Positions 1 to 64,000 of a stretch of 64,000 nt of DNA are shown here, in pieces. The stretch spans positions 558,001 to 622,000 of the forward strand of contig NZ_JAJAQH010000006.1 in assembly GCF_020523625.1 (NCBI RefSeq), given 5' to 3'. The notes beneath the pieces were generated by a model. That model saw only the letters and a list, made by a program, of their open reading frames with translations, was not told the origin of the DNA and ran no database searches. Both the position numbers and the translations under genes were made by a program. Every line of letters begins with the position of its first letter. The stretch's first letter is position 1. This stretch comes from Methylovorus menthalis. Lineage in GTDB: Bacteria; Pseudomonadota; Gammaproteobacteria; Burkholderiales; Methylophilaceae.

Positions 1-1
1 C

Positions 2-856
2 ATTGACCATGTGCATGCGCATTTTGGTACCAACTCAACGGAGGTCTTGATGTACTGCAAGCTTCTCGGTGGGCCGAGTTACAGCTTTACAGTACATGGC
101 CCGGAGGAGTTCGATAAAAACAAGCTGATCCACCTTAAGGAAAAGGTGAATCACGCCAGTTTTGTCATTGCGATCAGCGCCTTCACAAAAAGTCAGCTGT
201 TTCGCTGGGTGGACTTTAATGACTGGTCAAAAATTCATGAAGTGCATTGTGGACTGGAAGCGGATTTTTACAATGTCAGTCCTGTACCTGTTCCAGATGT
301 ACATCGTTTGGTTTGCGTTGGGCGTTTGTGCGAGCAAAAAGGGCAAATGCTTCTGGTGGAGGCAATCGCTTTGTTGGCTGCCCGCCAGCATAAAGTGAAG
401 CTGGTATTGGCGGGGGATGGTGAGATGCGTGCGGAAATTGAAGCCCAGATACGCAAGCACAAGCTTGAATCGCAAATCAGCATCACCGGATGGATTACAA
501 GTGCCCAGGTGCGCGAGCATATGCAAAACTCCAGCGCGATGGTATTGCCAAGTTTTGCAGAAGGGTTGCCGGTGGTCATTATGGAGGCAATGGCACTTAA
601 GCGCCCCGTATTAACAACGTATGTTGCTGGTATTCCGGAGCTGGTAGTGGATGGTAAAACGGGCTGGTTATTCCCGGCTGGGGACGTGGAAGCCCTGGCA
701 AGTGCAATACAAGGCTTTATGGAAACGCCAGCTGCTGAGTTATCGGCGATGGGCGAGCGCGGCCATGAGCGTGTGATTGCACGGCATGCGGTAGATACGG
801 AAGCTGAAAAGCTGATTGCACTTTTTCAGTCCTTGCCTTCCTCGCAGATACATTAA
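2..856 (+). CDS. GT4-type glycosyltransferase, 5' end cut by window
   Basis: Retaining GT-B glycosyltransferase, probably adding a sugar to a lipid-linked polysaccharide precursor on the inner face of the membrane. The frame is open to the first base, so the gene begins upstream; the GTG at 11 lies inside the protein (HVHAHFG context is mid N-domain). The C-terminal half shows the group 1 features: VCVGRLCEQKG at the start of the second Rossmann domain, LAGDGEMR, then the E-x7-E signature in AEGLPVVIMEAM. It is followed 5 bases later by a gtrA-like gene, so the two look cotranscribed. Acceptor and donor sugar cannot be read from sequence. Confidence 0.85.
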   Translation: MDHVHAHFGTNSTEVLMYCKLLGGPSYSFTVHGPEEFDKNKLIHLKEKVNHASFVIAISAFTKSQLFRWVDFNDWSKIHEVHCGLEADFYNVSPVPVPDVHRLVCVGRLCEQKGQMLLVEAIALLAARQHKVKLVLAGDGEMRAEIEAQIRKHKLESQISITGWITSAQVREHMQNSSAMVLPSFAEGLPVVIMEAMALKRPVLTTYVAGIPELVVDGKTGWLFPAGDVEALASAIQGFMETPAAELSAMGERGHERVIARHAVDTEAEKLIALFQSLPSSQIH

Positions 857-861
857 GCAAG

Positions 862-1278
862 GTGAGCAACACGCGTCGAAACATGATGCAGCATCTGGTA
901 AAACTGTGGAAGTTTGCCTTGGTGGGTTGCGTGGTATTGGTGCTTGATACCTTGATGTTTACTGCATTCATGCAGTTTGGTTTGAGGCCGAATGTAGCGA
1001 GGATTGCAAGCGTGTTTTTAGCCATGGTCTGCTCATGGATATTGAATCGAGTATTTACATTCAAGGCAGGCAAGCCAGGCCTAAACTTCATGAGCGAGTG
1101 CGGCGCATTCATGCTTTCCCAATCACCTGGCGCAGTGATGAATGCTGTGGTGTCGCTGTGGGCGTTTCACCATATTGCCATAGCCGCAACGTATCCTTTG
1201 ATTGCGGTGTTTTTAGGAAGCTGTGTAGGGATGCTGCTTAATTACCTGTTAGCCAGTCGATACATTTTCAAACATTAA
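862..1278 (+). CDS. GtrA family membrane protein
   Basis: Small (about 138 aa) protein with four predicted hydrophobic segments and the GtrA hallmarks: an early VLDTLMF segment, then W-x-x-N-R-x-F-T-F (SWILNRVFTF) between helices 2 and 3. Members of this family help move polyprenyl-linked sugars across the inner membrane for polysaccharide or glycan decoration. The GTG at 862 follows AGCAAGG; an internal ATG at 883 is an alternative start. Placement directly after a glycosyltransferase supports a role in exopolysaccharide assembly. The transported sugar is unknown. Confidence 0.75.
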   Translation: MSNTRRNMMQHLVKLWKFALVGCVVLVLDTLMFTAFMQFGLRPNVARIASVFLAMVCSWILNRVFTFKAGKPGLNFMSECGAFMLSQSPGAVMNAVVSLWAFHHIAIAATYPLIAVFLGSCVGMLLNYLLASRYIFKH

Positions 1279-1349
1279 TGCGGAGCGAACACAGGCTACG
1301 CCATCACTCTTTTTTTGACTGAACGTAAATACTGAGGTGACACTGATAC

Positions 1350-2531
1350 ATGCAATACATTGATCTCATCTGGTTCGTCGTCGGCGTTGTCCTGTTTGTC
1401 CCGACCAGCTATTTTTGCCTGCAAATTGCCATGGCGTTTTTTTATTCAAAACAAACGTCCGATATGCACGCCGCTACTCCATCGCTGGCGATACTGGTCC
1501 CTGCGCATAACGAAAGCAATGGTATTGGCGTCACGCTTAAGTCGCTGCTGGCGCAGGTCACCATCCCAGAGAGCATTATCGTGATTGCCGACAATTGTAC
1601 TGATGATACGGCGCAAGTTGCCCGCCAGTATGGTGTTAGCGTTATTGAGCGCCATGATGATGTAAAGCGAGGTAAGGGCTTTGCTATGGACTATGGCATG
1701 CAATACCTCAAAACCACCGTGCAGCCGCCGGAGATTGTGATGATTGTGGATGCTGATTGTTGGGTAGGACCCAATGCCATTCCAACGCTGGCACAAACCG
1801 CTATGGTGCGTCAGCGACCCGTGCAAGCACTTTACTTGATGGTTTCGCCTGAAGCCGGTGCTCTCAAGACACGGCTGGCCGAGTTTGCCTGGGTGGTTAA
1901 AAATCAGGTACGTCCGCTGGGCTTGCGCGTGATGCAAGGACCATGTCAACTGATGGGCACGGGCATGGCGTTTCCATGGGCTTTTATTTCAAAGGCCGAT
2001 CTCGCCAATGGGCATTTGGTAGAAGACATGAAGCTGGGACTGGATGCAGCCAATGACGGTCATGCGCCCATTTTTTGCCATGAAGCGCTCGTCAAAAGTG
2101 CATTTGCTACCAATGAGGCCGGGGCTGACTCTCAGCGCACACGATGGGAGCATGGGCACATCAGCATGATTTTTAATACAGGACTTCCTCTGGTATTGAA
2201 AGGTTTACTCACTCGCAATGCCGAGCTGGTCGCGATGGCACTGGATATCTGTATTCCGCCTTTGGCGTTGCTCGTCATGTTTTTGGGTGGCTACATTGTC
2301 ATAGCAGCGATCATCGCCTTATTCGGATATGCTGGATCACTGGTATTAGGTGGCGCGATGCTAGTGCTGTTGATATTCGCGGTGATGGCTGCATGGGCTA
2401 AATTCGGGCGGCACGCCATTCCTTTGTGGATGCTGGCGTATGCGCCTTTTTACGCCCTCAAGAAAATTCCCTTGTATCTGAAGTTTCTGGTCAAGCGTCA
2501 AGTGGAGTGGGTACGCTCGCAGCGCGATTAA
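1350..2531 (+). CDS. Membrane GT2 glycosyltransferase with QxxRW motif
   Basis: Inverting GT-A glycosyltransferase of 393 aa. An N-terminal membrane helix (about residues 6-30) is followed by the catalytic domain: LVPAHNES, ADNCTDD, the metal-binding VDADCW, and a QRTRW box (Q-x-x-R-W) near residue 263. Two or more C-terminal helices follow (about residues 295-365). The QxxRW box is known from cellulose/chitin synthase-like processive enzymes and some non-processive relatives, so it may build a polysaccharide chain or add one residue. It sits within the exopolysaccharide locus, about 70 bases after gtrA and in the same direction. Confidence 0.82.
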   Translation: MQYIDLIWFVVGVVLFVPTSYFCLQIAMAFFYSKQTSDMHAATPSLAILVPAHNESNGIGVTLKSLLAQVTIPESIIVIADNCTDDTAQVARQYGVSVIERHDDVKRGKGFAMDYGMQYLKTTVQPPEIVMIVDADCWVGPNAIPTLAQTAMVRQRPVQALYLMVSPEAGALKTRLAEFAWVVKNQVRPLGLRVMQGPCQLMGTGMAFPWAFISKADLANGHLVEDMKLGLDAANDGHAPIFCHEALVKSAFATNEAGADSQRTRWEHGHISMIFNTGLPLVLKGLLTRNAELVAMALDICIPPLALLVMFLGGYIVIAAIIALFGYAGSLVLGGAMLVLLIFAVMAAWAKFGRHAIPLWMLAYAPFYALKKIPLYLKFLVKRQVEWVRSQRD

Positions 2532-2796
2532 GTTTGGCCCGCATTCGCCTCTTGTCGCTGATTGGAGACGCGGTGGTTAATGATGGGTAACTTGATTGCA
2601 AACATAATTTTTTTCGGCCCTTTTTATCCGTCGTCATTTTGAGACATGGGCTGAGATGTGGCTCCCATGGCTGATTTAAGGTCACTGTTTATAAACCGTA
2701 TTTAATTTCAGGCTGGTTTGATAATTCGGGCCTGCTATTTGCTTAACTGATAACCGACAACGCATGCAAACTCGTTCTAATAAACAAGATGAATCA

Positions 2797-3561
2797 ATGA
2801 ACCATATACAGCTTTTTAATATCAAGATTGACGTGCTGGATATGGCAGGCAGTGTGGCTCGCATATTTACCTGGCTGGACGATGATGTACGAGAGTGCCG
2901 GTATGTGGTGACGCCGAATGTCGACCATGTGGTTAAGCTTAGTGAAAACACCGCATTCAAAGATGCCTATGATCAGGCTTCGCTGGTGGTGGCAGATGGC
3001 AAGCCTGTGGTGTTGGCTTCAAAGTTATTGGGAAAGCCTTTGCCTGGCACCGTGCCTGGGAGTGATTTGGTCCCGGCCTTGTTTACCCATGCACAATCAC
3101 TTAACAACAAGGTGTTACGTGTCTATTTGCTGGGCGCCGGCGCTGGCGTGGCAGAGCGCGCTGCCGAGTATATTCATGCACAATGGCCTAACGTCAGCGT
3201 GGTTGGTTTGTATAGTCCGCCCATGGGCTTTGAAAAAAGCCCTGAAGAGTGCGAAAAGATTTGTACCCAGATCAATCAAACGCAAGCAGACTTGCTGGTG
3301 ATAGGCTTGGGAGCGCCCAAGCAGGAACTATGGGTGGCTAAATATCAGTCAGCGTTGAAGGTAAAGGCGGCGCTCTGCGTCGGCGCGACCATTGATTTTC
3401 TGGCTGGCGAGAAACCGCGGGCTCCGATGTGGATGCGTCGATGCGGGGTTGAGTGGCTGCACCGCATGGCATCCGAGCCCAAAAGGCTGGTATCCCGATA
3501 TCTGAACGATGCCATGGTGTTTCCACGACTATTCTTGAAAGAATGGTTGAAAAAGGATTGA
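2797..3561 (+). CDS. WecG/TagA/CpsF family glycosyltransferase (GT26)
   Basis: Member of the GT26 family, which transfers N-acetylmannosaminuronic acid, ManNAc or glucose to a lipid-linked acceptor. Visible family features are VVTPNVDHVV, the VADGKPVV segment with the conserved Asp, LPGTVPGSDL, and VIGLGAPKQELW with the invariant glutamine-glutamate. The C-terminal half ends in RAPMWMRRCGVEWLHRM, typical of the membrane-contacting appendage. Two starts are possible, ATG 2764 and ATG 2797. Neither has a strong ribosome site; I chose 2797 because the conserved part begins there. A 264-base non-coding gap precedes it, so it may start its own transcript. Confidence 0.85.
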   Translation: MNHIQLFNIKIDVLDMAGSVARIFTWLDDDVRECRYVVTPNVDHVVKLSENTAFKDAYDQASLVVADGKPVVLASKLLGKPLPGTVPGSDLVPALFTHAQSLNNKVLRVYLLGAGAGVAERAAEYIHAQWPNVSVVGLYSPPMGFEKSPEECEKICTQINQTQADLLVIGLGAPKQELWVAKYQSALKVKAALCVGATIDFLAGEKPRAPMWMRRCGVEWLHRMASEPKRLVSRYLNDAMVFPRLFLKEWLKKD

Positions 3562-3629
3562 TCTAGCCCTGCTAACATAGGGCTGGAGGGGAATTGAATA
3601 ATGTCGAAAATTGATTTGGGGAAATGTAA

Positions 3630-5051
3630 ATGAAAATAGTGCCAGTGATATTGTCGGGTGGATCCGGGACACGCTTGTGGCCATTATCAAGGCAGGCCTT
3701 GCCCAAGCAATTGTTACCCCTGACTTCCGGACATTCCATGTTGCAGGAAACCTTGCTGCGTCTCAACGGCGTTGAGTCGATTGAGTCGCCTATCGTTGTT
3801 TGCGGTAATGATCACCGTTTCCTGGTGGCAGAGCAGTTGCTGGAGATCGGCAGCAAGCCCAAGGCGATTGTCCTTGAGCCGGTTGGCCGTAATACCGCGC
3901 CTGCCATTGCCGTTGCGGCGAGCCGTTTGCTGCAGGAAAGTACCGATGATGTGCTCATGCTGGTATTGCCTGCGGATCATGTCATTCAAGACAAGGCGGC
4001 TTTCTCCGCCGCCATTGCCGTTGCTGCACAGACAGCAAAAAGTGGGCGTCTGGTGACGTTCGGCATCAAACCTACGGTGCCAGAAACCGGCTATGGCTAC
4101 ATTAACGGTGGTGCGGCGTTGGCTAGTTGCCCAGGTAGTTTTGAATTATCCCGTTTTGTTGAAAAGCCTAATCTTGAAACAGCCAAGCAGTATCTTGCCT
4201 CTGGAGATTACTACTGGAACAGCGGTATGTTCCTGTTCAGCCCCAAGCAATACATGGAAGAGCTTGCCCAATTTGCTCCTGATATCGCCAGCAAGGCGAG
4301 CGAGGCACTGGAGCAAAGCTATACCGACCTTGATTTTGTGCGCCTGCATGAAGCCAGCTTCAAGGACTGCCCATCGCAATCGGTAGATTACGCCGTGATG
4401 GAGCACACGCGGAACGCCGCCGTTGTTCCTGTGGATATTGGTTGGAGTGATGTCGGCTCTTGGACGGCTCTTGCTGACGTACTGGACAAGGATGACGCCG
4501 GCAATGTCACTGTGGGTGATGTCTACCTCAACGGCGTAAAAAACTCCATGGTACGTAGCGAAGGCCGCATGGTGGCTGCGCTGGGGGTTGAAGACCTGAT
4601 CATCGTGGAAACCAGCGATGCCGTGCTTGTGGCGCACAAGGATGCGGCGCAGGATGTGAAGAAAATTGTCGACTACCTCAAAGAGCAGGGCCGCAAGGAG
4701 CATGAATATCACTCCCGCGTATATCGCCCTTGGGGTTGGTATGAAGGCATTGACGCTGCTGAGCGTTTTCAGGTCAAGCGCATCATGGTCAAGCCAGGCG
4801 AAAAGCTCTCATTACAGATGCATCATCATCGAGCAGAGCATTGGGTGGTGGTTAGTGGTACCGCCATCGTCACCAAAAATGGCGAAGCCGAAATGCTCTG
4901 CGAAAACCAGTCTACCTATATTCCCATTGGCGCTACACATCGCCTTGAAAACCCGGGCAAGTTGCCTTTGCATCTGATTGAGGTGCAATCAGGCGGCTAT
5001 CTGGGTGAAGACGACATTGTGCGTTTTGAAGATACATACGGCCGCAGTTGA
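3630..5051 (+). CDS. manC: Bifunctional mannose-1-P guanylyltransferase / mannose-6-P isomerase
   Basis: Makes GDP-mannose for polysaccharide synthesis: the type II isomerase converts fructose-6-P to mannose-6-P, and the nucleotidyltransferase joins mannose-1-P to GMP from GTP. The N-terminal nucleotidyltransferase domain (about residues 1-280) starts with LSGGSGTRLWPLSR and keeps the lysine in LPKQLLPL. The C-terminal cupin (about 340-470) shows RPWGWYEG and HHHRAEHWVVVSG, the isomerase metal site. At 473 aa it matches the AlgA/XanB/ManC family length. The ATG follows GGGGAAATGTAA. The mannomutase needed between the two steps is not in the window. Confidence 0.95.
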   Translation: MKIVPVILSGGSGTRLWPLSRQALPKQLLPLTSGHSMLQETLLRLNGVESIESPIVVCGNDHRFLVAEQLLEIGSKPKAIVLEPVGRNTAPAIAVAASRLLQESTDDVLMLVLPADHVIQDKAAFSAAIAVAAQTAKSGRLVTFGIKPTVPETGYGYINGGAALASCPGSFELSRFVEKPNLETAKQYLASGDYYWNSGMFLFSPKQYMEELAQFAPDIASKASEALEQSYTDLDFVRLHEASFKDCPSQSVDYAVMEHTRNAAVVPVDIGWSDVGSWTALADVLDKDDAGNVTVGDVYLNGVKNSMVRSEGRMVAALGVEDLIIVETSDAVLVAHKDAAQDVKKIVDYLKEQGRKEHEYHSRVYRPWGWYEGIDAAERFQVKRIMVKPGEKLSLQMHHHRAEHWVVVSGTAIVTKNGEAEMLCENQSTYIPIGATHRLENPGKLPLHLIEVQSGGYLGEDDIVRFEDTYGRS

Positions 5052-5090
5052 TCTGGGTTGAACAATAAAAAGCGTAACGGGCTAGTTTAA

Positions 5091-6101
5091 GTGACACAAA
5101 ATACATTGCCACGCATTACCTACTATCCTTATTTTCATACGGGTAACCAGTACACAGAGCGGATGATCGAGCTTCACTCGACTTTCGCCGAGGTTGTACC
5201 GTTTGAGGGTTTTTATAAAGCGCTCAAAACAATGGTTGCCCGTGGATTCAAGCGCAATGATTTTTCGGTCATCAACTGGCTGGAAACTGAATGTCTGGAT
5301 CGAAGCACCAAGCGATTTTCACTCACGAGGGCTGGCAGTTTGTTTGTAAAGCTGCTGGTCTTGAAAGTGGTGACGAAAAATATCGTCATGGTGGTGCATA
5401 ACTACTACCCACATGGGGCTGCCAAATCGGATATACCCAAAATTCTTCGTTTCATGCGCCTCATGGAGAAACTCTCCGATGTGGTGATCTCGCATTCGGG
5501 TGCCGATGTCGGGCGTTATGAGTATGTGCCCCATCCGCTTTATCAGTTCAAGAGCAGTCCGCCGTCACTGCAAGTGCCGGAGCTCGCGCCCTTGCAGGGC
5601 AAACCCTATTTCATCGTGTTCGGGCGCATCATGCCTTACAAGAATGTGCATGAGCTTATGAAAGTGTGGCCAGCAGATATGCATCTTCTGATTGCCGGTA
5701 TCGTCGGCGATGAGGCGTATGTGCAAGAGTTACGTGCGCAAGCGTCGGACAATATTCATTTTGCGGCCAGAGAGCTATCGGATGACGAGGCAAAGGTTGT
5801 GGTTGAGCAGTCGCAGGCGGTGATTATTTGCCACGCAGAAGACAATGTCGTGGTGAGCGGCACGTTTTTTTTCGCCATGTCCTTGAAAAAGCATGTGATT
5901 GCGCTTGAAACGCCCTTCATGGCGTGGGCTGCCCGTTCATTGCCAGACGGATATGTCGCGGTCAGCCCGGATGTGGCAGGCGTGGCTCAAGCAGCCGCGC
6001 AGTTCCGGCCTGAGATTTCGATCCAGCCAGCGATTGCTGAAGCCCATTTTGGCGATACGGTGATTACGGATGCATTAAAAAAGGCCTATCGTTTACATTG
6101 A
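5091..6101 (+). CDS. Putative GT-B glycosyltransferase
   Basis: A 336-aa cytoplasmic protein, probably a GT-B glycosyltransferase, lying between manC and galE. Suggestive features are VVHNYYPHG in the N-domain, the linker phrase YFIVFGRIMPYKN (start of the second Rossmann domain, residues about 178-190), HLLIAGIVGDE, and VIICHAEDNVVVSGTFF in the place where GT4 enzymes carry the donor-binding acidic loop. The classical E-x7-E signature is not clear, so the exact family is uncertain. The start is GTG. Same strand and short gaps suggest cotranscription with manC. The product could equally be a polysaccharide-specific transferase of a small family. Confidence 0.65.
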   Translation: MTQNTLPRITYYPYFHTGNQYTERMIELHSTFAEVVPFEGFYKALKTMVARGFKRNDFSVINWLETECLDRSTKRFSLTRAGSLFVKLLVLKVVTKNIVMVVHNYYPHGAAKSDIPKILRFMRLMEKLSDVVISHSGADVGRYEYVPHPLYQFKSSPPSLQVPELAPLQGKPYFIVFGRIMPYKNVHELMKVWPADMHLLIAGIVGDEAYVQELRAQASDNIHFAARELSDDEAKVVVEQSQAVIICHAEDNVVVSGTFFFAMSLKKHVIALETPFMAWAARSLPDGYVAVSPDVAGVAQAAAQFRPEISIQPAIAEAHFGDTVITDALKKAYRLH

Positions 6102-6163
6102 ATACAGCGATCAGCGTTTCAAGAGCGCTGCGCTAAATAGCTAAAAATGAAGAAGGGAAGACG

Positions 6164-7147
6164 ATGAAAGTTTTGGTAGTAGGCGGTGCCGGGTACATTG
6201 GGTCGCACATGGTCAAAATGCTGTTGAGCGAGGGCCATGAGGTCATTACGTTTGACAACCTGTCGTCGGGCTATCGCGATGCGGTGGTTGGCGGCACTTT
6301 TGTACAGGCGGATCTCGCCGACAAGTCAGCGCTGGATGAGGTGTTCGTGACATACGCACCCGATGCAGTCATGCATTTTGCCTCATACATTCAGGTCGGC
6401 GAATCGGTTCGCCATCCGGACAAGTACTATCTCAACAACTTCACCAATACCATGAATCTGCTGGATGCCATGGTGAAGCATGGGGTGAATTACTTTATTT
6501 TCTCGTCAACGGCAGCGGTATTCGGCGAGCCGGAGTATGTGCCGATTGATGAAGCCCATGCGAAAAATCCTCTCAACCCTTATGGCCGTTCCAAGCTCAT
6601 GGTGGAGCAGGCGCTCGGCGATTATGAGCGCGCCTATGGCATCAAGTCGGTTTGCCTGCGCTATTTCAATGCGGCAGGTGCTGATCCTGAAGGCCAATTG
6701 GGCGAACGGCATGAGCCAGAGACGCACCTAATTCCTCTGGTGTTGCAGGCCATCTCCGGCCGGCGCGACAACATTACGGTGTTTGGTCGCGATTACGATA
6801 CGCCGGACGGTACTTGCATCCGTGATTACATTCACATTGTGGATTTGTGCAGCGCGCATTCGCTGGCGTTGCGAAAATTGATGGAAACCAATATCAGCCG
6901 CCGCTACAACCTGGGCAATGGTGCCGGATTCTCTGTGCAGCAAGTCATTGCCGCGGCACAAAAAGTGACAGGCAAGCCTATCAAGGTGGCGGAGGGCGAG
7001 CGCCGTGAGGGTGACCCTGCACGACTGGTGGCCGATGCTTCCCTGGCTCGTAGCGAGCTGGGCTGGACGCCAGTCTATGCGGATCTGGAAACCATCATCC
7101 AGCATGCCTGGCAGTGGGAGTCCAAAACAGTTGGCAAGCCTGTTTGA
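6164..7147 (+). CDS. galE: UDP-glucose 4-epimerase
   Basis: Interconverts UDP-glucose and UDP-galactose with tightly bound NAD, supplying galactosyl donors for the polysaccharide. The N-terminal NAD site is GGAGYIGSH (residues 7-15), followed by FDNLSSGYRDAV. The catalytic Ser is in FSSTAAVFG and the Tyr/Lys pair in YGRSK (near residues 145-149). Later come RYFNAAGADP and GTCIRDYIHI, both characteristic of GalE rather than other extended short-chain dehydrogenases. At 327 aa it has the usual length. A GAAGGGAAG ribosome site precedes the ATG. It pairs functionally with galU just downstream. Confidence 0.95.
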   Translation: MKVLVVGGAGYIGSHMVKMLLSEGHEVITFDNLSSGYRDAVVGGTFVQADLADKSALDEVFVTYAPDAVMHFASYIQVGESVRHPDKYYLNNFTNTMNLLDAMVKHGVNYFIFSSTAAVFGEPEYVPIDEAHAKNPLNPYGRSKLMVEQALGDYERAYGIKSVCLRYFNAAGADPEGQLGERHEPETHLIPLVLQAISGRRDNITVFGRDYDTPDGTCIRDYIHIVDLCSAHSLALRKLMETNISRRYNLGNGAGFSVQQVIAAAQKVTGKPIKVAEGERREGDPARLVADASLARSELGWTPVYADLETIIQHAWQWESKTVGKPV

Positions 7148-7268
7148 TTGGTCCTTAAGGGCTATTTAATATTTCGGTCATTGGTGTACATTACATTAAT
7201 GATTTTTATCACGATGATCGCAACCCCTTTTCAAGCGATCATCCAACCTGTTGGGAGATTAAACTCAA

Positions 7269-8168
7269 ATGCGTCAAAAAAATGTCACTAAGGCAGTCTT
7301 CCCGGTCGCGGGCCTGGGTACGCGTTTTCTGCCGGCTACAAAAGCCAATCCCAAGGAAATGTTGCCTGTCGTCGACAAGCCACTGATTCAATACGCGGTT
7401 GAAGAAGCGGTTGCTGCAGGCATCACCGATCTTATTTTCATTACCGGCCGTAACAAGCGCTCCATCTCTGATCACTTCGATATGGCCTATGAGCTTGAAA
7501 ACGAACTGGAACGCAATGGTAAGAAGCAATTGCTGTCTGTCGTGCAGAATATTGTTCCCAAGAATGTGAACTGCATCTACATCCGCCAAAACCAGGCGCT
7601 GGGCCTGGGCCATGCGGTCAAGCTGGCCAAGCCTGTGGTCAATGACGATCCATTTGCCGTGATTCTGGCCGATGACTTGATTGATGCCAAAGTGCCTGTG
7701 GTCAAACAAATGGTAGATGCCTACCAATATTACCGTTGCTCCTTGCTGGGCGTGCAGGAAGTGCCGCGCGATCAAACCAAGAGCTACGGGATTGTCGCAA
7801 CACACCCGATGAGCAATGGTATTGAGCAGGTTGCAGGTATTGTAGAGAAGCCAAAGCCGGAAGATGCGCCATCCAACCTCGGTGTTGTTGGCCGTTATAT
7901 CCTGACTCCCCGTATTTTCCACCATCTGGAAAACCTGCAAGCCGGTTCCGGTGGCGAGTTGCAATTGACGGATGCAATTGCCAGCCTGTTGAGCGAGGAG
8001 CAGATTCTGGCGTACCGCTTTGAAGGTACGCGTTACGATTGCGGCTCCAAGTCCGGCTTCCTGGAAGCCACCGTGCGCCTGGGTCTCAAACACCCTGAGT
8101 GCGGCAAGGATTTGCGAGCCCTACTGGAAGCCATCGCTGCTGAAGGCGCTGCCAGCAAGAAGAAGTAA
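7269..8168 (+). CDS. galU: UTP-glucose-1-phosphate uridylyltransferase
   Basis: Makes UDP-glucose from UTP and glucose-1-phosphate, the hub for UDP-sugar supply to exopolysaccharide and for GalE. The nucleotide-binding loop [19 protein letters not shown] (residues 15-33) is the GalU signature, with [12 protein letters not shown] after it and ILADDLID near residue 136. [14 protein letters not shown] near the C-terminus is also typical. It is 299 aa, a normal bacterial length, and the ATG follows GGGAGATTAAACTCAA. It is convergent with the lytic transglycosylase gene, only 9 bases away. Confidence 0.96.
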
Positions 8169-8177
8169 AGTGAAACC

Positions 8178-8846
8178 TTACCGCTGCGTGGTCATGCGGT
8201 AACTTTTCAAGGTCGAGGGCGCCAATGTGGTGCCCTCGATGTATTTTCGCGGCTGGTTTTGCGGCTGTTTTTTGATGGGCTTGCCGCTCAGCTTTTCATA
8301 TTGCTCCATTACCTTGGGCACATACGCCTGGGTTTCTGCATATGGCGGAATCTCGTTACCGTATTTTTCCACCGCGCCTTCACCAGCGTTGTACGCCGCA
8401 ATCGCCAGATCCAGCCGGCCTGGGTATTTTTTTTGCAACTGGCTGAAATAGCGTGTGCCAGCCTTGAGGTTGGCAGACACCGAGCTGGCACTATTGCTGA
8501 CCCCAAAGCGGCTGCCGGTTTCTGGCATTACTTGCATTAATCCCAAGGCACCTTTGCTGGAGATGGCATCTTGCCGATAACCAGACTCGACTGCGATAAG
8601 GGCATGCACCAGACACGGGTCCAACCCGGAGCTGCGAGCGGCGGAGAGAATGGATTTGGCATGCGGCTTGGCGGCCAGCAATTGACGCTGGAGTGCCAGC
8701 TCATCTGCGGATGGTTGCAATTGATAAGGAGTGCTGGTGCCGCAGGGGATGGCATCATGTGACGTGGCATCGCCTGCCCATGCCAGAGGCAGGCCTGAAA
8801 TAAAAAGGGCGGATACCGCCATGTTAAATCTGCAAATTAACTGCAT
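8178..8846 (-). CDS. Secreted lytic transglycosylase (SLT domain)
   Basis: Peptidoglycan-cleaving lytic transglycosylase of 222 aa. It begins with a signal peptide (residues about 1-25, ending in LPLAWAGDA), so it acts in the periplasm. The SLT domain (about 75-190) has the catalytic glutamate in VESGYR, followed by GALGLMQVMPETGSRFGV and LDLAIAAYNAGEGAVEKYG, the two classic Slt motifs. A proline/lysine-rich tail follows. ATG 8846 is used; an internal ATG at 8822 would still leave a signal sequence. It is transcribed toward galU and is probably an independent unit; another reading is a polysaccharide-locus-associated wall remodelling enzyme. Confidence 0.9.
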   Translation of the reverse strand: MQLICRFNMAVSALFISGLPLAWAGDATSHDAIPCGTSTPYQLQPSADELALQRQLLAAKPHAKSILSAARSSGLDPCLVHALIAVESGYRQDAISSKGALGLMQVMPETGSRFGVSNSASSVSANLKAGTRYFSQLQKKYPGRLDLAIAAYNAGEGAVEKYGNEIPPYAETQAYVPKVMEQYEKLSGKPIKKQPQNQPRKYIEGTTLAPSTLKSYRMTTQR

Positions 8847-8948
8847 ACGATTTAAAATATTGCCAGTTCAGAGTGCATGCTTGCATGTTAACAAGAAAAT
8901 GCCGCTTTAACAGCGCGCTAACTCCGCCACGGAATCACTGCTCAACTC

Positions 8949-11525
8949 ATGACCACTACTGCTGTCGACACACCAAACCCATCTGCCGAAAACCATACGC
9001 CCATGATGCGCCAATATCTGGGGATCAAGGCCCAATATCCAGATATGTTGGTGTTTTATCGCATGGGCGATTTTTATGAATTGTTCCATGACGATGCCGA
9101 GAAAGCCGCCAAGCTGTTAGGCATTACCCTGACCAAGCGTGGTGCGTCGAATGGCGAACCCATACGCATGGCAGGGGTGCCTTATCATGCCGCCGAGCAA
9201 TACCTCGCCAAGCTGGCCAAACTAGGGGAAGCTGTCGCCATTTGTGAGCAAATTGGCGACCCTGCCAAAAGCAAAGGGCCGGTAGAACGGCAAGTCACGC
9301 GTATCCTGACGCCAGGCACCCTGACAGATAGCGCTTTGCTGGACGACACCCGGGATAATCTGTTAGTTGCCGTATCAGCCGGGGAGGGCATTGTTGGCCT
9401 GGCCCGCATTAACCTGGCTGCCGGCCAGCTTGTGCTCACTGAAGTTGCCCCAGGACTGCTCGCGCAGGAGCTGGAGCGTATTTCTCCTGCTGAATTGCTG
9501 CTGGCCGATGGTTACCAGCATCCCAGCATTGAAGCACTCAAGTGCCCAAAAAAACGCCTGGCACCGTGGCAGTTTGATCTCGACTCCGCCACGCAATTGC
9601 TGACCCAGCAATTCAATACGCATGACCTGGCTGGCTTTGGCTGCGCCGACCTGACGCAAGCCATCTCGGCAGCAGGGGCTTTGCTCGATTACGTTCGACA
9701 TACCCAGCGCAGCAGCCTACCGCATATCAATGCCTTGTCGGTGGAGCAGAGTGGCGAATATATTCAGTTTGATGCCGCCAGCCGCCGCAACCTTGAAATC
9801 GACCAAACCCTGCGTGGTGAACCGACGCCCACTCTTTATTCGCTGCTGAATACCAGCCGCACGGCGATGGGTGCACGCCTGCTACGGCACTGGCTGCACC
9901 ATCCACTGCGTGATCATGCGGCGATACAGGCACGCCTGGAGGCCGTTGCTGCGCTATTGCACGGCGATGCCCTACAAACGCCACGGCGCCTACTTAACAA
10001 CATTGGCGATATCGAACGCATTACCGCGCGCGTGGCCTTGAAAAGCGCCCGCCCTCGCGATCTTTCCGGGTTGCGCGACAGCTTGCAGCAATTGCCCGAA
10101 CTCCAACAATCCCTGGCAGGCTTGCCATCCGCATTGTTGCAACAGGCAATTGCCTTGCTACAGCCGCCTGCCGACGTCACTTCCTTGCTCGCCGCGGCCA
10201 TACGTTCCGAGCCCTCATCAGTGCTGCGTGAAGGTGGGGTGATTGCCGATGGCTATGATTCCGAGCTGGATGAGCTGCGCGGCATACAAACCAATTGTGG
10301 CGAATTTCTGCTCAAGTTTGAGGCGGAAGAGCGCGCACGTACCGGCTTGGCCAACCTCAAGGTTGAGTACAACAGCGTGCATGGCTTTTACATTGAAATC
10401 AGCCGTGCCCAGGCCGAGCATGCCCCGGCCGAATACCGCCGTCGGCAGACCCTTAAAAACGCCGAGCGTTTTATTACGCCCGAGCTCAAGACCTTTGAAG
10501 ACAAAGTGCTCTCCGCCAATGAGCGTGCCCTGGCGCGCGAAAAAGCCCTGTATGACGCTTTGCTTGATGCACTTGCTCCCTATATTCAAGCCTTGCAGGC
10601 CAATGCCCACGCCGTCGCCCAGCTGGATGTCATCGCCACCTTTGCCGAGCGTGCCCAGGCACTGAGTTACGTGCAACCTGAATTTACCGCCGAAGCGGGT
10701 ATTCAGATCACGGCCGGCCGACACCCGGTGGTGGAGCAACTGGCGCAACCGTTTATCGCTAATGATGTGCAGCTCACGCCTTACCGCCAGTTGCTGTTGA
10801 TCACCGGGCCCAATATGGGCGGTAAATCGACCTATATGCGGCAGACAGCGCTGATCGTGCTGCTGGCGCATTGCGGTTGCTTTGTTCCCGCTAAGGCTGC
10901 ACGTATCGGACAGGTAGACCGTATCTTTACCCGCATAGGCGCCTCGGATGACCTAGCTGGCGGCCGCTCGACCTTCATGGTGGAAATGACGGAAACGGCC
11001 AATATCCTGCATAACGCCACGGAATACAGCCTGGTATTGCTCGATGAAATCGGGCGGGGCACTTCCACGTTTGATGGTCTCTCGCTGGCCTGGGCCGTCG
11101 CGCGGCAATTACTCGAGCGTAATCGCAGCTATACCTTGTTTGCCACCCACTACTTTGAGCTGACACGGTTGGTAGAAGATTTCAAACAAGCCGCCAATGT
11201 GCATCTGGATGCGGTGGAACACGGCAATGGCATTGTCTTCCTGCATGCGGTGCAAGAGGGGCCTGCCAGTCAGAGCTACGGCCTGCAGGTTGCCCAGTTG
11301 GCTGGTATTCCACGCTCAGTAGTTAACGCGGCTAAACGCAAACTGGTGCAACTTGAGCAACAGAATATACAGGCGGGGCCTCAAGGCGATATGTTCAGCC
11401 AGCCTGCTGCCGAACCGCACGTTGAAGTATCCCCCGCGCTTGCGGAGCTGGAGCGCCTGGATCCGGATGATTTGACACCCAAGCAGGCGCTGGAAGCGTT
11501 ATATAAATTAAAAACTCTACTTTAG
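8949..11525 (+). CDS. mutS: DNA mismatch repair protein MutS
   Basis: Recognises base mismatches and starts methyl-independent or MutL-directed repair. The mismatch-contacting Phe-x-Glu is in MGDFYELF (about residues 38-45). Walker A is [13 protein letters not shown] (about 619-631), followed by the [13 protein letters not shown] loop and Walker [14 protein letters not shown]; the helix-turn-helix region and dimer tail end in [13 protein letters not shown]. At 858 aa it has full MutS1 length. No clear ribosome site is seen before the ATG. Its stop overlaps the end of the convergent arsC-like gene by 9 bases. Confidence 0.97.
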
Positions 11526-11891
11526 AGAAGGTGTGGCGTTGCCGAGTATTTCCAATACTTTCTCAGCGGGCCTGCACAAGCGGGTGCCAAGGGGTGAGAC
11601 AACAATCGGTCGATTAATGAGTTCTGGGTGCGACTCCATGGCATCCAGCAAGGCCTCATCGGATAAATCGGGGTTTTCCAGATTCAGTTGTTGATAAATA
11701 TCCTCGGTGCTGCGCAATAAGTCCCTGGCCTCCAGACGTGCATCTCGCAGTAATTTCTCAAGCGTAGCCCGATCTGGGGGTGTTTTTAAATACTCAATGA
11801 TCGTGGGCTCTTGACCGCTTTGGATTATTAGCTCAAGAGTCTCTCGGGACTTACTGCAGCGTGGGTTATGGTAAATGGTGATCTCTGACAT
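11517..11891 (-). CDS. arsC: ArsC family glutaredoxin-dependent arsenate reductase
   Basis: A 124-aa thioredoxin-fold protein of the plasmid R773 ArsC family, which reduces arsenate to arsenite with glutathione and glutaredoxin. The catalytic cysteine is in [12 protein letters not shown] (near residue 12), and the arginine-bearing segment NRPIVV leading to LCRPAEKVL is present near residue 90. The start at 11891 gives [10 protein letters not shown], the usual N-terminus; an upstream in-frame start would add five residues. No arsR or arsB sits nearby, so a general redox role (as for the YffB/Spx-like relatives) cannot be excluded. Confidence 0.85.
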
Positions 11892-12103
11892 GACGGTGGT
11901 TCCCAAAATGAAATGCTGAGGGTAAACAAGCTTATGCTATTCGGCAAGTCTGCCTATTGTCGGCTTCATGATCGCCAGCAGTGCTGTTTGATGATTTGTC
12001 TATATTGAGACGATGGCTTGCCGGCCTTCACACAAGCGTCTATGTTATGGGGCGCGGCCTTCACTTGGCCAACTCTCTATCTTCATTCTGATTGGAAAAT
12101 ATC

Positions 12104-12613
12104 ATGTCCCTTAACTTTTACGATGCATCCAGCCCTTTGTTTGTGCGTGGGCTCCGTAACCTGAGTGCAATGCTGGTAAAGGCGGAGACCTACGCTCAGG
12201 CGCGCAGTATTGATCCAACCGTTCTGATTGGCGCGCGGCTGGCGCCAGATATGTTTCCCCTATCGCGGCAAATCCAGATTGCCACGGATACCGCAAAGGG
12301 GTGTGCCGCCCGCCTGGCAGGGGTTGAGATTCCTGCTTTTGAAGACACAGAGTCCACGTTTGATGAATTGCAACAGCGCATTGCCAAAACAATTGCGTTT
12401 ATCGAGACGATAACCCCTCAGCAACTGGAAGCAGCCGCCTCGCGGGAGATTCAGCTGAAGTTACGTGGTCGTGAGGTGACGTTTACGGCGCAAGCCTATC
12501 TTTTCACGTTCGTGATTCCCAATTTTTATTTCCACATGACCACGGCATATGGGATTTTGAGACACAACGGTGTAGAGCTGGGTAAACCAGACTATTTAGG
12601 TGCTTTGAGTTAA
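12104..12613 (+). CDS. DUF1993 family protein
   Basis: A 169-aa protein of the DUF1993 family, which belongs to the DinB/YfiT-like four-helix bundle group. Recognisable pieces are the opening YDASSPLFVRGLRNL, the ARLAPDMFPLSRQIQIA segment, and the C-terminal PNFYFHMTTAYGILRHNGVELGKPDYLG, where the histidines could form part of a metal site as in DinB-like proteins. I start at ATG 12104 (MSLNFYDA); a TTG 12 bases upstream is less likely. No enzymatic activity is established for the family. It is convergent with xoxF, sharing four bases at the ends. Confidence 0.82.
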   Translation: MSLNFYDASSPLFVRGLRNLSAMLVKAETYAQARSIDPTVLIGARLAPDMFPLSRQIQIATDTAKGCAARLAGVEIPAFEDTESTFDELQQRIAKTIAFIETITPQQLEAAASREIQLKLRGREVTFTAQAYLFTFVIPNFYFHMTTAYGILRHNGVELGKPDYLGALS

Positions 12614-14466
12614 AGCCCGAATACATTCAGGGCGCCGCCGCCTGGCGCGGCATTGTATTTAGCGAGATCCCTGAAGGCGCCAGCGGTTCCCGCACCGTCT
12701 GATTCCTGGGTAAGGCCTTGATTTAATGCAATGCCTGCCCAGCCGCCAATGCCGGAATACACACCTATGTATTGCTTGCCGTGGTGCGCATAGGTCATGG
12801 CATTACCCACCACGCCGGATCCTACCTGGAATTGCCATAGTAGTTTGCCCGAGCGGGCATCCAACGCTTTAAACCAGCGGTCCAGTGTGCCGTAAAACAC
12901 CAGATTACCCGCCGTCGCCAGCGCGCCACCCCATACGGGATAAGGTTCGCGGTTATACCATTTTGCCTCACCTTTCAATCCATCCCACGCCATGAATCCA
13001 CCCATGACGCCATCGGGCCCCGGGAACATGGTCAGACTGGCGCCTGCCCAGGGTTGCCCGGCGACATATTTGGCCTCCACTGCTTCATAACGCATGCAAA
13101 GGTGATTAAGTGGGACATAAAACATGCCGCTTTTTGGGGAGTAAGCCGCAGGCTGCTCGTCTTTCGCCCCAAGTGCTGCGGGGCAGATATTGGCGGTCTC
13201 CTGATCTTCGTGTGTGGAGTAGCGCGAGTCTTTTTGTGGCACGCCAGTGGCGAGATCCACATGCGTTGCCCAGTTCACGAAGGGATGCATTTTGGCGGCG
13301 ACCAGTAGCGTGCCATCGCGTCTATCCAGCGTGTAGGCAAAGCCATTGCGGTCAAAATGCGTTGCAAGCTTTTGCTTGCCGTGATCCCACAAAATGATCT
13401 CATTCACACTGTCGTAATCCCACTCGTCATGCGGGGTGAGCTGGTAACCCCATTTCGCCATGCCGGTATCCAGATCGCGGGCGAATAGCGTCATTGCCCA
13501 TTTATTATCGCCGGGCCGCACATCGGGATTCCACACCGAGGGGTTGCCCGTGCCGTAGTAGACCAGATTGAGCGCCGGGTCATATGAAAACCACCCCCAT
13601 ACCGGACCGCCACCATGCTCCCAACCATTACCGGCGGCTTGCGGCTTTAGCCATGTGCGCACGCCCAGATCTTTCTCCGGGAATACCAGACGATCTTTGC
13701 TTAAGGCTTTGAATGCGCCGCCTTCCTTGTTGCCGCCATGCACATCCTCATAAACGGAGAGGGCACTGTAATGCGGATTGGCCTGATTGAAGTCAGGGCC
13801 GATGCGTACATCTTTATCTGGGCCCATGCTGTAAGCCTTCCAGACCTCATGTCCATCGTTGATGGCATAAGCCGCCAGAAAGCAGCGCACACCAAATTCG
13901 CCGCCGCTACAGCCCGTCAGTACTTTATCTTTAAACACATAGGGCGCATTGGTGTTGGTGGCCCCGGTTTTGGGGTCATTGACCTGCTTTTCCCATACCT
14001 TTTGTCCTGTGCGGCTATCCAGCGCGACCAGCATGCCATTGTTTTGCTGCAGGAAAATCTTGCCATCGCCATAGGCAAGTCCCCTGCTGACGTTGTCGCA
14101 ACAGAGGATGCCCTGTATATCCTCCGACTGCTTGGGGAAATAAGACCAGATGATCTTCTGCTGATGGTTCAAGTCCAATGCATAAACATTGTTTGGGAAT
14201 GCGGTGTGCACATACAGAATATCGCCGATGACCAGTGGAGCTCCCTCATGACCACGGGTGATGCCGGTGGAGAAGGTCCATGCGAGTTGGAGCTTGCCGA
14301 CAGTACTCGCATTAATCTGCTTGAGTCTGCTATATGCTTGATTGAAATTATCTTTTCTTGGGCTTGCCCAATTGTCCTCAAGGGAGAGGGGGGCTCCATG
14401 AGCATGGGCGGTGATAAGAATTGAAAGGTAGCTGATTAAGCCAGAAAAGCGATTTGATTTACTCAT
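12610..14466 (-). CDS. xoxF: PQQ-dependent methanol dehydrogenase, lanthanide type (XoxF)
   Basis: Periplasmic quinoprotein alcohol dehydrogenase that oxidises methanol to formaldehyde or formate and passes electrons to a cytochrome c. A signal peptide covers about residues 1-24. Numbering from MSKSNRF, the adjacent disulfide is Cys122-Cys123, with metal ligands Glu190 and Asn308, catalytic Asp350, and Asp352 two residues later (EWDYDSVN). This extra Asp marks lanthanide-type XoxF; calcium MxaF has Ala there. Glu-to-Asn spacing is 118 residues against 84 in MxaF, so there is an insertion. The start could also be ATG 14511 (15 more residues). No cytochrome xoxG, xoxJ or pqq genes are adjacent, so it is an orphan copy. 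Confidence 0.9.
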   Translation of the reverse strand: MSKSNRFSGLISYLSILITAHAHGAPLSLEDNWASPRKDNFNQAYSRLKQINASTVGKLQLAWTFSTGITRGHEGAPLVIGDILYVHTAFPNNVYALDLNHQQKIIWSYFPKQSEDIQGILCCDNVSRGLAYGDGKIFLQQNNGMLVALDSRTGQKVWEKQVNDPKTGATNTNAPYVFKDKVLTGCSGGEFGVRCFLAAYAINDGHEVWKAYSMGPDKDVRIGPDFNQANPHYSALSVYEDVHGGNKEGGAFKALSKDRLVFPEKDLGVRTWLKPQAAGNGWEHGGGPVWGWFSYDPALNLVYYGTGNPSVWNPDVRPGDNKWAMTLFARDLDTGMAKWGYQLTPHDEWDYDSVNEIILWDHGKQKLATHFDRNGFAYTLDRRDGTLLVAAKMHPFVNWATHVDLATGVPQKDSRYSTHEDQETANICPAALGAKDEQPAAYSPKSGMFYVPLNHLCMRYEAVEAKYVAGQPWAGASLTMFPGPDGVMGGFMAWDGLKGEAKWYNREPYPVWGGALATAGNLVFYGTLDRWFKALDARSGKLLWQFQVGSGVVGNAMTYAHHGKQYIGVYSGIGGWAGIALNQGLTQESDGAGTAGAFRDLAKYNAAPGGGALNVFGL

Positions 14467-14532
14467 AAGCACATAACGAAAAACTTGAAAAACCGCTGAC
14501 AGCGCTTTCATAAATTACAATAATTCAATGCC

Positions 14533-16011
14533 TTACATTTTTATGCAGTCACAGTAAGGCTCTGAAGATGAGTATTCCTTCAAATTATATTTGACCTCAT
14601 AATTTTTTGGCCTTCTTGATTTTTGAGTGATGATTTCCATTATTCGATCATAGAAGCCTATATCTTTTAAACTCAGCTGAGTTCTCTCCAGGCTATTGCC
14701 CGCCACTTGTATCGTAATGTCAGCACTTTTCTTATTTCCTATTACTGTCCACCCAATGGCAGGAATGGTTTTTTTATAGTCACTTATTTCAATTGGCAAT
14801 AACTGAGGCTGAGATTGCCAAAACGTACTATTGATCGGCTGAGAAAAAGCCACAATCAAGGATCTCAAAGACCATAAGCAACTTGCCGGGCCTGAATATG
14901 GCTCCAGTATTTTGGTATCTTTGCCACAGTAACCTTGTGTAATGTTTCCATCACTCAAAGCACTCTGCTGAATAAAATATTGCCATGTGGCGTCAAGCGA
15001 GCGCTTGGCAACGCCACTTGAAATGGATTGCTGGTCAATGGATTGGCCGAAAATAAGGGGGGCCGGGGCCGCTAAGCGATAGCACGCGCTACGCCCCATG
15101 ATGGGTATGCCATGGGTGCCTATGAGATATTGATAGTTACTTAAGAATGCTTGCAGGCTTTCGCGTATAAATATCTCATCCAGCGTGGGTTGGATTTTAT
15201 TGATCCATTGGAGATGGTAATGAAATGCCCAGGCATTATAGAAATCATAGGTGCTGCGATCTTGCGCATCGCCATCTTTGAACCAGCCATCACCGACATA
15301 AAATGATTTGATCCGCTGATAGCTGTTTTGCGTGACCTTTGCATCATATGGCTGACCAAGCGAGCCTAGTACAGCATTCACCTGAATGACAAATAAGTGC
15401 CAGTTGCTGGCTGGAATTTTTTTGCCGTTCACTTGCCGCAGCCATGTAGCAATATTGTTTTTTTGTTTTTCTTCTAATGTATCCCAGATATATTCTCTCG
15501 TTAGCCACACCACCAGCGCTACATCAGCAGCTTCAACAATGGATTGTTGATAGTTGTGCATAGCTCCCCAGTATTCGGCATGCTCAGGGTTTGTCCCATT
15601 CACAATACCGGTCTTCAGCAAATTAACCAAATCTACAGAATGCCCATTTTTCAAGGTGTATTGCGTGCCATGCTGACCATATATCCAGGCTGCAAACAAA
15701 GGCGCAGTTCTTGTAAATCCCTCGATGCTGGCTACCTCTGCCCCCTGTTCCATGGGGCTTCCCTCATAATAAGCTCTTGTATTACCATCACTTTTATTCG
15801 CGATAAAACCGGTTAGAAAATATTCAAATAAATGGGTGTAATCTGAAAATGTATTATTTGGGGACGATTGTTGAAAGGGAGCCAATAATTCTTTACTCGA
15901 TGGAGAGAACTCCTTGCTGAGTATCCAATATGTGCTTGATATCATGAATGTGAATACAATTGCTATCACTACATATCTTGCTTGGATGTTGGTCTTGGCT
16001 TTGTGATTCAT
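14533..16011 (-). CDS. DUF2264 domain protein, membrane-anchored
   Basis: A 492-aa protein with one N-terminal hydrophobic segment (about residues 13-31), placing the rest in the periplasm or outside. The body resembles DUF2264 proteins: GFTRTAPLFAAWIYG near residue 98, NWHLFVIQVNAVLGSLG near 203, DGWFKDGDAQDRSTYDFYNAWAFHYH near 243-268, and MGRSACYRLAAPAPL near 306. Members have an alpha/alpha-toroid fold like glycan lyases and hydrolases, so polysaccharide degradation is a reasonable inference, not a fact. It is AT-rich compared with xoxF, 66 bases upstream of it on the same strand, and divergent from the flippase gene. Confidence 0.75.
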   Translation of the reverse strand: MNHKAKTNIQARYVVIAIVFTFMISSTYWILSKEFSPSSKELLAPFQQSSPNNTFSDYTHLFEYFLTGFIANKSDGNTRAYYEGSPMEQGAEVASIEGFTRTAPLFAAWIYGQHGTQYTLKNGHSVDLVNLLKTGIVNGTNPEHAEYWGAMHNYQQSIVEAADVALVVWLTREYIWDTLEEKQKNNIATWLRQVNGKKIPASNWHLFVIQVNAVLGSLGQPYDAKVTQNSYQRIKSFYVGDGWFKDGDAQDRSTYDFYNAWAFHYHLQWINKIQPTLDEIFIRESLQAFLSNYQYLIGTHGIPIMGRSACYRLAAPAPLIFGQSIDQQSISSGVAKRSLDATWQYFIQQSALSDGNITQGYCGKDTKILEPYSGPASCLWSLRSLIVAFSQPINSTFWQSQPQLLPIEISDYKKTIPAIGWTVIGNKKSADITIQVAGNSLERTQLSLKDIGFYDRIMEIITQKSRRPKNYEVKYNLKEYSSSEPYCDCIKM

Positions 16012-16189
16012 CTAAATGAGGCTGCTCATAGAGTTAAAATTAAGCTCTTGCATTAGCATATGTATAGGTTCTAATTGAAGCACACAAGATGACGCAGGAT
16101 AGTATATTCTTTTAATTTATCAGCGTTAAATGAAGTCTGTTTGGAAAAATATAACAAGAAAAAATGATATTCAACTTTCAAGACAGGGT

Positions 16190-17674
16190 ATGAAACAACA
16201 ACTTGCAAAAGGGGTAGCTTGGCTTTCTGCAGCCAAACTTATTGTCAACGGGCTTAGTACCCTAAGCACGCTTATTCTTGCTCGGTATTTGACGCCTGAT
16301 GATTTTGGCCTCGTTGCTTTTGCTACAACCATGCTTAGTGTTATCAGCGCAGTCACCGAGTTGTCATTGGCTTCTGCCTTGATTCATCACAGAAATCCTA
16401 CAGATGTTCATTACAACACTGCATGGACATTGAATGTGTTGCGATCATCAACCATAGGGGGCATTTTTTGCCTAGCTGCCCCGTGGATTTCAGATACTCA
16501 CGGTGACCCTCGCTTGCAATCCGTGATGATGATTCTAGGAATCACGTTGGCACTGAATGGGCTTACCAATCCGAAGATGGTTGTTTTAACCAAAAACCTT
16601 GTGTTTTGGCAGGAATTTGTAAGAAATGTCGCTGAACGATTGGCGGGTGTTACGGTAGGTATTGTGATAGCCGTGATTTACCAAAGTTACTGGGCATTGA
16701 TTGCAAGCACCGTTGTCTCGCAACTGGTCAGTATTGCAGTCTCCTATCTTGTATATCCATATCGCCCGCGAGTCTCGTTCCAGCATGCGAAGCAATTATG
16801 GTCATTTTCAATCTGGTTAACATTAGGCCAGATTGTGAACACGCTGAATTGGAAGTTTGATCATTTGTTGGTGGGCTTTCTTTTAGGAAACAAAGCTCTA
16901 GGGTATTACACCGTAGGTGACAATCTCTCCACGAAGCCGACACGGGAAATGATCTCTCCTCTTGAAACTACCCTTTTCCCAGGATTCAGCAAAATAGGTG
17001 AAGACAAACAAAGGCTGAAGAGTGCATATAGCAAAGCCCAGACCCTTGTGGCCATGATTGCTCTTCCCGTAGGGGTAGGTATCGCCTTGTTGTCATCGTC
17101 GATTGTTTTATTATTTTTGGGGGAGAAGTGGGAGCCAGTGATTCTGGTTATCCAGATCATGGCAGGCTCAGTCGCACTTCAAACCCTCAGTTCCGCAGTC
17201 CAGCCTCTTGCTTTATCCCAGGGGCAAACAAAATTACTTTTCAAACGTGATCTCATCAGCTTTGCTATTCGGATTCCCTTGATCGTAGTTGGTCTTTGGA
17301 CGGCAGGTTTGCTTGGGGTTCTGATCGGTAGAGCAATATCCACAGTGGTTAGCGTACATATGAATATGACGATAGTTAAGATGATTATCGGCACATCTAT
17401 TCGTGAGCAGTGGTTGGCCAATATACGTTCCCTTACTGGGGTCGTAAGTATGGTGGTGCTAGTTGGAGGTCTTCATTATCAACTTGGGGTTGGTCACAGT
17501 GTCCTGCAAATGATCACTCATTTGATCCTGTTCATTTTTGTTGGCGCCGTTGCTTATGCATCGGTGGTATTGGGGCTCTGGCTCTTGGTGGGTAAACCCC
17601 ATGGCCCAGAGCATGAGTGCATTAGTCTGCTGCAATCTCTGATAGGTAAGGTAAAAGCACGGCTGAATAAATAA
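16190..17674 (+). CDS. Lipopolysaccharide/EPS flippase (Wzx-like), copy 1
   Basis: Polytopic inner-membrane protein of 494 aa from the oligosaccharide flippase (MOP/Wzx) superfamily, which moves lipid-linked repeat units to the periplasmic face. Twelve or more hydrophobic segments are visible. Family features are the opening KGVAWLSAAKL, ARYLTPDDFGLVA and KALGYYTVGDNLS. An upstream ATG at 16130 would add 20 residues, but 16190 is preceded by AGACAGGG and aligns with the start of the second copy at 18729. The two copies are clear paralogues flanking a GT2 gene. Transported glycan unknown. Confidence 0.87.
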   Translation: MKQQLAKGVAWLSAAKLIVNGLSTLSTLILARYLTPDDFGLVAFATTMLSVISAVTELSLASALIHHRNPTDVHYNTAWTLNVLRSSTIGGIFCLAAPWISDTHGDPRLQSVMMILGITLALNGLTNPKMVVLTKNLVFWQEFVRNVAERLAGVTVGIVIAVIYQSYWALIASTVVSQLVSIAVSYLVYPYRPRVSFQHAKQLWSFSIWLTLGQIVNTLNWKFDHLLVGFLLGNKALGYYTVGDNLSTKPTREMISPLETTLFPGFSKIGEDKQRLKSAYSKAQTLVAMIALPVGVGIALLSSSIVLLFLGEKWEPVILVIQIMAGSVALQTLSSAVQPLALSQGQTKLLFKRDLISFAIRIPLIVVGLWTAGLLGVLIGRAISTVVSVHMNMTIVKMIIGTSIREQWLANIRSLTGVVSMVVLVGGLHYQLGVGHSVLQMITHLILFIFVGAVAYASVVLGLWLLVGKPHGPEHECISLLQSLIGKVKARLNK

Positions 17675-17713
17675 AAACTATTGGGGAAACATCAAGACAT
17701 CCGGGGGGGAATC

Positions 17714-18619
17714 ATGCGTGTTTCAATCTATATGCCGACGAAAAATCGTCTGGCCACCATGCAAATGGCGGTAAACTCAGTGCTTGCTCAAACCTACCAG
17801 AATATTGAATTACTGGTAGTGGATGATGGCTCGACGGATGGAAGTCGAGAGTATTTGAAAGCGCTCGAAGCCAGAGAAGCTCGGGTTAAGGTTTTTCTGA
17901 ATTCACAAAGTTTTGGCGCTTGTTATGCACGAAATATTGCAATCCAGGCATCCACGGGTGAGTTTTTAACCGGCATTGACGACGACGATGAGTTCATGCC
18001 TCACCACATCGCTGCACTACTGGATTATTGGCATTTCCTAGAGAAATATGAAACTGTGCCGGTGTCATGTATTTTTCCTCAGGCGCTGTCCAGGGTTAAT
18101 TCTGAATATAAGCTAGGTCAACGCAGAGTGCGAATCGCCTATCAGTCTTTATTCGAGGCTAATTACATAGGGAATCAGATTTTCACTCGACGTGAGTATT
18201 TCATTAATACACAAGGTTTTGATGAGAGTATGCCTGCATGGCAGGATCTGGAGTTTTTTTTCCGGGTGGTTAAGACCTATGGTCAAGCACGGCTTATGGA
18301 TATCCCTACCTATATTTTTGATGAGTCCCCAAGAGCAGATCGCTTGTCCGTTGGAAAAAAACAGCTAATCAGTACATCATGCCGCCTCATGATAGAAAAA
18401 CATGCGGCGAATGATCCTCGGCAGCAACAAAAATTATGGCTGCAAGTTTTTTCTAGGCATTATGGATTCAAACCTGACCTGCTTGAATTATTGCGATTTA
18501 TGAGGCTTGGGTTTTGGCCAGGGGGATATAAAAGAATCCTCAAGTCATATTCGTTGAAATTCAAGTATCAGGTTTTTCAAAAGAAAATTATCCAAAAGGA
18601 CTATAAGGAGCTGGTGTAA
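17714..18619 (+). CDS. GT2 glycosyltransferase
   Basis: Cytosolic GT-A family 2 glycosyltransferase of about 301 aa. N-terminal motifs are SIYMPTKNR, the nucleotide-binding VDDGSTDGS (about residues 39-47) and the metal-binding DDDDEF (about residues 89-94). ATG 17714 is preceded at optimal distance by a GGGGGGAA ribosome site; the TTG/ATG at 17681 lacks one. It lies between two paralogous flippase genes, which suggests that the block was duplicated around it or that two units were brought together. It probably adds one sugar to the repeat unit; the sugar is not predictable. Confidence 0.85.
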   Translation: MRVSIYMPTKNRLATMQMAVNSVLAQTYQNIELLVVDDGSTDGSREYLKALEAREARVKVFLNSQSFGACYARNIAIQASTGEFLTGIDDDDEFMPHHIAALLDYWHFLEKYETVPVSCIFPQALSRVNSEYKLGQRRVRIAYQSLFEANYIGNQIFTRREYFINTQGFDESMPAWQDLEFFFRVVKTYGQARLMDIPTYIFDESPRADRLSVGKKQLISTSCRLMIEKHAANDPRQQQKLWLQVFSRHYGFKPDLLELLRFMRLGFWPGGYKRILKSYSLKFKYQVFQKKIIQKDYKELV

Positions 18620-18728
18620 TTATTGCTACCATATTTCATGGCGTTGACTCGATTGAGGTTTGTGCCTTTAAAACATTAGAGACTTGCAGAAAAGGTATTT
18701 TATTCAATGACATGTAGTAGGAAGTCTC

Positions 18729-20216
18729 ATGAAGGATAAACTGGTCAAAGGCGTTGCATGGCTGGGGGCAGCAAAAATTGTCGTCAATATATTAGCGTTG
18801 TGCAGTACTGTCGTACTGGCGAGGCTCTTGACCCCCGCAGATTTTGGTTTGGTCGCTATTGTGATGGCATTGCTCGCAATCGTGGAGTCTGTTACGGATT
18901 TATCCTTAGCCTCTGCCTTGATTCATCATCAAAACCCGACCGAAGATCATTTTCACACCGCCTGGAGTCTCAACCTGACCAGAGGATTGCTGATTGCGGC
19001 GGTGTTTGCATGCGCGGCCCCTTATGTCGCAGATTACTATCACGATAGTCGCTTGACAGAGATCATGTGGGTTATTGGCGCATCCATTTTCGTTACGGGA
19101 TTCAATAACCCAAAACTGGTTGTTCTCACGCGTGATCTGATTTTTTGGCAGCAATTTGTCATGACCGTTAGCCAAAAACTTGCAGGCTTTGTGGTAGGCG
19201 TAACCTTGGCTTTCATATTCAAGAGTTATTGGGCGATCGTGGGAGGAACAGTAGCGTCGCAACTTGTAGGCGTTATCGTAACCTACATGGTTGTACCTTA
19301 CAGACCAAGATTTTCATATCGATATACGCGGGAGATTTGGTCATTTTCAGTCTGGTTAACACTGGGGAAAATGATCAATACCATCAACTGGAAATTCGAT
19401 CATTTGATGATCGGTAGCTACCTGGGTACTAAAGCTTTGGGTTTTTATACCGTGGGGGACAATTTGGCAGCGATGCCAACACGAGAAGCCATTCAGCCAC
19501 TTGAAAGTACTCTGTTCCCTGGATTTAAACATTTGGTTCATGACAAGCTACGCTTGCGTAATGCATATGTTTCCGCTCAAGGAGTAATTACAGCGTTAGC
19601 ATTACCTTTAGGTGTGGGTTTTGCGGTAATTTCACATCCATTAGTACTACTGTTGATGGGCGAAAAGTGGCTGCCAATCGTCAGTATCATACAGGTCCTT
19701 TCTTGTATTTTTGTCTTGCAGACTATTGCATCTCAAGTACATCCATTGGCTATGGCGCTCGGTAAAACCAAAATGTTATTTTATCGGGATGCGGTTAGTA
19801 TTTGTATCAGAATTCCTATTATTGTAGGTGGGATGATAGTAGGCGGGTTAATGGGCCTTATTTATGCGCGTGCTGTTACAGGTATTCTGGCTCTTGGAAT
19901 TAATATGTTTTTGGTAAGGAATTTAATTGATTTGAATGTCACCTCGCAAGTTACTTCCAATATACGTTCTATTTTGAGTGCCATAATGATGGGCGTGAGC
20001 ATATTTTTTATTCAGTCATGGTGGGGGGCTGAAGAAAATTCCTTTGAATTAGGAAAACTTCTTGTACTGTTAGTTAGCGTCGGCTTTATTGTTTACATAA
20101 GCTCACATCTCGGGTTTTGGTTGTTAATGAAAAAGCCTTCTGGCCCAGAGGTCGAAATGATCTTGTTAAGCAAAAAATTTGTTGAAAAAATTAAAGCATT
20201 CTTTAGTAAAAAATAA
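18729..20216 (+). CDS. Lipopolysaccharide/EPS flippase (Wzx-like), copy 2
   Basis: Second MOP-superfamily flippase, 495 aa, with the same layout as the copy at 16190-17674: KGVAWLGAAKIVV start, ARLLTPADFGLVA, WSFSVWLTLGKMINTINWK and KALGFYTVGDNLA. Similarity runs the full length, so the pair are paralogues from a duplication of an entire gene. The ATG follows AGGAAGTCTC. Downstream genes (pyruvyltransferase-like and GT2 genes) are closely spaced and lower in GC. One copy may serve a different repeat unit or be a recombination remnant that remains intact. Confidence 0.87.
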   Translation: MKDKLVKGVAWLGAAKIVVNILALCSTVVLARLLTPADFGLVAIVMALLAIVESVTDLSLASALIHHQNPTEDHFHTAWSLNLTRGLLIAAVFACAAPYVADYYHDSRLTEIMWVIGASIFVTGFNNPKLVVLTRDLIFWQQFVMTVSQKLAGFVVGVTLAFIFKSYWAIVGGTVASQLVGVIVTYMVVPYRPRFSYRYTREIWSFSVWLTLGKMINTINWKFDHLMIGSYLGTKALGFYTVGDNLAAMPTREAIQPLESTLFPGFKHLVHDKLRLRNAYVSAQGVITALALPLGVGFAVISHPLVLLLMGEKWLPIVSIIQVLSCIFVLQTIASQVHPLAMALGKTKMLFYRDAVSICIRIPIIVGGMIVGGLMGLIYARAVTGILALGINMFLVRNLIDLNVTSQVTSNIRSILSAIMMGVSIFFIQSWWGAEENSFELGKLLVLLVSVGFIVYISSHLGFWLLMKKPSGPEVEMILLSKKFVEKIKAFFSKK

Positions 20217-20228
20217 GCCAAGGTAAAA

Positions 20229-21224
20229 ATGAAACTTTACACACACGTGATCGAAGAACTAGTAAATGATCTGAAAGAAAAACTTTCTTTACTGTTTGAT
20301 ACAACCAAGCCATATGCGCTGCTAGACTTTCCTGACCATCAGAATGTGGGAGATAGTGCAATATGGCTGGGGGAAGTCAAATTATTAGAGCAACTTACTA
20401 AGCGGGCACCGAGCTATGTTTGTACATATAAGAACTTTGACGCTAAAGAATTTGAGGAAAATGTAAAAGAAGGGCCAATTTTTCTTCATGGAGGCGGAAA
20501 TTTCGGTGACATTTGGCCTTGGTATCAAGATTTCAGAGAATCTATCCTCAAAAAATATCCAGATAGACTAATTATTCAGTTGCCTCAGACACTTGGTTTT
20601 AGTTCACAAGATAAAGTTGACCGTTGCGCTAAGGTTATCGCTCAGCATAAAAATTTTATATTGATGACACGCGATAGTGTCAGTTACGATCTTGCGAAGG
20701 AAAATTTCCAATGCAAAGTGTTGATGGCACCTGATTCAGCTTTGTGCCTAGGTCCTTTAGAAAAGCAGGGAAAGACCAAGCATAATGTCCTTGTTTTGTC
20801 TCGTACAGATAAAGAGAAGGGGAGTTTTGATTTTAACGAACTGACTAGCATTGATGATCATATCAATGCCGACTGGATTACCGAGCCCTCAAATTTTAAG
20901 AGCGTGACAAAATTGAGGTCTGCAATAGAAGCACTAGCAACTTTTTCATTATCTAGATCTTCAAGAAGATTTATTTTTTACCAGAATCTTGCCAATGGGA
21001 GATTGGATAGGGGAGTTAAGCTGCTATCTTCATGTAATGTTGTCGTTACTGATCGATTACATGCGCACATACTTTCAACATTGCTTGGTCTCCCGAACAT
21101 TTCAATTGATAATAATTACGGAAAAATTAAGAATTTTATCAAAGCATGGACATCTGAATGTAATATTGTTCATCAGGCTAAGACCCCTAGTGAGGTATTA
21201 AGCATTGTTCGTAATAGAGCTTAA
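20229..21224 (+). CDS. Polysaccharide pyruvyl transferase family protein
   Basis: A 331-aa cytosolic protein of the polysaccharide pyruvyl transferase family, which adds a ketal-linked pyruvate to sugars using phosphoenolpyruvate; some members act as glycosyltransferases. Signature segments are LLDFPDHQNVGDSAIW (residues about 30-45), GPIFLHGGGNFGDIWPW (about 82-98) and, near the C-terminus, VVTDRLHAHILSTLLGLPNI with the conserved Arg-x-His. It starts 12 bases after the flippase stop with AAGGTAAAA before ATG. Codon use is clearly AT-rich. Pyruvylation would give the polysaccharide negative charge and metal binding. Confidence 0.83.
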   Translation: MKLYTHVIEELVNDLKEKLSLLFDTTKPYALLDFPDHQNVGDSAIWLGEVKLLEQLTKRAPSYVCTYKNFDAKEFEENVKEGPIFLHGGGNFGDIWPWYQDFRESILKKYPDRLIIQLPQTLGFSSQDKVDRCAKVIAQHKNFILMTRDSVSYDLAKENFQCKVLMAPDSALCLGPLEKQGKTKHNVLVLSRTDKEKGSFDFNELTSIDDHINADWITEPSNFKSVTKLRSAIEALATFSLSRSSRRFIFYQNLANGRLDRGVKLLSSCNVVVTDRLHAHILSTLLGLPNISIDNNYGKIKNFIKAWTSECNIVHQAKTPSEVLSIVRNRA

Positions 21225-21236
21225 AGGTTGAAGTTA

Positions 21237-22058
21237 ATGGGCCGTCCTTACAGCCGAGAATATAGTGCAGTTATAAGAACCTCATCGAGCTTTCCGCTCA
21301 TCACTGATGTTATTGATGCACTAAGGAAACAATCACTACCTCCAAAAGAAATCATTGTTGTTGATTCAAAATCGTCGGATGAGGATCGGCTTAAGCTTCG
21401 TGAAATCTCCGATCAGCTAATCATATATCCTGACGAAGATTTTAATTTTTCCAAGGCTATTAATATTGGTGTTAAGCAGGTAAAAACAGAGTTTGTATTA
21501 ATAATTAGCTCACATGTTTTAATGCAAGATTCGCGAATTATAGAGCAATGTTTTTCATATGACGAACTGAGAGATGAGAATTGCTTGGGTGCTTGTTTCT
21601 ACCCGTCTCCCAATATGCCTGAAGGCTATGCTCTTAGTGTAATACATCGTTTTAATCTACTTCCAAATCGAGGCTTTTCAAATTCTTGCGCTATGGTTAA
21701 GAAGTCATTCATAGATCAACGGAATTTTAGGGAAGAGGTTTTTTCTGCTGAAGACCAAGAGTGGGCGGCATATTATTTGCGCAAATCAAACAAGAATTTC
21801 ATTGCTATCAATTGTAATAAATTGCTCTATCTTAATAAAAAAGTTAATGACTTAAAGAAAGTAAATGAAATTGTTGCAATGGCGATGTTTGCTTTTCCTG
21901 AGTTGTTGGAAGTTAAGTCGCTACTAAAATTCTTCAGGCTTTCTTTCCGAGCTATCAAAGCTGGAGATTCACGGAGTTTTGTTTTGAATTTGAAGATTGT
22001 TGTTGCATTGTTAGTACTCCGGTTTAAAAAGATAAAACGAAAATCTGCATATTATTAA
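21237..22058 (+). CDS. GT2 glycosyltransferase
   Basis: GT-A fold glycosyltransferase of 273 aa. N-terminal motifs are SAVIRTSSSFPLI and VDSKSSDED in place of the usual DNGS nucleotide loop, then FNFSKAINIGVKQ; the segment IISSHVLMQDS sits where the DXD motif is normally found, so the metal-binding residues look atypical. EDQEWAAYYLRK near residue 175 resembles the catalytic ED motif. I use ATG 21237, eight bases after an AAAGG ribosome site; a TTG at 21228 is the other option. AT-rich, in a tight run with its neighbours. Confidence 0.78.
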   Translation: MGRPYSREYSAVIRTSSSFPLITDVIDALRKQSLPPKEIIVVDSKSSDEDRLKLREISDQLIIYPDEDFNFSKAINIGVKQVKTEFVLIISSHVLMQDSRIIEQCFSYDELRDENCLGACFYPSPNMPEGYALSVIHRFNLLPNRGFSNSCAMVKKSFIDQRNFREEVFSAEDQEWAAYYLRKSNKNFIAINCNKLLYLNKKVNDLKKVNEIVAMAMFAFPELLEVKSLLKFFRLSFRAIKAGDSRSFVLNLKIVVALLVLRFKKIKRKSAYY

Positions 22059-22076
22059 ATTGATAGGAAAAGTAAA

Positions 22077-23030
22077 TTGTTAGATTTAACCGTTATTGTT
22101 TGCACAAGAAATAGAGCGAAAAGCTTAGCTAAGTTTCTAGATTCGGCCACGGCGCTACACACGCCTGAAGGTTTGAATTGGGAATTCATTATTGTCGATA
22201 ACGGTAGTAGTGATAACACTATGGAGGTTGTTGCGAGCTTTGCTGACAGATTGCCAATCAGATGTGTTCGCGAAGAAACTCCGGGTTTATCGAATGCGCG
22301 CAATTGTGGTGTTCGTGAAGCGCAAGGGGCTTATATATGCTGGACCGATGATGACGTGATATTAGATACAGAATGGTTGGTTTCATATGCAGAGTCGTTT
22401 AGAAAACACCCTGAAGCTGTAATTTTTGGGGGAAGAGTGATTCCCGTATTGGAAGCACCAACGCCTACTTGGTTTAAAAATGCCATGGCTGTTTGGCCGT
22501 TGAATAGCATCACTGCAACACGAGATTTCGGTGATGAGGAAATTCCTCTGGACTTTAAAAAAGGCCTTAATCCATGGGGGGCAAATTTTGCGGTGCGTAC
22601 CGCGGAGCAGAAGCAGCATCTATATAACCCGCAACTTGGCGTTGCGCCGACGCACAAACGCACCGGAGAAGAGGTGGATGTGATGTATAAGATGGTGCAG
22701 AAAGGAGCCTCTGGTTGGTGGGTCCCCGGGTCTAAGGTGTTACATCAGATACCTCTTAAACGCCAGAGTTTGGCATACATCTATGAGTATTGTTACCAGG
22801 CAGGCGAGACCTTTGCCTTTATTCGCGCTCATTATCCAAGCGATAATCACTACTTCATTAATGGTACTCCGCCCGACTATAGTCTTAGCCGATTTCGCTT
22901 TTACCGCCGTGCTCTTATGAAGGGCTTTTGTTATATATTGGCGACGCTGATAAGAACCAATCAGCGATTCTATTATTTAGGTAAGTTCGCTTATTATTGG
23001 GGTGCTGCATCGTATAAAAATATGAAATAG
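22077..23030 (+). CDS. GT2 glycosyltransferase
   Basis: GT-A family 2 glycosyltransferase of 317 aa. LTVIVCTRNRAKSL opens the domain, VDNGSSDNTMEVV is the nucleotide loop (about residues 39-51), and CWTDDDVILD carries the DXD metal site (about 91-100). TPGLSNARNCGVREA between them is highly typical of this subfamily. RTGEEVDVMYKMVQKG near residue 200 provides the ED catalytic motif. The start is TTG, supported by TAGGAAAAG six bases upstream. It ends 12 bases before the convergent acyltransferase gene, so it closes the rightward run of polysaccharide genes. Confidence 0.85.
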   Translation: MLDLTVIVCTRNRAKSLAKFLDSATALHTPEGLNWEFIIVDNGSSDNTMEVVASFADRLPIRCVREETPGLSNARNCGVREAQGAYICWTDDDVILDTEWLVSYAESFRKHPEAVIFGGRVIPVLEAPTPTWFKNAMAVWPLNSITATRDFGDEEIPLDFKKGLNPWGANFAVRTAEQKQHLYNPQLGVAPTHKRTGEEVDVMYKMVQKGASGWWVPGSKVLHQIPLKRQSLAYIYEYCYQAGETFAFIRAHYPSDNHYFINGTPPDYSLSRFRFYRRALMKGFCYILATLIRTNQRFYYLGKFAYYWGAASYKNMK

Positions 23031-23042
23031 TCCAACTACATT

Positions 23043-24089
23043 TTACGTAACTAGACGTAGCCATTTGTTACGCCGCATCAGAATAATAATGATCCATGAC
23101 AACACAAGCGTAATGGCCACTGTCAGAGGTATAGCAAGAAGCCCATTTATTGCATAGCGTTGGATTACCTCTGTATGAAAAAAGTAAATAATCAGAGGGT
23201 GAAGCAAATAAATGCCGAAACTATTTATGGCCATAGATGAGATGAACATACTTTCTTTTATACGCTCCATATGGCGACGTGCTAGCACAAAGGTCGAGAA
23301 AGTCAGAACATAAACAAGCAGGCCTTCATTTCTTAATGCCATTGAATCCTTGAATATTTCTAATCGCGCTGCGATTATGTAATTGATAAAAATCCCTACT
23401 ACCAAGCTTGCTAGGCCAAATGTAATGATGGTTTTGCTGCTAATTTTTATCAATCCAATATAGCGATCAATTAAATAGCCACCAATGAAATATGGGATAT
23501 ACCATACAAATATCCTGAACCATTGAATAGGTTTACCTTTTGCGATCTGATAGATATAAGCACATTCAGCCATAATGACAAAAACAAGTATTAACCAAGT
23601 GAGTATTTTAATATCGGAGGTATTGAAAGTTTCTCTGAGGATGAGCTTGTTGATAAACGGAGCGAAAAGCATAAGGCAGGCGAACATCGATAAGTACCAT
23701 AAATGCACTGTCGTGTTCCCTTGAATGAAAAGTCCCCCTTTGAAGAACCACAATAGAGTATAGAGATCTCTTGTGAGCCAATAGTTGAATATTAGAAAAA
23801 TGATAGACCAGAATATCCAAGGGGGTAAGATTCGAATCGAACGTTTTCGATAAAATTCGTTGATGCTTTGTGATTTACCTAGTAGTACAGCCCCCGATAT
23901 CATGACAAAAAGTGGAACTGCCAAACGCGAGGCAGCGTTCAGCACATTGGCCATCCACCATGTTGCGGTATCGTATAGAAGCGGATTGTTATAGTACCGT
24001 ACGGTGACGTGGGTAAATACTACTCCTATGATGGCAAATGCCCTTAGGTAATCCAGATATGATTTTCTCATTTTTTGGCTTATATGCAT
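23043..24089 (-). CDS. Acyltransferase family 3 membrane protein, copy 1
   Basis: Inner-membrane O-acyltransferase of 348 aa with about ten hydrophobic helices. The family-3 opening YLDYLRAFAIIGVVFTHV (residues about 11-28) carries the essential histidine, and the PLFVMISGAVLL segment follows near residue 59. These enzymes transfer acetyl or other acyl groups from the cytosol to sugars of polysaccharides, O-antigen or peptidoglycan. It lies in opposite direction to the glycosyltransferases and next to a second member of the same family, so decoration of the EPS repeat is a likely job. Substrate not determinable. Confidence 0.85.
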   Translation of the reverse strand: MHISQKMRKSYLDYLRAFAIIGVVFTHVTVRYYNNPLLYDTATWWMANVLNAASRLAVPLFVMISGAVLLGKSQSINEFYRKRSIRILPPWIFWSIIFLIFNYWLTRDLYTLLWFFKGGLFIQGNTTVHLWYLSMFACLMLFAPFINKLILRETFNTSDIKILTWLILVFVIMAECAYIYQIAKGKPIQWFRIFVWYIPYFIGGYLIDRYIGLIKISSKTIITFGLASLVVGIFINYIIAARLEIFKDSMALRNEGLLVYVLTFSTFVLARRHMERIKESMFISSMAINSFGIYLLHPLIIYFFHTEVIQRYAINGLLAIPLTVAITLVLSWIIIILMRRNKWLRLVT

Positions 24090-24223
24090 CCTAAGAATAC
24101 TCTTTTAAAAGTAGATATTTCAGCATATAACCGCTTGGTTGATGTGGACTATGCCACTATACGGTTAGACTGCTAGAGCAGGTGCTATTATGATCATCCG
24201 ATTTTATAGGTGGATTCATAACG

Positions 24224-25279
24224 TCAATTTTTATTATATTGTTTCGGGATATTGGAATGTCTTTGAGTATCTCCAGCCTTTGTTAAAACATTGGAAATCC
24301 GAGCTGAAAATATCCACTGAGTCTGCGTTTTTTTGATGTAATAAAAAGCAAGCATTGGGATAAATATGCCTGCCAGACACCCTGTAATGATATGAAGAGG
24401 GATGTCGCTGACGTGTAGTAGTTTGCTTAAGACGATGCGGGTACCGCTTCCGATAATAATATGCATGAGGTAAATAGCGAGAGAAGCCGATCCTATAAAA
24501 GCAAAGAATCTACTCTGCACTGAGTTGGCGAGGGCTGAGGAAAGCGATGCGATAAAAAATATGGAAATAATGGCGAGCATCAGGCTGGGAATGCCATGTG
24601 CTTGATAAGTAAGGTGTAAGGTGAAGTGAAAGTAATACTGACTGGCAATAAAAAGAAGAGAAAAGAAAAGAAGTATCCAGGGAGATGAGAGTGTATCTTG
24701 GCTGCTTTGTTTGCTAAACAGGGTTCCCAGGGCAAAAAATACCAAATTATTGCTTATCATTGAAATTAAACTCCACGAAATAAAATAATCATGAAGTAAA
24801 TAAATGGCGACGGATAAGCAGAAAAATACGCTGATAGCCTTGAATGATATTAGTCTGAAAAAGACCGAAGAAATTAGAAAACAGAACAGCAGTGTGTACA
24901 AGAACCAGAATTGCGCTCTGGGCTCCCAAAGCAAACTGAATACTTCCGTCAGTGTGGCGTGTTTATTGGTGTATGGAGATAATCCGAATTCAATGATTCC
25001 TTGCAGCAAGGACCACAATATATACGGATAAAGAATGGTATCTATTTTGCCGAGGAGCATCTTTTTATGTCCATGTTTCTTTGTTGAGGCGACGAAGAAA
25101 ATGCCGGACAGGAAAAAGAACAGAGGCATATGGAAACTATAGATGACGCTATCTACTAGCTGAAAGCTGGTATTCATGCTGCTAAAGCTTTGGCAGACTC
25201 CCCTGGCCACATGGCCATATACAACTAAAATAATCCCAATAGCTTTGGCATAGTCGACCCACAACTCTCGCGATCGCAT
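24224..25279 (-). CDS. Acyltransferase family 3 membrane protein, copy 2
   Basis: A 351-aa polytopic acyltransferase-3 protein. The N-terminus ELWVDYAKAIGIILVVYGHVARG has the conserved arrangement with a histidine at the end of helix 1, and FHMPLFFFLSGIFF follows near residue 49. It is most like the WcaF-independent, OatA-like sugar O-acyltransferases with no C-terminal SGNH domain. It differs well from the neighbouring copy at 23043-24089, so this is not a recent duplication. A 134-base AT-rich spacer separates the two. It is preceded upstream by a strong hairpin that belongs to slyD. Confidence 0.85.
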   Translation of the reverse strand: MRSRELWVDYAKAIGIILVVYGHVARGVCQSFSSMNTSFQLVDSVIYSFHMPLFFFLSGIFFVASTKKHGHKKMLLGKIDTILYPYILWSLLQGIIEFGLSPYTNKHATLTEVFSLLWEPRAQFWFLYTLLFCFLISSVFFRLISFKAISVFFCLSVAIYLLHDYFISWSLISMISNNLVFFALGTLFSKQSSQDTLSSPWILLFFSLLFIASQYYFHFTLHLTYQAHGIPSLMLAIISIFFIASLSSALANSVQSRFFAFIGSASLAIYLMHIIIGSGTRIVLSKLLHVSDIPLHIITGCLAGIFIPMLAFYYIKKTQTQWIFSARISNVLTKAGDTQRHSNIPKQYNKN

Positions 25280-25403
25280 GAACGTCTCTCCACATTAGTG
25301 AGTTTTGCCTCCTACACGAACTGGTTTTATTAATTAGCGAGTGTTTCTCGGTAATATTATTTGTCTTGGTATGAGTAATGCTATGACAAGCATGGCGGAG
25401 CAT

Positions 25404-25446
25404 AAAAAAAGGGGCAATAGTGCATATGCACTAATGCCCCTTTTTT
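25404..25446. terminator. Bidirectional Rho-independent terminator after slyD
   Basis: Nearly perfect palindrome: an A-run, GGGGCA-ATAGTGCA, a central TATA, TGCACTA-ATGCCCC, then a T-run, with one mismatched pair in the stem. A- and T-runs on both sides make it usable in either direction. It lies just downstream of slyD on the minus strand and upstream of the acyltransferase start, so it mainly stops slyD transcription from entering the polysaccharide locus. Confidence 0.85.
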
Positions 25447-25460
25447 GCCTGATGTAAGGC

Positions 25461-25940
25461 TTAGTGGTGGTGGCCGCCTGCGCCATGCACGTGACCGTGC
25501 TCAACTTCTTCCTTGCCTGCTTCGCGCACGCCGGTCACCGTACACTTGAATAGGACGCGCTCGCCTGCCCATGGGTGGTTGCCATCGACGATAACTTTGC
25601 CGTTTTCAATGTTGGTGATGGTGTAGAGGATAACTTCACCGGATTCGTCTTCACCTTCAAACTGCATGCCTACTTTGAGGTCTTTGCTTGGGAATGCAGA
25701 GGCTGGTTCCATTTGCACCAGTTCTTCGTCGTAGTCGCCGAAAGCATCGGATGGCTCAAGGGTGATTTCGACGGTGTCGCCTACAGATTTGCCGTGTAGC
25801 TCTTCTTCAACACGTGGGAAGATGTTGTCGTAACCGCCATGCAGATAGCTCACGGGGTCGGTGCTGGACTCCAAGATTTCGCCTTCGCTGTTGCGAAGTT
25901 CGTAGGTCATGGAGACAACAGTGTTCATGGTAATTTGCAT
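25461..25940 (-). CDS. slyD: SlyD-type FKBP peptidyl-prolyl isomerase
   Basis: Cytosolic FKBP-type prolyl isomerase and chaperone, 159 aa. The FKBP domain is split by the insert-in-flap chaperone domain: SMTYELRNSEGEIL, then SYLHGGYDNIFPRVEEEL, VEITLEPSDAFGDYDEEL, and DGNHPWAGERVLFKCTV returning to the FKBP fold. The tail EHGHVHGAGGHHH is histidine-rich and could bind nickel or zinc as in E. coli SlyD. The next upstream minus-strand gene, bcp, ends only 10 bases before the start, so the two are probably cotranscribed. Confidence 0.92.
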   Translation of the reverse strand: MQITMNTVVSMTYELRNSEGEILESSTDPVSYLHGGYDNIFPRVEEELHGKSVGDTVEITLEPSDAFGDYDEELVQMEPASAFPSKDLKVGMQFEGEDESGEVILYTITNIENGKVIVDGNHPWAGERVLFKCTVTGVREAGKEEVEHGHVHGAGGHHH

Positions 25941-25950
25941 AACGGTTCTT

Positions 25951-26415
25951 TCAGTCCAAAGTTTTGATAATGTTCAGTATTTCCAGGGCATGGCCTTTGG
26001 CCATGACACCATATTGCATGTGACGCAGTACACCTTTGGCATCAATGATAAAGGTCGAACGTACTATCCCCATTTTTTTGATGCCGTCTTTCTCTTTTTC
26101 TTGCCATACCTTGTATTTTTCGCAGACTTTACGGTCTTCATCGGCGAGTAGCGTGATGGCGAGTCCGTGTTTGTCGCGGAATGTGGCGTGGCTGAGACAA
26201 TCGTCTTTGCTGACGCCAACAATCAAGGTGTTATAGCGGGCAAAATCCTCTTCATGGTCGCTGAATTCGATGGCTTCCACGGTGCAGCCCGGCGTATCAT
26301 CCTTGGGGTAGAAATAAAGGACGATATTTTTGCCACGGACACCGGAGAGCTTGAAAAGCTCCATGTCTGCGTCAAAGAGGGAAAAATCAGGAGCCGGTGC
26401 ACCAAGCTGCAACAT
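25951..26415 (-). CDS. bcp: Peroxiredoxin (BCP/PrxQ family)
   Basis: Thiol peroxidase of 154 aa that reduces hydrogen and organic peroxides with thioredoxin. The peroxidatic cysteine is in PKDDTPGCTVEA (near residue 45) with threonine next to it, and FSLFDADMELFKLS opens the fold. The classical resolving cysteine five residues later (as in E. coli Bcp) is absent: the segment reads CTVEAIEF, so resolution may use Cys in DRKVCEKY or another thiol. I use ATG 26415 (MLQLGAPAPDF) with AAGGTCAAG before it; ATG 26445 would add ten residues. It precedes slyD. Confidence 0.9.
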   Translation of the reverse strand: MLQLGAPAPDFSLFDADMELFKLSGVRGKNIVLYFYPKDDTPGCTVEAIEFSDHEEDFARYNTLIVGVSKDDCLSHATFRDKHGLAITLLADEDRKVCEKYKVWQEKEKDGIKKMGIVRSTFIIDAKGVLRHMQYGVMAKGHALEILNIIKTLD

Positions 26416-26494
26416 CTTGACCTTGCAGTAAATGAGTGTGATCAAATTCTAACCTATTTTTTATTGGCAAGTCGCTACACAGTAGGATGATTGG

Positions 26495-27646
26495 ATGAAA
26501 AAAACAGATAAAACGCAGCAGACAGGCGAGCAGCCACTACCCTTGCTGGGCGGCATTTCCGCAGAAACATTCCTGACCGAGTATTGGCAAAAAAAACCGT
26601 TGCTGATCCGCGGCGCTATCCCTGATTTTGCTGGCTTGCTAAGCCCGGATGAGCTGGCAGGGCTGGCTTGTGAGGAGGATGCCCAGGCAAGGCTAGTGAG
26701 CCAGGTGAAAGGGCAATGGCGTTTGCGCCAAGGACCTTTTGCTGAAGAAGTGTTTGCCAAACTGCCGCAAAAAAACTGGACGCTGCTTGTGCAAGGCGTT
26801 AATCACCATTTGCCTTCTGCGATGGTGTTGTTGCAGCAGTTTTCTTTTATTCCCCATGCCCGGCTAGATGATTTGATGGTGAGCTATGCGCCCAGTGGCG
26901 GTGGCGTGGGGCCGCATTTTGATTCTTACGATGTTTTTTTGCTGCAAGGCCAAGGAAGTCGGCTCTGGCGTATCAGTGAGCAGCGGGATCTTGCTATCGT
27001 CGAGGGCGCGCCGCTGCGAATACTGCAGCAGTTTGATACCGCGCAAGAGTGGGTGCTGGATGCCGGTGACATGTTGTACTTGCCGCCTCATCTTGCGCAT
27101 TGGGGCATTGCCGTTGGCGATTGCATGACCTATTCCATCGGCTTCCGTGCGCCGTCTGCGCAGGAGCTGGGCAGTGAGTTTCTGGCGTATTTGCAGGAAC
27201 GTTGTGCTCTGGATGGCATGTATACCGACCCTGACCTCACCGTGCAAGCTCATCCAGCAGAAATCAGTACTGGAATGCTGGATCGGGTTGCCACTATGCT
27301 CGAGCCATTGCGGTGGCAAGCGGAGGACATTGCCCACTTTCTGGGGTGTTATCTGTCGGAGCCCAAGCCGCATGTGGTGTTTGATGTGCCAGCCACTATG
27401 CGTCCCGCTACTTTTGCCAAAAAACTGCAAACACACGCTCTGGCGCTTGATCTAAAGACACAGATGTTGTTCTTTCGCGATGCCTTGTTTATTAATGGCG
27501 AAGAGGTAGCCATGGCAGAGTCAGCGCGGGATGTGCTGATCACACTGGCAGATCGCCGTCTGATTGAGCCCCAAGAGATCACAGACCTTGGCCTGCTCTC
27601 GCTTTTGCATGATTGGTATCAGGCGGGTTATGTAGAGTTTGTCTAG
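26495..27646 (+). CDS. roxA: Ribosomal protein L16 arginine hydroxylase-like cupin oxygenase
   Basis: JmjC/cupin 2-oxoglutarate and Fe(II)-dependent oxygenase of 383 aa, like E. coli YcfD/RoxA that hydroxylates an arginine of ribosomal protein L16. LGGISAETFLTEYWQKKPLLIRGA opens the domain. The iron site is H-x-D in GPHFDSYDVF (about residue 148-150) and the distal histidine in LPPHLAHWGI (about 204). The C-terminal dimerisation and winged-helix region (about residues 250-383) is present, matching full length. The last codons overlap an alternative early start of the next gene; real spacing is 25 bases. Confidence 0.9.
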   Translation: MKKTDKTQQTGEQPLPLLGGISAETFLTEYWQKKPLLIRGAIPDFAGLLSPDELAGLACEEDAQARLVSQVKGQWRLRQGPFAEEVFAKLPQKNWTLLVQGVNHHLPSAMVLLQQFSFIPHARLDDLMVSYAPSGGGVGPHFDSYDVFLLQGQGSRLWRISEQRDLAIVEGAPLRILQQFDTAQEWVLDAGDMLYLPPHLAHWGIAVGDCMTYSIGFRAPSAQELGSEFLAYLQERCALDGMYTDPDLTVQAHPAEISTGMLDRVATMLEPLRWQAEDIAHFLGCYLSEPKPHVVFDVPATMRPATFAKKLQTHALALDLKTQMLFFRDALFINGEEVAMAESARDVLITLADRRLIEPQEITDLGLLSLLHDWYQAGYVEFV

Positions 27647-27671
27647 CAAAGCACGTGAACAGGAGCATGCC

Positions 27672-28160
27672 ATGACCTCGTTGCCAGAAAACACCGTCTT
27701 GACCAGCAGGCGTGACTATGAGACCGCACTGGCGGCCGTGCTGGAGCATGCGCAACACAGGGTATTCATTTTTGATACTGATTTGTCTTTTGGCGGATTC
27801 GAGACGGCTGATAATGTGGATCGGCTAAGAGCCTTGCTCGTGAAGCAGCCTGCTGCCAGGGTTACGCTGATATTGCAGGATGCGCGATGCCTGTTTGATC
27901 GCTGCCCGCGGCTGCTGGGCTTGATGCAGCGATACCAGCATGCGATGACCGTGTATGAGACGAATGACGAGGGTAAGCGCGTGAGTGATAGTTTTGTGCT
28001 GGCGGATGATCATGCTTACCTGCGTCGGTTCCATGTTGACCAGGTAAGGTTCAAATATAGTTTGGACGACGTGGCTACTGTCAGGTTGCTTGGCATGCGG
28101 TTTGAGGAACTGTTGCAGCTCACTCATCATCAGATCAGTACCACACCCTTGGGGTTATGA
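27672..28160 (+). CDS. DUF7931-type conserved hypothetical protein
   Basis: A 162-aa cytosolic protein without signal or membrane segments. It resembles the conserved betaproteobacterial family now called DUF7931: RRDYETALAAVLEHAQHRVFIFDTDLSFGGFE, then VTLILQDARCLFDRCPRL, and SFVLADDHAYLRRFHVDQVRFKY. The pattern of a buried FDTDL strand and a late HxxxRRFHxD segment recalls phospholipase D-like folds, but only one H-x-K type motif could be argued and it is incomplete. I use ATG 27672 with AGGAG ten bases upstream. It is in a likely operon with roxA and the secretin-like gene. Confidence 0.7.
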   Translation: MTSLPENTVLTSRRDYETALAAVLEHAQHRVFIFDTDLSFGGFETADNVDRLRALLVKQPAARVTLILQDARCLFDRCPRLLGLMQRYQHAMTVYETNDEGKRVSDSFVLADDHAYLRRFHVDQVRFKYSLDDVATVRLLGMRFEELLQLTHHQISTTPLGL

Positions 28161-28163
28161 AAT

Positions 28164-29015
28164 ATGACGCGAATATTGGCGGTTTATCAGGTGGCAGGCA
28201 TCAGGATGTTGCTGTTGCTGATGCTTTTTAGTGCCTCTCCTGCCTGGGCACGAACCGAATTCAAGATGATTACCTTGCAGCATCGATTTGCCCAGGAGCT
28301 GGTACCTATCGTGGCACCCATGGTGGGGGATGATGGCAATGCCAGTGCCATTGATAACCACCTGGTCATCCGTGCATCGCCCGAGCGCATGCAGGCGATA
28401 GAGGAGCTTGTCGCCAAGCTGGATACAGCACGCCGCAATATGCGTATTACGGTCTCGCATGAAGACATACACTCTGGCAATCAGCAGAATATAGGCGCAA
28501 GTGGCAATGTGCGGATTGGGGAGGGGCGTGTCATTATGCAGCGGCGCATGCCGGGAGATGCTTTGCCAGAAAACAATGTAAATATTGACCTTGATCAGCG
28601 GGAGTACAGCAGATCCCAGCAAGGCAGTGAATTTGTAAACGTGACAGAGGGAGAACGGGCATTCATACGGGTTGGTCAGCGAGTGCCCTACACACAGCAG
28701 TGGGTGGTGTTAACTCAGTCCTATGCACAGCGTATTCGGAATACTGAATTTCAGGACATCACGACCGGATTTGCCGTCAGGCCGCGTGCTCTTGGTGACC
28801 AAGTCGAGATTGAAATCACGCCTAGAATCGCTCAAATGGGGGCGGGTGGGGTGATTGATTTCGAGGAGCTTTCGACCGTCGTCATGGTAAGGCCCGGCGA
28901 ATGGCTGGATATCGGGGGAACCATGCAGTCTCGTGATGATGTCAGTCGCGCAATTCTGAATAGTCAGTCTGCAGGCGGCAGTGACTATAGTCGACTCATG
29001 ATTCGGGTCGATTGA
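28164..29015 (+). CDS. Secreted secretin-like protein
   Basis: Exported protein of 283 aa with a signal peptide (residues about 12-31, cleaved after AWA). Residues 33-95 resemble the short secretin N-domain: MITLQHRFAQELVPIVAPMV, NHLVIRASPERMQAIEELVAKLD. The C-terminal half (GSEFVNVTEGERAFIRVGQRVPYT, VRPRALGDQVEIEITPRI, MVRPGEWLDIGG) resembles the secretin core strands of GspD/PilQ. It is far shorter than a true secretin and no pilus or type II genes are nearby, so it is probably a dedicated periplasmic or outer-membrane relative of unknown job. Immediately follows the DUF7931 gene. Confidence 0.7.
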   Translation: MTRILAVYQVAGIRMLLLLMLFSASPAWARTEFKMITLQHRFAQELVPIVAPMVGDDGNASAIDNHLVIRASPERMQAIEELVAKLDTARRNMRITVSHEDIHSGNQQNIGASGNVRIGEGRVIMQRRMPGDALPENNVNIDLDQREYSRSQQGSEFVNVTEGERAFIRVGQRVPYTQQWVVLTQSYAQRIRNTEFQDITTGFAVRPRALGDQVEIEITPRIAQMGAGGVIDFEELSTVVMVRPGEWLDIGGTMQSRDDVSRAILNSQSAGGSDYSRLMIRVD

Positions 29016-29180
29016 AGGTGTTGTTGTACAGAGTATTTTAAATTAAGGTTAAATTGGCCTGTGGGTGATAAAAACAGTGGTTTTTTTTTTCGGAGGTGGT
29101 AGAATTTTTACCACTCGGCTTCTTTCACAGGTTTGCCGTACTGGTTTAACTTATAGACTATATTGTTAAGGGATACAAAA

Positions 29181-29399
29181 ATGACTCGTTCCGCTCTGCT
29201 TGCCGCTTTGCTCGCTTTGGCTCTTACCGCTTGCGGTCAAAAAGAAGAAGCTCCTGCTGAGGCTCCTGCTGTTGAAGCACCAGCTGCTGAAGCTCCTGCT
29301 GCTGAAGCACCAGCTGCTGACGCTCCTGCCGCTGAGGCACCAGCTGCTGAAGCACCAGCCGCTGACGCTCCTGCTGCACCAGCTGAAGAAGCTAAGTAA
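29181..29399 (+). CDS. Small alanine/proline-rich repeat lipoprotein
   Basis: A 72-aa lipoprotein. The signal peptide MTRSALLAALLALALTAC has a good lipobox (LTAC), with lipidation expected at Cys18, then GQKEEAP. The rest is a repeat of a five-residue unit, APAAE/APAAD/APAVE, about nine copies, ending in EEAK. Start ATG 29181 follows AAGGGATACAAAA; a TTG at 29163 is an in-frame alternative. No known fold; likely a flexible acidic periplasmic or outer-membrane extension. A terminator follows and a 165-base gap precedes it, so it is a single-gene transcript. Confidence 0.75.
   Translation: MTRSALLAALLALALTACGQKEEAPAEAPAVEAPAAEAPAAEAPAADAPAAEAPAAEAPAADAPAAPAEEAK
29253..29382 (+). repeat. Imperfect 15-bp tandem repeat coding Ala-Pro-Ala-Ala-Glu/Asp
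   Basis: About eight to nine imperfect copies of a 15-base unit of the form GCACCAGCTGCTGAA or GCTCCTGCTGCTGAA, alternating in third-base choice, which forms a 30-base higher-order unit. It is in frame with the lipoprotein, so copy-number change by slippage would alter length without a frameshift. Confidence 0.8.
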
Positions 29400-29425
29400 G
29401 TCTTTCTAGTATTTACTAGCAAAGT

Positions 29426-29455
29426 AAAAAGGCCAACTGCAAAGTTGGCCTTTTT
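29426..29455 (+). terminator. Rho-independent terminator after small lipoprotein
   Basis: Stem AAAAAGGCCAACT / AGTTGGCCTTTTT around a four- to six-base loop (GCAA), followed by further T residues. A perfect, GC-rich stem just 27 bases after the lipoprotein stop codon. Confidence 0.9.
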
Positions 29456-29589
29456 GTTTGTCTATTGCTTTCTAATTTATTGATAAGTATCAGCTAATTA
29501 TTCGTTAATTGATTGGGGCAATGACGATTTTATATAGCTCAAATTAACAGCATCCGGCGATTATTATCGCTGAATATCTGTTACTTAAT

Positions 29590-30366
29590 CTAACGAATAT
29601 CCCGCCAATCAAATCCTATTTCCTGATCTGCAATGCTGATCCACTCGCGCTCACAGTTGAGCGCGGAAGATAAACAATTGATGACCAAATCAGGATGATT
29701 GTTCTTGGCGCTGAGGTGGGCAGCTAGCAGGTGTTGCAGATGACTCAGGTCCAGGTTGCCAAGAATAGAGGCGGAGGTGGTGTTGTCCAGATGCCCGAGT
29801 CGACCACTCACGCGCTTTTTCAACGGCCAGGCATAAGGTCCGTTCATCAGCATATCCAGATCGTGATTACACTCCAGCACCAGCCCATGGCAGCCAGATA
29901 GCATGGCTTCTATATGCGGCGTAGAAGTGCCGGTGTCGGTGAGAACGCCCAGTTTGCTGTCACCATCGTGAAAGGTATATTGCACAGGCTCACGTGCATC
30001 ATGCGGGACAGGAAAGGGATTAACACCTAGATCGCGTATGGTGAAAGGTGCATGGCTATCAATCACATGGAGTTCAAAGCCACGTTGTTTGGGCATTAGT
30101 CTTTCGACCATGGTGAGCGTACCGTGCGTCAGCCAGACAGGAATACCGAATTTGTTGGCGAGCTTGAAAACGCCGCCAGCATGGTCATCATGCTCGTGGG
30201 TGACCAAAATGCCATTCAGGCTCTCGGGCGCGATGCTGGCGCGTTGCAGACGATGAATGGCGTCGCGCAGGCCGAAGCCGCAATCCAATAACAGGGTGGT
30301 ATCGCGGGATTGGATCAGCAGTCCGTTGCCGGCACTGCCGCTTCCTATTGAACTGAAACGCATCAT
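29590..30366 (-). CDS. MBL-fold metallohydrolase (YycJ-like)
   Basis: Metallo-beta-lactamase superfamily hydrolase of 258 aa. The zinc-binding H-x-H-x-D-H motif is THEHDDHAGG (about residues 56-61), with FPVPHDAREPV providing a later histidine and GVLTDTGTST the metal-bridging aspartate. FSSIGSGSAGNGLLIQS at the start is typical of the YycJ/VicX subgroup. The real substrate of this subgroup is unsettled; a nuclease or RNA-processing role is proposed for relatives. It is downstream of bamC and dapA in the same direction, a common betaproteobacterial order, and probably transcribed with them. Confidence 0.88.
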   Translation of the reverse strand: MMRFSSIGSGSAGNGLLIQSRDTTLLLDCGFGLRDAIHRLQRASIAPESLNGILVTHEHDDHAGGVFKLANKFGIPVWLTHGTLTMVERLMPKQRGFELHVIDSHAPFTIRDLGVNPFPVPHDAREPVQYTFHDGDSKLGVLTDTGTSTPHIEAMLSGCHGLVLECNHDLDMLMNGPYAWPLKKRVSGRLGHLDNTTSASILGNLDLSHLQHLLAAHLSAKNNHPDLVINCLSSALNCEREWISIADQEIGFDWRDIR

Positions 30367-30416
30367 GATGCCATGGAGCTTAGCGCCCCATGGCCCGGAA
30401 GATCAAGCGACAAACC

Positions 30417-31679
30417 TTATTTCAGTTGTTCAAACAGCAAATTGATAATGCGTTTGGCGCTGGCGGATTTGCTAGGCACGCCATCTTTGTCGGTGACGGT
30501 GACTTTGGAGCCACTGGCATCGTCCTCAACCTTCACGCGGTACTGGCGTTCAGCCTCCTGCTTGGCTTTGTCCTTGTCGCTACCCCAGAACTTCAGCTTG
30601 TCCGTAATGCCCTTGTCTTCTGCGGGCTTGGCAGCAGCTTCTTTCTTTGCCTCGTCATCTTTGTCATCACCCCAGAATTTCAGACTGTCGATCAGGCCCT
30701 TTTTCTTTTGAGGAGTGTCATCAATATCTACATCAGAGTAGCGCACGTAGAAAATACCACTGGAGCGGTCGCGGTCTTCCACAACAAAGCCTACGCGATC
30801 CAGCGCCAGGCCTACGCGACGCCAGGCACGGTCAAAGCTGTCATTGACGGCAAGGGCAACGGAGCCATCACTATTCTGGTTTAGCTTGGCTCTGACTTCG
30901 GTATTGGAGGTGGTGATAATGGTGCGCGATTTCTTTTCTTCCACGCCCAGCTTGACCATCAGGCGGCGCAGCAGCTCAGCATCGATATCCTCTGCATCGG
31001 CACGCGCTTCTTCTTTCTTGCTGCGCTTGTAGCCCAGTTCAACGACGCCTGCGCTGGTGACGACGCGTTCTTTGTTATCGTCTGGAACTTCGCTGACTGA
31101 GCGGTGGCTCATGTAAATTTCAGTGGTACCAGTTTCTGTCCCGTTATCCAGACGCGTACGAAATTTTTGGCGGTTTTGCAGAGTATTCAGCTTGTCGAGC
31201 CAACCCTGGAATTTGTCCAAGTAATTGCCTTTGTCATCTTTGGTCAAGGTGCTTGGATCTACCCATTCCGTTTCCATCACGCCGGTTTGTGGATTCTCCA
31301 CGCGGACGGAGAAGCCAAGGTCTGCCCAGAATTCGCGTACCACGGGCCAGATTTTTTCTGGTGGCGCTTGAACAACCAGCCAGCGCTGAGCACCAGCGCG
31401 TTCCAGTCGCACATTATCAGGGTTAGCCAATACCTTGACTTGTTCGTCCACCTGTTCGGTTTGACCCTGGCTGTAATTAGAGTAGGTGGTTGAGCCTGGA
31501 ACGGCATAGGTATCATTCGACGAAATCGATGTCAGGTCCGGCGGCACTTCAAGCGGGCGCGAACGGCCAGCTGCCTTGTAATCGGATGAGGTGTCGACAA
31601 AGGGAATGGAGTCGCAGGCGCTGACGGACAGCGCAAGTAAGGTTGCGAGTACAAGCGGTTTCAAAGTGAATCGATTCAT
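30417..31679 (-). CDS. bamC: Outer membrane assembly lipoprotein BamC
   Basis: Lipoprotein subunit of the BAM complex that folds beta-barrel proteins into the outer membrane. ATG 31679 gives MNRFTLKPLVLATLLALSVSAC, a signal peptide with an SVSAC lipobox; the longer open frame to 31739 has no such signal at its start. The two BamC helix-grip domains follow (QRWLVVQAPPEKIWPVVREFWADLGF near residue 110, and DSFDRAWRRVGLALDRVGFVVEDRDRSSGIFYVRY near residue 270). A lysine/glutamate-rich insert with two KFWG(D/S)DK-type segments precedes the C-terminus. It lies 31 bases after dapA, as usual in this class. Confidence 0.9.
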   Translation of the reverse strand: MNRFTLKPLVLATLLALSVSACDSIPFVDTSSDYKAAGRSRPLEVPPDLTSISSNDTYAVPGSTTYSNYSQGQTEQVDEQVKVLANPDNVRLERAGAQRWLVVQAPPEKIWPVVREFWADLGFSVRVENPQTGVMETEWVDPSTLTKDDKGNYLDKFQGWLDKLNTLQNRQKFRTRLDNGTETGTTEIYMSHRSVSEVPDDNKERVVTSAGVVELGYKRSKKEEARADAEDIDAELLRRLMVKLGVEEKKSRTIITTSNTEVRAKLNQNSDGSVALAVNDSFDRAWRRVGLALDRVGFVVEDRDRSSGIFYVRYSDVDIDDTPQKKKGLIDSLKFWGDDKDDEAKKEAAAKPAEDKGITDKLKFWGSDKDKAKQEAERQYRVKVEDDASGSKVTVTDKDGVPSKSASAKRIINLLFEQLK

Positions 31680-31710
31680 GCGGTTTCTCGTCAACTTTCG
31701 AGTCAGTGAG

Positions 31711-32583
31711 TTAGATAGAGGCGTTGCCCATGGCGGCACGCAGTGTCTCGTGATGCTGCGCGGAAAGGGGGACCAGTGGCAAGCGTATGCCCGGGCCGAT
31801 CAGCCCCATTTCGCCCAATACCCATTTGACAGGGATGGGGTTGGCTTCGACAAACAGTTTTTGGTGTAGTGCAAACAACTTGGCATTAATGCTGCGCGTG
31901 GTAGCCGCATCACCAGCGATGGCGGCCTTGCACATTTGCTGCATGAGGCGAGGGGCCACATTGGCCGTCACCGAGATGACACCATGCGCTCCCATCAGCA
32001 TCAGGGCTGCGCCAGTGGCATCGTCGCCGCTGTAAATGGCAAATCCTGCAGGAGCACGCAAAATCAGGTCGGTACCACGTTCCAGGCTGCCAGTAGCATC
32101 CTTGATGCCCACAATGTTCGGCAGCGCGGCCAGTCGCAAGGCAGTTTCATTGCTGATATCGCAGCCAGTGCGGCCAGGGACGTTGTACAGGATTTGAGGA
32201 ATATCGACAGCCTCAGCCACCGCCTTGTAATGCTGGTACAAGCCTTCCTGAGTTGGCTTGTTGTAATAAGGGGCAACCAGCAGGCAGGCGTCAGCGCCGA
32301 GTTCCTTGGCCTTGCGTGTCAGGTAAATGGCTTCGCTAGTCGAGTTGGCACCCGTACCGGCAATGACGGGAATGCGGCCAGCCACTTGCTCGATAGCCGT
32401 TTTGATCAACAGGCAGTGTTCGTCAAAATCCACCGTGGGGGATTCTCCCGTGGTGCCGACAATCACAATCCCGTCGGTGCCTTCCTGCACGTGAAAGTCG
32501 ATAAGGGAACGTAATGCCTGAATATCCAGACCACCATCCTCATGCATGGGAGTGGCGATGGCAACAAGACTGCCTTGCAGCAT
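31711..32583 (-). CDS. dapA: 4-hydroxy-tetrahydrodipicolinate synthase
   Basis: Condenses pyruvate and aspartate semialdehyde, the first step of the lysine and diaminopimelate branch. ATG 32583 gives [13 protein letters not shown], the normal N-terminus, and 290 aa; an ORF extension to 32646 has no support. TTGESPT (about residues 44-50) contributes the threonine of the active-site triad, [10 protein letters not shown] the tyrosine (about 133), and [11 protein letters not shown] the Schiff-base lysine (about 161). GDDATG near residue 188 is also typical. It is followed by bamC and an MBL hydrolase in one orientation. Confidence 0.96.
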
Positions 32584-32769
32584 GATCAACCTGACAATAT
32601 GAATTAAATCAAAACATTTTAACTTAAAGTGGCCTATGTAGAACACGCTTTTTGCATGTGCTTACATGATGTTTGCCCATATGGCGGCCTGGGCTTGGGT
32701 TCGGGCCGACCTGAGCAACCGTGATTTTAGGCATGGTCTGTTACCGCTTAATTAAAGGGCTCAAGCCTG

Positions 32770-32775
32770 TATAAT
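32770..32775 (+). promoter_or_regulatory. Possible -10 box before the RnfB-like gene
   Basis: A perfect TATAAT sits 12 bases before the ATG at 32788. No convincing -35 element lies 16-18 bases upstream (CTTAAT at 32747-32752 is weak) and no ribosome site follows. If the box is used, the transcript would begin very near the start codon, giving a leaderless or nearly leaderless message. Confidence 0.35.
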
Positions 32776-32787
32776 CCGTTTCATATC

Positions 32788-33699
32788 ATGTCTGTACCCA
32801 AGCATATTTCCCATCCGGTCTTGCAGCGCCTGCGTCGATTAGTCGTGGGCAAGCCCAAGCCATCCAGTTTCAGTACCGTTCGGGCACGTAGCGCGGCACG
32901 TGGAGAAACGAGGTCACTGGTGGCGAGCATTGATGCCATTTTGCCGCAAACACAATGTACGCAATGTGGCTATCAGGGGTGCAAGCCGTATGCCGAAGCC
33001 ATTGTGCGCGGCGAGGCCAATATCAATCAATGTCCACCAGGCGGCGATGCTGGCATACATGCACTCGCCAGTTTGCTGCAGCGACCTTACATTCCGCTTA
33101 ATCCGCAACATGGCATACAAAAGCCAAAACAAGTTGCAGTAATTGATGAACAGACCTGTATCGGCTGCACGCTTTGTATACAGGCATGCCCGGTCGATGC
33201 CATTCTCGGCGCATCCAAGCAAATGCATACGGTGATCGCGGATGAGTGCACGGGCTGCGAGCTTTGCCTCGCGCCTTGCCCGGTGGATTGCATCAGCATG
33301 CATTCTCCGCCTGTCACGGCAATCTCGCGCTGGCGTTATCCTGAATTTGCCTTACATGCTCCTGCGGGGCCGCTGGATGTGCAGGCGGCCAATATCGCGC
33401 GCGAACGCCATGCCTTCAGGCTGCAGCGGCAAGCGCGTGAGCAGGAGGAGCGAGCACGCAAGCTTGCGCAAAGACGCGCAGCCAGTGCGACGCATGCCAC
33501 TACGCAAGATCCGGCCGCTGAACAGGCGGCATTGGCGAAAAAAGCCGCGATTGCCGCTGCCATGGCGCGCGTGCAGGCGCAAAAAGCCGCCACGGCGCCG
33601 CGCAACACCGAGGTGGTTAGTCCCGCTGTGGCGGCTGAGATTGCGGCGATTGAGGCAAGACGTGCGCAGATGAAAAAGACGGATGACAGTGCAGAGTAA
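32788..33699 (+). CDS. rsxB: Soluble RnfB-like iron-sulfur protein
   Basis: Iron-sulfur electron carrier of 303 aa related to RnfB/RsxB. After a short basic N-terminus, the 4Fe-4S domain has C-x2-C-x4-C in CTQCGYQGC and a later cysteine in [11 protein letters not shown] (about residues 52-82). Two ferredoxin clusters follow: [16 protein letters not shown] and [16 protein letters not shown] (about residues 127-172). The N-terminal membrane helix of true RnfB is absent, and no other Rnf subunit is adjacent. The C-terminal third (about 205-303) is an Ala/Arg/Gln-rich predicted coiled coil. Upstream of nth, a frequent pairing; a role in iron-sulfur supply to Nth is only an inference. Confidence 0.85.
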
Positions 33700-33740
33700 A
33701 TTTTTAAAACTGCGTCAGTAGACGCCATGAGCGCAACACC

Positions 33741-34373
33741 ATGAATGCAGAAAAAAGACGCGAAATATTCAAACGCTTGAGTGAGGCCATTCCTGAGCCT
33801 AAAACCGAGCTTACGCATGCATCCACATTTGAATTGCTGATTGCCGTCATTCTGTCAGCACAGGCCACGGACAAAGGCGTCAATATCGCCACGGCGAAGT
33901 TGTTTCCGGTGGCCAATACGCCTCAGGCCATTATGGATCTCGGCTTGGAAGGTCTGGAAGGCTATATCAAAACCATAGGGCTCTACCGCAGCAAAGCGAA
34001 AAATGTACTGGCGACCTGCCGCATGCTGGTTGAACAATTCAACAGTGAGGTACCGCGCACTCGCGACGCGCTGGAAAGCCTGCCCGGGGTTGGCCGCAAG
34101 ACAGCTAACGTCATTTTGAACACAGCGTTTGGTGAAGCCACCATTGCCGTCGATACGCATATTTTCCGCTTGGGCAATCGCATAGGCCTGGCCCCGGGCA
34201 AGACGCCGCTAGAGGTGGAAAAGAAACTCCTGAAGACGGTCCCCAAGGACTACCTGCAGGATGCGCATCATTTGCTGATTCTTCACGGGCGCTATGTATG
34301 CGTGGCGCGCAAGCCAAAATGCGCGGCCTGCGTCATTTACGATTATTGCGAATACAAGGAAAAAACCGCTTGA
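33741..34373 (+). CDS. nth: Endonuclease III
   Basis: Bifunctional DNA glycosylase and AP lyase that removes oxidised pyrimidines. The helix-hairpin-helix is LPGVGRKTANVIL (about residues 114-126) with the catalytic lysine, and the catalytic aspartate is in VDTHIFRLGNR (about residue 139). The C-terminal iron-sulfur loop is C-x6-C-x2-C-x5-C (CVARKPKCAACVIYDYC). At 210 aa it has normal length. It is 41 bases after the RnfB-like gene, and its stop overlaps the TTG start of the FIST gene. Confidence 0.96.
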   Translation: MNAEKRREIFKRLSEAIPEPKTELTHASTFELLIAVILSAQATDKGVNIATAKLFPVANTPQAIMDLGLEGLEGYIKTIGLYRSKAKNVLATCRMLVEQFNSEVPRTRDALESLPGVGRKTANVILNTAFGEATIAVDTHIFRLGNRIGLAPGKTPLEVEKKLLKTVPKDYLQDAHHLLILHGRYVCVARKPKCAACVIYDYCEYKEKTA

Positions 34374-35434
34374 GCGAAGTCGCGACTGGCCTGGCTGTTG
34401 GCAATGCAGCGCGTCCCGAATTGGCGGCCGAAGCTGTGCAGCTGGCCATGCAAAAACTCGGAGACCGTATCCCGAATAGTGTCTTGCTGTTTTTGACGGA
34501 AGAGTTTGCGGCAGATCCGCAGCCCGCTATTCGGGCCGCCGCCGCGGCTTCCAGTTGTCTGCAGGTCATGGGCTGCTCGGCCCCCGGCATTTTTACCGAG
34601 CAGGACTGGGTGCTGGACACGCCCGCCGCCGCCGCCATGGTCTTCAGCGGCCATGTCACCATGTTGCCCAAGCCTGAAGGCGCAGGCCTGCGTATGGCGC
34701 TGACAGCGCCTAATGCCTTGAATACGGTCTGGTTGCAATCACCGGCTTCGCGCTTTGGCGGAGTCTCCGGGGATGCTACGGGGCAAGGGCCTTTTTCAGT
34801 GTGGCAGCATGCCAAGGGTACCCCAGTGGGGCATTGCGAAGCTGCGTTTCGTGGGGTCAATGCTGCGGTGCTGGTTTCTCATGGCTTGCGAATACTGACA
34901 TCCATCCAAACGATTGATGCTGCCAGCGATTACGATCTCTTGCAGTTAAATGCGCAACCAGCATTGCCGATGTTTCATATGTCATTCCCAGATACAGCTC
35001 CCTCATCTCATCTGCTGATGGCGATGGTGGCCGACAGCGAAGCGCGTTTGCTGGCAGGGGATTTTCAACTGGCGGGTATCGTCTCGGAAAATGCGGCACA
35101 GCAATCGCTGACATTGACCAAGTTGTTACGTCCCGGCCAGGTTGTATGTTGGGGCGTACGGGCTGCAGATGCCGCCGAAGCCGAGCTGCATGGCCTGATT
35201 GCCAATCAGCTTGCCATGTGGAATCGATCACCGGCCTTTGGCCTGTTTTTCAGCTGCCTGGGACGGGGGCCTTACCTGTATAACGGCATGGATAGGGATC
35301 TGGACGCATTGCGCCTGCTATGCCCGGGCATGCCCCTGATCGGGTTTTATGGCAATGGCGAAATTGCACCGCATGGACAGGGCAGTGAGTTGCTCGAATA
35401 TTCGGCCGTACTCGGCCTGTTTGCCAAGGATTAA
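34370..35434 (+). CDS. FIST-domain signal protein
   Basis: A 354-aa protein with FIST N and C domains, a sensory module thought to bind small ligands such as amino acids. VATGLAVGNAARPELAAEAV starts the FIST-N region; LLFLTEEFAADPQPAIRAAAAAS and VMGCSAPGIFTEQDWVLDTPAAAAMVF follow. The FIST-C half ends with FGLFFSCLGRGPYLYNGMDRDLDALR and PLIGFYGNGEIAPHG, which is the family signature. The TTG at 34370 overlaps the nth stop (TTGA) and follows AAGGA, so translation is probably coupled. No attached kinase, cyclase or methyl-accepting domain. Confidence 0.85.
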   Translation: MSEVATGLAVGNAARPELAAEAVQLAMQKLGDRIPNSVLLFLTEEFAADPQPAIRAAAAASSCLQVMGCSAPGIFTEQDWVLDTPAAAAMVFSGHVTMLPKPEGAGLRMALTAPNALNTVWLQSPASRFGGVSGDATGQGPFSVWQHAKGTPVGHCEAAFRGVNAAVLVSHGLRILTSIQTIDAASDYDLLQLNAQPALPMFHMSFPDTAPSSHLLMAMVADSEARLLAGDFQLAGIVSENAAQQSLTLTKLLRPGQVVCWGVRAADAAEAELHGLIANQLAMWNRSPAFGLFFSCLGRGPYLYNGMDRDLDALRLLCPGMPLIGFYGNGEIAPHGQGSELLEYSAVLGLFAKD

Positions 35435-35436
35435 CG

Positions 35437-35877
35437 ATGGCACTATTTAACCCATCCCGCGATGAAGTCCGGCGATTCTTTTTCGATAGCTGGGCTAAAT
35501 ATCGCCAGCAGGCAGCGTTGACGCCTCTAGAGGCGTTGGCTCTGCAGGTGATGCAGTTGCATCCGGAGTACCATGCGGTGCTGGATGCGCCCGAGCGCTA
35601 TCTGGAGCAGGCGTATTTTCCCGAAATGGGCGAAACCAACCCTTTCCTGCACATGAGTTTGCATCTATCGGTACTGGAGCAACTCTCCATCGACCAGCCA
35701 CCCGGCATACGCCAGGCATATGACACGCTCAGGCAGCGTCACGGCAATGAAATGGATGCCCAGCACGACTTGATGGATTGCCTGGCAGAAACTATCTGGC
35801 GGGCCCAGCGTGATCAGCAGCCGCCAGATGGCATGGCCTATATCGCCTGTTTTCAGGCCAAGGCACGGGCCGACTGA
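35437..35877 (+). CDS. DUF1841 family protein
   Basis: A 146-aa soluble protein of the DUF1841 family, widely conserved in beta- and gammaproteobacteria. Family features are FNPSRDEVRRFFFDSWAKY (residues about 4-22), QVMQLHPEYHAVLDAPERYLEQ, GETNPFLHMSLHLSVLEQLSIDQPPGI and a C-terminal DCLAETIWRAQRD. The LHxE and HMxxH-like histidines suggest a helical metal-binding or hydrolase-like fold, but no activity is known. It starts two bases after the FIST gene stop, so it is in the same operon as rsxB-nth-FIST. Confidence 0.85.
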   Translation: MALFNPSRDEVRRFFFDSWAKYRQQAALTPLEALALQVMQLHPEYHAVLDAPERYLEQAYFPEMGETNPFLHMSLHLSVLEQLSIDQPPGIRQAYDTLRQRHGNEMDAQHDLMDCLAETIWRAQRDQQPPDGMAYIACFQAKARAD

Positions 35878-35911
35878 GCATAGTCAAGGCGATTGCCCGG
35901 TAAAAGCTTGA

Positions 35912-36319
35912 TTACTGACATTCCTTGCTGCTGACGAACTTCGCCATTTCAGTTACCTGCGTCTGCACGGCCAAGGCAAGCGCCTTGCGATCCACATTGC
36001 CCACCCAGTATTTGTCGCACTTGATGATCAGACCGCCTTCTTTGGCAGGTTTGCCTTTCTGCATGTGAATAAAGGCTGGTGCCGTGGCATTGGTTTTGTC
36101 CGGACCGCCGCCAACAAAAATGCCAATCTTGAATTTTTTATCCAGAGATGGGGTAGAAGCCGGGGCATTTTCAAAGCCGTTGCTAATCAACTGGCTTAGC
36201 TGGCTGTCGGTAAATGTGCTGGTGTTATTGTCAAAATACCAGGCAAACTCTCCTGCGTGGGCCCATGTGGCGCCTGCAGTCAGCAGGCAGGATAGGGCAA
36301 GTGTATAGCGCGTTTTCAA
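35912..36319 (-). CDS. Secreted protein of unknown function
   Basis: Not recognised. From TTG 36319 it is a 135-aa protein with a good signal peptide (KTRYTLALSCLLTAGATWAHA) and a predicted mature N-terminus GEFAWYFDNN. An AGGAAA ribosome site lies six bases before the TTG; the longer frame upstream would run into the divergent sigma-factor gene. The mature part has two cysteines (IIKCDKYWVG and SSKECQ), possibly a disulfide. It is divergent from the ECF sigma gene, so it may belong to its regulon, though nothing in the sequence proves this. Confidence 0.6.
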   Translation of the reverse strand: MKTRYTLALSCLLTAGATWAHAGEFAWYFDNNTSTFTDSQLSQLISNGFENAPASTPSLDKKFKIGIFVGGGPDKTNATAPAFIHMQKGKPAKEGGLIIKCDKYWVGNVDRKALALAVQTQVTEMAKFVSSKECQ

Positions 36320-36466
36320 AACGTGTTTCCTGTATGGGCATGGTTCATGAACAAGTGCCATGGGCACCTCGTCGAGGTTATCAGACCAAAGCGGAATTGC
36401 AATGGCCCGATTGGCTAGGTGACTGGGGCCATGGTGTGGACCCTGCATTTCGTGATTGAATAGCGC

Positions 36467-37030
36467 ATGAAAAACGCAGACCCCCATGCCTGGCTTACCG
36501 AACACGGTGACTATCTTTACCGCTTCGCCCTGGCGCGCCTGCGCGATAGCCATCAGGCCGAAGATGTCGTGCAGGAGACGCTACTGGCCGCCATGCAAAG
36601 CGCCACCTATGCCGGGCAGTCTGCGCCGCGCACCTGGCTCGTGGGCATACTCAAGCACAAGATCGTCGACCTGATTCGCAAGCAAATGCGCGAGCAGCCC
36701 ACGGAGGGTCTGGGGGAAGAGCTTCCGGATGAGCCGGGCATGGATGCGTTTTTTGACGAAGATAATCGTCACTGGAATGACAAACCACACAGTTTTGGTA
36801 TGCCGGAAAACAGCCTGGAGCAAAAGCAGTTTTTGACGATATTGCAGGACTGCATGGATCGTTTGCCCAAAAAACTGGCCGCGCTTTTCATGCTGCGCGA
36901 AGTGCAGGAGGAAGAAAACGAAATAATTTGTAAGGAACTGGATATTAGCTCGACCAATGCTTGGGTGATGTTGTATCGCGCCCGAATGGGATTACGCAAA
37001 TGTCTGGAATTGCATTGGCTGGGGCGCTAG
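36467..37030 (+). CDS. ECF RNA polymerase sigma factor of an HvfABC-type locus
   Basis: Extracytoplasmic-function sigma factor of 187 aa. Region 2 (about residues 12-75) shows YLYRFALARLRDSHQAEDVVQETLLAAM and TWLVGILKHKIVDLIRK. Region 4 (about residues 125-185) shows DRLPKKLAALFMLREVQEEENEIICKELDISSTNAWVMLYRARMGLRKCL, an ECF helix-turn-helix. The GMDAFFDEDNRHWNDKP linker is characteristic of the ECF type associated with zinc-finger partners. The following gene is its probable anti-sigma factor, and the metallophore genes start about 400 bases further, so it probably drives them in response to a metal or redox signal. Confidence 0.9.
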   Translation: MKNADPHAWLTEHGDYLYRFALARLRDSHQAEDVVQETLLAAMQSATYAGQSAPRTWLVGILKHKIVDLIRKQMREQPTEGLGEELPDEPGMDAFFDEDNRHWNDKPHSFGMPENSLEQKQFLTILQDCMDRLPKKLAALFMLREVQEEENEIICKELDISSTNAWVMLYRARMGLRKCLELHWLGR

Positions 37031-37074
37031 ATGATCGGCGCTCGTGACCTGGATATAGGAAAGGGAGGAACGGA

Positions 37075-37326
37075 ATGCTGAGTTGCAAACAAGCCAGCAG
37101 GCTGTTGTCCCAGTCGCTGGACAGGCGCCTGACGTGGCGTGAACGAACTGCGCTGCGGTTGCATTTGACCATATGCGATGTTTGCAGGCGTTTTGGGCGG
37201 CAGTTGTTATTGCTGCGTGAAGCTGCCAAGCGCATGGTCAGGCTGACCGAGCAGAACGAGCAGTTGCAATTATCCCAGGAGGCAAAGGCGCGCATTGCCA
37301 GTGCCCTTGATCTTGACCGTCATTAA
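37075..37326 (+). CDS. Zinc-finger anti-sigma protein (zf-HC2 type)
   Basis: An 83-aa protein with the H-x3-C-x2-C zinc-binding anti-sigma motif HLTICDVC (about residues 30-37), plus an upstream cysteine in LSCKQASRLLSQSLDR that completes the site. No membrane segment follows: the remainder is a basic helix (RRFGRQLLLLREAAKRM) and a Glu/Gln-rich tail, so it is a soluble, cytosolic anti-sigma of the ZAS type. Metal or thiol oxidation would release the sigma factor. It starts 44 bases after the sigma gene with GGAGG before ATG. Confidence 0.85.
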   Translation: MLSCKQASRLLSQSLDRRLTWRERTALRLHLTICDVCRRFGRQLLLLREAAKRMVRLTEQNEQLQLSQEAKARIASALDLDRH

Positions 37327-37444
37327 ATTCGTATCTGGGATTCATCTCTGGATAAATGACGTACATAAGCATGGGACTGGTGATGTTCACTGAGTTGAGC
37401 TATTCATAACGTGAGCTATCCATTTAAATTTTAGGAGAAATAAA

Positions 37445-37777
37445 ATGAACACTTCCAAGAAAACGCTGAGCCTGATGGTAGGTACTGCATTCGTAGCTTC
37501 TGTTGCGGCTGCCAATGTCCATGCTGCTGAAAACCCGTTTGCCATGAAGACCTTGTCTTCTGGCTACATGGTGGCTGAGGCTGACAAGATGAAAGACGGC
37601 AAGTGTGGCACGGGCAAGTGCAGTGCTGAAATGAAAGCCAAGATGGCCAAGGAAGGCTCATGCAGCGCCGATAAAAAAGCCGAGGGTTCCTGCAGCGCCG
37701 ACAAGAAAGCCAAAGAGGGTTCTTGCAGCGGAGACATGAAGTCCAAGGAAGGTTCCTGCCACGCTGACAAGAAGTAA
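37445..37777 (+). CDS. hvfA: HvfA-like Cys-rich precursor peptide with EGSC repeats
   Basis: A 110-aa exported precursor. Signal peptide about residues 1-27 (cleaved after VHA). The stretch NPFAMKTLSSGYMVAEADK is typical of HvfA/bufferin precursors. Cys at 54, 59, 73, 83, 94 and 105; the first two lie in DGKCGTGKC, like the known EGKCG motif, and the last four lie in EGSC at 70-73, 80-83, 91-94 and 102-105, separated by SADKK-type linkers. Known relatives are modified on the Cys by the DUF692 enzyme (oxazolone-thioamide or thiooxazole) and bind copper. TAGGAGAAATAAA precedes the ATG. hvfB starts two bases after its stop. Confidence 0.85.
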   Translation: MNTSKKTLSLMVGTAFVASVAAANVHAAENPFAMKTLSSGYMVAEADKMKDGKCGTGKCSAEMKAKMAKEGSCSADKKAEGSCSADKKAKEGSCSGDMKSKEGSCHADKK

Positions 37778-37778
37778 T

Positions 37779-38681
37779 ATGGGTCAGGCGCAATCGCATC
37801 ATCCCATCAAGGGTGCTGGTCTTGGCCTCAAGCGCGAGCTGTTGCCCCAGATTCAGGCTGCTTACGGCACTAGCCTGACAGCGCACCTTGATTTTGTTGA
37901 GATTGCGCCTGAAAACTGGATAGGCGCCGGTGGCAAATATGCAAAACAATTGGCTTGGTTCACCGAGCGTTATCCTATCGTTTGTCATGGACTGTGCCTG
38001 TCGCTGGGTGGCCCCGATCCACTCAACGAAGATTTTTTGCGTCAGGTAAAGCAGTTTCTCGATCAGCACCAGATTCCGCTTTATACCGAACATTTGAGCT
38101 ATTGCTCGGATGGCGGCTATTTATACGACCTGCTGCCCATCCCGTTTACCGAAGAGGCGGTGCATCATGTGGCCCGCCGTATCCGTCGTACGCAAGAGAT
38201 TCTGGAACGGCGCATTGCGGTCGAAAATGCGTCTTTTTATGTGGCGTCGCCCATCGCCGAGATGGACGAGGCCAGTTTCATCCGCGCCGTACTGCAAGAG
38301 GCGGACTGCGATTTGCACCTTGATATCAATAATATCTACGTCAATAGTGTCAATTTTGGGTTTGATCCGCATGCTTTTCTGCGTGAGATGCCGGGCGAAC
38401 GTATCGTCTATGCGCATATCGCCGGGCATGATCACGAGACTGAAGACCTGATCATTGATACGCATGGGCAAGATGTGATTGACCCTGTCTGGCAGTTGCT
38501 GCGCGAAGCCTATGAACTGTTTGGCGTTTTCCCAACATTGCTGGAGCGCGATACCAATATTCCTCCGCTGGCGGATGCCATGCATGAGGTGAATAAAATT
38601 GCCGGGCTGCAAGCTGCGCAGCAAGGTATTGCCAGACAACAGCCAGCGGATGCCGTTAGCCGCAAACGAGCGTCCGCATGA
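37779..38681 (+). CDS. hvfB: DUF692 multinuclear non-haem iron enzyme (HvfB/BufB)
   Basis: TIM-barrel MNIO-family enzyme of 300 aa that modifies Cys in the adjacent precursor using iron. Family segments: GAGLGLKRELLPQI; LDFVEIAPENWIG (metal-ligand region about residue 40-52); VCHGLCLSLGGPDPL with the conserved His; YTEHLSYCSDGGYLYDLLPIPF; IAVENASFYVASP; LHLDINNIYVNSVNFGFD; and AHIAGHDHE. These carry the His, Glu, Asp and Asn ligands of the di- or tri-iron site. At 300 aa the length is normal. It follows hvfA by one base and overlaps hvfC by four, indicating translational coupling. Confidence 0.92.
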   Translation: MGQAQSHHPIKGAGLGLKRELLPQIQAAYGTSLTAHLDFVEIAPENWIGAGGKYAKQLAWFTERYPIVCHGLCLSLGGPDPLNEDFLRQVKQFLDQHQIPLYTEHLSYCSDGGYLYDLLPIPFTEEAVHHVARRIRRTQEILERRIAVENASFYVASPIAEMDEASFIRAVLQEADCDLHLDINNIYVNSVNFGFDPHAFLREMPGERIVYAHIAGHDHETEDLIIDTHGQDVIDPVWQLLREAYELFGVFPTLLERDTNIPPLADAMHEVNKIAGLQAAQQGIARQQPADAVSRKRASA

Positions 38682-39433
38682 GCGGCGCCGATACCGATTT
38701 GCCCTTGTTTCAGCAATACCAGCTGGCGTTTACCGCGCATATTCGCCATCCACGTCTGCATGCCCGTCCAGAGGGCGTGCCTGCCAAGCGCATGCGTGTT
38801 TACAACGAGATTGTATTTAATAACCTGCAGTCAGCCGTTGGCGCCTGTTACCCGGTATTGCAGCGGGTATTGGGCAAGCGCGCCTGGCAGGCACTGTTGC
38901 GCCGGTTTTTTGCCGAGCACCAGGCTAACAGTCCTTTTTTTCGCGATATCCCCAAGGCTTTTCTGGCGTTTCTGCCACAGGTAGAAACGTTGCCGCCTTA
39001 TGCCGTCAGTCTCGCGCATTATGAATGGGTAGAGCTGGCGATTGCCTCGGCTGATACGGTGACACCAATGCTGACTGCGGAAGGCGATCTTGTGCAGGGC
39101 ATCCCTATCGTGGCACCTGCGTTGGCGGTGCTGGCTTACGACTATCCAGTGCAGAAGATTTCAGTCCGCTTCAAACCGCGACAGGCCTTGGCTGAGCCTG
39201 TGCACCTGCTGGTTTTTCGCAACCAGCAGGATGAGGTGAAGTTTGTCGAGATGAATGCCATGACGGCGCGCCTGCTGGAGCTGCTGCAGCCTGGGGAGTT
39301 GACGGGGCTCGCAGCCTTGCAACAGTTGGGCATGGAGATGGGGCATGCCGATAGCACTTCCCTGATTACCTTTGGAGCGGCACTGCTGGAGGACTTGCGT
39401 CAGCAGGATATCGTCTGGGGTGTCGCTGTCTGA
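38678..39433 (+). CDS. hvfC: DUF2063 partner protein (HvfC/BufC)
   Basis: A 251-aa protein of the DUF2063 family, the recognition partner that delivers the precursor to the DUF692 enzyme. The N-terminal domain (about residues 8-105) has FQQYQLAFTAHIRHP, the NEIVFNNLQSAVGACYPVLQRVLG segment and FRDIPKAFLAFL. The C-terminal RRE-like part (about residues 125-251) follows. ATG overlaps the hvfB stop (ATGA), so the two are translated together. No DoxX-family hvfD gene follows; the next gene is on the other strand. Confidence 0.9.
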   Translation: MSGADTDLPLFQQYQLAFTAHIRHPRLHARPEGVPAKRMRVYNEIVFNNLQSAVGACYPVLQRVLGKRAWQALLRRFFAEHQANSPFFRDIPKAFLAFLPQVETLPPYAVSLAHYEWVELAIASADTVTPMLTAEGDLVQGIPIVAPALAVLAYDYPVQKISVRFKPRQALAEPVHLLVFRNQQDEVKFVEMNAMTARLLELLQPGELTGLAALQQLGMEMGHADSTSLITFGAALLEDLRQQDIVWGVAV

Positions 39434-39489
39434 GCAGGGAATATGTTGGTATCAGGCCTGACGCATCCTGAACTGATCGGAAGGCCTGA

Positions 39490-39849
39490 TTACCCTGGCA
39501 GATCCGTCACACTGTAAATTGTCCAGTGCTGGCTTCCTGCGCGGGTGATGGAGCAACCCAGGCTTGCGCTGGGGTGTTCGCGGTCAAGCACATGTTTGGT
39601 ATGGTCTGCCGTCTGCTTGTCCAGATACCAGCGATCTACCCAGACCACTTTGGCGGTTTGCGGCTGCGTATTGGTCAGTGTGATCAACTTGCCGTCATTC
39701 ACGGCGCAGTCTGCGTCGTCCACCTCGATTAACCGTACTTCTGATGATTGGGCTGCTGGTTCGGTGGCAGTGTTGTCTGCTTGCGCCAGCAAGGCTTGCA
39801 GCAGAAAAACGGCGAGTGTGGTTGAGATCAATCGTAATGGGTGTTTCAC
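39490..39849 (-). CDS. Secreted hypothetical protein
   Basis: Not recognised. A 119-aa protein with a signal peptide (KHPLRLISTTLAVFLLQALLAQA), cleaved about residue 24, then a mature part rich in short strands with two cysteines (DDADCAV and SLGCSIT) probably forming a disulfide. LITLTNTQPQTAKVVWVDRWYLDKQTADH suggests an Ig- or beta-sandwich-like fold. It is convergent with hvfC and 17 bases downstream of nadB on the same strand, so it might be cotranscribed with nadB rather than belong to the hvf system. Confidence 0.55.
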   Translation of the reverse strand: MKHPLRLISTTLAVFLLQALLAQADNTATEPAAQSSEVRLIEVDDADCAVNDGKLITLTNTQPQTAKVVWVDRWYLDKQTADHTKHVLDREHPSASLGCSITRAGSQHWTIYSVTDLPG

Positions 39850-39866
39850 AAGCAGGCTTCCGTACT

Positions 39867-41525
39867 TTAGTGTGCTGCCTTGCTGCGGCGCACCGGTTTT
39901 TTCAATGTCGCCACACCGTGATGGCCATGATGGCGATCCAGCAGGCTGTAATAATTGGATGGCGTCAGCACGGTAGGAATGGCATCCGGCAGCATCTCAG
40001 GGTAATCCTTGCTGTAGTGCAGGCCGCGACTCTCCTGCCGTTCCATGGCGCTATTCACGATCAGCTCCGCCACCTGCAGCAGGTTGCGCAGCTCAATCAG
40101 ATTGTTGCTGATGCGGAAATTGCTATAAAACTCGTGTACTTCATCGCGCAGCAAATGAATGCGGTGCAGGGCGCGCGTCAGGCGCTTATTGGTCCGTACG
40201 ATGCCTACATAGTTCCACATGGTGCGCCGTAGCTCGCTCCAGTTGTGGGTGATGATGATTTCTTCGTCGGCATCGGTCACGCGGCTTTCATCCCAATAGG
40301 GCAGTTTGACCGGGCGTTTGTTCGGCTTGGCCAGAATATCCTGCGCAGCGGCCTGGCCGAACACCAGACATTCCAGCAGCGAGTTGCTGGCCAGGCGGTT
40401 GGCGCCATGCAGGCCGGTACAGGCGGTTTCGCCAATCGCATATAGCCGTGGAATATCGGTGCGGCCGATGTGGTCGGTCATGACGCCGCCACAGCTATAG
40501 TGGGCGGCCGGTACCACTGGGATGGGCTCGCGCGTGATGTCGATACCCAGCTCCATGCAGCGGCGATAAATGGTAGGGAAATGCGACAGTACAAAATCGG
40601 CCGGCTGGTGCGAGATATCCAGATACACGCAATCAATGCCGCGCTTTTTCATTTCAAAGTCAATCGCGCGGGCGACGACATCGCGTGGCGCCAGTTCGCC
40701 ACGCGGGTCATGTTCGAGCATGAAGCGGGTGCCATCGGGCAACAGCAGGCGGCCACCTTCGCCGCGCACGGCTTCCGTGATCAGAAATGACTTGGCCTGC
40801 GGATGATACAAACAGGTTGGGTGGAATTGAATAAATTCCATGTTGGCTACGCGGCAGCCAGCGCGCCATGCCATGGCAATACCGTCGCCAGTGGCTACGT
40901 CAGGGTTGGTCGTGTAGAGGTAAACCTTGCCCGCGCCGCCCGTGGCCAGCACGGTATTCTGGGCGGCAATGGTGAGTACCTTGCCGCTCTGGTTATCCAG
41001 CACATAGGCCCCCAAGCACTCTGCGCCTTCGATCTTCACCTTGCGGGCCGTGATGAGGTCTACCGCGATATGGTCTTCCAGCAGGGTGATGTTGGGATGG
41101 TTGCGGACTTTCTCGGCCAGGGTTTTTTGTACTGCATGCCCGGTGGCATCGGCTGCGTGAATGATGCGACGGTGACTATGACCACCTTCGCGCGTCAGGT
41201 GAAAGCCGCTATCGTCATCCTCGCGGGTAAACGGCACGCCTTCGTCGATCAGCCATTGCACGGTTTCGCGGCCATGCTCGGCTACCAGGCGAGTAACCTC
41301 GGCATCGCATAATCCGGCTCCCGCAATCAAGGTATCCTGAATGTGGGCTTCAATGGAATCATCGTCTGTCAGCACGGCAGCAATGCCGCCTTGAGCCCAG
41401 TTGCTGGAACTATCATTGATGCTTCGTTTGCTGACCAGACATACTTTTTTGTCTGCTGCCACTTTCAAAGCCAGGGTAAGACCCGCCAGCCCGCTACCAA
41501 TGATTAATACATCAAATTGCTGCAT
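39867..41525 (-). CDS. nadB: L-aspartate oxidase
   Basis: FAD enzyme that oxidises L-aspartate to iminoaspartate in NAD synthesis. [13 protein letters not shown] is the FAD-binding GxGxxG (about residues 4-16), [11 protein letters not shown] near residue 42 and [22 protein letters not shown] carry catalytic residues. [25 protein letters not shown] (about residues 345-370) is the C-terminal FAD motif, and [16 protein letters not shown] follows. Length 552 aa is normal. Transcribed away from rpoE. The C-terminal tail is basic (PVRRSKAAH). NadA and NadC are not here. Confidence 0.95.
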
Positions 41526-41540
41526 ATATATCCGTCAGGT

Positions 41541-41570
41541 GAAACTTTAATCAGTGTAGCGCTGTCTTCA
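41541..41570 (+). promoter_or_regulatory. Sigma-E-type promoter before rpoE
   Basis: GAAACTT (41541-41547), a 16-base spacer, and GTCTTCA (41564-41570) match the sigma-E pattern GGAACTT-N15/16-GTCTnA. A nearly identical pair with a 15-base spacer precedes degP. It points to autoregulation of the rpoE operon. Sequence match only. Confidence 0.55.
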
Positions 41571-41718
41571 ACACTAAGCTAGTCGACACCAAGCTGGGAG
41601 AAATACAATGATTAATGCAAAAAATATGGGAGAATTTTCGCGCCTCGGTTTCGTAGACACTACGATGCAAGGGTATACTCCGAAAATTAACAATATGCAG
41701 ACAGGGAGCGCTGGCCCG

Positions 41719-42321
41719 ATGGTGGGCAACCGGGAGATAGATCAGGAATTGGTTGAGCGTGCTCAGCGTGGCGATAAACGCGCTTTTGGCATGCTGGTGG
41801 ACAAATACCAGCGCAAGCTGGGACGCTTGTTGTCCAGACTGATTCGTGACCAGGCCGAGGTGGAGGACGTGGTTCAAGAGTCCTTTATCAAGGCATATCG
41901 TGCCTTGCCTAACTTCCGGGGTGAAAGTGCGTTCTACACTTGGTTGTATCGTATTGGCATCAACACCGCCAAGAATTATCTGGTGGCCATGGGCCGTCGG
42001 CCACAGGTATCCAACGACATCGAGATCGAAGATGCAGAAAACTTCGAGGACGGTAACGAGTTGCGTACCATGGACACGCCCGAAACAGAGTTAATGACCA
42101 AGGAAATCGCCCGTACCGTCAACGACACCGTTGCGGCACTGCCTGACGAATTGCGGACGGCGATTACCCTGCGCGAGATTGAAGGTTTGAGCTACGAGGA
42201 AATCGCGACCCTGATGAACTGCCCGATTGGTACGGTGCGTTCACGTATTTTCAGGGCTCGTGAAACCATTGCGCAGAAATTGCGCCCGTTGCTGGATACG
42301 CCTCAGGACAAGCGCTGGTAA
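41719..42321 (+). CDS. rpoE: RNA polymerase sigma factor RpoE
   Basis: Sigma-E/AlgU-class envelope-stress sigma factor. From ATG 41719 it is 200 aa and starts MVGNREIDQELVERAQRGDKRAF, the usual N-terminus. Region 2 has DQAEVEDVVQESFIKAYRALPNFRGESAFYTWLYRI; region 4 has LPDELRTAITLREIEGLSYEEIATLMNCPIGTVRSRIFRAR. An in-frame ATG at 41608, behind a good GGGAG site, could add 37 residues. The gene opens the rpoE-rseA-rseB-degP block, and the anti-sigma gene follows 16 bases later. Confidence 0.93.
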   Translation: MVGNREIDQELVERAQRGDKRAFGMLVDKYQRKLGRLLSRLIRDQAEVEDVVQESFIKAYRALPNFRGESAFYTWLYRIGINTAKNYLVAMGRRPQVSNDIEIEDAENFEDGNELRTMDTPETELMTKEIARTVNDTVAALPDELRTAITLREIEGLSYEEIATLMNCPIGTVRSRIFRARETIAQKLRPLLDTPQDKRW

Positions 42322-42337
42322 GTAACAGGAGAAAGTA

Positions 42338-42793
42338 ATGAAAGATCAAGTTTCTGCTCTCGTTGACGAAGAGCTGTCTCTGGAAGACTCCGAGTATCTA
42401 TACACGGCCATTCGGTCCAGCGAAAACCTGTCCGAATCCTGGACGACCTATCATCTGATTGGCGACTGCATGCGCGGCAGTCCCATTTTCAAATCGGATC
42501 TGACCGACCGCATCATGCAACAACTGGAACAGGAGCCGGTGGTATTGGCTCCCAAAGCCAAAAAAGCCGTTTACAAGACGCCGACACTTTGGTCGGTGGC
42601 GGCTTCGGTAGCCGCAGTCATGTTTGTCGGCTGGATGGTATTGCAGCAACAGGTGCAAACCCATGGCGAAGCTGCACCTGCTGAAATTGCACAGAATGTC
42701 GCCTCCGAGTATCTGCTGGCCCATCAGTCCATGGCCCCAAGCAACTCTGCTTATTACATTCAGCCTGCGTCCTACTCTGAAAGCGAGAAGTAA
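42338..42793 (+). CDS. rseA: Anti-sigma factor RseA/MucA
   Basis: Membrane anti-sigma factor of 151 aa that holds RpoE inactive. The cytosolic N-terminal domain shows KDQVSALVDEELSLEDSEYLYTAIRSSENLSESWTTYHLIGDCMRG (residues 2-47), the RseA-N signature. One transmembrane segment is at about residues 87-106 (LWSVAASVAAVMFVGWMVL), and a periplasmic tail of about 45 residues follows, to be cut by DegS/RseP-type proteases. ATG lies 16 bases after rpoE with CAGGAG. The stop overlaps the start of rseB by one base. Confidence 0.9.
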   Translation: MKDQVSALVDEELSLEDSEYLYTAIRSSENLSESWTTYHLIGDCMRGSPIFKSDLTDRIMQQLEQEPVVLAPKAKKAVYKTPTLWSVAASVAAVMFVGWMVLQQQVQTHGEAAPAEIAQNVASEYLLAHQSMAPSNSAYYIQPASYSESEK

Positions 42794-43761
42794 TGAAGCG
42801 TGGGGTGCTGGGTTTTTTGCTTGTCAGCCATGTTGCGCTTGCAACAGCGGCCGGAGAAGCCACTGGTGACCCCTGGATGGTCTTGCAAAAGGCGGCCCAG
42901 GCTGCCCGCGAGCTAAGTTATCAGGGTGTATTTGTTTATCAGTCGGGCACAGGTTCACGCTCGGTACAGATCACCCACATGAATTACGGGCAGGGTGAGT
43001 ATGCCCGCATCGTGGTACTGGACGGCACCCCGCGCGAGGTGTTGAGCCAGGGGCGCGATGTGGTGATTTTCAGCCCGCGCAATGAAAAAGTGATCATTGA
43101 AAAGCGACGCGGCCAAAATATGTTCCCGGCAGTCCTTCCTTCCAATCTTGATGCAATCAAGACCAGCTACGATGTTCGGCTGGGTGGTCTTGAGCGCATC
43201 GGCGGACGAGATGGCCAAATGGTTATTCTCTCCCCAAAGGATAAATTCCGTTACACCTACAAATTCTGGGCAGACCGTGAATATGGTCTGTTGCTTAAAT
43301 CCATGTCGGCGAATGAACGTAATGAGCCCATGGAGCAGTTTGCCTTCAATCAGCTGACCTTGATGAACAGCCAGAAAATGGATTGGTTCCAGCCCAATGT
43401 CAGCCCCGAAAAGCAGTACGTGATGGAAGAACCTGCGACCGGCCGCTCGGCCCCGGTCGATGCCATTACCTGGAGTGTTGATCAGTTGCCCTCAGGCTAT
43501 CGCAAGGTCGACGAGATTACGCGGCTGGTGCCTGGTAAACCGGCACCTGTGACCCAGATCGTCTACTCGGATGGCCTGGCCTCGGTGTCGCTGTTTATTG
43601 AGCCTTTGCTCAAAGGGATGACACCCAAGGTGGGTCATAGTGCTTTTGGCGCTACCCATTTTTATGCCAATGTCCTTGAAGGACACCAGGTCGTTGTGGT
43701 GGGGGAAGTGCCCGAAGCTACCGTGACCCAGATCGCCAATACCATTCATTTCAAGAAATAG
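42793..43761 (+). CDS. rseB: Periplasmic regulator RseB/MucB
   Basis: Exported sensor that binds the periplasmic tail of RseA and blocks its cleavage until misfolded lipoproteins or lipopolysaccharide intermediates bind. Signal peptide about residues 1-20 (LGFLLVSHVALATAA). ARELSYQGVFVYQSG is the lolA-like large domain start; PMEQFAFNQLTLMNSQKMDWFQP is in mid domain; a small C-terminal domain follows (GYRKVDEITRLVPGK, LASVSLFIEPL). At 322 aa it has normal length. It overlaps rseA by one base. Confidence 0.9.
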   Translation: MKRGVLGFLLVSHVALATAAGEATGDPWMVLQKAAQAARELSYQGVFVYQSGTGSRSVQITHMNYGQGEYARIVVLDGTPREVLSQGRDVVIFSPRNEKVIIEKRRGQNMFPAVLPSNLDAIKTSYDVRLGGLERIGGRDGQMVILSPKDKFRYTYKFWADREYGLLLKSMSANERNEPMEQFAFNQLTLMNSQKMDWFQPNVSPEKQYVMEEPATGRSAPVDAITWSVDQLPSGYRKVDEITRLVPGKPAPVTQIVYSDGLASVSLFIEPLLKGMTPKVGHSAFGATHFYANVLEGHQVVVVGEVPEATVTQIANTIHFKK

Positions 43762-43873
43762 CTCCCGTATGGATTTTCCTTGTAGCATGCAGCGCCAATG
43801 CGGCCACGCGTTTTGCCGTCATGCTGCGGGGTTTGCACGCATGTACGGTGCACATTTATCAGATGTTGTTAGG

Positions 43874-43902
43874 GGAACGGGCATGACGTCGCGATGTCTT
43901 CA
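43874..43902 (+). promoter_or_regulatory. Sigma-E-type promoter before degP
   Basis: GGAACGG (43874-43880), a 15-base spacer and GTCTTCA (43896-43902). The -10 element is the same as that upstream of rpoE, and the spacing fits sigma-E promoters. It would put degP under the stress sigma factor separately from the rseB read-through. Confidence 0.55.
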
Positions 43903-43966
43903 ATCATACGCAGCTCATGCTTGAGGTATGACTGTCATTTAACCGATGTACGAATGAGGTGTATGC

Positions 43967-45388
43967 ATGCTTAAGAAAATAATCGCCACCTGCGCGATCC
44001 TTATTACAGTGTCAGTAACTGCATCAGCCAAGGACTTGCCCGACTTTACCGAGCTGGCGGAAAAACAAGGGCCTGCTGTTGTGAATATCAGTATCACGCA
44101 GGTCATGCACGGCAGTGCCGAAGGAAATGTGCCGTTTCCTGGCATGCCGGATGATCCAGCCTTGGGCGAGCTGTTGCGTCGCTTTGGCATTCCCGGAATG
44201 CCGGGGCAGGGTAACGGTGCCCCGCAGCAGGATTACAAATCACAGTCCCTGGGGTCAGGCTTTATCCTCAGTAGCGATGGGTATATTTTGACCAACGCCC
44301 ACGTGGTGAACGAGGCCGACGAAGTGCTGGTCAAGCTTTACGACAAGCGCGAATTCAAAGCCAAGATCATTGGTTCTGATCGTCGTACCGATGTGGCGCT
44401 GATCAAGATTGATGCGACCAATCTGCCCAAAGTGACGATAGGCGACCCCAATCAGCTCAAGGTCGGCGAGTGGGTGGCGGCCATTGGTTCTCCCTTTGGT
44501 CTGGAAAATACCATGACGGCAGGTATCGTCAGTGCCAAGGGCCGTGCCTTGCCGCAGGAAAACTTCGTTCCTTTCATTCAGACCGACGTGGCGATCAACC
44601 CCGGTAACTCGGGGGGGCCATTGTTCAATCTGCGTGGCGAAGTCGTGGGCATCAACTCGCAGATCTACAGCCGCAGTGGCGGCTCCATGGGGCTTTCATT
44701 CTCCATTCCAATTGATGTAGCCATTGATATATCCAACCAACTCAAGGCTAGCGGCAAGGTAACGCGCGGCTGGCTGGGAATTGGCATTCAGGAAATCAAC
44801 AAGGATCTGGCTGACTCCTTCGGCATGAAGAGCACCAATGGTGCGCTGGTGGCTGGCGTGGAAAAAGGCGCTCCCGCCGAGAAGGGTGGCCTGGAAGCGG
44901 GCGACGTGATCCTGAAGTTTGATGGCAAGCCTGTGGTGACCTCTTCTGATTTGCCGCGGATTGTCGGCGCGACCAAACCTGGCAAGACTGTCCCCGTGGA
45001 AGTATTGCGCAAGGGCTCCAATAAAACGCTCAACATCACCGTAGGCGAAGCGCCAAATGAGAAAGATGCTGCCGCACCTGCAGCCAAAGGCTCTGCCAAG
45101 CCCGAAGTGAATCGCTTGGGCCTGGTACTGCGCGAGCTGACACCTGCACAGAAACGCAAGCTGAATGGCAAGAATGGCTTACTGGTGGTGGATGCGCAGG
45201 GCCCCGCTGCTCAGGCAGGTATCCGTCGTGGCGATATTGTGCTTGGACTTAACAATACCGAAGTGCAGAGTCTGGAGCAGTTCAACAAGCAGTTAGGCGC
45301 TGTTGCTGGTGGTAAAACGGTTGCGCTGCTGGTGCAACGCGATGACAACACCTTGTATGTGCCATTGAAGCTGGCGGCGGATAAATAG
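43967..45388 (+). CDS. degP: Do-family periplasmic serine protease (DegP/MucD)
   Basis: Periplasmic protease and chaperone of 473 aa. A signal peptide of about 20 residues ends in TASA. The catalytic triad is His in LTNAHVV (about residue 112), Asp in RTDVALIKI (about 142) and Ser in GNSGGPLF (about 216). Two PDZ domains follow (about residues 260-345, with WLGIGIQEINKDLADSFG, and 380-470, with RLGLVLRELTPAQKRKL). Placement after rseB is the classical betaproteobacterial mucD position. A sigma-E-type promoter lies about 65 bases upstream. Confidence 0.94.
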   Translation: MLKKIIATCAILITVSVTASAKDLPDFTELAEKQGPAVVNISITQVMHGSAEGNVPFPGMPDDPALGELLRRFGIPGMPGQGNGAPQQDYKSQSLGSGFILSSDGYILTNAHVVNEADEVLVKLYDKREFKAKIIGSDRRTDVALIKIDATNLPKVTIGDPNQLKVGEWVAAIGSPFGLENTMTAGIVSAKGRALPQENFVPFIQTDVAINPGNSGGPLFNLRGEVVGINSQIYSRSGGSMGLSFSIPIDVAIDISNQLKASGKVTRGWLGIGIQEINKDLADSFGMKSTNGALVAGVEKGAPAEKGGLEAGDVILKFDGKPVVTSSDLPRIVGATKPGKTVPVEVLRKGSNKTLNITVGEAPNEKDAAAPAAKGSAKPEVNRLGLVLRELTPAQKRKLNGKNGLLVVDAQGPAAQAGIRRGDIVLGLNNTEVQSLEQFNKQLGAVAGGKTVALLVQRDDNTLYVPLKLAADK

Positions 45389-45446
45389 CCGTGATCAGCA
45401 GTGCTATTAGGCCTGCTTTACGGTAAAATCACGTACTAGTGAATGT

Positions 45447-45470
45447 AAGAGGGCGCTTCGGCGCCCTTTT
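45447..45470 (+). terminator. Rho-independent terminator after degP
   Basis: Stem AGAGGGCGC-TTCG-GCGCCCTTTT with the stable UUCG tetraloop, about 60 bases after the degP stop. It separates the rpoE stress operon from the lepA operon. Confidence 0.9.
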
Positions 45471-45654
45471 GCTATATTCGCGGCAGGCTGAATCAGTTGT
45501 GCCGCGAGCAGGCTTGCTGATTTGAAACAGGCTGAAAGTCGCGACTGGCGGTGCTTTACACCTGCCGGTCCTATTGGCGGTCGGGCTGTCTGACCTCGGC
45601 GTCGACAAGACTGGGTGCATGGACTTTCCTCGCTATATATTGCAAACGGACCTC

Positions 45655-47448
45655 ATGAAAAATATTCGTAACTTTTCCATCATTGCTCACATCGATCACG
45701 GTAAATCCACGCTGGCTGACCGCATTATTCAGCTCTGTGGCGGTCTATCGGATCGCGAAATGGAAGCGCAGGTGCTGGATTCCATGGATCTGGAGCGTGA
45801 GCGCGGCATTACCATCAAGGCGCAGACGGCGGCCTTGCAATACAAGGCGCTGGATGGACAGATTTACCAGCTCAATCTGATTGATACCCCAGGGCACGTT
45901 GACTTCTCCTATGAGGTTAGCCGTTCGCTGTCTGCCTGTGAAGGCGCATTGCTGGTGGTCGATGCATCCCAAGGCGTGGAAGCACAGAGCGTGGCCAACT
46001 GTTACACCGCGATTGATCTCGGGGTCGAAGTAACGGCTGTACTGAACAAGATTGACTTGCCCTCGGCAGACCCTGAGCGCGTGATTCAGGAAATCGAGGA
46101 CGTGATTGGCGTGGAAGCCACGGATGCGGTGCGTTGCTCGGCCAAGACCGGGGAGGGCGTGCGCGATGTGCTGGAAGCTGTCGTTGCGCGCATTCCGCCA
46201 CCTACGGGCGACCCGACCAAGCCACTCAAGGCACTGATCATCGACTCCTGGTTTGATAACTATGTGGGCGTGGTGATGCTGGTGCGGGTGATTGACGGTA
46301 CGCTCAAGCCCAAAGACAAGATTCGTATGATGGCCACACGTGCCGTGCATCTGTGCGAACAGGTGGGTGTGTTCACCCCCAAGTCCCGCCAGAAAGAATC
46401 CTTATCCGCTGGTGAAGTAGGGTTCATCATTGCCGGTATCAAGGAACTGACTAGCGCCAAGGTGGGCGATACGGTCACGCTGGCCGACAAGCCCGCTACT
46501 GAAGCCTTGCCTGGGTTCAAAGAGGTAAAGCCGCAAGTGTTCGCCGGTTTGTATCCGGTGGAATCCAACCAGTTTGAAGCCTTGCGTGATGCGCTGGAAA
46601 AACTGCGTCTAAATGACGCCTCGCTGCAATTCGAGCCGGAAAACTCCACTGCCCTGGGCTTTGGTTTCCGCTGCGGTTTCCTTGGCCTCTTGCACATGGA
46701 AATCGTGCAGGAGCGGCTGGAGCGCGAGTACGACATGGACCTCATCACGACGGCGCCTACCGTTGTCTATGAGCTCTTGCTGAAAAGTGGCGAGGTGGTG
46801 CAGATTGAAAATCCATCGCGCCTGCCTGAGCCGTCGCGTATTGATGAAATCCGCGAGCCGGTGATCAACGTTAACCTGCTGATGCCGCAGGATTATGTGG
46901 GCCCGGTGATGACACTGTGCAATGGCAAACGTGGTGTGCAGCGCAATATGCAGTACATGGGCCGTCAGGTCATGCTGAGCTACGAGATGCCGTTGAACGA
47001 AGTGGTGCTCGACTTCTTTGACAAGCTGAAATCCGTGTCGCGTGGCTATGCGTCCATGGATTACGAGTTCCTTGAGTTTCGTGCGGCGGATCTGGTCAAG
47101 CTGGATATCATGGTCAACGGTGACCGCGTGGATGCGTTATCCCTGATTGTGCACCGCGCCAACAGTATTTACCGTGGCCGCCAGTTGTGTTCCAAAATGC
47201 GCGAGCTGATTCCGCGCCAGATGTTCGATGTGGCAGTGCAGGCGGCTATTGGCGCCAACATCATTGCCCGTGAAACTGTGAAAGCCATGCGTAAGAATGT
47301 GCTGGCAAAATGCTATGGTGGCGATATCACCCGCAAGAAAAAACTGCTTGAGAAACAAAAAGAAGGTAAAAAACGCATGAAGCAAGTGGGCAATGTGGAA
47401 ATTCCACAAGAAGCATTCCTGGCGATTCTGAAAGTAGAAGACAAATGA
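45655..47448 (+). CDS. lepA: Elongation factor 4 (LepA)
   Basis: Ribosome-associated translational GTPase thought to back-translocate or aid subunit assembly. From ATG 45655 it is 597 aa, the standard length; the open frame extends 27 codons further up but without family match. G1 is [13 protein letters not shown] (about residues 11-23), G2 region [10 protein letters not shown]3 DTPGH, G4 NKIDLP. The C-terminal LepA-specific domain begins near residue 490 and ends with the basic [17 protein letters not shown]. It overlaps lepB by four bases. Confidence 0.97.
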
Positions 47449-48191
47449 TGTTCGCACTGTTTATGGTGGTTATCTTGGCCGTCACCGGGCTGATCTGGTT
47501 GCTGGATATTCTGGTGCTGAAAAAGCGCCGTCCGGCGGGCAAGGCAGACCCGGTGCTGGTGGAATATTCAAAAAGCTTTTTCCCGGTGATTCTGGTGGTG
47601 TTCATGATCCGCTCCTTTGTGGTGGAGCCCTTCAAGATTCCATCTGCGTCCATGATGCCTACCCTGATCGCAGGCGACTTCATCCTAGTGAACAAATTCA
47701 TCTATGGCTTGCGCGTGCCTATCCTCAACAACACCTTTCTCGAAATTCGCCATCCGCAACGTGGCGAGGTGTTCGTGTTCCATTATCCGAAAGACCCTTC
47801 GATTGATTACATCAAGCGTGTGGTCGGCGTGCCTGGCGACAAGATCGCCTACCGCGACAAGCAGCTCTATATCAATGGCAAAAAACTGGATGTGAACTAC
47901 GCAGATGATTACCAGTACGTAGGCTCAGGCCTCAGCATGGTGGTGACCAAGCGTTATCAGGAGCAATTGGGCGAACACAAGCACGATATCCTGCTGGAAG
48001 AAGAAAAGCCTTCCCTGGATGGCGAGGTTGAAGTGCCGCCTGGTCATTATTTTGCCATGGGTGATAACCGCGATAACAGCAATGACAGTCGCTTCTGGGG
48101 CTTTGTGCCGGAAGAGAATCTGGTCGGCAAGGCGTTTTTCATCTGGTGGAATTTTGATAATTTCGGCAGAATTGGCAACACCATACAATAA
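47445..48191 (+). CDS. lepB: Signal peptidase I
   Basis: Membrane protease that removes signal peptides from exported proteins, 248 aa. Two N-terminal transmembrane helices (about residues 1-22 and 46-65) are followed by the Ser in PSASMMPTL (about residue 73), the Lys in [11 protein letters not shown] (about 127) and the [14 protein letters not shown] signature near 206-219. ATG at 47445 overlaps the lepA stop. It continues a conserved operon with DUF4845, rnc and era. Confidence 0.95.
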
Positions 48192-48203
48192 GGGCTGATC
48201 AAC

Positions 48204-48575
48204 ATGAACCGTCAACGTGGTATTACCTTTATCGGGCTGGTGCTGCTTATTGCCGCGGGGCTGTTCGTGGTCATGGTGGGCATGAAGCTCACGCCTGCCT
48301 ATGTTGAATACTTCACCATTAAGAAAACCTTGAAAAAAATAAGCCAGGAGCCTGGCTTTGAGACCATGAGCCGCAAGGAAATCATGGATGTCTACACCAA
48401 GGCGGCAATGATCGACAAGATCGACGACGTCACTGCCAAGGATCTGGTGGTTGGCAAGAGTACCGCCGGCCAGAATACGGTGTCGATTGATTACCAGAAG
48501 GTGATCCCGATTATCGCCAATGTCAGCGTGCTGATTGATTTCACTGCTTCTACCGATGCTTCGGCATCGCCCTGA
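48204..48575 (+). CDS. DUF4845 single-pass membrane protein
   Basis: A 123-aa protein with an N-terminal membrane helix ([22 protein letters not shown], residues about 6-27) preceded by a basic start, and a short periplasmic part ([53 protein letters not shown]). It matches DUF4845, which is nearly always between lepB and rnc in beta- and gammaproteobacteria. The pilin-like N-terminus suggests an assembly or anchoring protein, but no function is established. Confidence 0.85.
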
Positions 48576-48580
48576 TCCGG

Positions 48581-49255
48581 ATGTCACAAACCGGACTGGA
48601 ACGGCTGCTAGGCCATGATTTCACCAATGGGCAACTGCTGACACAGGCGCTGACCCATCGCAGCCATAGTGCGCGTAACAACGAGCGCCTCGAATTCCTC
48701 GGCGATGGTGTGCTGAACTGCATTATCGCCAACCAGCTTTACCAGCGTTTTTCCAAACTGCCAGAAGGCGACCTCAGCCGTTTGCGCGCGCATCTGGTGA
48801 AAGAGCCTACGCTCTGCGAGATTGCCCAGCGCCTGCAATTGGGCGATTTGCTCAAACTGGGTGAGGGGGAGTTGAAAAGCGGCGGCTGGCGACGTCCATC
48901 TGTATTGGCCGATGCACTGGAAGCCATTATTGGCGCGGTGTTTCTCGATGCTGGTTTTATTGCCGCAGAAGCGCTGGTGGTCAGGTTATATACCCCTCTG
49001 CTGGAAGCTATTGACCCTAAATCCATAGGCAAGGATGCCAAATCCCTGCTTCAGGAATACCTGCAGGGCCGCAAGATTGCTTTGCCCGAATACACCGTAA
49101 CAGCCACCGAGGGCGAGGCGCATTGCCAATTGTTCAAGGTGGATTGCACGATCCCCAAACTCAAGCTGGTCACCCATGGTGAAGGCTCCAGCCGCCGTGC
49201 GGCTGAGCAACAGGCCGCAGAACGCGCCTACCAGCAACTTACAGCTACCTCGTAG
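48581..49255 (+). CDS. rnc: Ribonuclease III
   Basis: Double-strand-specific RNase of 224 aa for rRNA and mRNA processing. The catalytic signature [13 protein letters not shown] (about residues 35-47) contains the active-site Glu and Asp; the second acidic site is in [12 protein letters not shown] (about residues 110-121). The C-terminal double-stranded RNA-binding domain spans about residues 150-224 ([17 protein letters not shown]... [15 protein letters not shown]). Starts six bases after DUF4845 and precedes era, a universal pairing. Confidence 0.97.
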
Positions 49256-49269
49256 CGAAAAGACTTTAT

Positions 49270-50172
49270 ATGACCACTGAAAATACTTCTGCTACCCCCT
49301 TTCGTTGCGGCACCGTGGCGATTGTCGGCCGTCCCAACGTCGGCAAATCCACGCTGCTCAATCATATTCTCGGGCTCAAGCTCAGCATTACCTCGCGCAA
49401 GGCGCAGACCACGCGCCACCGCCTGCTGGGCATTCATACCACGGAAGATACCCAGTACCTGTTTGTGGATACCCCGGGCTTTCAGCAAAAGCATGTGAAT
49501 GCCCTGAATCGCAGTCTGAACAAGACCGTGACCCAGGTGCTGGCCGAGGTGGATGTGGTGCTGTTCGTGATCGAACCCATGCATCTGGGCGAGGCCGATC
49601 GCCTGGTGCTGAATATGCTGCCGCGCAACAAGCCGGTATTGCTGGTGGTCAACAAGGCTGACCTGATGGGCGACAAGGGCAATCTATTGCCGCTGATTCA
49701 GGACTTTGATCTGGAATTCCCGTTTACGGCCATCGTGCCCGTCAGTGCCAAAAAGAACCTTTATCTGGATGAGCTGCTGCAGGCGGTACGTCAGCATCTG
49801 CCGGAGCAGGAGGCGATGTATGGCGAAGATGAGCTGACGGACAAGAATGAGCGCTTTCTGGCTGCTGAGCTGCTGCGCGAAAAAGCCTTCCGCTTTCTGG
49901 GCGATGAAGTGCCTTACAGCATTGCCGTTGAAATTGAAAAATTTGAAATGGAAGGCAATCTGCGCCGTATTCACGCTGCGTTTATTGTCGACAAGGAAAG
50001 CCAGAAGCCCATGCTGATAGGCAAGGGTGGCGCCAAGCTCAAGCAGATTTCCACCGAAGCGCGCCAGGACATGGAAAACCTGTTTGGCGGCAAGGTCTGG
50101 CTGGAAACCTGGGTCAAGGTCAAAGGCGGCTGGGCAGATGATGAGCGCGCCCTGAAATCCCTGGGTTATTGA
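49270..50172 (+). CDS. era: GTPase Era
   Basis: GTPase that binds 16S rRNA and assists 30S maturation, 300 aa. G1 is GRPNVGKSTL (about residues 16-25), G2 around TTRHRLLG, G3 DTPGF (about 70-74), G4 NKADL (about 127-131), and SAKKNL is G5. The C-terminal KH domain has KFEMEGNLRRIHAAFIVDKESQKPMLIGKGGAKLK. It directly follows rnc, 14 bases after the stop, and precedes recO after a 137-base gap. Confidence 0.97.
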   Translation: MTTENTSATPFRCGTVAIVGRPNVGKSTLLNHILGLKLSITSRKAQTTRHRLLGIHTTEDTQYLFVDTPGFQQKHVNALNRSLNKTVTQVLAEVDVVLFVIEPMHLGEADRLVLNMLPRNKPVLLVVNKADLMGDKGNLLPLIQDFDLEFPFTAIVPVSAKKNLYLDELLQAVRQHLPEQEAMYGEDELTDKNERFLAAELLREKAFRFLGDEVPYSIAVEIEKFEMEGNLRRIHAAFIVDKESQKPMLIGKGGAKLKQISTEARQDMENLFGGKVWLETWVKVKGGWADDERALKSLGY

Positions 50173-50309
50173 TCGTCGTTGATGATCATGCATTTGGTGA
50201 TTGCCAACCCGTGATCGCATTCGGCATCGCGCAGGCCTTGTGCTGCGGATGTCTGGTGTGTTGCGCTGCTCCTGATCCCATCTGATTTTATTCGCCGTTA
50301 ATTCCCTCT

Positions 50310-51035
50310 ATGGCCGTTCTCCACAAACAAGACAATCAGCCGGTATACGTGCTGCATACCTATCCGTTCAAGGAAACCAGTCTGGTGGTGGAGCTGTTCA
50401 GCCGCGATTTTGGTCGTGTGGCAGCGGTGGCAAAAGGTGCCCGCCGTCCGCGTTCCGCCATGCGCGGCATGCTGCAATCGTTTCAGCCGCTGCTTGCCAC
50501 CTGGTCAGGCAAGGCCGAGCTGAAGACGCTGCATAGCCTGGAGTGGGGTAGCGGCCTGCTGCTGTTGCAGGGCGATGCCCTGATGTGCGGCTTTTACATG
50601 AACGAGCTGCTGCTGCGCTTGCTGCCGCGTGAAGATAGCCACGATGCCCTGTTTGCCTATTATGGGGATACCTTGCGTACGCTGTCGCACAGCACCGAGC
50701 ATGCTACCAGCCTGCGCCGCTTTGAGTTGCGCATGTTGCAGGAGATGGGCTATGCCGTGCCCTTGCTGGATGACGAGCGCGACCAGCCGATAGAGGCGGA
50801 GCGTGTCTATGAATACGTGGCCGAGCGCGGTGCCTGCACCGGTGCCACTCCACTGCCCGCGGCCAATCGCGTACAATTGCGTGGCAAAACCCTGCTGGAT
50901 ATGGCGCGTGATGATTACGCCGATAGCCATACCCAGCAGCAAAGCAAGCAATTGATGCGCATGCTGCTGGCGCATTATCTGGGTGACAAGCCGCTGCATA
51001 CACGGCAGTTGCTGATCGACTTGCAAGGCCTGTAA
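50310..51035 (+). CDS. recO: DNA repair protein RecO
   Basis: Recombination mediator that helps RecR load RecA on SSB-coated DNA, 241 aa. The N-terminal OB fold begins [40 protein letters not shown], typical of RecO, and is followed by helical domains: [19 protein letters not shown], then [16 protein letters not shown] and [20 protein letters not shown] at the end. The zinc-binding cysteines seen in some family members are absent. Located between era and pdxJ, as in most betaproteobacteria. Confidence 0.93.
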
Positions 51036-51087
51036 TGCTGGGCAGCCCAGGCTGCTTATTACTGTCATCAATGAAAGTTACTCCATC

Positions 51088-51819
51088 ATGATTAAACTCG
51101 GGGTCAATATTGACCATGTCGCCACGCTACGCCAGGCACGCGGTACCCAGTACCCCAGCGTGGTGCAAGCTGCGCTGCGCGCGGAAGAGGCAGGCGCCGA
51201 CAGCATCACCATCCACCTGCGTGAAGACCGTCGCCATATTCAGGATGCCGATGTGTTTGCCCTGCGGCCCTTGCTGCAGACCAAGATGAACCTGGAAATG
51301 GCCGTGACCGAGGAAATGCTGGATATTGCCTTGCAGGTGAAACCCCAGGATGTCTGTCTGGTGCCAGAGCGGCGTGAAGAGCGCACCACAGAAGGGGGCC
51401 TGGAAGTAGCAGGCAATCAGGCGGCGGTGAGCCATGCATGCCAGGTGCTGCGCGATGCGGGCATCCGCGTGTCGTTGTTTATCGCCCCCGATATCGCGCA
51501 GATTGATGCCGCCAAGGCCGCAGGCGCTCCGGTGATCGAAATCCATACCGGCACCTTTGCCGATGCAGAAACACCCGAAGAGCAGGCACATGAGCTTGCC
51601 CGTGTACAGGCCGCCGTTGCGCATGGCCGCAAGCTGGGCCTGGTGGTTAATGCCGGGCATGGCTTGAATATCCACAATGTGCATTTGATCGCCGCTATCC
51701 CCGGCATTGAAGAACTGAACATCGGCCACGCCATTGTGGCGCATGCCATCTTCGTCGGTTGGGAATATGCCGTGCGTGAAATGAAAGCGCTGATGCTGCA
51801 GGCGGCGAAGGCCGAATGA
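51088..51819 (+). CDS. pdxJ: Pyridoxine 5'-phosphate synthase
   Basis: Last ring-forming step of DXP-dependent vitamin B6 synthesis: joins 3-amino-2-oxopropyl phosphate and deoxyxylulose phosphate. A TIM barrel of 243 aa opening with [21 protein letters not shown]; the catalytic Glu and His regions are [10 protein letters not shown] (near residues 48-57) and INAGHGLN-like VVNAGHGLN (about residue 186-194). [18 protein letters not shown] is the late signature. It is 38 bases before acpS. PdxA not seen in the window. Confidence 0.96.
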
Positions 51820-51856
51820 TCCGGTTTACGCAGATGCCGACACAGCAGGCCGTACG

Positions 51857-52237
51857 ATGATTTTCGGCATAGGCACGGATATCGTCGAGGTATCTCGCAT
51901 TGAGGATTCGCTGGCGCGTTTTGGCGATGCATTTGCCGAGCGCATACTGACCTCGGCCGAGTATGATGAGTACCTTGCCAGCAAGACCCGTGCGCGGTTT
52001 CTGGCCAAGCGCTTTGCCGCCAAGGAAGCCTTTGCCAAGGCACTGGGGACCGGTATTCGCGGGCCTGCGGCGTTTGAGAATATTGGTGTCGGCCACGATG
52101 AGCTGGGCAAACCCATATTGGTGCTGGCGCAAGAATTGCAAAGCTTGCTTGATGCCAAAGGCATCGTGCACAAGCATTTATCAATCAGCGATGAAAAAGC
52201 CCTGGCGGCTGCGTTTGTCGTTTTGGAAAAGGCGTGA
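51857..52237 (+). CDS. acpS: Holo-ACP synthase
   Basis: Transfers phosphopantetheine from coenzyme A to the serine of acyl carrier protein, 126 aa. [14 protein letters not shown] (about residues 2-15) carries the magnesium-binding Asp and [20 protein letters not shown] (about residues 49-68) the Glu. [20 protein letters not shown]-type ending ([16 protein letters not shown]) is typical. Standard small size. It overlaps the next gene by one base at its stop. Confidence 0.95.
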
Positions 52238-53223
52238 TGGTGAATTCTCGATTACTCAAGCTGGTGTTTTCCCTGCTGTCACTGGGCCTGGTCATGCCTG
52301 CCCAGGCGGCCAACTGGAATCTCCTGGGCGAAAGCAGCTTCGGCAAGCATTACATTGATATTGGCACCCTGGAGTGGGAAGCCAGCAAGACTGCGTTCAC
52401 CATCAGTACCCGCGTGGTACAGCCTGACAGCGCCGAATGGCTCACCACCATCCGCGTAGACTGCAAGGACAGCAGCTATGCTTATCTCAGCGGCAGTAAA
52501 ACCCAGGATGGCCAGGTGCTGAGCGAATTTGAAACGCCCAAGCCTGCCAGCGCTATTGTGCGTGATTCCATGCCAGACCAGCTCAAAGGCAGCTTCTGTG
52601 GCGTGCGCTCCATTGCAGGCCAATGGGAATCCGTCGGCAAAAGCAAAATATCAGAAGTGTTTTTCAATCGACAATCCATCAAGCAATATGCCGACGGCAG
52701 CCATTTCATGGTCGATACCCGGGTAGTGCCATTTGATAAAAGCCAGGAAACCCTGAGCACCCTGTCGTTTGATTGCGATGCCAGCTCCTTCATCATGACC
52801 CGCATGAGCACCCTCAAGGATGGCAAGCTGACACAGGTGTTTGACAAGCCCAAGCCTACGACCATGGTCAGCAAGACGGCGACCCTTGAAACCTTGTCCC
52901 AGAAGTTCTGTGTGGAAATCCCGATTATCAATGACTGGCAGGAGCTGGATGTAGGCGGCAAAAGCCGGTTATATCTCAGCAACCAGAGCGTACGCTGGAA
53001 TACCGACCGCAGTTTCTTTTCCATCATGCTGAAGTCGACCTATGATCAGGGCAGCGAAATGGTCAACCATGTGTCGATTGATTGCGATAAAAATACCTCA
53101 ACCTTTCTTGGCGGCACACTCAAGGTCAACGATGTGATCGAAAACCTGGGCGCTGAGCCGCCCAAGAGCATCCTCGCCAACACACCGTTTGCCACCATCA
53201 AGCGCCTGTATTGCGGGCAGTAG
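52237..53223 (+). CDS. Secreted protein with three surface-adhesin E-like repeats
   Basis: An exported protein of 328 aa. A signal peptide (VFSLLSLGLVMPAQA, cleaved near residue 25) leads to three tandem modules of about 95-105 residues each beginning with NWNLLGES, QWESVGKS and DWQELDVGGKS. Each module has an (I/V/F)DC pair in mid module and an F/Y-C-G/V near its end, so one disulfide per module is likely. The modules resemble the single-domain surface-adhesin E family of Proteobacteria. GTG 52234 and ATG 52237 are both possible; the ATG overlaps the acpS stop. Function unknown. Confidence 0.7.
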   Translation: MVNSRLLKLVFSLLSLGLVMPAQAANWNLLGESSFGKHYIDIGTLEWEASKTAFTISTRVVQPDSAEWLTTIRVDCKDSSYAYLSGSKTQDGQVLSEFETPKPASAIVRDSMPDQLKGSFCGVRSIAGQWESVGKSKISEVFFNRQSIKQYADGSHFMVDTRVVPFDKSQETLSTLSFDCDASSFIMTRMSTLKDGKLTQVFDKPKPTTMVSKTATLETLSQKFCVEIPIINDWQELDVGGKSRLYLSNQSVRWNTDRSFFSIMLKSTYDQGSEMVNHVSIDCDKNTSTFLGGTLKVNDVIENLGAEPPKSILANTPFATIKRLYCGQ

Positions 53224-53226
53224 GCA

Positions 53227-54060
53227 ATGGCATTGGATCCGTCTACCAACCAGACTGATGCCGGGCAGGGTGTTCTCCCTGATCCGGGTGACATGGATAT
53301 GGAGCGACGCTTTGGTGGGGTAAGGCGCCTGTATGGCGCGGAGGCACTTGCGCGTTTTCAGGCGGCGCATGTCTGTGTGATCGGCATAGGCGGCGTAGGG
53401 TCCTGGGCCGCAGAAGCGCTGGCGCGCAACGCGATTGGCCGTATCACCCTGATTGATCTCGACAACATCGCTGAATCCAATATCAATCGCCAGCTGCATG
53501 CGCTGGATGGCGAGCTGGGCAAGGCCAAGGTGACGGCCATGGCCGAGCGCATCCAGCGGATTAATCCAGTGGCGCAGGTGGTACAGATAGAAGACTTTGT
53601 CACGGTGGAGAATGTGGACGCCATGCTGGGGCAAAGTTTTGACGGTGTGATTGATGCGATTGATGATGCGCGGGCAAAAGTGGCAATTGCCGCCTGGTGC
53701 CGCCACCACAAGCTGCCGCTGGTCGTCACCGGTGGTGCAGGCGGCAGAGTGGACCCTACCCGTATCCGCCATGCCGATCTGGCGCAGGTGCATGGGGATC
53801 GATTGCTGGCCAAGGTGCGCAACAGCCTGCGACGTGACCATGGCTTCCCGCGCGCGCCCTCAGGCAACAAAGCCCCGACCAAGTTTGGCATTCCCTGTAT
53901 TTATTCCGATGAACCTATCCAGAAACCGGATGCCAGTTGCGAGGCTGATGGCGGACTTAGCGGCCTCAACTGTGCCGGCTATGGTTCATCCGTTTGCGTG
54001 ACTGCGCCATTTGGTATGGCCGCTTCCGCGCTGCTACTGAAGCTTCTCTCCTCGACCTGA
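53227..54060 (+). CDS. tcdA: tRNA threonylcarbamoyladenosine dehydratase
   Basis: E1-like, ATP-dependent enzyme that cyclises the t6A base at tRNA position 37. The adenylate-binding loop is VIGIGGVGSWAAEALARNAI (about residues 49-68) and the Asp is in ITLIDLDNIAESNINRQ. Later segments are GVIDAIDDARAKVA and the C-terminal YGSSVCVTAPFGM. Length 277 aa is normal. An extra-long N-terminal segment (about 21 residues before MDMERRFGG) may not be translated if ATG 53290 is used. Three bases after the previous gene. Confidence 0.93.
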   Translation: MALDPSTNQTDAGQGVLPDPGDMDMERRFGGVRRLYGAEALARFQAAHVCVIGIGGVGSWAAEALARNAIGRITLIDLDNIAESNINRQLHALDGELGKAKVTAMAERIQRINPVAQVVQIEDFVTVENVDAMLGQSFDGVIDAIDDARAKVAIAAWCRHHKLPLVVTGGAGGRVDPTRIRHADLAQVHGDRLLAKVRNSLRRDHGFPRAPSGNKAPTKFGIPCIYSDEPIQKPDASCEADGGLSGLNCAGYGSSVCVTAPFGMAASALLLKLLSST

Positions 54061-54070
54061 GGCATGCACC

Positions 54071-54232
54071 TTGCCTTCCAGGGAATTCAAAGGCAACAAG
54101 GTCTACCTCCCCAGCAAGCCCTGCGTGCAATGTGGCCGCACCATGACCTGGCGTAAAGCCTGGGAAAAGAACTGGGATGGCGTCCAATACTGTTCAGATG
54201 CCTGCCGCCGCGCGGCGAAGAGCAAGGGCTGA
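54071..54232 (+). CDS. DUF2256 mini-protein
   Basis: A 53-aa protein that is too short for most gene callers, immediately after tcdA. It starts at TTG 54071 with GAGG about ten bases upstream. It contains KGNKVYLPSKPCVQCGRTM, then WRKAWEKNWDGVQYCSDACRR and a basic end AAKSKG. Four cysteines form a C-x2-C and a C-x3-C, so a zinc finger is expected. This fits DUF2256, a small conserved family with no known function. The cysteine frame is intact and in a likely operon with tcdA. Confidence 0.78.
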   Translation: MPSREFKGNKVYLPSKPCVQCGRTMTWRKAWEKNWDGVQYCSDACRRAAKSKG

Positions 54233-54302
54233 AAGCCCACAAGACCCGCTGGTCGCCTCATTGCCAAGTCTTTCTTAGGCAATCCGAGGGACTTAATTCC
54301 CG

Positions 54303-54560
54303 CTAACGCTGAATTTCGGATTCGTATTCTGGAAAGTAGCGCGCAATCACGGAAAGATCAAAGCTGCGCAAAATGCTGGTGTTGGATTCACGCGCCAGAA
54401 GAAACTCAAATGACCGCATAACGAGGGACGCTGTATCTTCATCTTGATGTGCCAGTTTTCGGGCATATTCCGGCTGCACCGTGACCACATGCGTGGTTGT
54501 TGAGCGGCTGGTCACTTCCACTTCAAACCTACTATTGTCGAGCGGTTTTACCTTGATCAT
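54303..54560 (-). CDS. Conserved hypothetical small protein
   Basis: Not recognised beyond a conserved small soluble protein of 85 aa. It reads IKVKPLDNSRFEVEVTSRSTTTHVVTV, then PEYARKLAHQDEDTASLVMRSFEFLLARE, and ends SILRSFDLSVIARYFPEYESEIQR. Acidic-basic balanced, no cysteine, no membrane segment. It is divergent from htpG, so its promoter region overlaps that of the heat-shock gene. A GGGGAGCAAAC lies upstream of ATG as ribosome site. Confidence 0.7.
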   Translation of the reverse strand: MIKVKPLDNSRFEVEVTSRSTTTHVVTVQPEYARKLAHQDEDTASLVMRSFEFLLARESNTSILRSFDLSVIARYFPEYESEIQR

Positions 54561-54602
54561 GTTTGCTCCCCGGCTGTACTGCGTCAGTTTAGCAAAATCG
54601 CA

Positions 54603-54629
54603 CTTGAAAAAATGACGAATGCCCCAAAT
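54603..54629 (+). promoter_or_regulatory. Sigma-32 heat-shock promoter before htpG
   Basis: CTTGAAA (54603-54609), a 12-base spacer and CCCCAAAT (54622-54629). This is close to the textbook RpoH consensus CTTGAAA-N11-16-CCCCATnT. It lies about 90 bases upstream of the htpG start and points toward that gene, so heat induction is expected. Confidence 0.8.
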
Positions 54630-54716
54630 TTAAAGGCACGTTTTTATGCATGTATGAACCCTGATTTCATACAGCCTGCTTTTTACCAACACTAAAGTTT
54701 TACCATGGGAGTTTAT

Positions 54717-56603
54717 ATGTCGACCGACACCATTCAAAAAGAAACGCTAGGTTTTCAGGCCGAAGTAAAACAACTGTTGCAGTTGATGATTCATTCGCTC
54801 TACAGCAACAAGGAAATTGTGCTGCGCGAGCTGATTTCCAATGCATCTGACGCGGCAGATAAATTGCGCTTTGAGGCGCTGTCTGACAATAGCCTGTATG
54901 GCAATGACAGTGATTTGAAGATTCGTGTGTCCTTCGATAAGGATGCGCGCACGCTGACCATCTCGGATAACGGCATCGGCATGAACCGTGCCGAAGTCAT
55001 CAGCAATATCGGCACCATTGCCAAGTCCGGTACCAAGGAGTTTTTCCAGGCACTGACCGGCGACCAGGCCAAGGATGCCAACCTGATTGGCCAATTTGGC
55101 GTGGGCTTCTACTCTGCTTTTATTCTGGCTGAGAAGGTGACCCTGATTACCCGTCGTGCGGGCAGCGCCGAAGCCGTGAAATGGGAATCGGCAGGCGAGG
55201 GTGACTACACGCTGGAAGCTGTTGAGAAGGCGGGCCGCGGCACCGATATCGTCCTGCATCTGCGTGAAGGCGAAGATGAGTTTCTGAACGACTGGAAGCT
55301 GAAGAGCATTATCCGCAAGTATTCCGACCATATCACGCTGCCCATCATCATGAAGAAGTCGGAGTGGAAAGATGGCGAGCAGGTGCCAACCGATGAGGAT
55401 GAAACCGTGAACAAGGCGTCTGCCTTGTGGGCGCGTGCCAAGAGCGACATCAGCGACGAGGAATACCAGGAGTTTTACAAGCACGTATCGCATGACTTTG
55501 AAAACCCATTGGCCTGGAGCCACAACCGCGTAGAAGGCAAGCAGGAATATATCTCGCTGCTGTATGTGCCGAGCCGCGCGCCGCTGGATTTGTACGACCG
55601 CGAGCGCAAGCATGGCATCAAGCTCTACGTGAAGCGTGTCTTTATCATGGATGATGCCGAAAAGCTGATGCCGCAATACCTGCGCTTTGTACGCGGGGTG
55701 ATTGATAGTGCTGACTTGCCACTGAATGTCTCGCGCGAAATCCTGCAGTCCAGCCGTGATATCGACAATATCAAGGCGGGTTCAGTGAAAAAGGTATTGG
55801 GTCTGCTGGAAGACTTGGCGGAAAACAAGCCTGAAGAGTATGCCGGTTTCTGGAATGAGTTTGGTCGGGTGCTGAAAGAAGGCCCGGGCGAAGACTTTGC
55901 CAACCGCGAGAGAATTGCAGCGCTGCTGCGCTTTGCTTCGACCCATGCGGATACCGATGCGCAAGTGGTGTCGCTGAAGGATTACATCGGCCGCATGAAA
56001 GAAGGCCAGGACAAGATTTATTACATCACGGCCGACAGTTTTTCTGCCGCCCAACATAGCCCGCATCTGGAAATTTTCCGCAAGAAAGGCATTGAGGTTT
56101 TGCTGTTGTCTGACCGCGTGGACGAGTGGATGCTGTCCAGCCTGACCGAGTTTGATGGCAAGGCATTGCAATCGGTGGCGAAGGGCGACCTCGATCTTGG
56201 TAATCTGGAAGACGAAGCTGAAAAAGAGCAGCAGAAGAAAGTGGAAGAAGAAGCGCGTGATCTGATTGAGCGCGTGAAAACGACCCTGGGCGAACGCGTG
56301 AAGGAAGTGCGCGTGACGCACCGCCTGACGGATTCTCCTGCTTGCCTGGTGGCGGGTGAAAACGATCTATCGGGTAATCTTGAGCGGATGCTCAAGGCTG
56401 CCGGGCAGAAAACGCCGGATAGCAAACCTATTCTGGAGGTGAATCCGGAGCACAAGCTGGTCGCCAAGCTCAAGTCCGAGTCAGATGAGGGCCGTTTTGC
56501 CGACCTGGCAAATCTGCTGTTTGATCAGGCCTTGCTGGCGGAAGGCGGGCAGCTGGAAGACCCGGCAAGTTTTGTGCGTCGCATGAATAGCCTGATCAGC
56601 TAA
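54717..56603 (+). CDS. htpG: Chaperone HtpG (bacterial Hsp90)
   Basis: ATP-dependent Hsp90 chaperone, 628 aa from ATG 54717. The GHKL ATPase domain shows [22 protein letters not shown] (about residues 24-45), [25 protein letters not shown] and [21 protein letters not shown]. The middle domain with the catalytic arginine ([13 protein letters not shown]) and C-terminal dimerisation part follow. An ATG at 54705 would add four residues, but GGGAG sits six bases before 54717. A consensus heat-shock promoter precedes it. The gene ends before a strong terminator. Confidence 0.97.
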
Positions 56604-56627
56604 TACGTAACGCGCTGTTGTACCCCC

Positions 56628-56655
56628 AAATGCCCCGCTTGCCGGGGCATTTTTA
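56628..56655 (+). terminator. Rho-independent terminator after htpG
   Basis: AAATGCCCCG-CTTG-CCGGGGCATTTTT: perfect GC-rich stem with four-base loop and T tail, 25 bases after the htpG stop. Confidence 0.9.
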
Positions 56656-56790
56656 TGCATGGAATACCTGACAGCTGGTCGGTTTCATCATCCTGTCACA
56701 CACCATCTTTACATTCTGCGCTGACGTGTCTGCCCGCACACGCAGACATTCAGCACACAGCAAACACACACATATAACAAGGATGGGAAG

Positions 56791-58278
56791 ATGAAAAAGA
56801 AACTGATCACACTGGCGGTTTCCGCCCTTTGCCTGCCGGCGATATCGTTCGCCGCGGACACGCTGAGCCTGAGCAAGCTCTGGACATATAACCACGCATC
56901 CACAGGTGTGGCTGGGCAAACCTCTGAAATTTCGGCTTATGACAAGCTCACCAACACCGTATGGGTGGCTGGCATTAATGGCGTTGATGTATTGAATGCG
57001 AGCAGCGGCAGTCTGGTGCAGCACATTGATACCACAGCCTATGGCTCCATCAATAGCGTTGCCATTCATAATGGCCTGGCTGCTTTTGCCATCGAATCCA
57101 CCGTGGATCGTACAGCCCCTGGTGTGGTCAAGCTGTTTGATACCTCCAGCCGTGCGCTGACTTCCGGGGTGAATTCGATCACCGTAGGCGCCTTGCCCGA
57201 CATGTTGACCTTTACTGCCGATGGTTCGCGTCTGCTGGTGGCCAATGAAGCCACGCCTACCAACTATGCGGGATATGATCCTGCCGGAAGTGTCAGCGTG
57301 ATCAATATGACGTCGCGCAGTGTGATTACGAATGCAGGTTTCATCGGCGTACCCACGACCGGCAGCAATATCCGCACCAATACCGGCATGGATTATGAGC
57401 CGGAATATATTGCCGTTAACAAGGCGGGCTCCAAGGCTTATGTGTCTTTGCAGGAAGCCAATGCCATTGGCGTGCTTGATCTTAAGACCAACAGCTTCAG
57501 CAGTGTGATTGGTCTTGGCACCAAGGATTTCAGCCAGCCTGGCAACTGGATAGACCCCAGCCACAAGGATGGCAAGGTTGAGTTGCGTGCCAGCGACGTG
57601 AAGGGTCTGTACCAGCCAGATTCAATGGCAGCATATGAAGTGGGTGGTAAAACCTTTATCGTGATGGCGAACGAAGGCGATACCCGTGAAGATGACGGCG
57701 ACAAGGCACGCGTAAAAGATGTTCCGGCTCTGAAAGCATCGGCTCCTGCGGACTTGAAAGAGCTGAATATTTCTGTGACTGATTCTACACCAGGCAATCT
57801 GGTGACATTCGGTGCCCGCTCCTTCTCGATTCGCGACGCTTCAGGCGCTATTGTGTTTGATAGTGGCAACCAGCTGGATGCCAAGGCCATTGAGCTGGGC
57901 ATCTACGATGATGGCCGTAGTGATGACAAAGGCGTGGAGCCTGAAGGCGTTGCCTTGCTGGAGCTGGGTGGCCGCACTTTGGCCTTTATTGGTCTGGAGC
58001 GCACGCTCAAAAGCGCCGTGGCGATCTATGACGTGACCGACCCCAGCAAAGCCAGTTTCCTGGATATGATCGTGACCGATGGCGATGTGGCTCCAGAAGG
58101 CCTGATGACATTTATCCACGACGGCAAATACTATTTATCGATTGCCAACGAAGTGAGCGGCACAACCAGTCTTTATAGCATTTCCGGTGTATCGCCAGTG
58201 CCGGAAGCCCAGACCTACGGTATGCTGTTGGCAGGGATAGGGCTGATTGGTTTTGTGACATATCGTCGCAAAGTTTGA
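56791..58278 (+). CDS. Choice-of-anchor I beta-propeller protein with PEP-CTERM sorting signal
   Basis: Exported 495-aa protein. A signal peptide (about residues 1-22, ISFAADT) is followed by a repeated beta-propeller: WTYNHASTGVAGQTSEISAYDKLTNTVWVAGINGVDV, LPDMLTFTADGSRLLVANEATP, EYIAVNKAGSKAYVSLQEANAIGVL, and a calcium-like acidic DDGRSDDKGVEPEG loop. This is the choice-of-anchor I layout related to phytase-like propellers. The C-terminus SPVPEAQTYGMLLAGIGLIGF then YRRK is a PEP-CTERM signal: VPEA motif, hydrophobic helix and basic end, for exosortase cleavage. No exosortase is in the window, so the partner lies elsewhere. AAGGATGGGAAG is the ribosome site. Confidence 0.85.
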   Translation: MKKKLITLAVSALCLPAISFAADTLSLSKLWTYNHASTGVAGQTSEISAYDKLTNTVWVAGINGVDVLNASSGSLVQHIDTTAYGSINSVAIHNGLAAFAIESTVDRTAPGVVKLFDTSSRALTSGVNSITVGALPDMLTFTADGSRLLVANEATPTNYAGYDPAGSVSVINMTSRSVITNAGFIGVPTTGSNIRTNTGMDYEPEYIAVNKAGSKAYVSLQEANAIGVLDLKTNSFSSVIGLGTKDFSQPGNWIDPSHKDGKVELRASDVKGLYQPDSMAAYEVGGKTFIVMANEGDTREDDGDKARVKDVPALKASAPADLKELNISVTDSTPGNLVTFGARSFSIRDASGAIVFDSGNQLDAKAIELGIYDDGRSDDKGVEPEGVALLELGGRTLAFIGLERTLKSAVAIYDVTDPSKASFLDMIVTDGDVAPEGLMTFIHDGKYYLSIANEVSGTTSLYSISGVSPVPEAQTYGMLLAGIGLIGFVTYRRKV

Positions 58279-58307
58279 TGCCCCGAGGATTGCAGCGCTG
58301 AAGTATC

Positions 58308-58334
58308 AAGCCACCGCAGTTGCGGTGGCTTTTT
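58308..58334 (+). terminator. Rho-independent terminator after the PEP-CTERM gene
   Basis: AAGCCACCGCA-GT-TGCGGTGGCTTTTT: perfect 11-base stem with small loop and T tail, 29 bases after the stop codon. Confidence 0.9.
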
Positions 58335-58382
58335 CATTTGTGGATGTTATTTACCTGAATTTTCATGATGCGTGTTGACTTA

Positions 58383-58401
58383 ACAAATGCGAATCATTAT
58401 C
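58383..58401 (+). promoter_or_regulatory. Fur box before the small-protein/S4-paralogue unit
   Basis: The 19-mer around AATCATTATC matches the Fur consensus GATAATGATAATCATTATC at 14 of 19 positions, the right half perfectly. It lies 30-50 bases before the GTG start at 58433, in the expected promoter position, so iron-repressed transcription is likely. Confidence 0.65.
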
Positions 58402-58432
58402 ATTATTAAAACTTGGTTAACAAGGACTGGCC

Positions 58433-58711
58433 GTGAAACCTAAAGAAGCGATATTTGATCCGGAATTGCCCAATGCGAATGCTGTGCTGGCTTCGCTGTG
58501 CTGCGTGACTGCGCGTTATGCCAGTCATCCTTCGGCTGAGCTGGCCGAGCTGGCGCTGGATCTTTCCCGCAAGCTGACTGCTCCGCAATATGCTGAATCG
58601 AAGCTGGTGTCTGAAGTGGCACAACGGCTGATGCGCGATTGGGAAGCCATCGCCCACGAGCAGCATGCCATGCAGTCGGTCGTGGTGCCGGGCAGTCGTC
58701 ATCTGCAATAA
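58433..58711 (+). CDS. Small conserved hypothetical protein under Fur box
   Basis: Not recognised. A soluble 92-aa protein starting at GTG, six bases after an AAGGA site. It is mainly helical: DPELPNANAVLASLCCVTARYASHPSAELAELALDLSRKL, then YAESKLVSEVAQRLMRDWEAIAHEQHA. A Cys-Cys pair near residue 23 is the only notable feature. It begins 32 bases after a Fur box and is followed 40 bases later by an S4 paralogue, so both may form an iron-regulated unit. I cannot assign a function. Confidence 0.65.
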   Translation: MKPKEAIFDPELPNANAVLASLCCVTARYASHPSAELAELALDLSRKLTAPQYAESKLVSEVAQRLMRDWEAIAHEQHAMQSVVVPGSRHLQ

Positions 58712-58750
58712 GTCCAAACTAAAACATCATCGATATCGGAGTGTAGAGTT

Positions 58751-59368
58751 ATGTCTCGTTTTACCGGCCCCCGGCTCAAAGTCATGCGCGCATTGGGCGT
58801 GGATTTACCAGGCCTTTCCCGCAAAAGCATAGAGCAGCGCCCCACACCGCCTGGCCAACATGGTGCCAAGGCCGTACGCCGAAAGAAGTCTGATTTCGGC
58901 ATCAAGCTGATGGAGAAGCAGAAGCTGCGTTTCAACTACGGCTTGTCCGAGCGTCAGTTGCGCCGCCTGATGGTGGATGCACGCCGCGGCAAGGCGCCTA
59001 CCGGTGAAACACTATTGCAGTTGCTGGAACGCCGACTGGATAACGTGGTGTTCCGCGCAGGATTTGCACCCACCATCGCCGCTGCACGTCAGCTGGTATC
59101 GCATCGTCACCTGCAATTGAATGGCAAGGTGGTGAATATTCCGTCTATTCGCTTGAGAATTGGCGATGAGGTCAGCCTGAAACCAGCCAGTGCGCAGATT
59201 CCTATCGTCAATGAAACATTGAAAGACATGCCCCTGATTCGCCCGGAATGGTTGGGTTGGGATGAAACGCAGCGCGTTGCTCGTATCGCGCATTTGCCTG
59301 CTGCAGAAGATGTACCGTTCCCGGTAGATGTGCAGCAGGTGGTTGAGTATTACGCCAACAGACTCTAG
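58751..59368 (+). CDS. rpsD2: Cysteine-free ribosomal protein S4 paralogue
   Basis: A 205-aa S4 protein, away from the ribosomal operon that normally carries rpsD. It retains the N-terminal SRFTGPRLKVMRALG, the PGQHGAKAVRRKKSDFGIKLMEKQKLRF region, the S4 RNA-binding domain LLQLLERRLDNVVFRAGFAPTIAAARQLVSHRHLQLNGKVVNIPS, and a normal C-terminus. It has no cysteine anywhere, so it cannot hold the zinc of C+ S4 types. Paralogues of zinc ribosomal proteins are known as metal-starvation replacements. It sits 40 bases after a Fur-box-controlled small gene, with ATCGGAGTGTAGAGTT before ATG. Confidence 0.88.
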   Translation: MSRFTGPRLKVMRALGVDLPGLSRKSIEQRPTPPGQHGAKAVRRKKSDFGIKLMEKQKLRFNYGLSERQLRRLMVDARRGKAPTGETLLQLLERRLDNVVFRAGFAPTIAAARQLVSHRHLQLNGKVVNIPSIRLRIGDEVSLKPASAQIPIVNETLKDMPLIRPEWLGWDETQRVARIAHLPAAEDVPFPVDVQQVVEYYANRL

Positions 59369-59397
59369 TTCTGCTGGTTGTTCGTGGTCTCCTCTCT

Positions 59398-59427
59398 CGG
59401 TCGTCGTTGCTGGCGGCCGTTTTTTTT
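59398..59427 (+). terminator. Probable terminator after the S4 paralogue
   Basis: CGGTCG-(10-base loop)-CGGCCG stem (one G-T pair) followed directly by eight T residues, 30 bases after the stop. Stem is short, so confidence is moderate. Confidence 0.5.
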
Positions 59428-59495
59428 AGGGAAAAAATCCCTGTTCCGATGGCTATTCAACGTGAATAATCAATTGTAAAATTAGGCTTGACCGT

Positions 59496-59514
59496 CTAAT
59501 TGAGAATCGTTATC
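59496..59514 (+). promoter_or_regulatory. Fur box before hemP-tonB-exbBD
   Basis: The 19-mer around AATCGTTATC matches the Fur consensus at 13 of 19 positions, including nine of ten in the right half. It is about 60-80 bases upstream of hemP, in an AT-rich promoter region, so iron repression is expected. Confidence 0.6.
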
Positions 59515-59574
59515 ATTTGTTTTATCCTGAGTTGATTATCTCGGGTTCAATTATTGGGTTCAAGTGAGGGTCAT

Positions 59575-59772
59575 ATGACATCGACTACATTGTTAACAGA
59601 TGCACCTCGAGGGGTGGATGCCAGTGTGCAACCGTCCATGACGAACGCGAAGATGCGTCAACTTGACAGCAAAGAGCTGTTTAATGGACAACGCGAACTA
59701 GAGATTGCACACGGCGATCAAACCTATCGTCTGCGGCTCACCCGTCAGGGCAAGCTGATTCTGACGAAGTAA
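59575..59772 (+). CDS. hemP: Haemin uptake protein HemP
   Basis: A 65-aa protein of the HemP family, which is linked to haem uptake operons and, in some bacteria, acts as an activator of the haem-receptor gene. The C-terminal signature is LDSKELFNGQRELEIAHGDQTYRLRLTRQGKLILTK. ATG 59575 (MTSTTLL) follows GTGAGGGTCAT; a TTG at 59554 is an in-frame alternative. A Fur box lies about 60-80 bases upstream. It starts the unit with the 80-aa gene, tonB and exbBD. No haem receptor gene is in the window. Confidence 0.87.
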   Translation: MTSTTLLTDAPRGVDASVQPSMTNAKMRQLDSKELFNGQRELEIAHGDQTYRLRLTRQGKLILTK

Positions 59773-59782
59773 AGGAGTCCGT

Positions 59783-60025
59783 ATGAAACCGGAAAATCCT
59801 TGTAAGCGCATTGTGCTGGCGGGTAACGACGGCTGCAGGATTTTATTCTGCGAAGAGTGCAATGTGGCCGAGCTGGAAGTGGGCGCGCTGAGCCTGAGGC
59901 TGGATATGCAGGCGTTTGGCACACTGGCTGAATTGCTGCAGGAAGGCGCTGCCAGAATGGCCGTATTTAATGCAGTACGAGAAAGAAATGATGCAATGAT
60001 GAATGGGGTAGGGAATGTACACTGA
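59783..60025 (+). CDS. Small conserved protein in the TonB operon
   Basis: Not recognised. An 80-aa soluble protein reading KPENPCKRIVLAGNDGCRILFCEECNVAELEVGALSLRLD and ending AVFNAVRERNDAMM. Cysteines at C7, C18, C23 and C26 (CRILFCEEC pattern) suggest a zinc or iron site, or a thiol switch. The gene begins 10 bases after hemP and overlaps tonB by 11 bases, so it is certainly in the operon. In beta-proteobacteria small genes of this kind accompany hemP and tonB, but no role is known to me. Confidence 0.65.
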   Translation: MKPENPCKRIVLAGNDGCRILFCEECNVAELEVGALSLRLDMQAFGTLAELLQEGAARMAVFNAVRERNDAMMNGVGNVH

Positions 60026-60797
60026 AATGAGGCTGGTAAAGCCTTCATTCCAATCAGCGCAAGCGCCAAATGCCATGATCCGGGGCCTGAAGCCTCGCGG
60101 TGGCAACCAGGGTGGTCAAACACCATCGCGTGCTTCCTATTCGGCCTTGTTGGCGGTGTTGATGGCACATGCCGCGATTTTTGCCGCCGTGGTCTGGCTC
60201 AAGCCCGAAGAAGTGCGTATCGAACAGCCTGATACCCCGATGGTCGTGAATCTTGTGAGTGACCCCAAGTCCATTACTGAAGAGCCGCAACCCGAGCCTA
60301 CCCCCCCCAAGCCGGTCGTCAAGATTCAAAAGCAGAAGCCGGTAAAACAGCAAATCAAGCCCACACCTGAACCACAGCCACAAGTGGCTGAGCCGCAGCC
60401 TGCCGCTCCGGTAGAGGCGCCCCGTGTGGTGCAGGATGCCAAGCCTACGCCCCCGCCGCCTCCCGCCGAGATCGTGGAAAAAGCGCCACCGCCTCCGCCA
60501 CCTGAAACACATGAGCCTGAACTGGTTACCGGTGTGGCCTATCTGTATGAGCCTGAGCGCAAATATCCCATGTTGTCCAAGCGCCTCAAAGAAGAGGGCA
60601 AGGTCAGGATGAAGGTACGCATTTCAGCCACTGGCATCCCGGAAGATATTCAATTGCTGGAACGTTCCGGGTTTGAGCGATTGGACAATGCAGCGGTGGA
60701 TTGGCTGAAAGCCGCCCGCTTCACGCCTTACCGCAAAAATGGGAAAGCAGTCAGTGTTTACGCTATCGTACCCATGAGCTACTCGCTGCACGATTAG
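60015..60797 (+). CDS. tonB: TonB energy-transducing protein
   Basis: Inner-membrane anchored periplasmic protein of 260 aa that transmits proton-motive force to outer-membrane receptors. A cytosolic segment (about residues 1-42) is followed by one transmembrane helix (ALLAVLMAHAAIFAAVVWL, about 45-63), a long proline-rich spacer (about 85-165, PEPTPPKPVVKIQ, PPPPPAEIVEK) and the C-terminal domain with YPMLSKRLKEEGKVRMKVRIS. The 11-base overlap with the preceding gene could mean the start is a later ATG. It is followed by exbB and exbD, a complete TonB motor set. Confidence 0.93.
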   Translation: MYTEMRLVKPSFQSAQAPNAMIRGLKPRGGNQGGQTPSRASYSALLAVLMAHAAIFAAVVWLKPEEVRIEQPDTPMVVNLVSDPKSITEEPQPEPTPPKPVVKIQKQKPVKQQIKPTPEPQPQVAEPQPAAPVEAPRVVQDAKPTPPPPPAEIVEKAPPPPPPETHEPELVTGVAYLYEPERKYPMLSKRLKEEGKVRMKVRISATGIPEDIQLLERSGFERLDNAAVDWLKAARFTPYRKNGKAVSVYAIVPMSYSLHD

Positions 60798-60853
60798 TGA
60801 CCAGTTTATTAAAAGCACCATCATTATTTAGTTAAAAAAAGAAGGAATATTGC

Positions 60854-61597
60854 ATGCAAAGCGGTTACGAGTTTAATGGTCTGGCCTTTATTACCGATGG
60901 CGGCGTGGTTTCAATCACCGTCGCTCTCTGTCTCTTGGTCATGTCTGTCGCCAGCTGGTACCTGATTATTGTGAAAGGGATCCAGTCGCTGCGCCTGCGT
61001 GCAGCTTCGCGCAATTACAGCCAGCGTTTTTGGGATGCCAGCTCGCTGGAAGTTGCCATCCGTGAAAATGGCGTTTCCACGCCGATGTCGCGCCTGGCCA
61101 ATCAGGCGGTGGAAGCTGCAGAGCATCATCAGCGTCACGCGTCCAAGCGTCTGGCCGATGCCTGCAATCAGGATGAGTTTGTGGCACGCAGCATGCGTCG
61201 CGTCATCAGCGATGAAGGTGCGCGTCTGGAAAATGGTCTCACCATACTGGCGTCTGTAGGTAGTGTTGCGCCGTTCGTTGGTCTGTTTGGTACCGTGTGG
61301 GGTATTTACCACGCGCTAGCCAGCATCAGCATGAGTGGTCAGGCCACGCTGGATAAGGTGGCAGGTCCGGTAGGCGAGGCGCTGATCATGACGGCGTTTG
61401 GTCTGGCAGTGGCGATTCCTGCTGTGCTGGCATACAACGCCCTGGTTCGCAGCAATCGTGTGTTGATGGCGCAACTGGACAGCTTTGCCAACGATCTGCA
61501 TGTCTTGCTGACCACCGGCGCTCCACTGACCCATGGCAATACGCCCGGAGAAAGCGCACTAAAGCCCCAAAGTCACCTTAAAGAGGTGACAGCATGA
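60854..61597 (+). CDS. exbB: ExbB/TolQ-type motor protein
   Basis: Proton-channel subunit of the TonB motor, 247 aa. Three membrane helices: about residues 18-40 (GVVSITVALCLLVMSVASWYLI), 128-150 (LASVGSVAPFVGLFGTVWGIYH) and 175-197 (EALIMTAFGLAVAIPAVLAYN). The MotA/TolQ signature LEKGLTILASVGSVAPFVGL-like ENGLTILASVGSVAPFVGLFGTVWGI is present. The ATG follows AAGGAATATTGC. It overlaps exbD by four bases. Confidence 0.93.
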   Translation: MQSGYEFNGLAFITDGGVVSITVALCLLVMSVASWYLIIVKGIQSLRLRAASRNYSQRFWDASSLEVAIRENGVSTPMSRLANQAVEAAEHHQRHASKRLADACNQDEFVARSMRRVISDEGARLENGLTILASVGSVAPFVGLFGTVWGIYHALASISMSGQATLDKVAGPVGEALIMTAFGLAVAIPAVLAYNALVRSNRVLMAQLDSFANDLHVLLTTGAPLTHGNTPGESALKPQSHLKEVTA

Positions 61598-62019
61598 TCG
61601 GTTCAGGCAACGGTTTTGGCTCGGGTAGTCACTCTGCCCCGATGGCCGAGATTAATACCACGCCGCTAGTGGATGTTATGCTAGTGCTGCTGGTGATCTT
61701 CATCATCACAGCACCTTTGCTGACCCACGCCGTGCGCATTGATCTGCCACAGGCCAGCAGCCAGCCTCTTCCAGAAAAACCCGAGTCGTTCACGATCTCG
61801 ATTGATAACGCCGGGCAGATTTACTGGAACGATACCCCGCTGGTTGAAGGCGAACTCGTGCTCAAGCTGGAGCAGGCCTCCAAGAAAGAGCCGCAGCCTG
61901 ATATCAATCTGCGTGCCGACAAGGAAACCCGCTACGAAGTCATCGCCAAGGTGATGGCAGATGCCAAGAATGCGGGCGTGCAAAAGCTGGGGTTTGTTAG
62001 CGAGCCCGCTTCAAACTAG
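61594..62019 (+). CDS. exbD: ExbD/TolR-type motor protein
   Basis: Small motor subunit of 141 aa. N-terminal cytosolic piece, then one transmembrane helix (VDVMLVLLVIFIITAPLL, about residues 27-44) with the channel Asp at its start (PLVDVMLVLLVIFI), then the periplasmic domain (QASSQPLPEKPESFTISID, EPQPDINLRADKETRYEVIAKVMADAKNAG). It ends AGVQKLGFVSEP, which is typical. It overlaps exbB and is followed by a terminator. Confidence 0.93.
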   Translation: MIGSGNGFGSGSHSAPMAEINTTPLVDVMLVLLVIFIITAPLLTHAVRIDLPQASSQPLPEKPESFTISIDNAGQIYWNDTPLVEGELVLKLEQASKKEPQPDINLRADKETRYEVIAKVMADAKNAGVQKLGFVSEPASN

Positions 62020-62046
62020 GCTTGATTCTGTATCCTTGGTTTCAAC

Positions 62047-62072
62047 AAAACCCCGCCCGCAGGCGGGGTTTT
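62047..62072 (+). terminator. Rho-independent terminator after exbD
   Basis: AAAACCCCGCC-CGCA-GGCGGGGTTTT: perfect stem with four-base loop and T tail, 28 bases after the exbD stop. Confidence 0.92.
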
Positions 62073-62264
62073 GCTTTTGTGCTATCCACATTCGCGCATT
62101 AAACGGGCTTGTTTTTTGCTAGACTAGATGACAAGTCGTCACTGTGCGCTGCGTGCCTGCTGAAATGTTGAGTGGATTTTCCTGCCTGGGAATGTCATCT
62201 CCAGATCACGGTGGGCCGTTAGCCTGTACTGAATCTCCAGATATATGACAGGAATCTAACCGCC

Positions 62265-64000
62265 ATGATAAGTTCAAATGCGTCCCAGCCCTCCGAGTTC
62301 ACCCCCACCGTTACTACTGAAAAAACCCCGATAGCACAGGCTTTACAGAACCACCTGATATTTTCGGCATTCAAAACCAGTGCAACGGCAACGCCTCGCG
62401 ACTGGTATGCAACGACCGCCTATACTGTTCGCGATCACGTGGTAGAACGCTGGGTCAAAACATCCGAGGCCTATCAGGAGCGTGATCCCAAGCGCGTATA
62501 TTACCTCTCGCTGGAGTTCCTGATTGGGCGCATGTTGTCCAATGCTGCCCTAAATCTGGGCATAGCACCGGAAGTGAGCGAAGGCCTGCACGCGCTGGGG
62601 CGCGATATGGAGCAGGTGGTGGAGATGGAAACCGATGCTGCACTGGGCAATGGTGGCCTGGGCCGCCTCGCCGCCTGTTTTCTCGATTCCATGGCAAGCA
62701 TGGATATCCCCGGCACCGGCTATGGTATCCGCTATGAATACGGCATGTTTCGCCAATCCATCAGCCATGGTCAGCAGATAGAAAACCCCGACAACTGGCT
62801 GCGCTACGGTAATATCTGGGAGTTCCAGCGTCCCGAGAGCACCTATATCGTACGTTTCTTTGGTCACGTGGTGGAGTTTCCCACCGAGCATGGCATTGAA
62901 CATCACTGGGTGGATTCCGAGGCCGTGGTGGCCATGGCCTATGATGTGCCGATTCCCGGCTATGGCACGGAAACCGTGAACAATCTGCGGCTGTGGTCAG
63001 CCAAGGCGACGCGTGAGTTTGACCTCATGCATTTCAACGATGGCAATTACGAAAAAGCCGTGGAAGAACGTAATGCCACCGAGAATATCTCCAAGGTGCT
63101 CTACCCAAATGACACCTCGGTCTCGGGCAAGGAGCTGCGCCTCAAGCAGCAGTATTTCTTTGTCTCCGCCTCGATTCAGGACATCCTGCGCCGTTTCCTT
63201 GCCAATCATCACGACTGGAACATGCTGCCGGAAAAAGTGGCGATTCAGCTGAATGACACCCACCCGGCGATTGCCGTTGCCGAAATGATGTACCAACTGG
63301 TGGATGTGCACAGACTGGAGTGGAGCCACGCCTGGAAGCTGGTGGTCAAGATTTTTGCCTATACCAACCACACACTGATGCCTGAAGCGCTGGAGACCTG
63401 GTCAGTCGATCTGTTCGGCCGTCTCTTGCCACGTCATCTGGGCATCATCTACCAGATCAACCATGAATTCCTGCAGATGGTGAACCACCGCTTCCCTGGC
63501 GATACCGATTTGCTGAGCCGTGTATCCATCATTGATGAAACCCACGGCCGCCGCGTGCGGATGGCCCACCTGGCCGTGATCGGCAGCCATACCGTCAATG
63601 GTGTGGCCGCGCTGCACAGTGAGCTGCTCAAAACCACCTTGTTTGCCGATTTCAACCGTATATATCCCGGCAAGTTCATCAACATCACCAACGGCATCAC
63701 GCCGCGCCGCTGGCTTAACCAATGCAATCCAGGCCTGACAGCGCTACTGGCCAAGGTCATCGGCGAAGGTTTTCACAAGGATTTGAGCAAGTTGCAAGGC
63801 ATCGTGCCGCTGGCCGAGGATGCTGATTTCCGCCAAGCTTTCCGCGAGATCAAGTTGCAGAACAAGATCCGCCTCGCGGCCCGCATCACCAAACTCACCG
63901 GTATCAGCCTCAATCCCAACAGCCTGTTTGATGTGCAGATCAAGCGCATACACGAATACAAGCGTCAGCTGCTCAACATGTTGCATGTGATCACCCTGTA
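62265..64000 (+). CDS. glgP: Glycogen phosphorylase, 3' end cut by window
   Basis: Start of glycogen/starch phosphorylase, which splits alpha-1,4 glucan to glucose-1-phosphate. About 578 codons are seen with no stop before the window end. The conserved N-terminal domain shows VYYLSLEFLIGRMLSNAALNLG (about residues 78-99), GNGGLGRLAACFLDSMAS (about 128-145), and IQLNDTHPAIAVAEMMYQL near residue 325-345, the family core. The pyridoxal-phosphate lysine lies further on, mostly beyond the window. ATG 62265 follows TGACAGGAATCTAACCGCC. A 245-base spacer with a terminator separates it from exbD. Confidence 0.92.
   Translation, partial: MISSNASQPSEFTPTVTTEKTPIAQALQNHLIFSAFKTSATATPRDWYATTAYTVRDHVVERWVKTSEAYQERDPKRVYYLSLEFLIGRMLSNAALNLGIAPEVSEGLHALGRDMEQVVEMETDAALGNGGLGRLAACFLDSMASMDIPGTGYGIRYEYGMFRQSISHGQQIENPDNWLRYGNIWEFQRPESTYIVRFFGHVVEFPTEHGIEHHWVDSEAVVAMAYDVPIPGYGTETVNNLRLWSAKATREFDLMHFNDGNYEKAVEERNATENISKVLYPNDTSVSGKELRLKQQYFFVSASIQDILRRFLANHHDWNMLPEKVAIQLNDTHPAIAVAEMMYQLVDVHRLEWSHAWKLVVKIFAYTNHTLMPEALETWSVDLFGRLLPRHLGIIYQINHEFLQMVNHRFPGDTDLLSRVSIIDETHGRRVRMAHLAVIGSHTVNGVAALHSELLKTTLFADFNRIYPGKFINITNGITPRRWLNQCNPGLTALLAKVIGEGFHKDLSKLQGIVPLAEDADFRQAFREIKLQNKIRLAARITKLTGISLNPNSLFDVQIKRIHEYKRQLLNMLHVITL

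Follow-up and report, generated by a model that had tools for sequence, protein, structure and literature searches.

Control of hvf-type gene clusters by an ECF sigma factor and a ZAS anti-sigma factor is known from Neisseria and Haemophilus, as judged from the available portions of the respective reports (PMC2893595, PMC3240639, PMC7907618). The Neisseria sigmaE operon (NMB2140-NMB2145) consists of doxX, three hvf-type genes, rpoE and mseR, in this order, behind one upstream promoter. Its anti-sigma factor MseR carries Cys4, His30, Cys34 and Cys37, the promoter consensus is GTMAGBWTT-12/13-CGTCTAAH, methionine sulfoxide reductase belongs to the regulon and, in the experiments covered by those portions, none of H2O2, diamide and singlet oxygen elicited a sigmaE response (PMC2893595, PMC3240639). 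In Haemophilus influenzae, the ECF sigma factor RpoE2 and its small anti-sigma factor HrsE control hvf-type genes, msrAB and mtsZ; RpoE2 is induced by hypochlorite, the region upstream of rpoE2 responds little to RpoE2, and the hvf/doxX cluster, unlike the one described below, does not adjoin the sigma gene (PMC7907618, in part). The gigPABT genes of Cupriavidus metallidurans, likewise an MNIO cluster beside ECF sigma and anti-sigma genes (rpoQ-rsqA), are induced by copper and gold, with sigma control unproven according to the accessible text; this system differs from ours in its divergent genes, predicted membrane-bound anti-sigma factor and the presence of DoxX (PMC10304878). HvfABC-type genes and precursors with repeated (E/D)GxC motifs also characterize the "captophorins", namely fontiphorin (fon), oxazolin (hvf) and gonophorin (ngo) (PMC13097082, in part). 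Finally, an ECF-related promoter within coding sequence, in a circuit that includes an EF-hand protein, is described in the available part of a report on Caulobacter, where the sigV promoter lies inside cabp (PMC13171946); there, a promoter in the upstream gene drives sigma, whereas the predicted promoter of the present cluster is part of the sigma gene and would act on the genes after it.

In the methanol-eating bacterium Methylovorus menthalis, positions 36467-39433 of the analyzed 64,000-nucleotide stretch of DNA (hereafter, the window) hold five genes on the same strand (Table 1), and their coordinates and Pfam and NCBIfam matches bear out the order sigma, anti-sigma, Cys-rich precursor, DUF692, DUF2063 given in a first-pass annotation. 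The sigma protein matches Sigma70_r2 and r4_2 (57.1 and 37.9 bits, Pfam) and TIGR02943 (201.1 against a cut-off of 162.2, NCBIfam). The anti-sigma protein matches zf-HC2 (35.0 bits, cut-off 22.2, Pfam) and the antisigmaE model NF052368 (73, cut-off 50, NCBIfam). Its ZAS motif, His30-x3-Cys34-x2-Cys37, together with Cys4, is equal in position to that of MseR in the portions of PMC2893595 and PMC3240639 available, and all four residues are invariant in 15 of 15 aligned sequences; the adjacent ECF/ZAS pair with an H-x3-C-x2-C anti-sigma factor proposed earlier is thereby confirmed. Both families expected for the last two genes are detected as well, PF05114 at 351.3 bits and PF09836 at 90.1 bits (with NGO1945_C at 95.3 bits; Pfam), and the two proteins pass the NCBIfam models for HvfB (NF003818, 412.7 bits, cut-off 360) and HvfC (NF050145, 268.9 bits, cut-off 142), respectively. 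An Rfam scan of 35000-40500 gives no match up to an E-value of 1. It is quite likely that these genes constitute a metallophore cluster of the HvfABC (oxazolin/captophorin) type, controlled by an ECF sigma factor of the Neisseria sigmaE type and a zinc-Cys anti-sigma factor. Compared with the Neisseria operon as described in the same portions, the order is led by the sigma and anti-sigma genes, doxX sits outside the cluster and the promoter-like site lies within the sigma gene. The cluster itself is of an already known kind; the putative intragenic promoter appears to be new.

Table 1. Genes and promoter-like site of the hvf locus (positions in the window)
Feature	Position	Strand	Size	Remarks
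ECF sigma factor gene, Neisseria-sigmaE-like, TIGR02943 family	36467..37030	+	187 aa	
Promoter-like site TGTAAGG-N15-CGACCAA, sigma codons 155-164	36929..36957	+		PWM, frozen synonymous bases, Neisseria consensus
Anti-sigma gene, zf-HC2/ZAS	37075..37326	+	83 aa	Cys4-His30-Cys34-Cys37
hvfA-like precursor	37445..37777	+	110 aa	6 Cys
hvfB, MNIO (DUF692) maturase	37779..38681	+	300 aa	
hvfC, DUF2063/RRE partner protein	38678..39433	+	251 aa	

The relationship of the precursor to HvfA is recovered in part: both NCBIfam models for HvfA are matched, but at scores of 16.8 and 17.5, under the curated cut-offs of 19.5 and 95, respectively; the 16 aligned family homologues, however, all reach E<=0.01 with each model (best, 1.3e-20). 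Homology to HvfA thus runs via family members only, and the protein is therefore named HvfA-like. It has a Sec-type signal peptide, as judged by eye, and shows no match to the DUF2282 and BufA2 models up to an E-value of 1 (Pfam, NCBIfam). By its sequence, the precursor is a member of the HvfA/EGKCG (oxazolin, captophorin) branch and not of the DUF2282/BufA2 bufferins; of the earlier label "HvfABC (bufferin-type)", the first part stands and the second is loose. The six cysteines are followed by G, S, S, S, S and H, that is, by Ser or His rather than Gly in five cases, in which the precursor differs from the captophorins (available part of PMC13097082). Among the family precursors, Gly occupies Cys+1 in 175 and Cys-2 in 317 of the 329 Cys (L078, with no NPF, was left out of this count, two loci lack hvfA, and three were labelled neither way). 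The position of FonB Phe250, another difference from the captophorins, is Thr in this HvfB and Phe in one of the 61 aligned HvfB sequences; by itself, it fails to separate Cys-Gly from Cys-Ser precursors in this alignment. Columns 220, 37 and 168 rank highest as candidates for HvfB positions that covary with the Cys+1 type, in a set of only four independent supported pairs. Conceivably, processing is confined to the Cys-Gly site, so that most Cys stay unmodified, with plain thiols at Cys-Ser and Cys-His: in the accessible part of PMC13097082, FonBC processed position-five variants in vitro only with Ala, and Gly follows just over half of the family cysteines. This seems unlikely, given that HvfBC are intact and conserved alongside Cys-Ser/Cys-His precursors, that Gly is retained at Cys-2, that FonBC modified a Cys-Tyr substrate in one case (same part of the report), and that the Thr at the Phe250 position, where Phe is so rare, fits the prediction of a changed pocket. 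The altered Cys+1 residue combined with an altered enzyme pocket residue amounts to a natural experiment on which Cys gets modified.

HvfB matches at E<=1e-40 are found in 76, and sigma profile matches at E<=1e-25 in 67, of 120 Methylophilaceae genomes. A comparison of 60 of the 67 strongest HvfB loci from other genomes of the family shows that the cluster layout is kept, with a sigma match directly upstream in 50 of the 60 (three of these genes are broken); the remaining ten comprise four loci cut by contig ends and six in which hvf genes occur without sigma. A search of the open-access literature for Methylophilaceae together with DUF692 found no paper.

The site inside the sigma gene, with blocks GTAAGG (36930-36935) and CGACCAA (36951-36957), is the best PWM match of the window (22.3 bits; next best, 10.9) and closely resembles the sigmaE consensus published for Neisseria. 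Its -10 element is one base away from the CGACTAA of extragenic sites, and, by analogy with the Neisseria spacing, transcription is predicted to start near 36964. Pattern and PWM searches found no site of the GTAAGG type ahead of the sigma gene, a word and dyad search of the same upstream region picked up mainly coding sequence of the preceding gene, and a scan of 35500-40500 for Sigma70-like promoters yielded one against 3.2 expected. Among the 51 family loci that include a sigma gene, 49 have a site of at least 20 bits in the same codons; in the other two, the gene is broken. Codon 155 is TGT in 82 of 82 genes (36.3 expected), and codon 156 is AAG in all 80 that encode Lys (31.6 expected). 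Across these 82 genes, 8 of 180 codon columns have a single third base, namely five Trp/Met columns and codons 155, 156 and 162, so that, Trp/Met codons aside, third bases are invariant solely at the three positions needed by the site.

The first-pass annotation held that the ECF pair senses copper or thiol stress and switches on the cluster. Copper and oxidants are candidate inducers; in favor of the proposed switch, a conserved sigmaE-type site in the sigma gene lies upstream of the anti-sigma gene and hvfABC and is predicted to drive them. The anti-sigma factor would retain sigma until its Cys/zinc center is oxidized or loses the metal, and free sigma would then read the promoter within its own gene, in the stretch that encodes the helix-turn-helix domain of region 4, and transcribe anti-sigma-hvfABC together with the distant units msrPQ, hvfX and the EF-hand protein gene. 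Because this promoter is downstream of the sigma start codon, sigma would raise anti-sigma and the effectors but not itself, a negative feedback unlike the Neisseria operon with its promoter upstream of rpoE. HvfB and HvfC may oxidize precursor Cys to a copper-binding group, 5-thiooxazole by analogy, and the exported peptide is predicted to bind copper in the periplasm under oxidant or copper stress. For the ECF family as a whole, we put at roughly 0.7 the probability that the target promoter resides in sigma's own region 4 codons, kept across the order via frozen synonymous bases, that anti-sigma and downstream genes (here, hvfABC) are induced without sigma as a built-in negative-feedback switch, and that the same sigma links copper-peptide genes (hvfABC, hvfX, bufA2) to the repair of methionine sulfoxide in the periplasm (msrPQ, msrA, msrB). 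If so, both gene sets are joined by one sigma even where they are far apart, and the in-gene promoter explains how a sigma-first cluster is still under that sigma. No report of a sigma promoter inside its own gene was found in a search of the open-access literature.

Alternatively, the sigma pair could be real but hvfABC could have its own promoter in the 118-bp gap that precedes hvfA, under a different factor, for example a copper sensor, with the in-gene site serving anti-sigma alone. This is compatible with the size of the gap (24 to 110 bp in most relatives), with the six family loci that have hvf genes but no sigma, and with conservation of the site bases in out-of-family sigma genes also where no hvfB is seen downstream. 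However, pattern and PWM searches detect no site in the gap, no strong terminator is seen between anti-sigma and hvfA (one weak candidate, 37133-37157, lies inside the anti-sigma gene), and the hvf clusters of Neisseria and Haemophilus are sigma-controlled in the portions of PMC2893595, PMC3240639 and PMC7907618 available, all of which makes a separate promoter rather doubtful.

That the in-gene site is no promoter, its codons being frozen by mRNA structure, translation or antisense RNA and its promoter likeness coincidental, appears highly improbable. The sigma columns L62 (CTC) and R177 do show codon bias equal to or stronger than that of the site codons, so part of the codon freezing here must have a different cause; but the frozen third bases of the site fall in both blocks of an independently derived motif, the spacer is 15 in all 79 genes with both blocks, and the site is still perfect in G007 despite in-frame stops in its sigma gene. 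The site also recurs in 30 other families: among 65 sigma genes sampled from the order outside Methylophilaceae, codon 155 is TGT in 61 of 64 against 71 of 229 other Cys, codon 156 is AAG in 46 of 46 against 268 of 497, and codon 162 has G in 59 of 63 against 1021 of 3071. The full site is missing in 25 of these 65 genes and in 10 of the 18 out-of-family genes of the codon-bias set (104 of 127 sigma genes, kept after removal of identical 3' ends). These patterns suggest that the promoter read by a sigma factor can be written into synonymous positions of its own gene.

Outside the sigma gene, extragenic sites were found in 29 of 153 sigma-positive against 2 of 246 sigma-negative genomes of the order, compared with 7 and 10 sites, respectively, in the reversed control. 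Within the family, a looser pattern gave 77 sites in sigma-positive genomes against 43 in the reversed control, so that many are chance matches, and 8 against 18 in sigma-negative genomes. With the patterns used, an extragenic site is missing in 124 of the 153 order and 28 of the 67 family sigma-positive genomes. Four in-gene matches (L049, L059, G059 and G111) were left out of the family test; their reading as coding coincidence was dropped after the codon tests. That a different ECF sigma reads these sites, the cluster's own having another motif, is very unlikely: the genome has 14 Sigma70_r2 genes, so another ECF sigma could in principle do so, and co-occurrence of motif and sigma is no proof of recognition, but the motif equals the published consensus of a sigma whose anti-sigma shares the Cys/His positions, and of 57 order-level sites 13 lie inside the sigma gene (one, G401, assumed, as it was counted without its sigma coordinates) and a further 11 at most 2.5 kb from it.

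Read by the cluster's own sigma, the site would help to trace, from sequence, the regulon of a widespread group of ECF factors and would tie copper-peptide clusters to periplasmic oxidant repair. In relatives, the site precedes msrA, msrB, bufA2 and DUF1223 genes; these are examples rather than a census, as the 20 regions were hand-chosen, some for a nearby second MNIO gene, and msrP and hvfX were named by eye there and by NCBIfam in the window genome. In the latter, extragenic sites of this type are found ahead of msrPQ, of hvfX (DoxX) and of an EF-hand gene, so that methionine sulfoxide reductase genes stand behind a sigmaE-type site both here and in relatives. The earlier statement that an hvfD-like DoxX is absent holds for the cluster, to which no HvfX/DoxX gene is adjacent, but not for the genome: an HvfX-family DoxX (NF050144, 134.5 bits, cut-off 80) is encoded on the same contig at a distance of about 420 kb, where it follows msrPQ and a promoter-like site of the in-gene type.

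The five genes of the cluster lie where the first-pass annotation placed them, with agreeing coordinates, and the family names that it proposed are borne out by Pfam and NCBIfam matches. HvfB (the MNIO maturase) and HvfC (its DUF2063 partner) both score above the NCBIfam cut-offs; a sequence search of solved structures identifies 3bww for HvfB and 3dee for HvfC, with no match for the anti-sigma. The precursor falls under both HvfA model cut-offs but aligns over its full length with family homologs that match those models well, so that it is classed as HvfA-like through these homologs and not through its own score. The window genome contains one gene each of PF05114, the HvfA-like type (E<=1) and zf-HC2 (E<=0.01). 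The cluster itself is of an already known kind.

Features discussed in the text, with their coordinates
Feature	Coordinates (strand)	Remark
frame without Pfam or NCBIfam family match	window 35912-36553 (-)	flanked by the 35437-35877 gene and the sigma gene
RTG-NTT-SAA-T(AG/AA/GA) element	window 36452-36463	immediately precedes the sigma start codon; could be read as an open frame of three codons
second frozen stretch	window 36632-36658	sigma codons 56-64
in-gene site	window 36929-36957	inside the sigma gene
msrP-msrQ-hvfX, in that order	L179:4877-7028 (-), G000:C7 near 1019400-1021500	sigmaE-type site before msrP, another before hvfX
EF-hand protein	L185:7315-7794	behind a sigmaE-type site

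In Methylophilaceae, 76 of 120 genomes contain HvfB matches (E<=1e-40). Among 60 loci retrieved out of the 67 strongest HvfB loci in other genomes, 50 have a sigma match directly upstream (3 of these genes are broken), 4 are cut by contig ends, and 6 possess hvf genes with no sigma gene directly upstream. Conversely, an hvfB match is located downstream in 58 of the 80 named sigma loci, two of these matches being mere fragments and some of the remaining loci being cut by contig ends. In most relatives viewed, almost nothing separates the sigma gene from its upstream neighbour; in the window, the frame without family match lies between them.

A position weight matrix built from 27 sites in 21 loci detects no site upstream of the sigma gene and none in the anti-sigma/hvfA gap. 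The best match on either strand of the window is TGTAAGG-N15-CGACCAA, inside the sigma gene (22.3 bits; the next best scores 10.9). The same sigma codons, which fall within the Sigma70_r4_2 match (residues 125-173), reach at least 20 bits in 49 of the 51 family loci that include a sigma gene, and in the remaining two, L053 and L090, that gene is broken. In the hvf-type sigma genes, codon 155 is TGT in 82/82, against 36.3 expected from the same loci, and AAG encodes 80/80 Lys at codon 156 (31.6 expected). The 79 genes in which both blocks are present all have a spacer of 15 and NCG at codon 162. Only 8 of 180 columns share a single third base across all genes, namely, the Trp/Met columns 57, 103, 166, 174 and 184, and columns 155, 156 and 162, whose third bases are the T and G of the TGTAAG block and the G of the CGAC block. 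By z score among 78 conserved columns, codons 156 and 155 rank third and fourth, below L62 (CTC in 56/81, 8.9 expected, and in 45/65 of the order sample) and R177 (AGA in 39/79, 8.2 expected). The sigma gene of one relative, G007, contains in-frame stops, yet retains a perfect CGACTAA (L059), and the full site is kept in 8 of the 18 sigma genes for which no hvfB was seen downstream. In 65 sigma genes from 30 other families of Burkholderiales, found by protein search, codon 155 is TGT in 61/64 (71/229 for the other Cys of these genes), codon 156 is AAG in 46/46 Lys (vs 268/497), codon 162 ends in G in 59/63 Ser/Ala/Thr/Pro (vs 1021/3071), and GTAAG-N16-CGAC is present in 40/65. Before the sigma start, TGNTTSAAT occurs in 23/48 family loci (mean of shuffles 0.38, maximum 3; kinship not corrected), and is preceded by A or G in 23/23.

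Outside the sigma gene, the 2.92-Mb window genome has three occurrences of GTAAGG-N13..17-CGNCTAA, all within 8.4 kb and each as N15-CGACTAA (two occurrences for the reversed control). These sites precede msrP (TGTAAGG-N15-CGACTAA), hvfX and a gene for a secreted EF-hand protein. In relatives, hand-picked sites stand before msrP and hvfX (genes named by eye), and also before the genes for MsrA, MsrB, BufA2 bufferin, DUF1223, EF-hand and cytochrome b561 proteins. According to the available text of PMC2893595 and PMC3240639, the Neisseria sigmaE consensus is GTMAGBWTT, a spacer of 12-13 and CGTCTAAH, with transcription starting six bases downstream; this is equivalent to GTAAGG-N15/16-CGTCTAA. 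Relatives also possess a second MNIO cluster (L226, L227, L234, L235 and other loci), the precursor of which is preceded by the same type of site; in L227 this precursor is BufA2 (NF050166). In L226 a further site of this type precedes a DUF1223 gene that is oriented towards the second cluster. The tabulated EF-hand protein shows a weak likeness to lanmodulin (48.7 bits, cut-off 135), which is of interest in methylotrophs.

The extragenic sites co-occur with the sigma gene. Across the order, a stricter pattern is found in 29/153 sigma-positive genomes (42 sites, at least 11 of them within 2.5 kb of the sigma gene) vs 2/246 sigma-negative genomes (2 sites), with 7 and 10 reversed-control sites, respectively; because this control is flat, an effect of genome size or composition is disfavoured. 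In the family, a looser pattern with many chance matches occurs in 39/67 vs 4/53 genomes (77 sites vs 43 control sites in sigma-positive and 8 vs 18 in sigma-negative genomes), and three of the four sigma-negative genomes with a site are 72-89% complete. Any p value for this co-occurrence is inflated by kinship.

The observed genes, their order, the site and its link with the sigma support a scheme in which the sigma would read the in-gene site, with a transcript starting near 36964 and covering the anti-sigma gene and hvfABC. The sigma gene would then lie outside the transcript that the sigma itself induces, and feedback would therefore be negative. That the same site precedes MsrP, MsrA and MsrB argues for periplasmic oxidants as the inducer, and the peptides argue for copper; the two may act jointly. 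In the portions of PMC2893595 and PMC3240639 available, the N. meningitidis operon NMB2140-2145 comprises DoxX, three hvf-type genes, rpoE and the anti-sigma MseR, for whose activity Cys4, Cys34 and Cys37 matter; the window anti-sigma carries Cys4, His30, Cys34 and Cys37, invariant in 15/15 aligned sequences. As far as the accessible text of PMC7907618 goes, H. influenzae RpoE2 governs the hvf/doxX cluster under hypochlorite and has little effect on the region upstream of its own gene, rpoE2. The gig cluster of Cupriavidus is induced by copper and gold, sigma control being unproven there (PMC10304878, in part). The survey PMC12452194, in its available portion, reports that Buf1 clusters include sigma genes and Buf2 clusters do not.

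A DoxX gene had been annotated as absent; this holds within the cluster but not for the genome, where one of four DoxX genes, about 420 kb away on the same contig, encodes an HvfX-family protein (NF050144) and resembles those immediately following hvfC in 5/61 loci. Directly upstream of this hvfX are msrP and msrQ. The same portion of PMC12452194 lists RiPP, MNIO, DUF2063 and DoxX genes in EGKCG clusters, with oxidored_molybd and ferric reductase domains in small numbers, which fits msrPQ.

In the window precursor, the residues following Cys are G, S, S, S, S and H. Among 329 Cys of 58 family precursors with the NPF motif, 175 are followed by Gly, 105 by Ser and 28 by His, and 317 have Gly at position -2. 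On a rapidly built HvfB tree, many of whose branches are weak, Gly-type and Ser-type cores switch at least 8 times. For FonBC, the maturase pair of the fontiphorin cluster, the accessible part of PMC13097082 reports that, among double variants, only Ala is tolerated in place of the Gly after Cys, and that one Cys-Tyr motif was modified once. Aligned by its ERD-x-N context, the residue corresponding to FonB Phe250 is Thr in the window HvfB; one of 61 HvfB proteins has Phe there, and the preceding Asp is retained.
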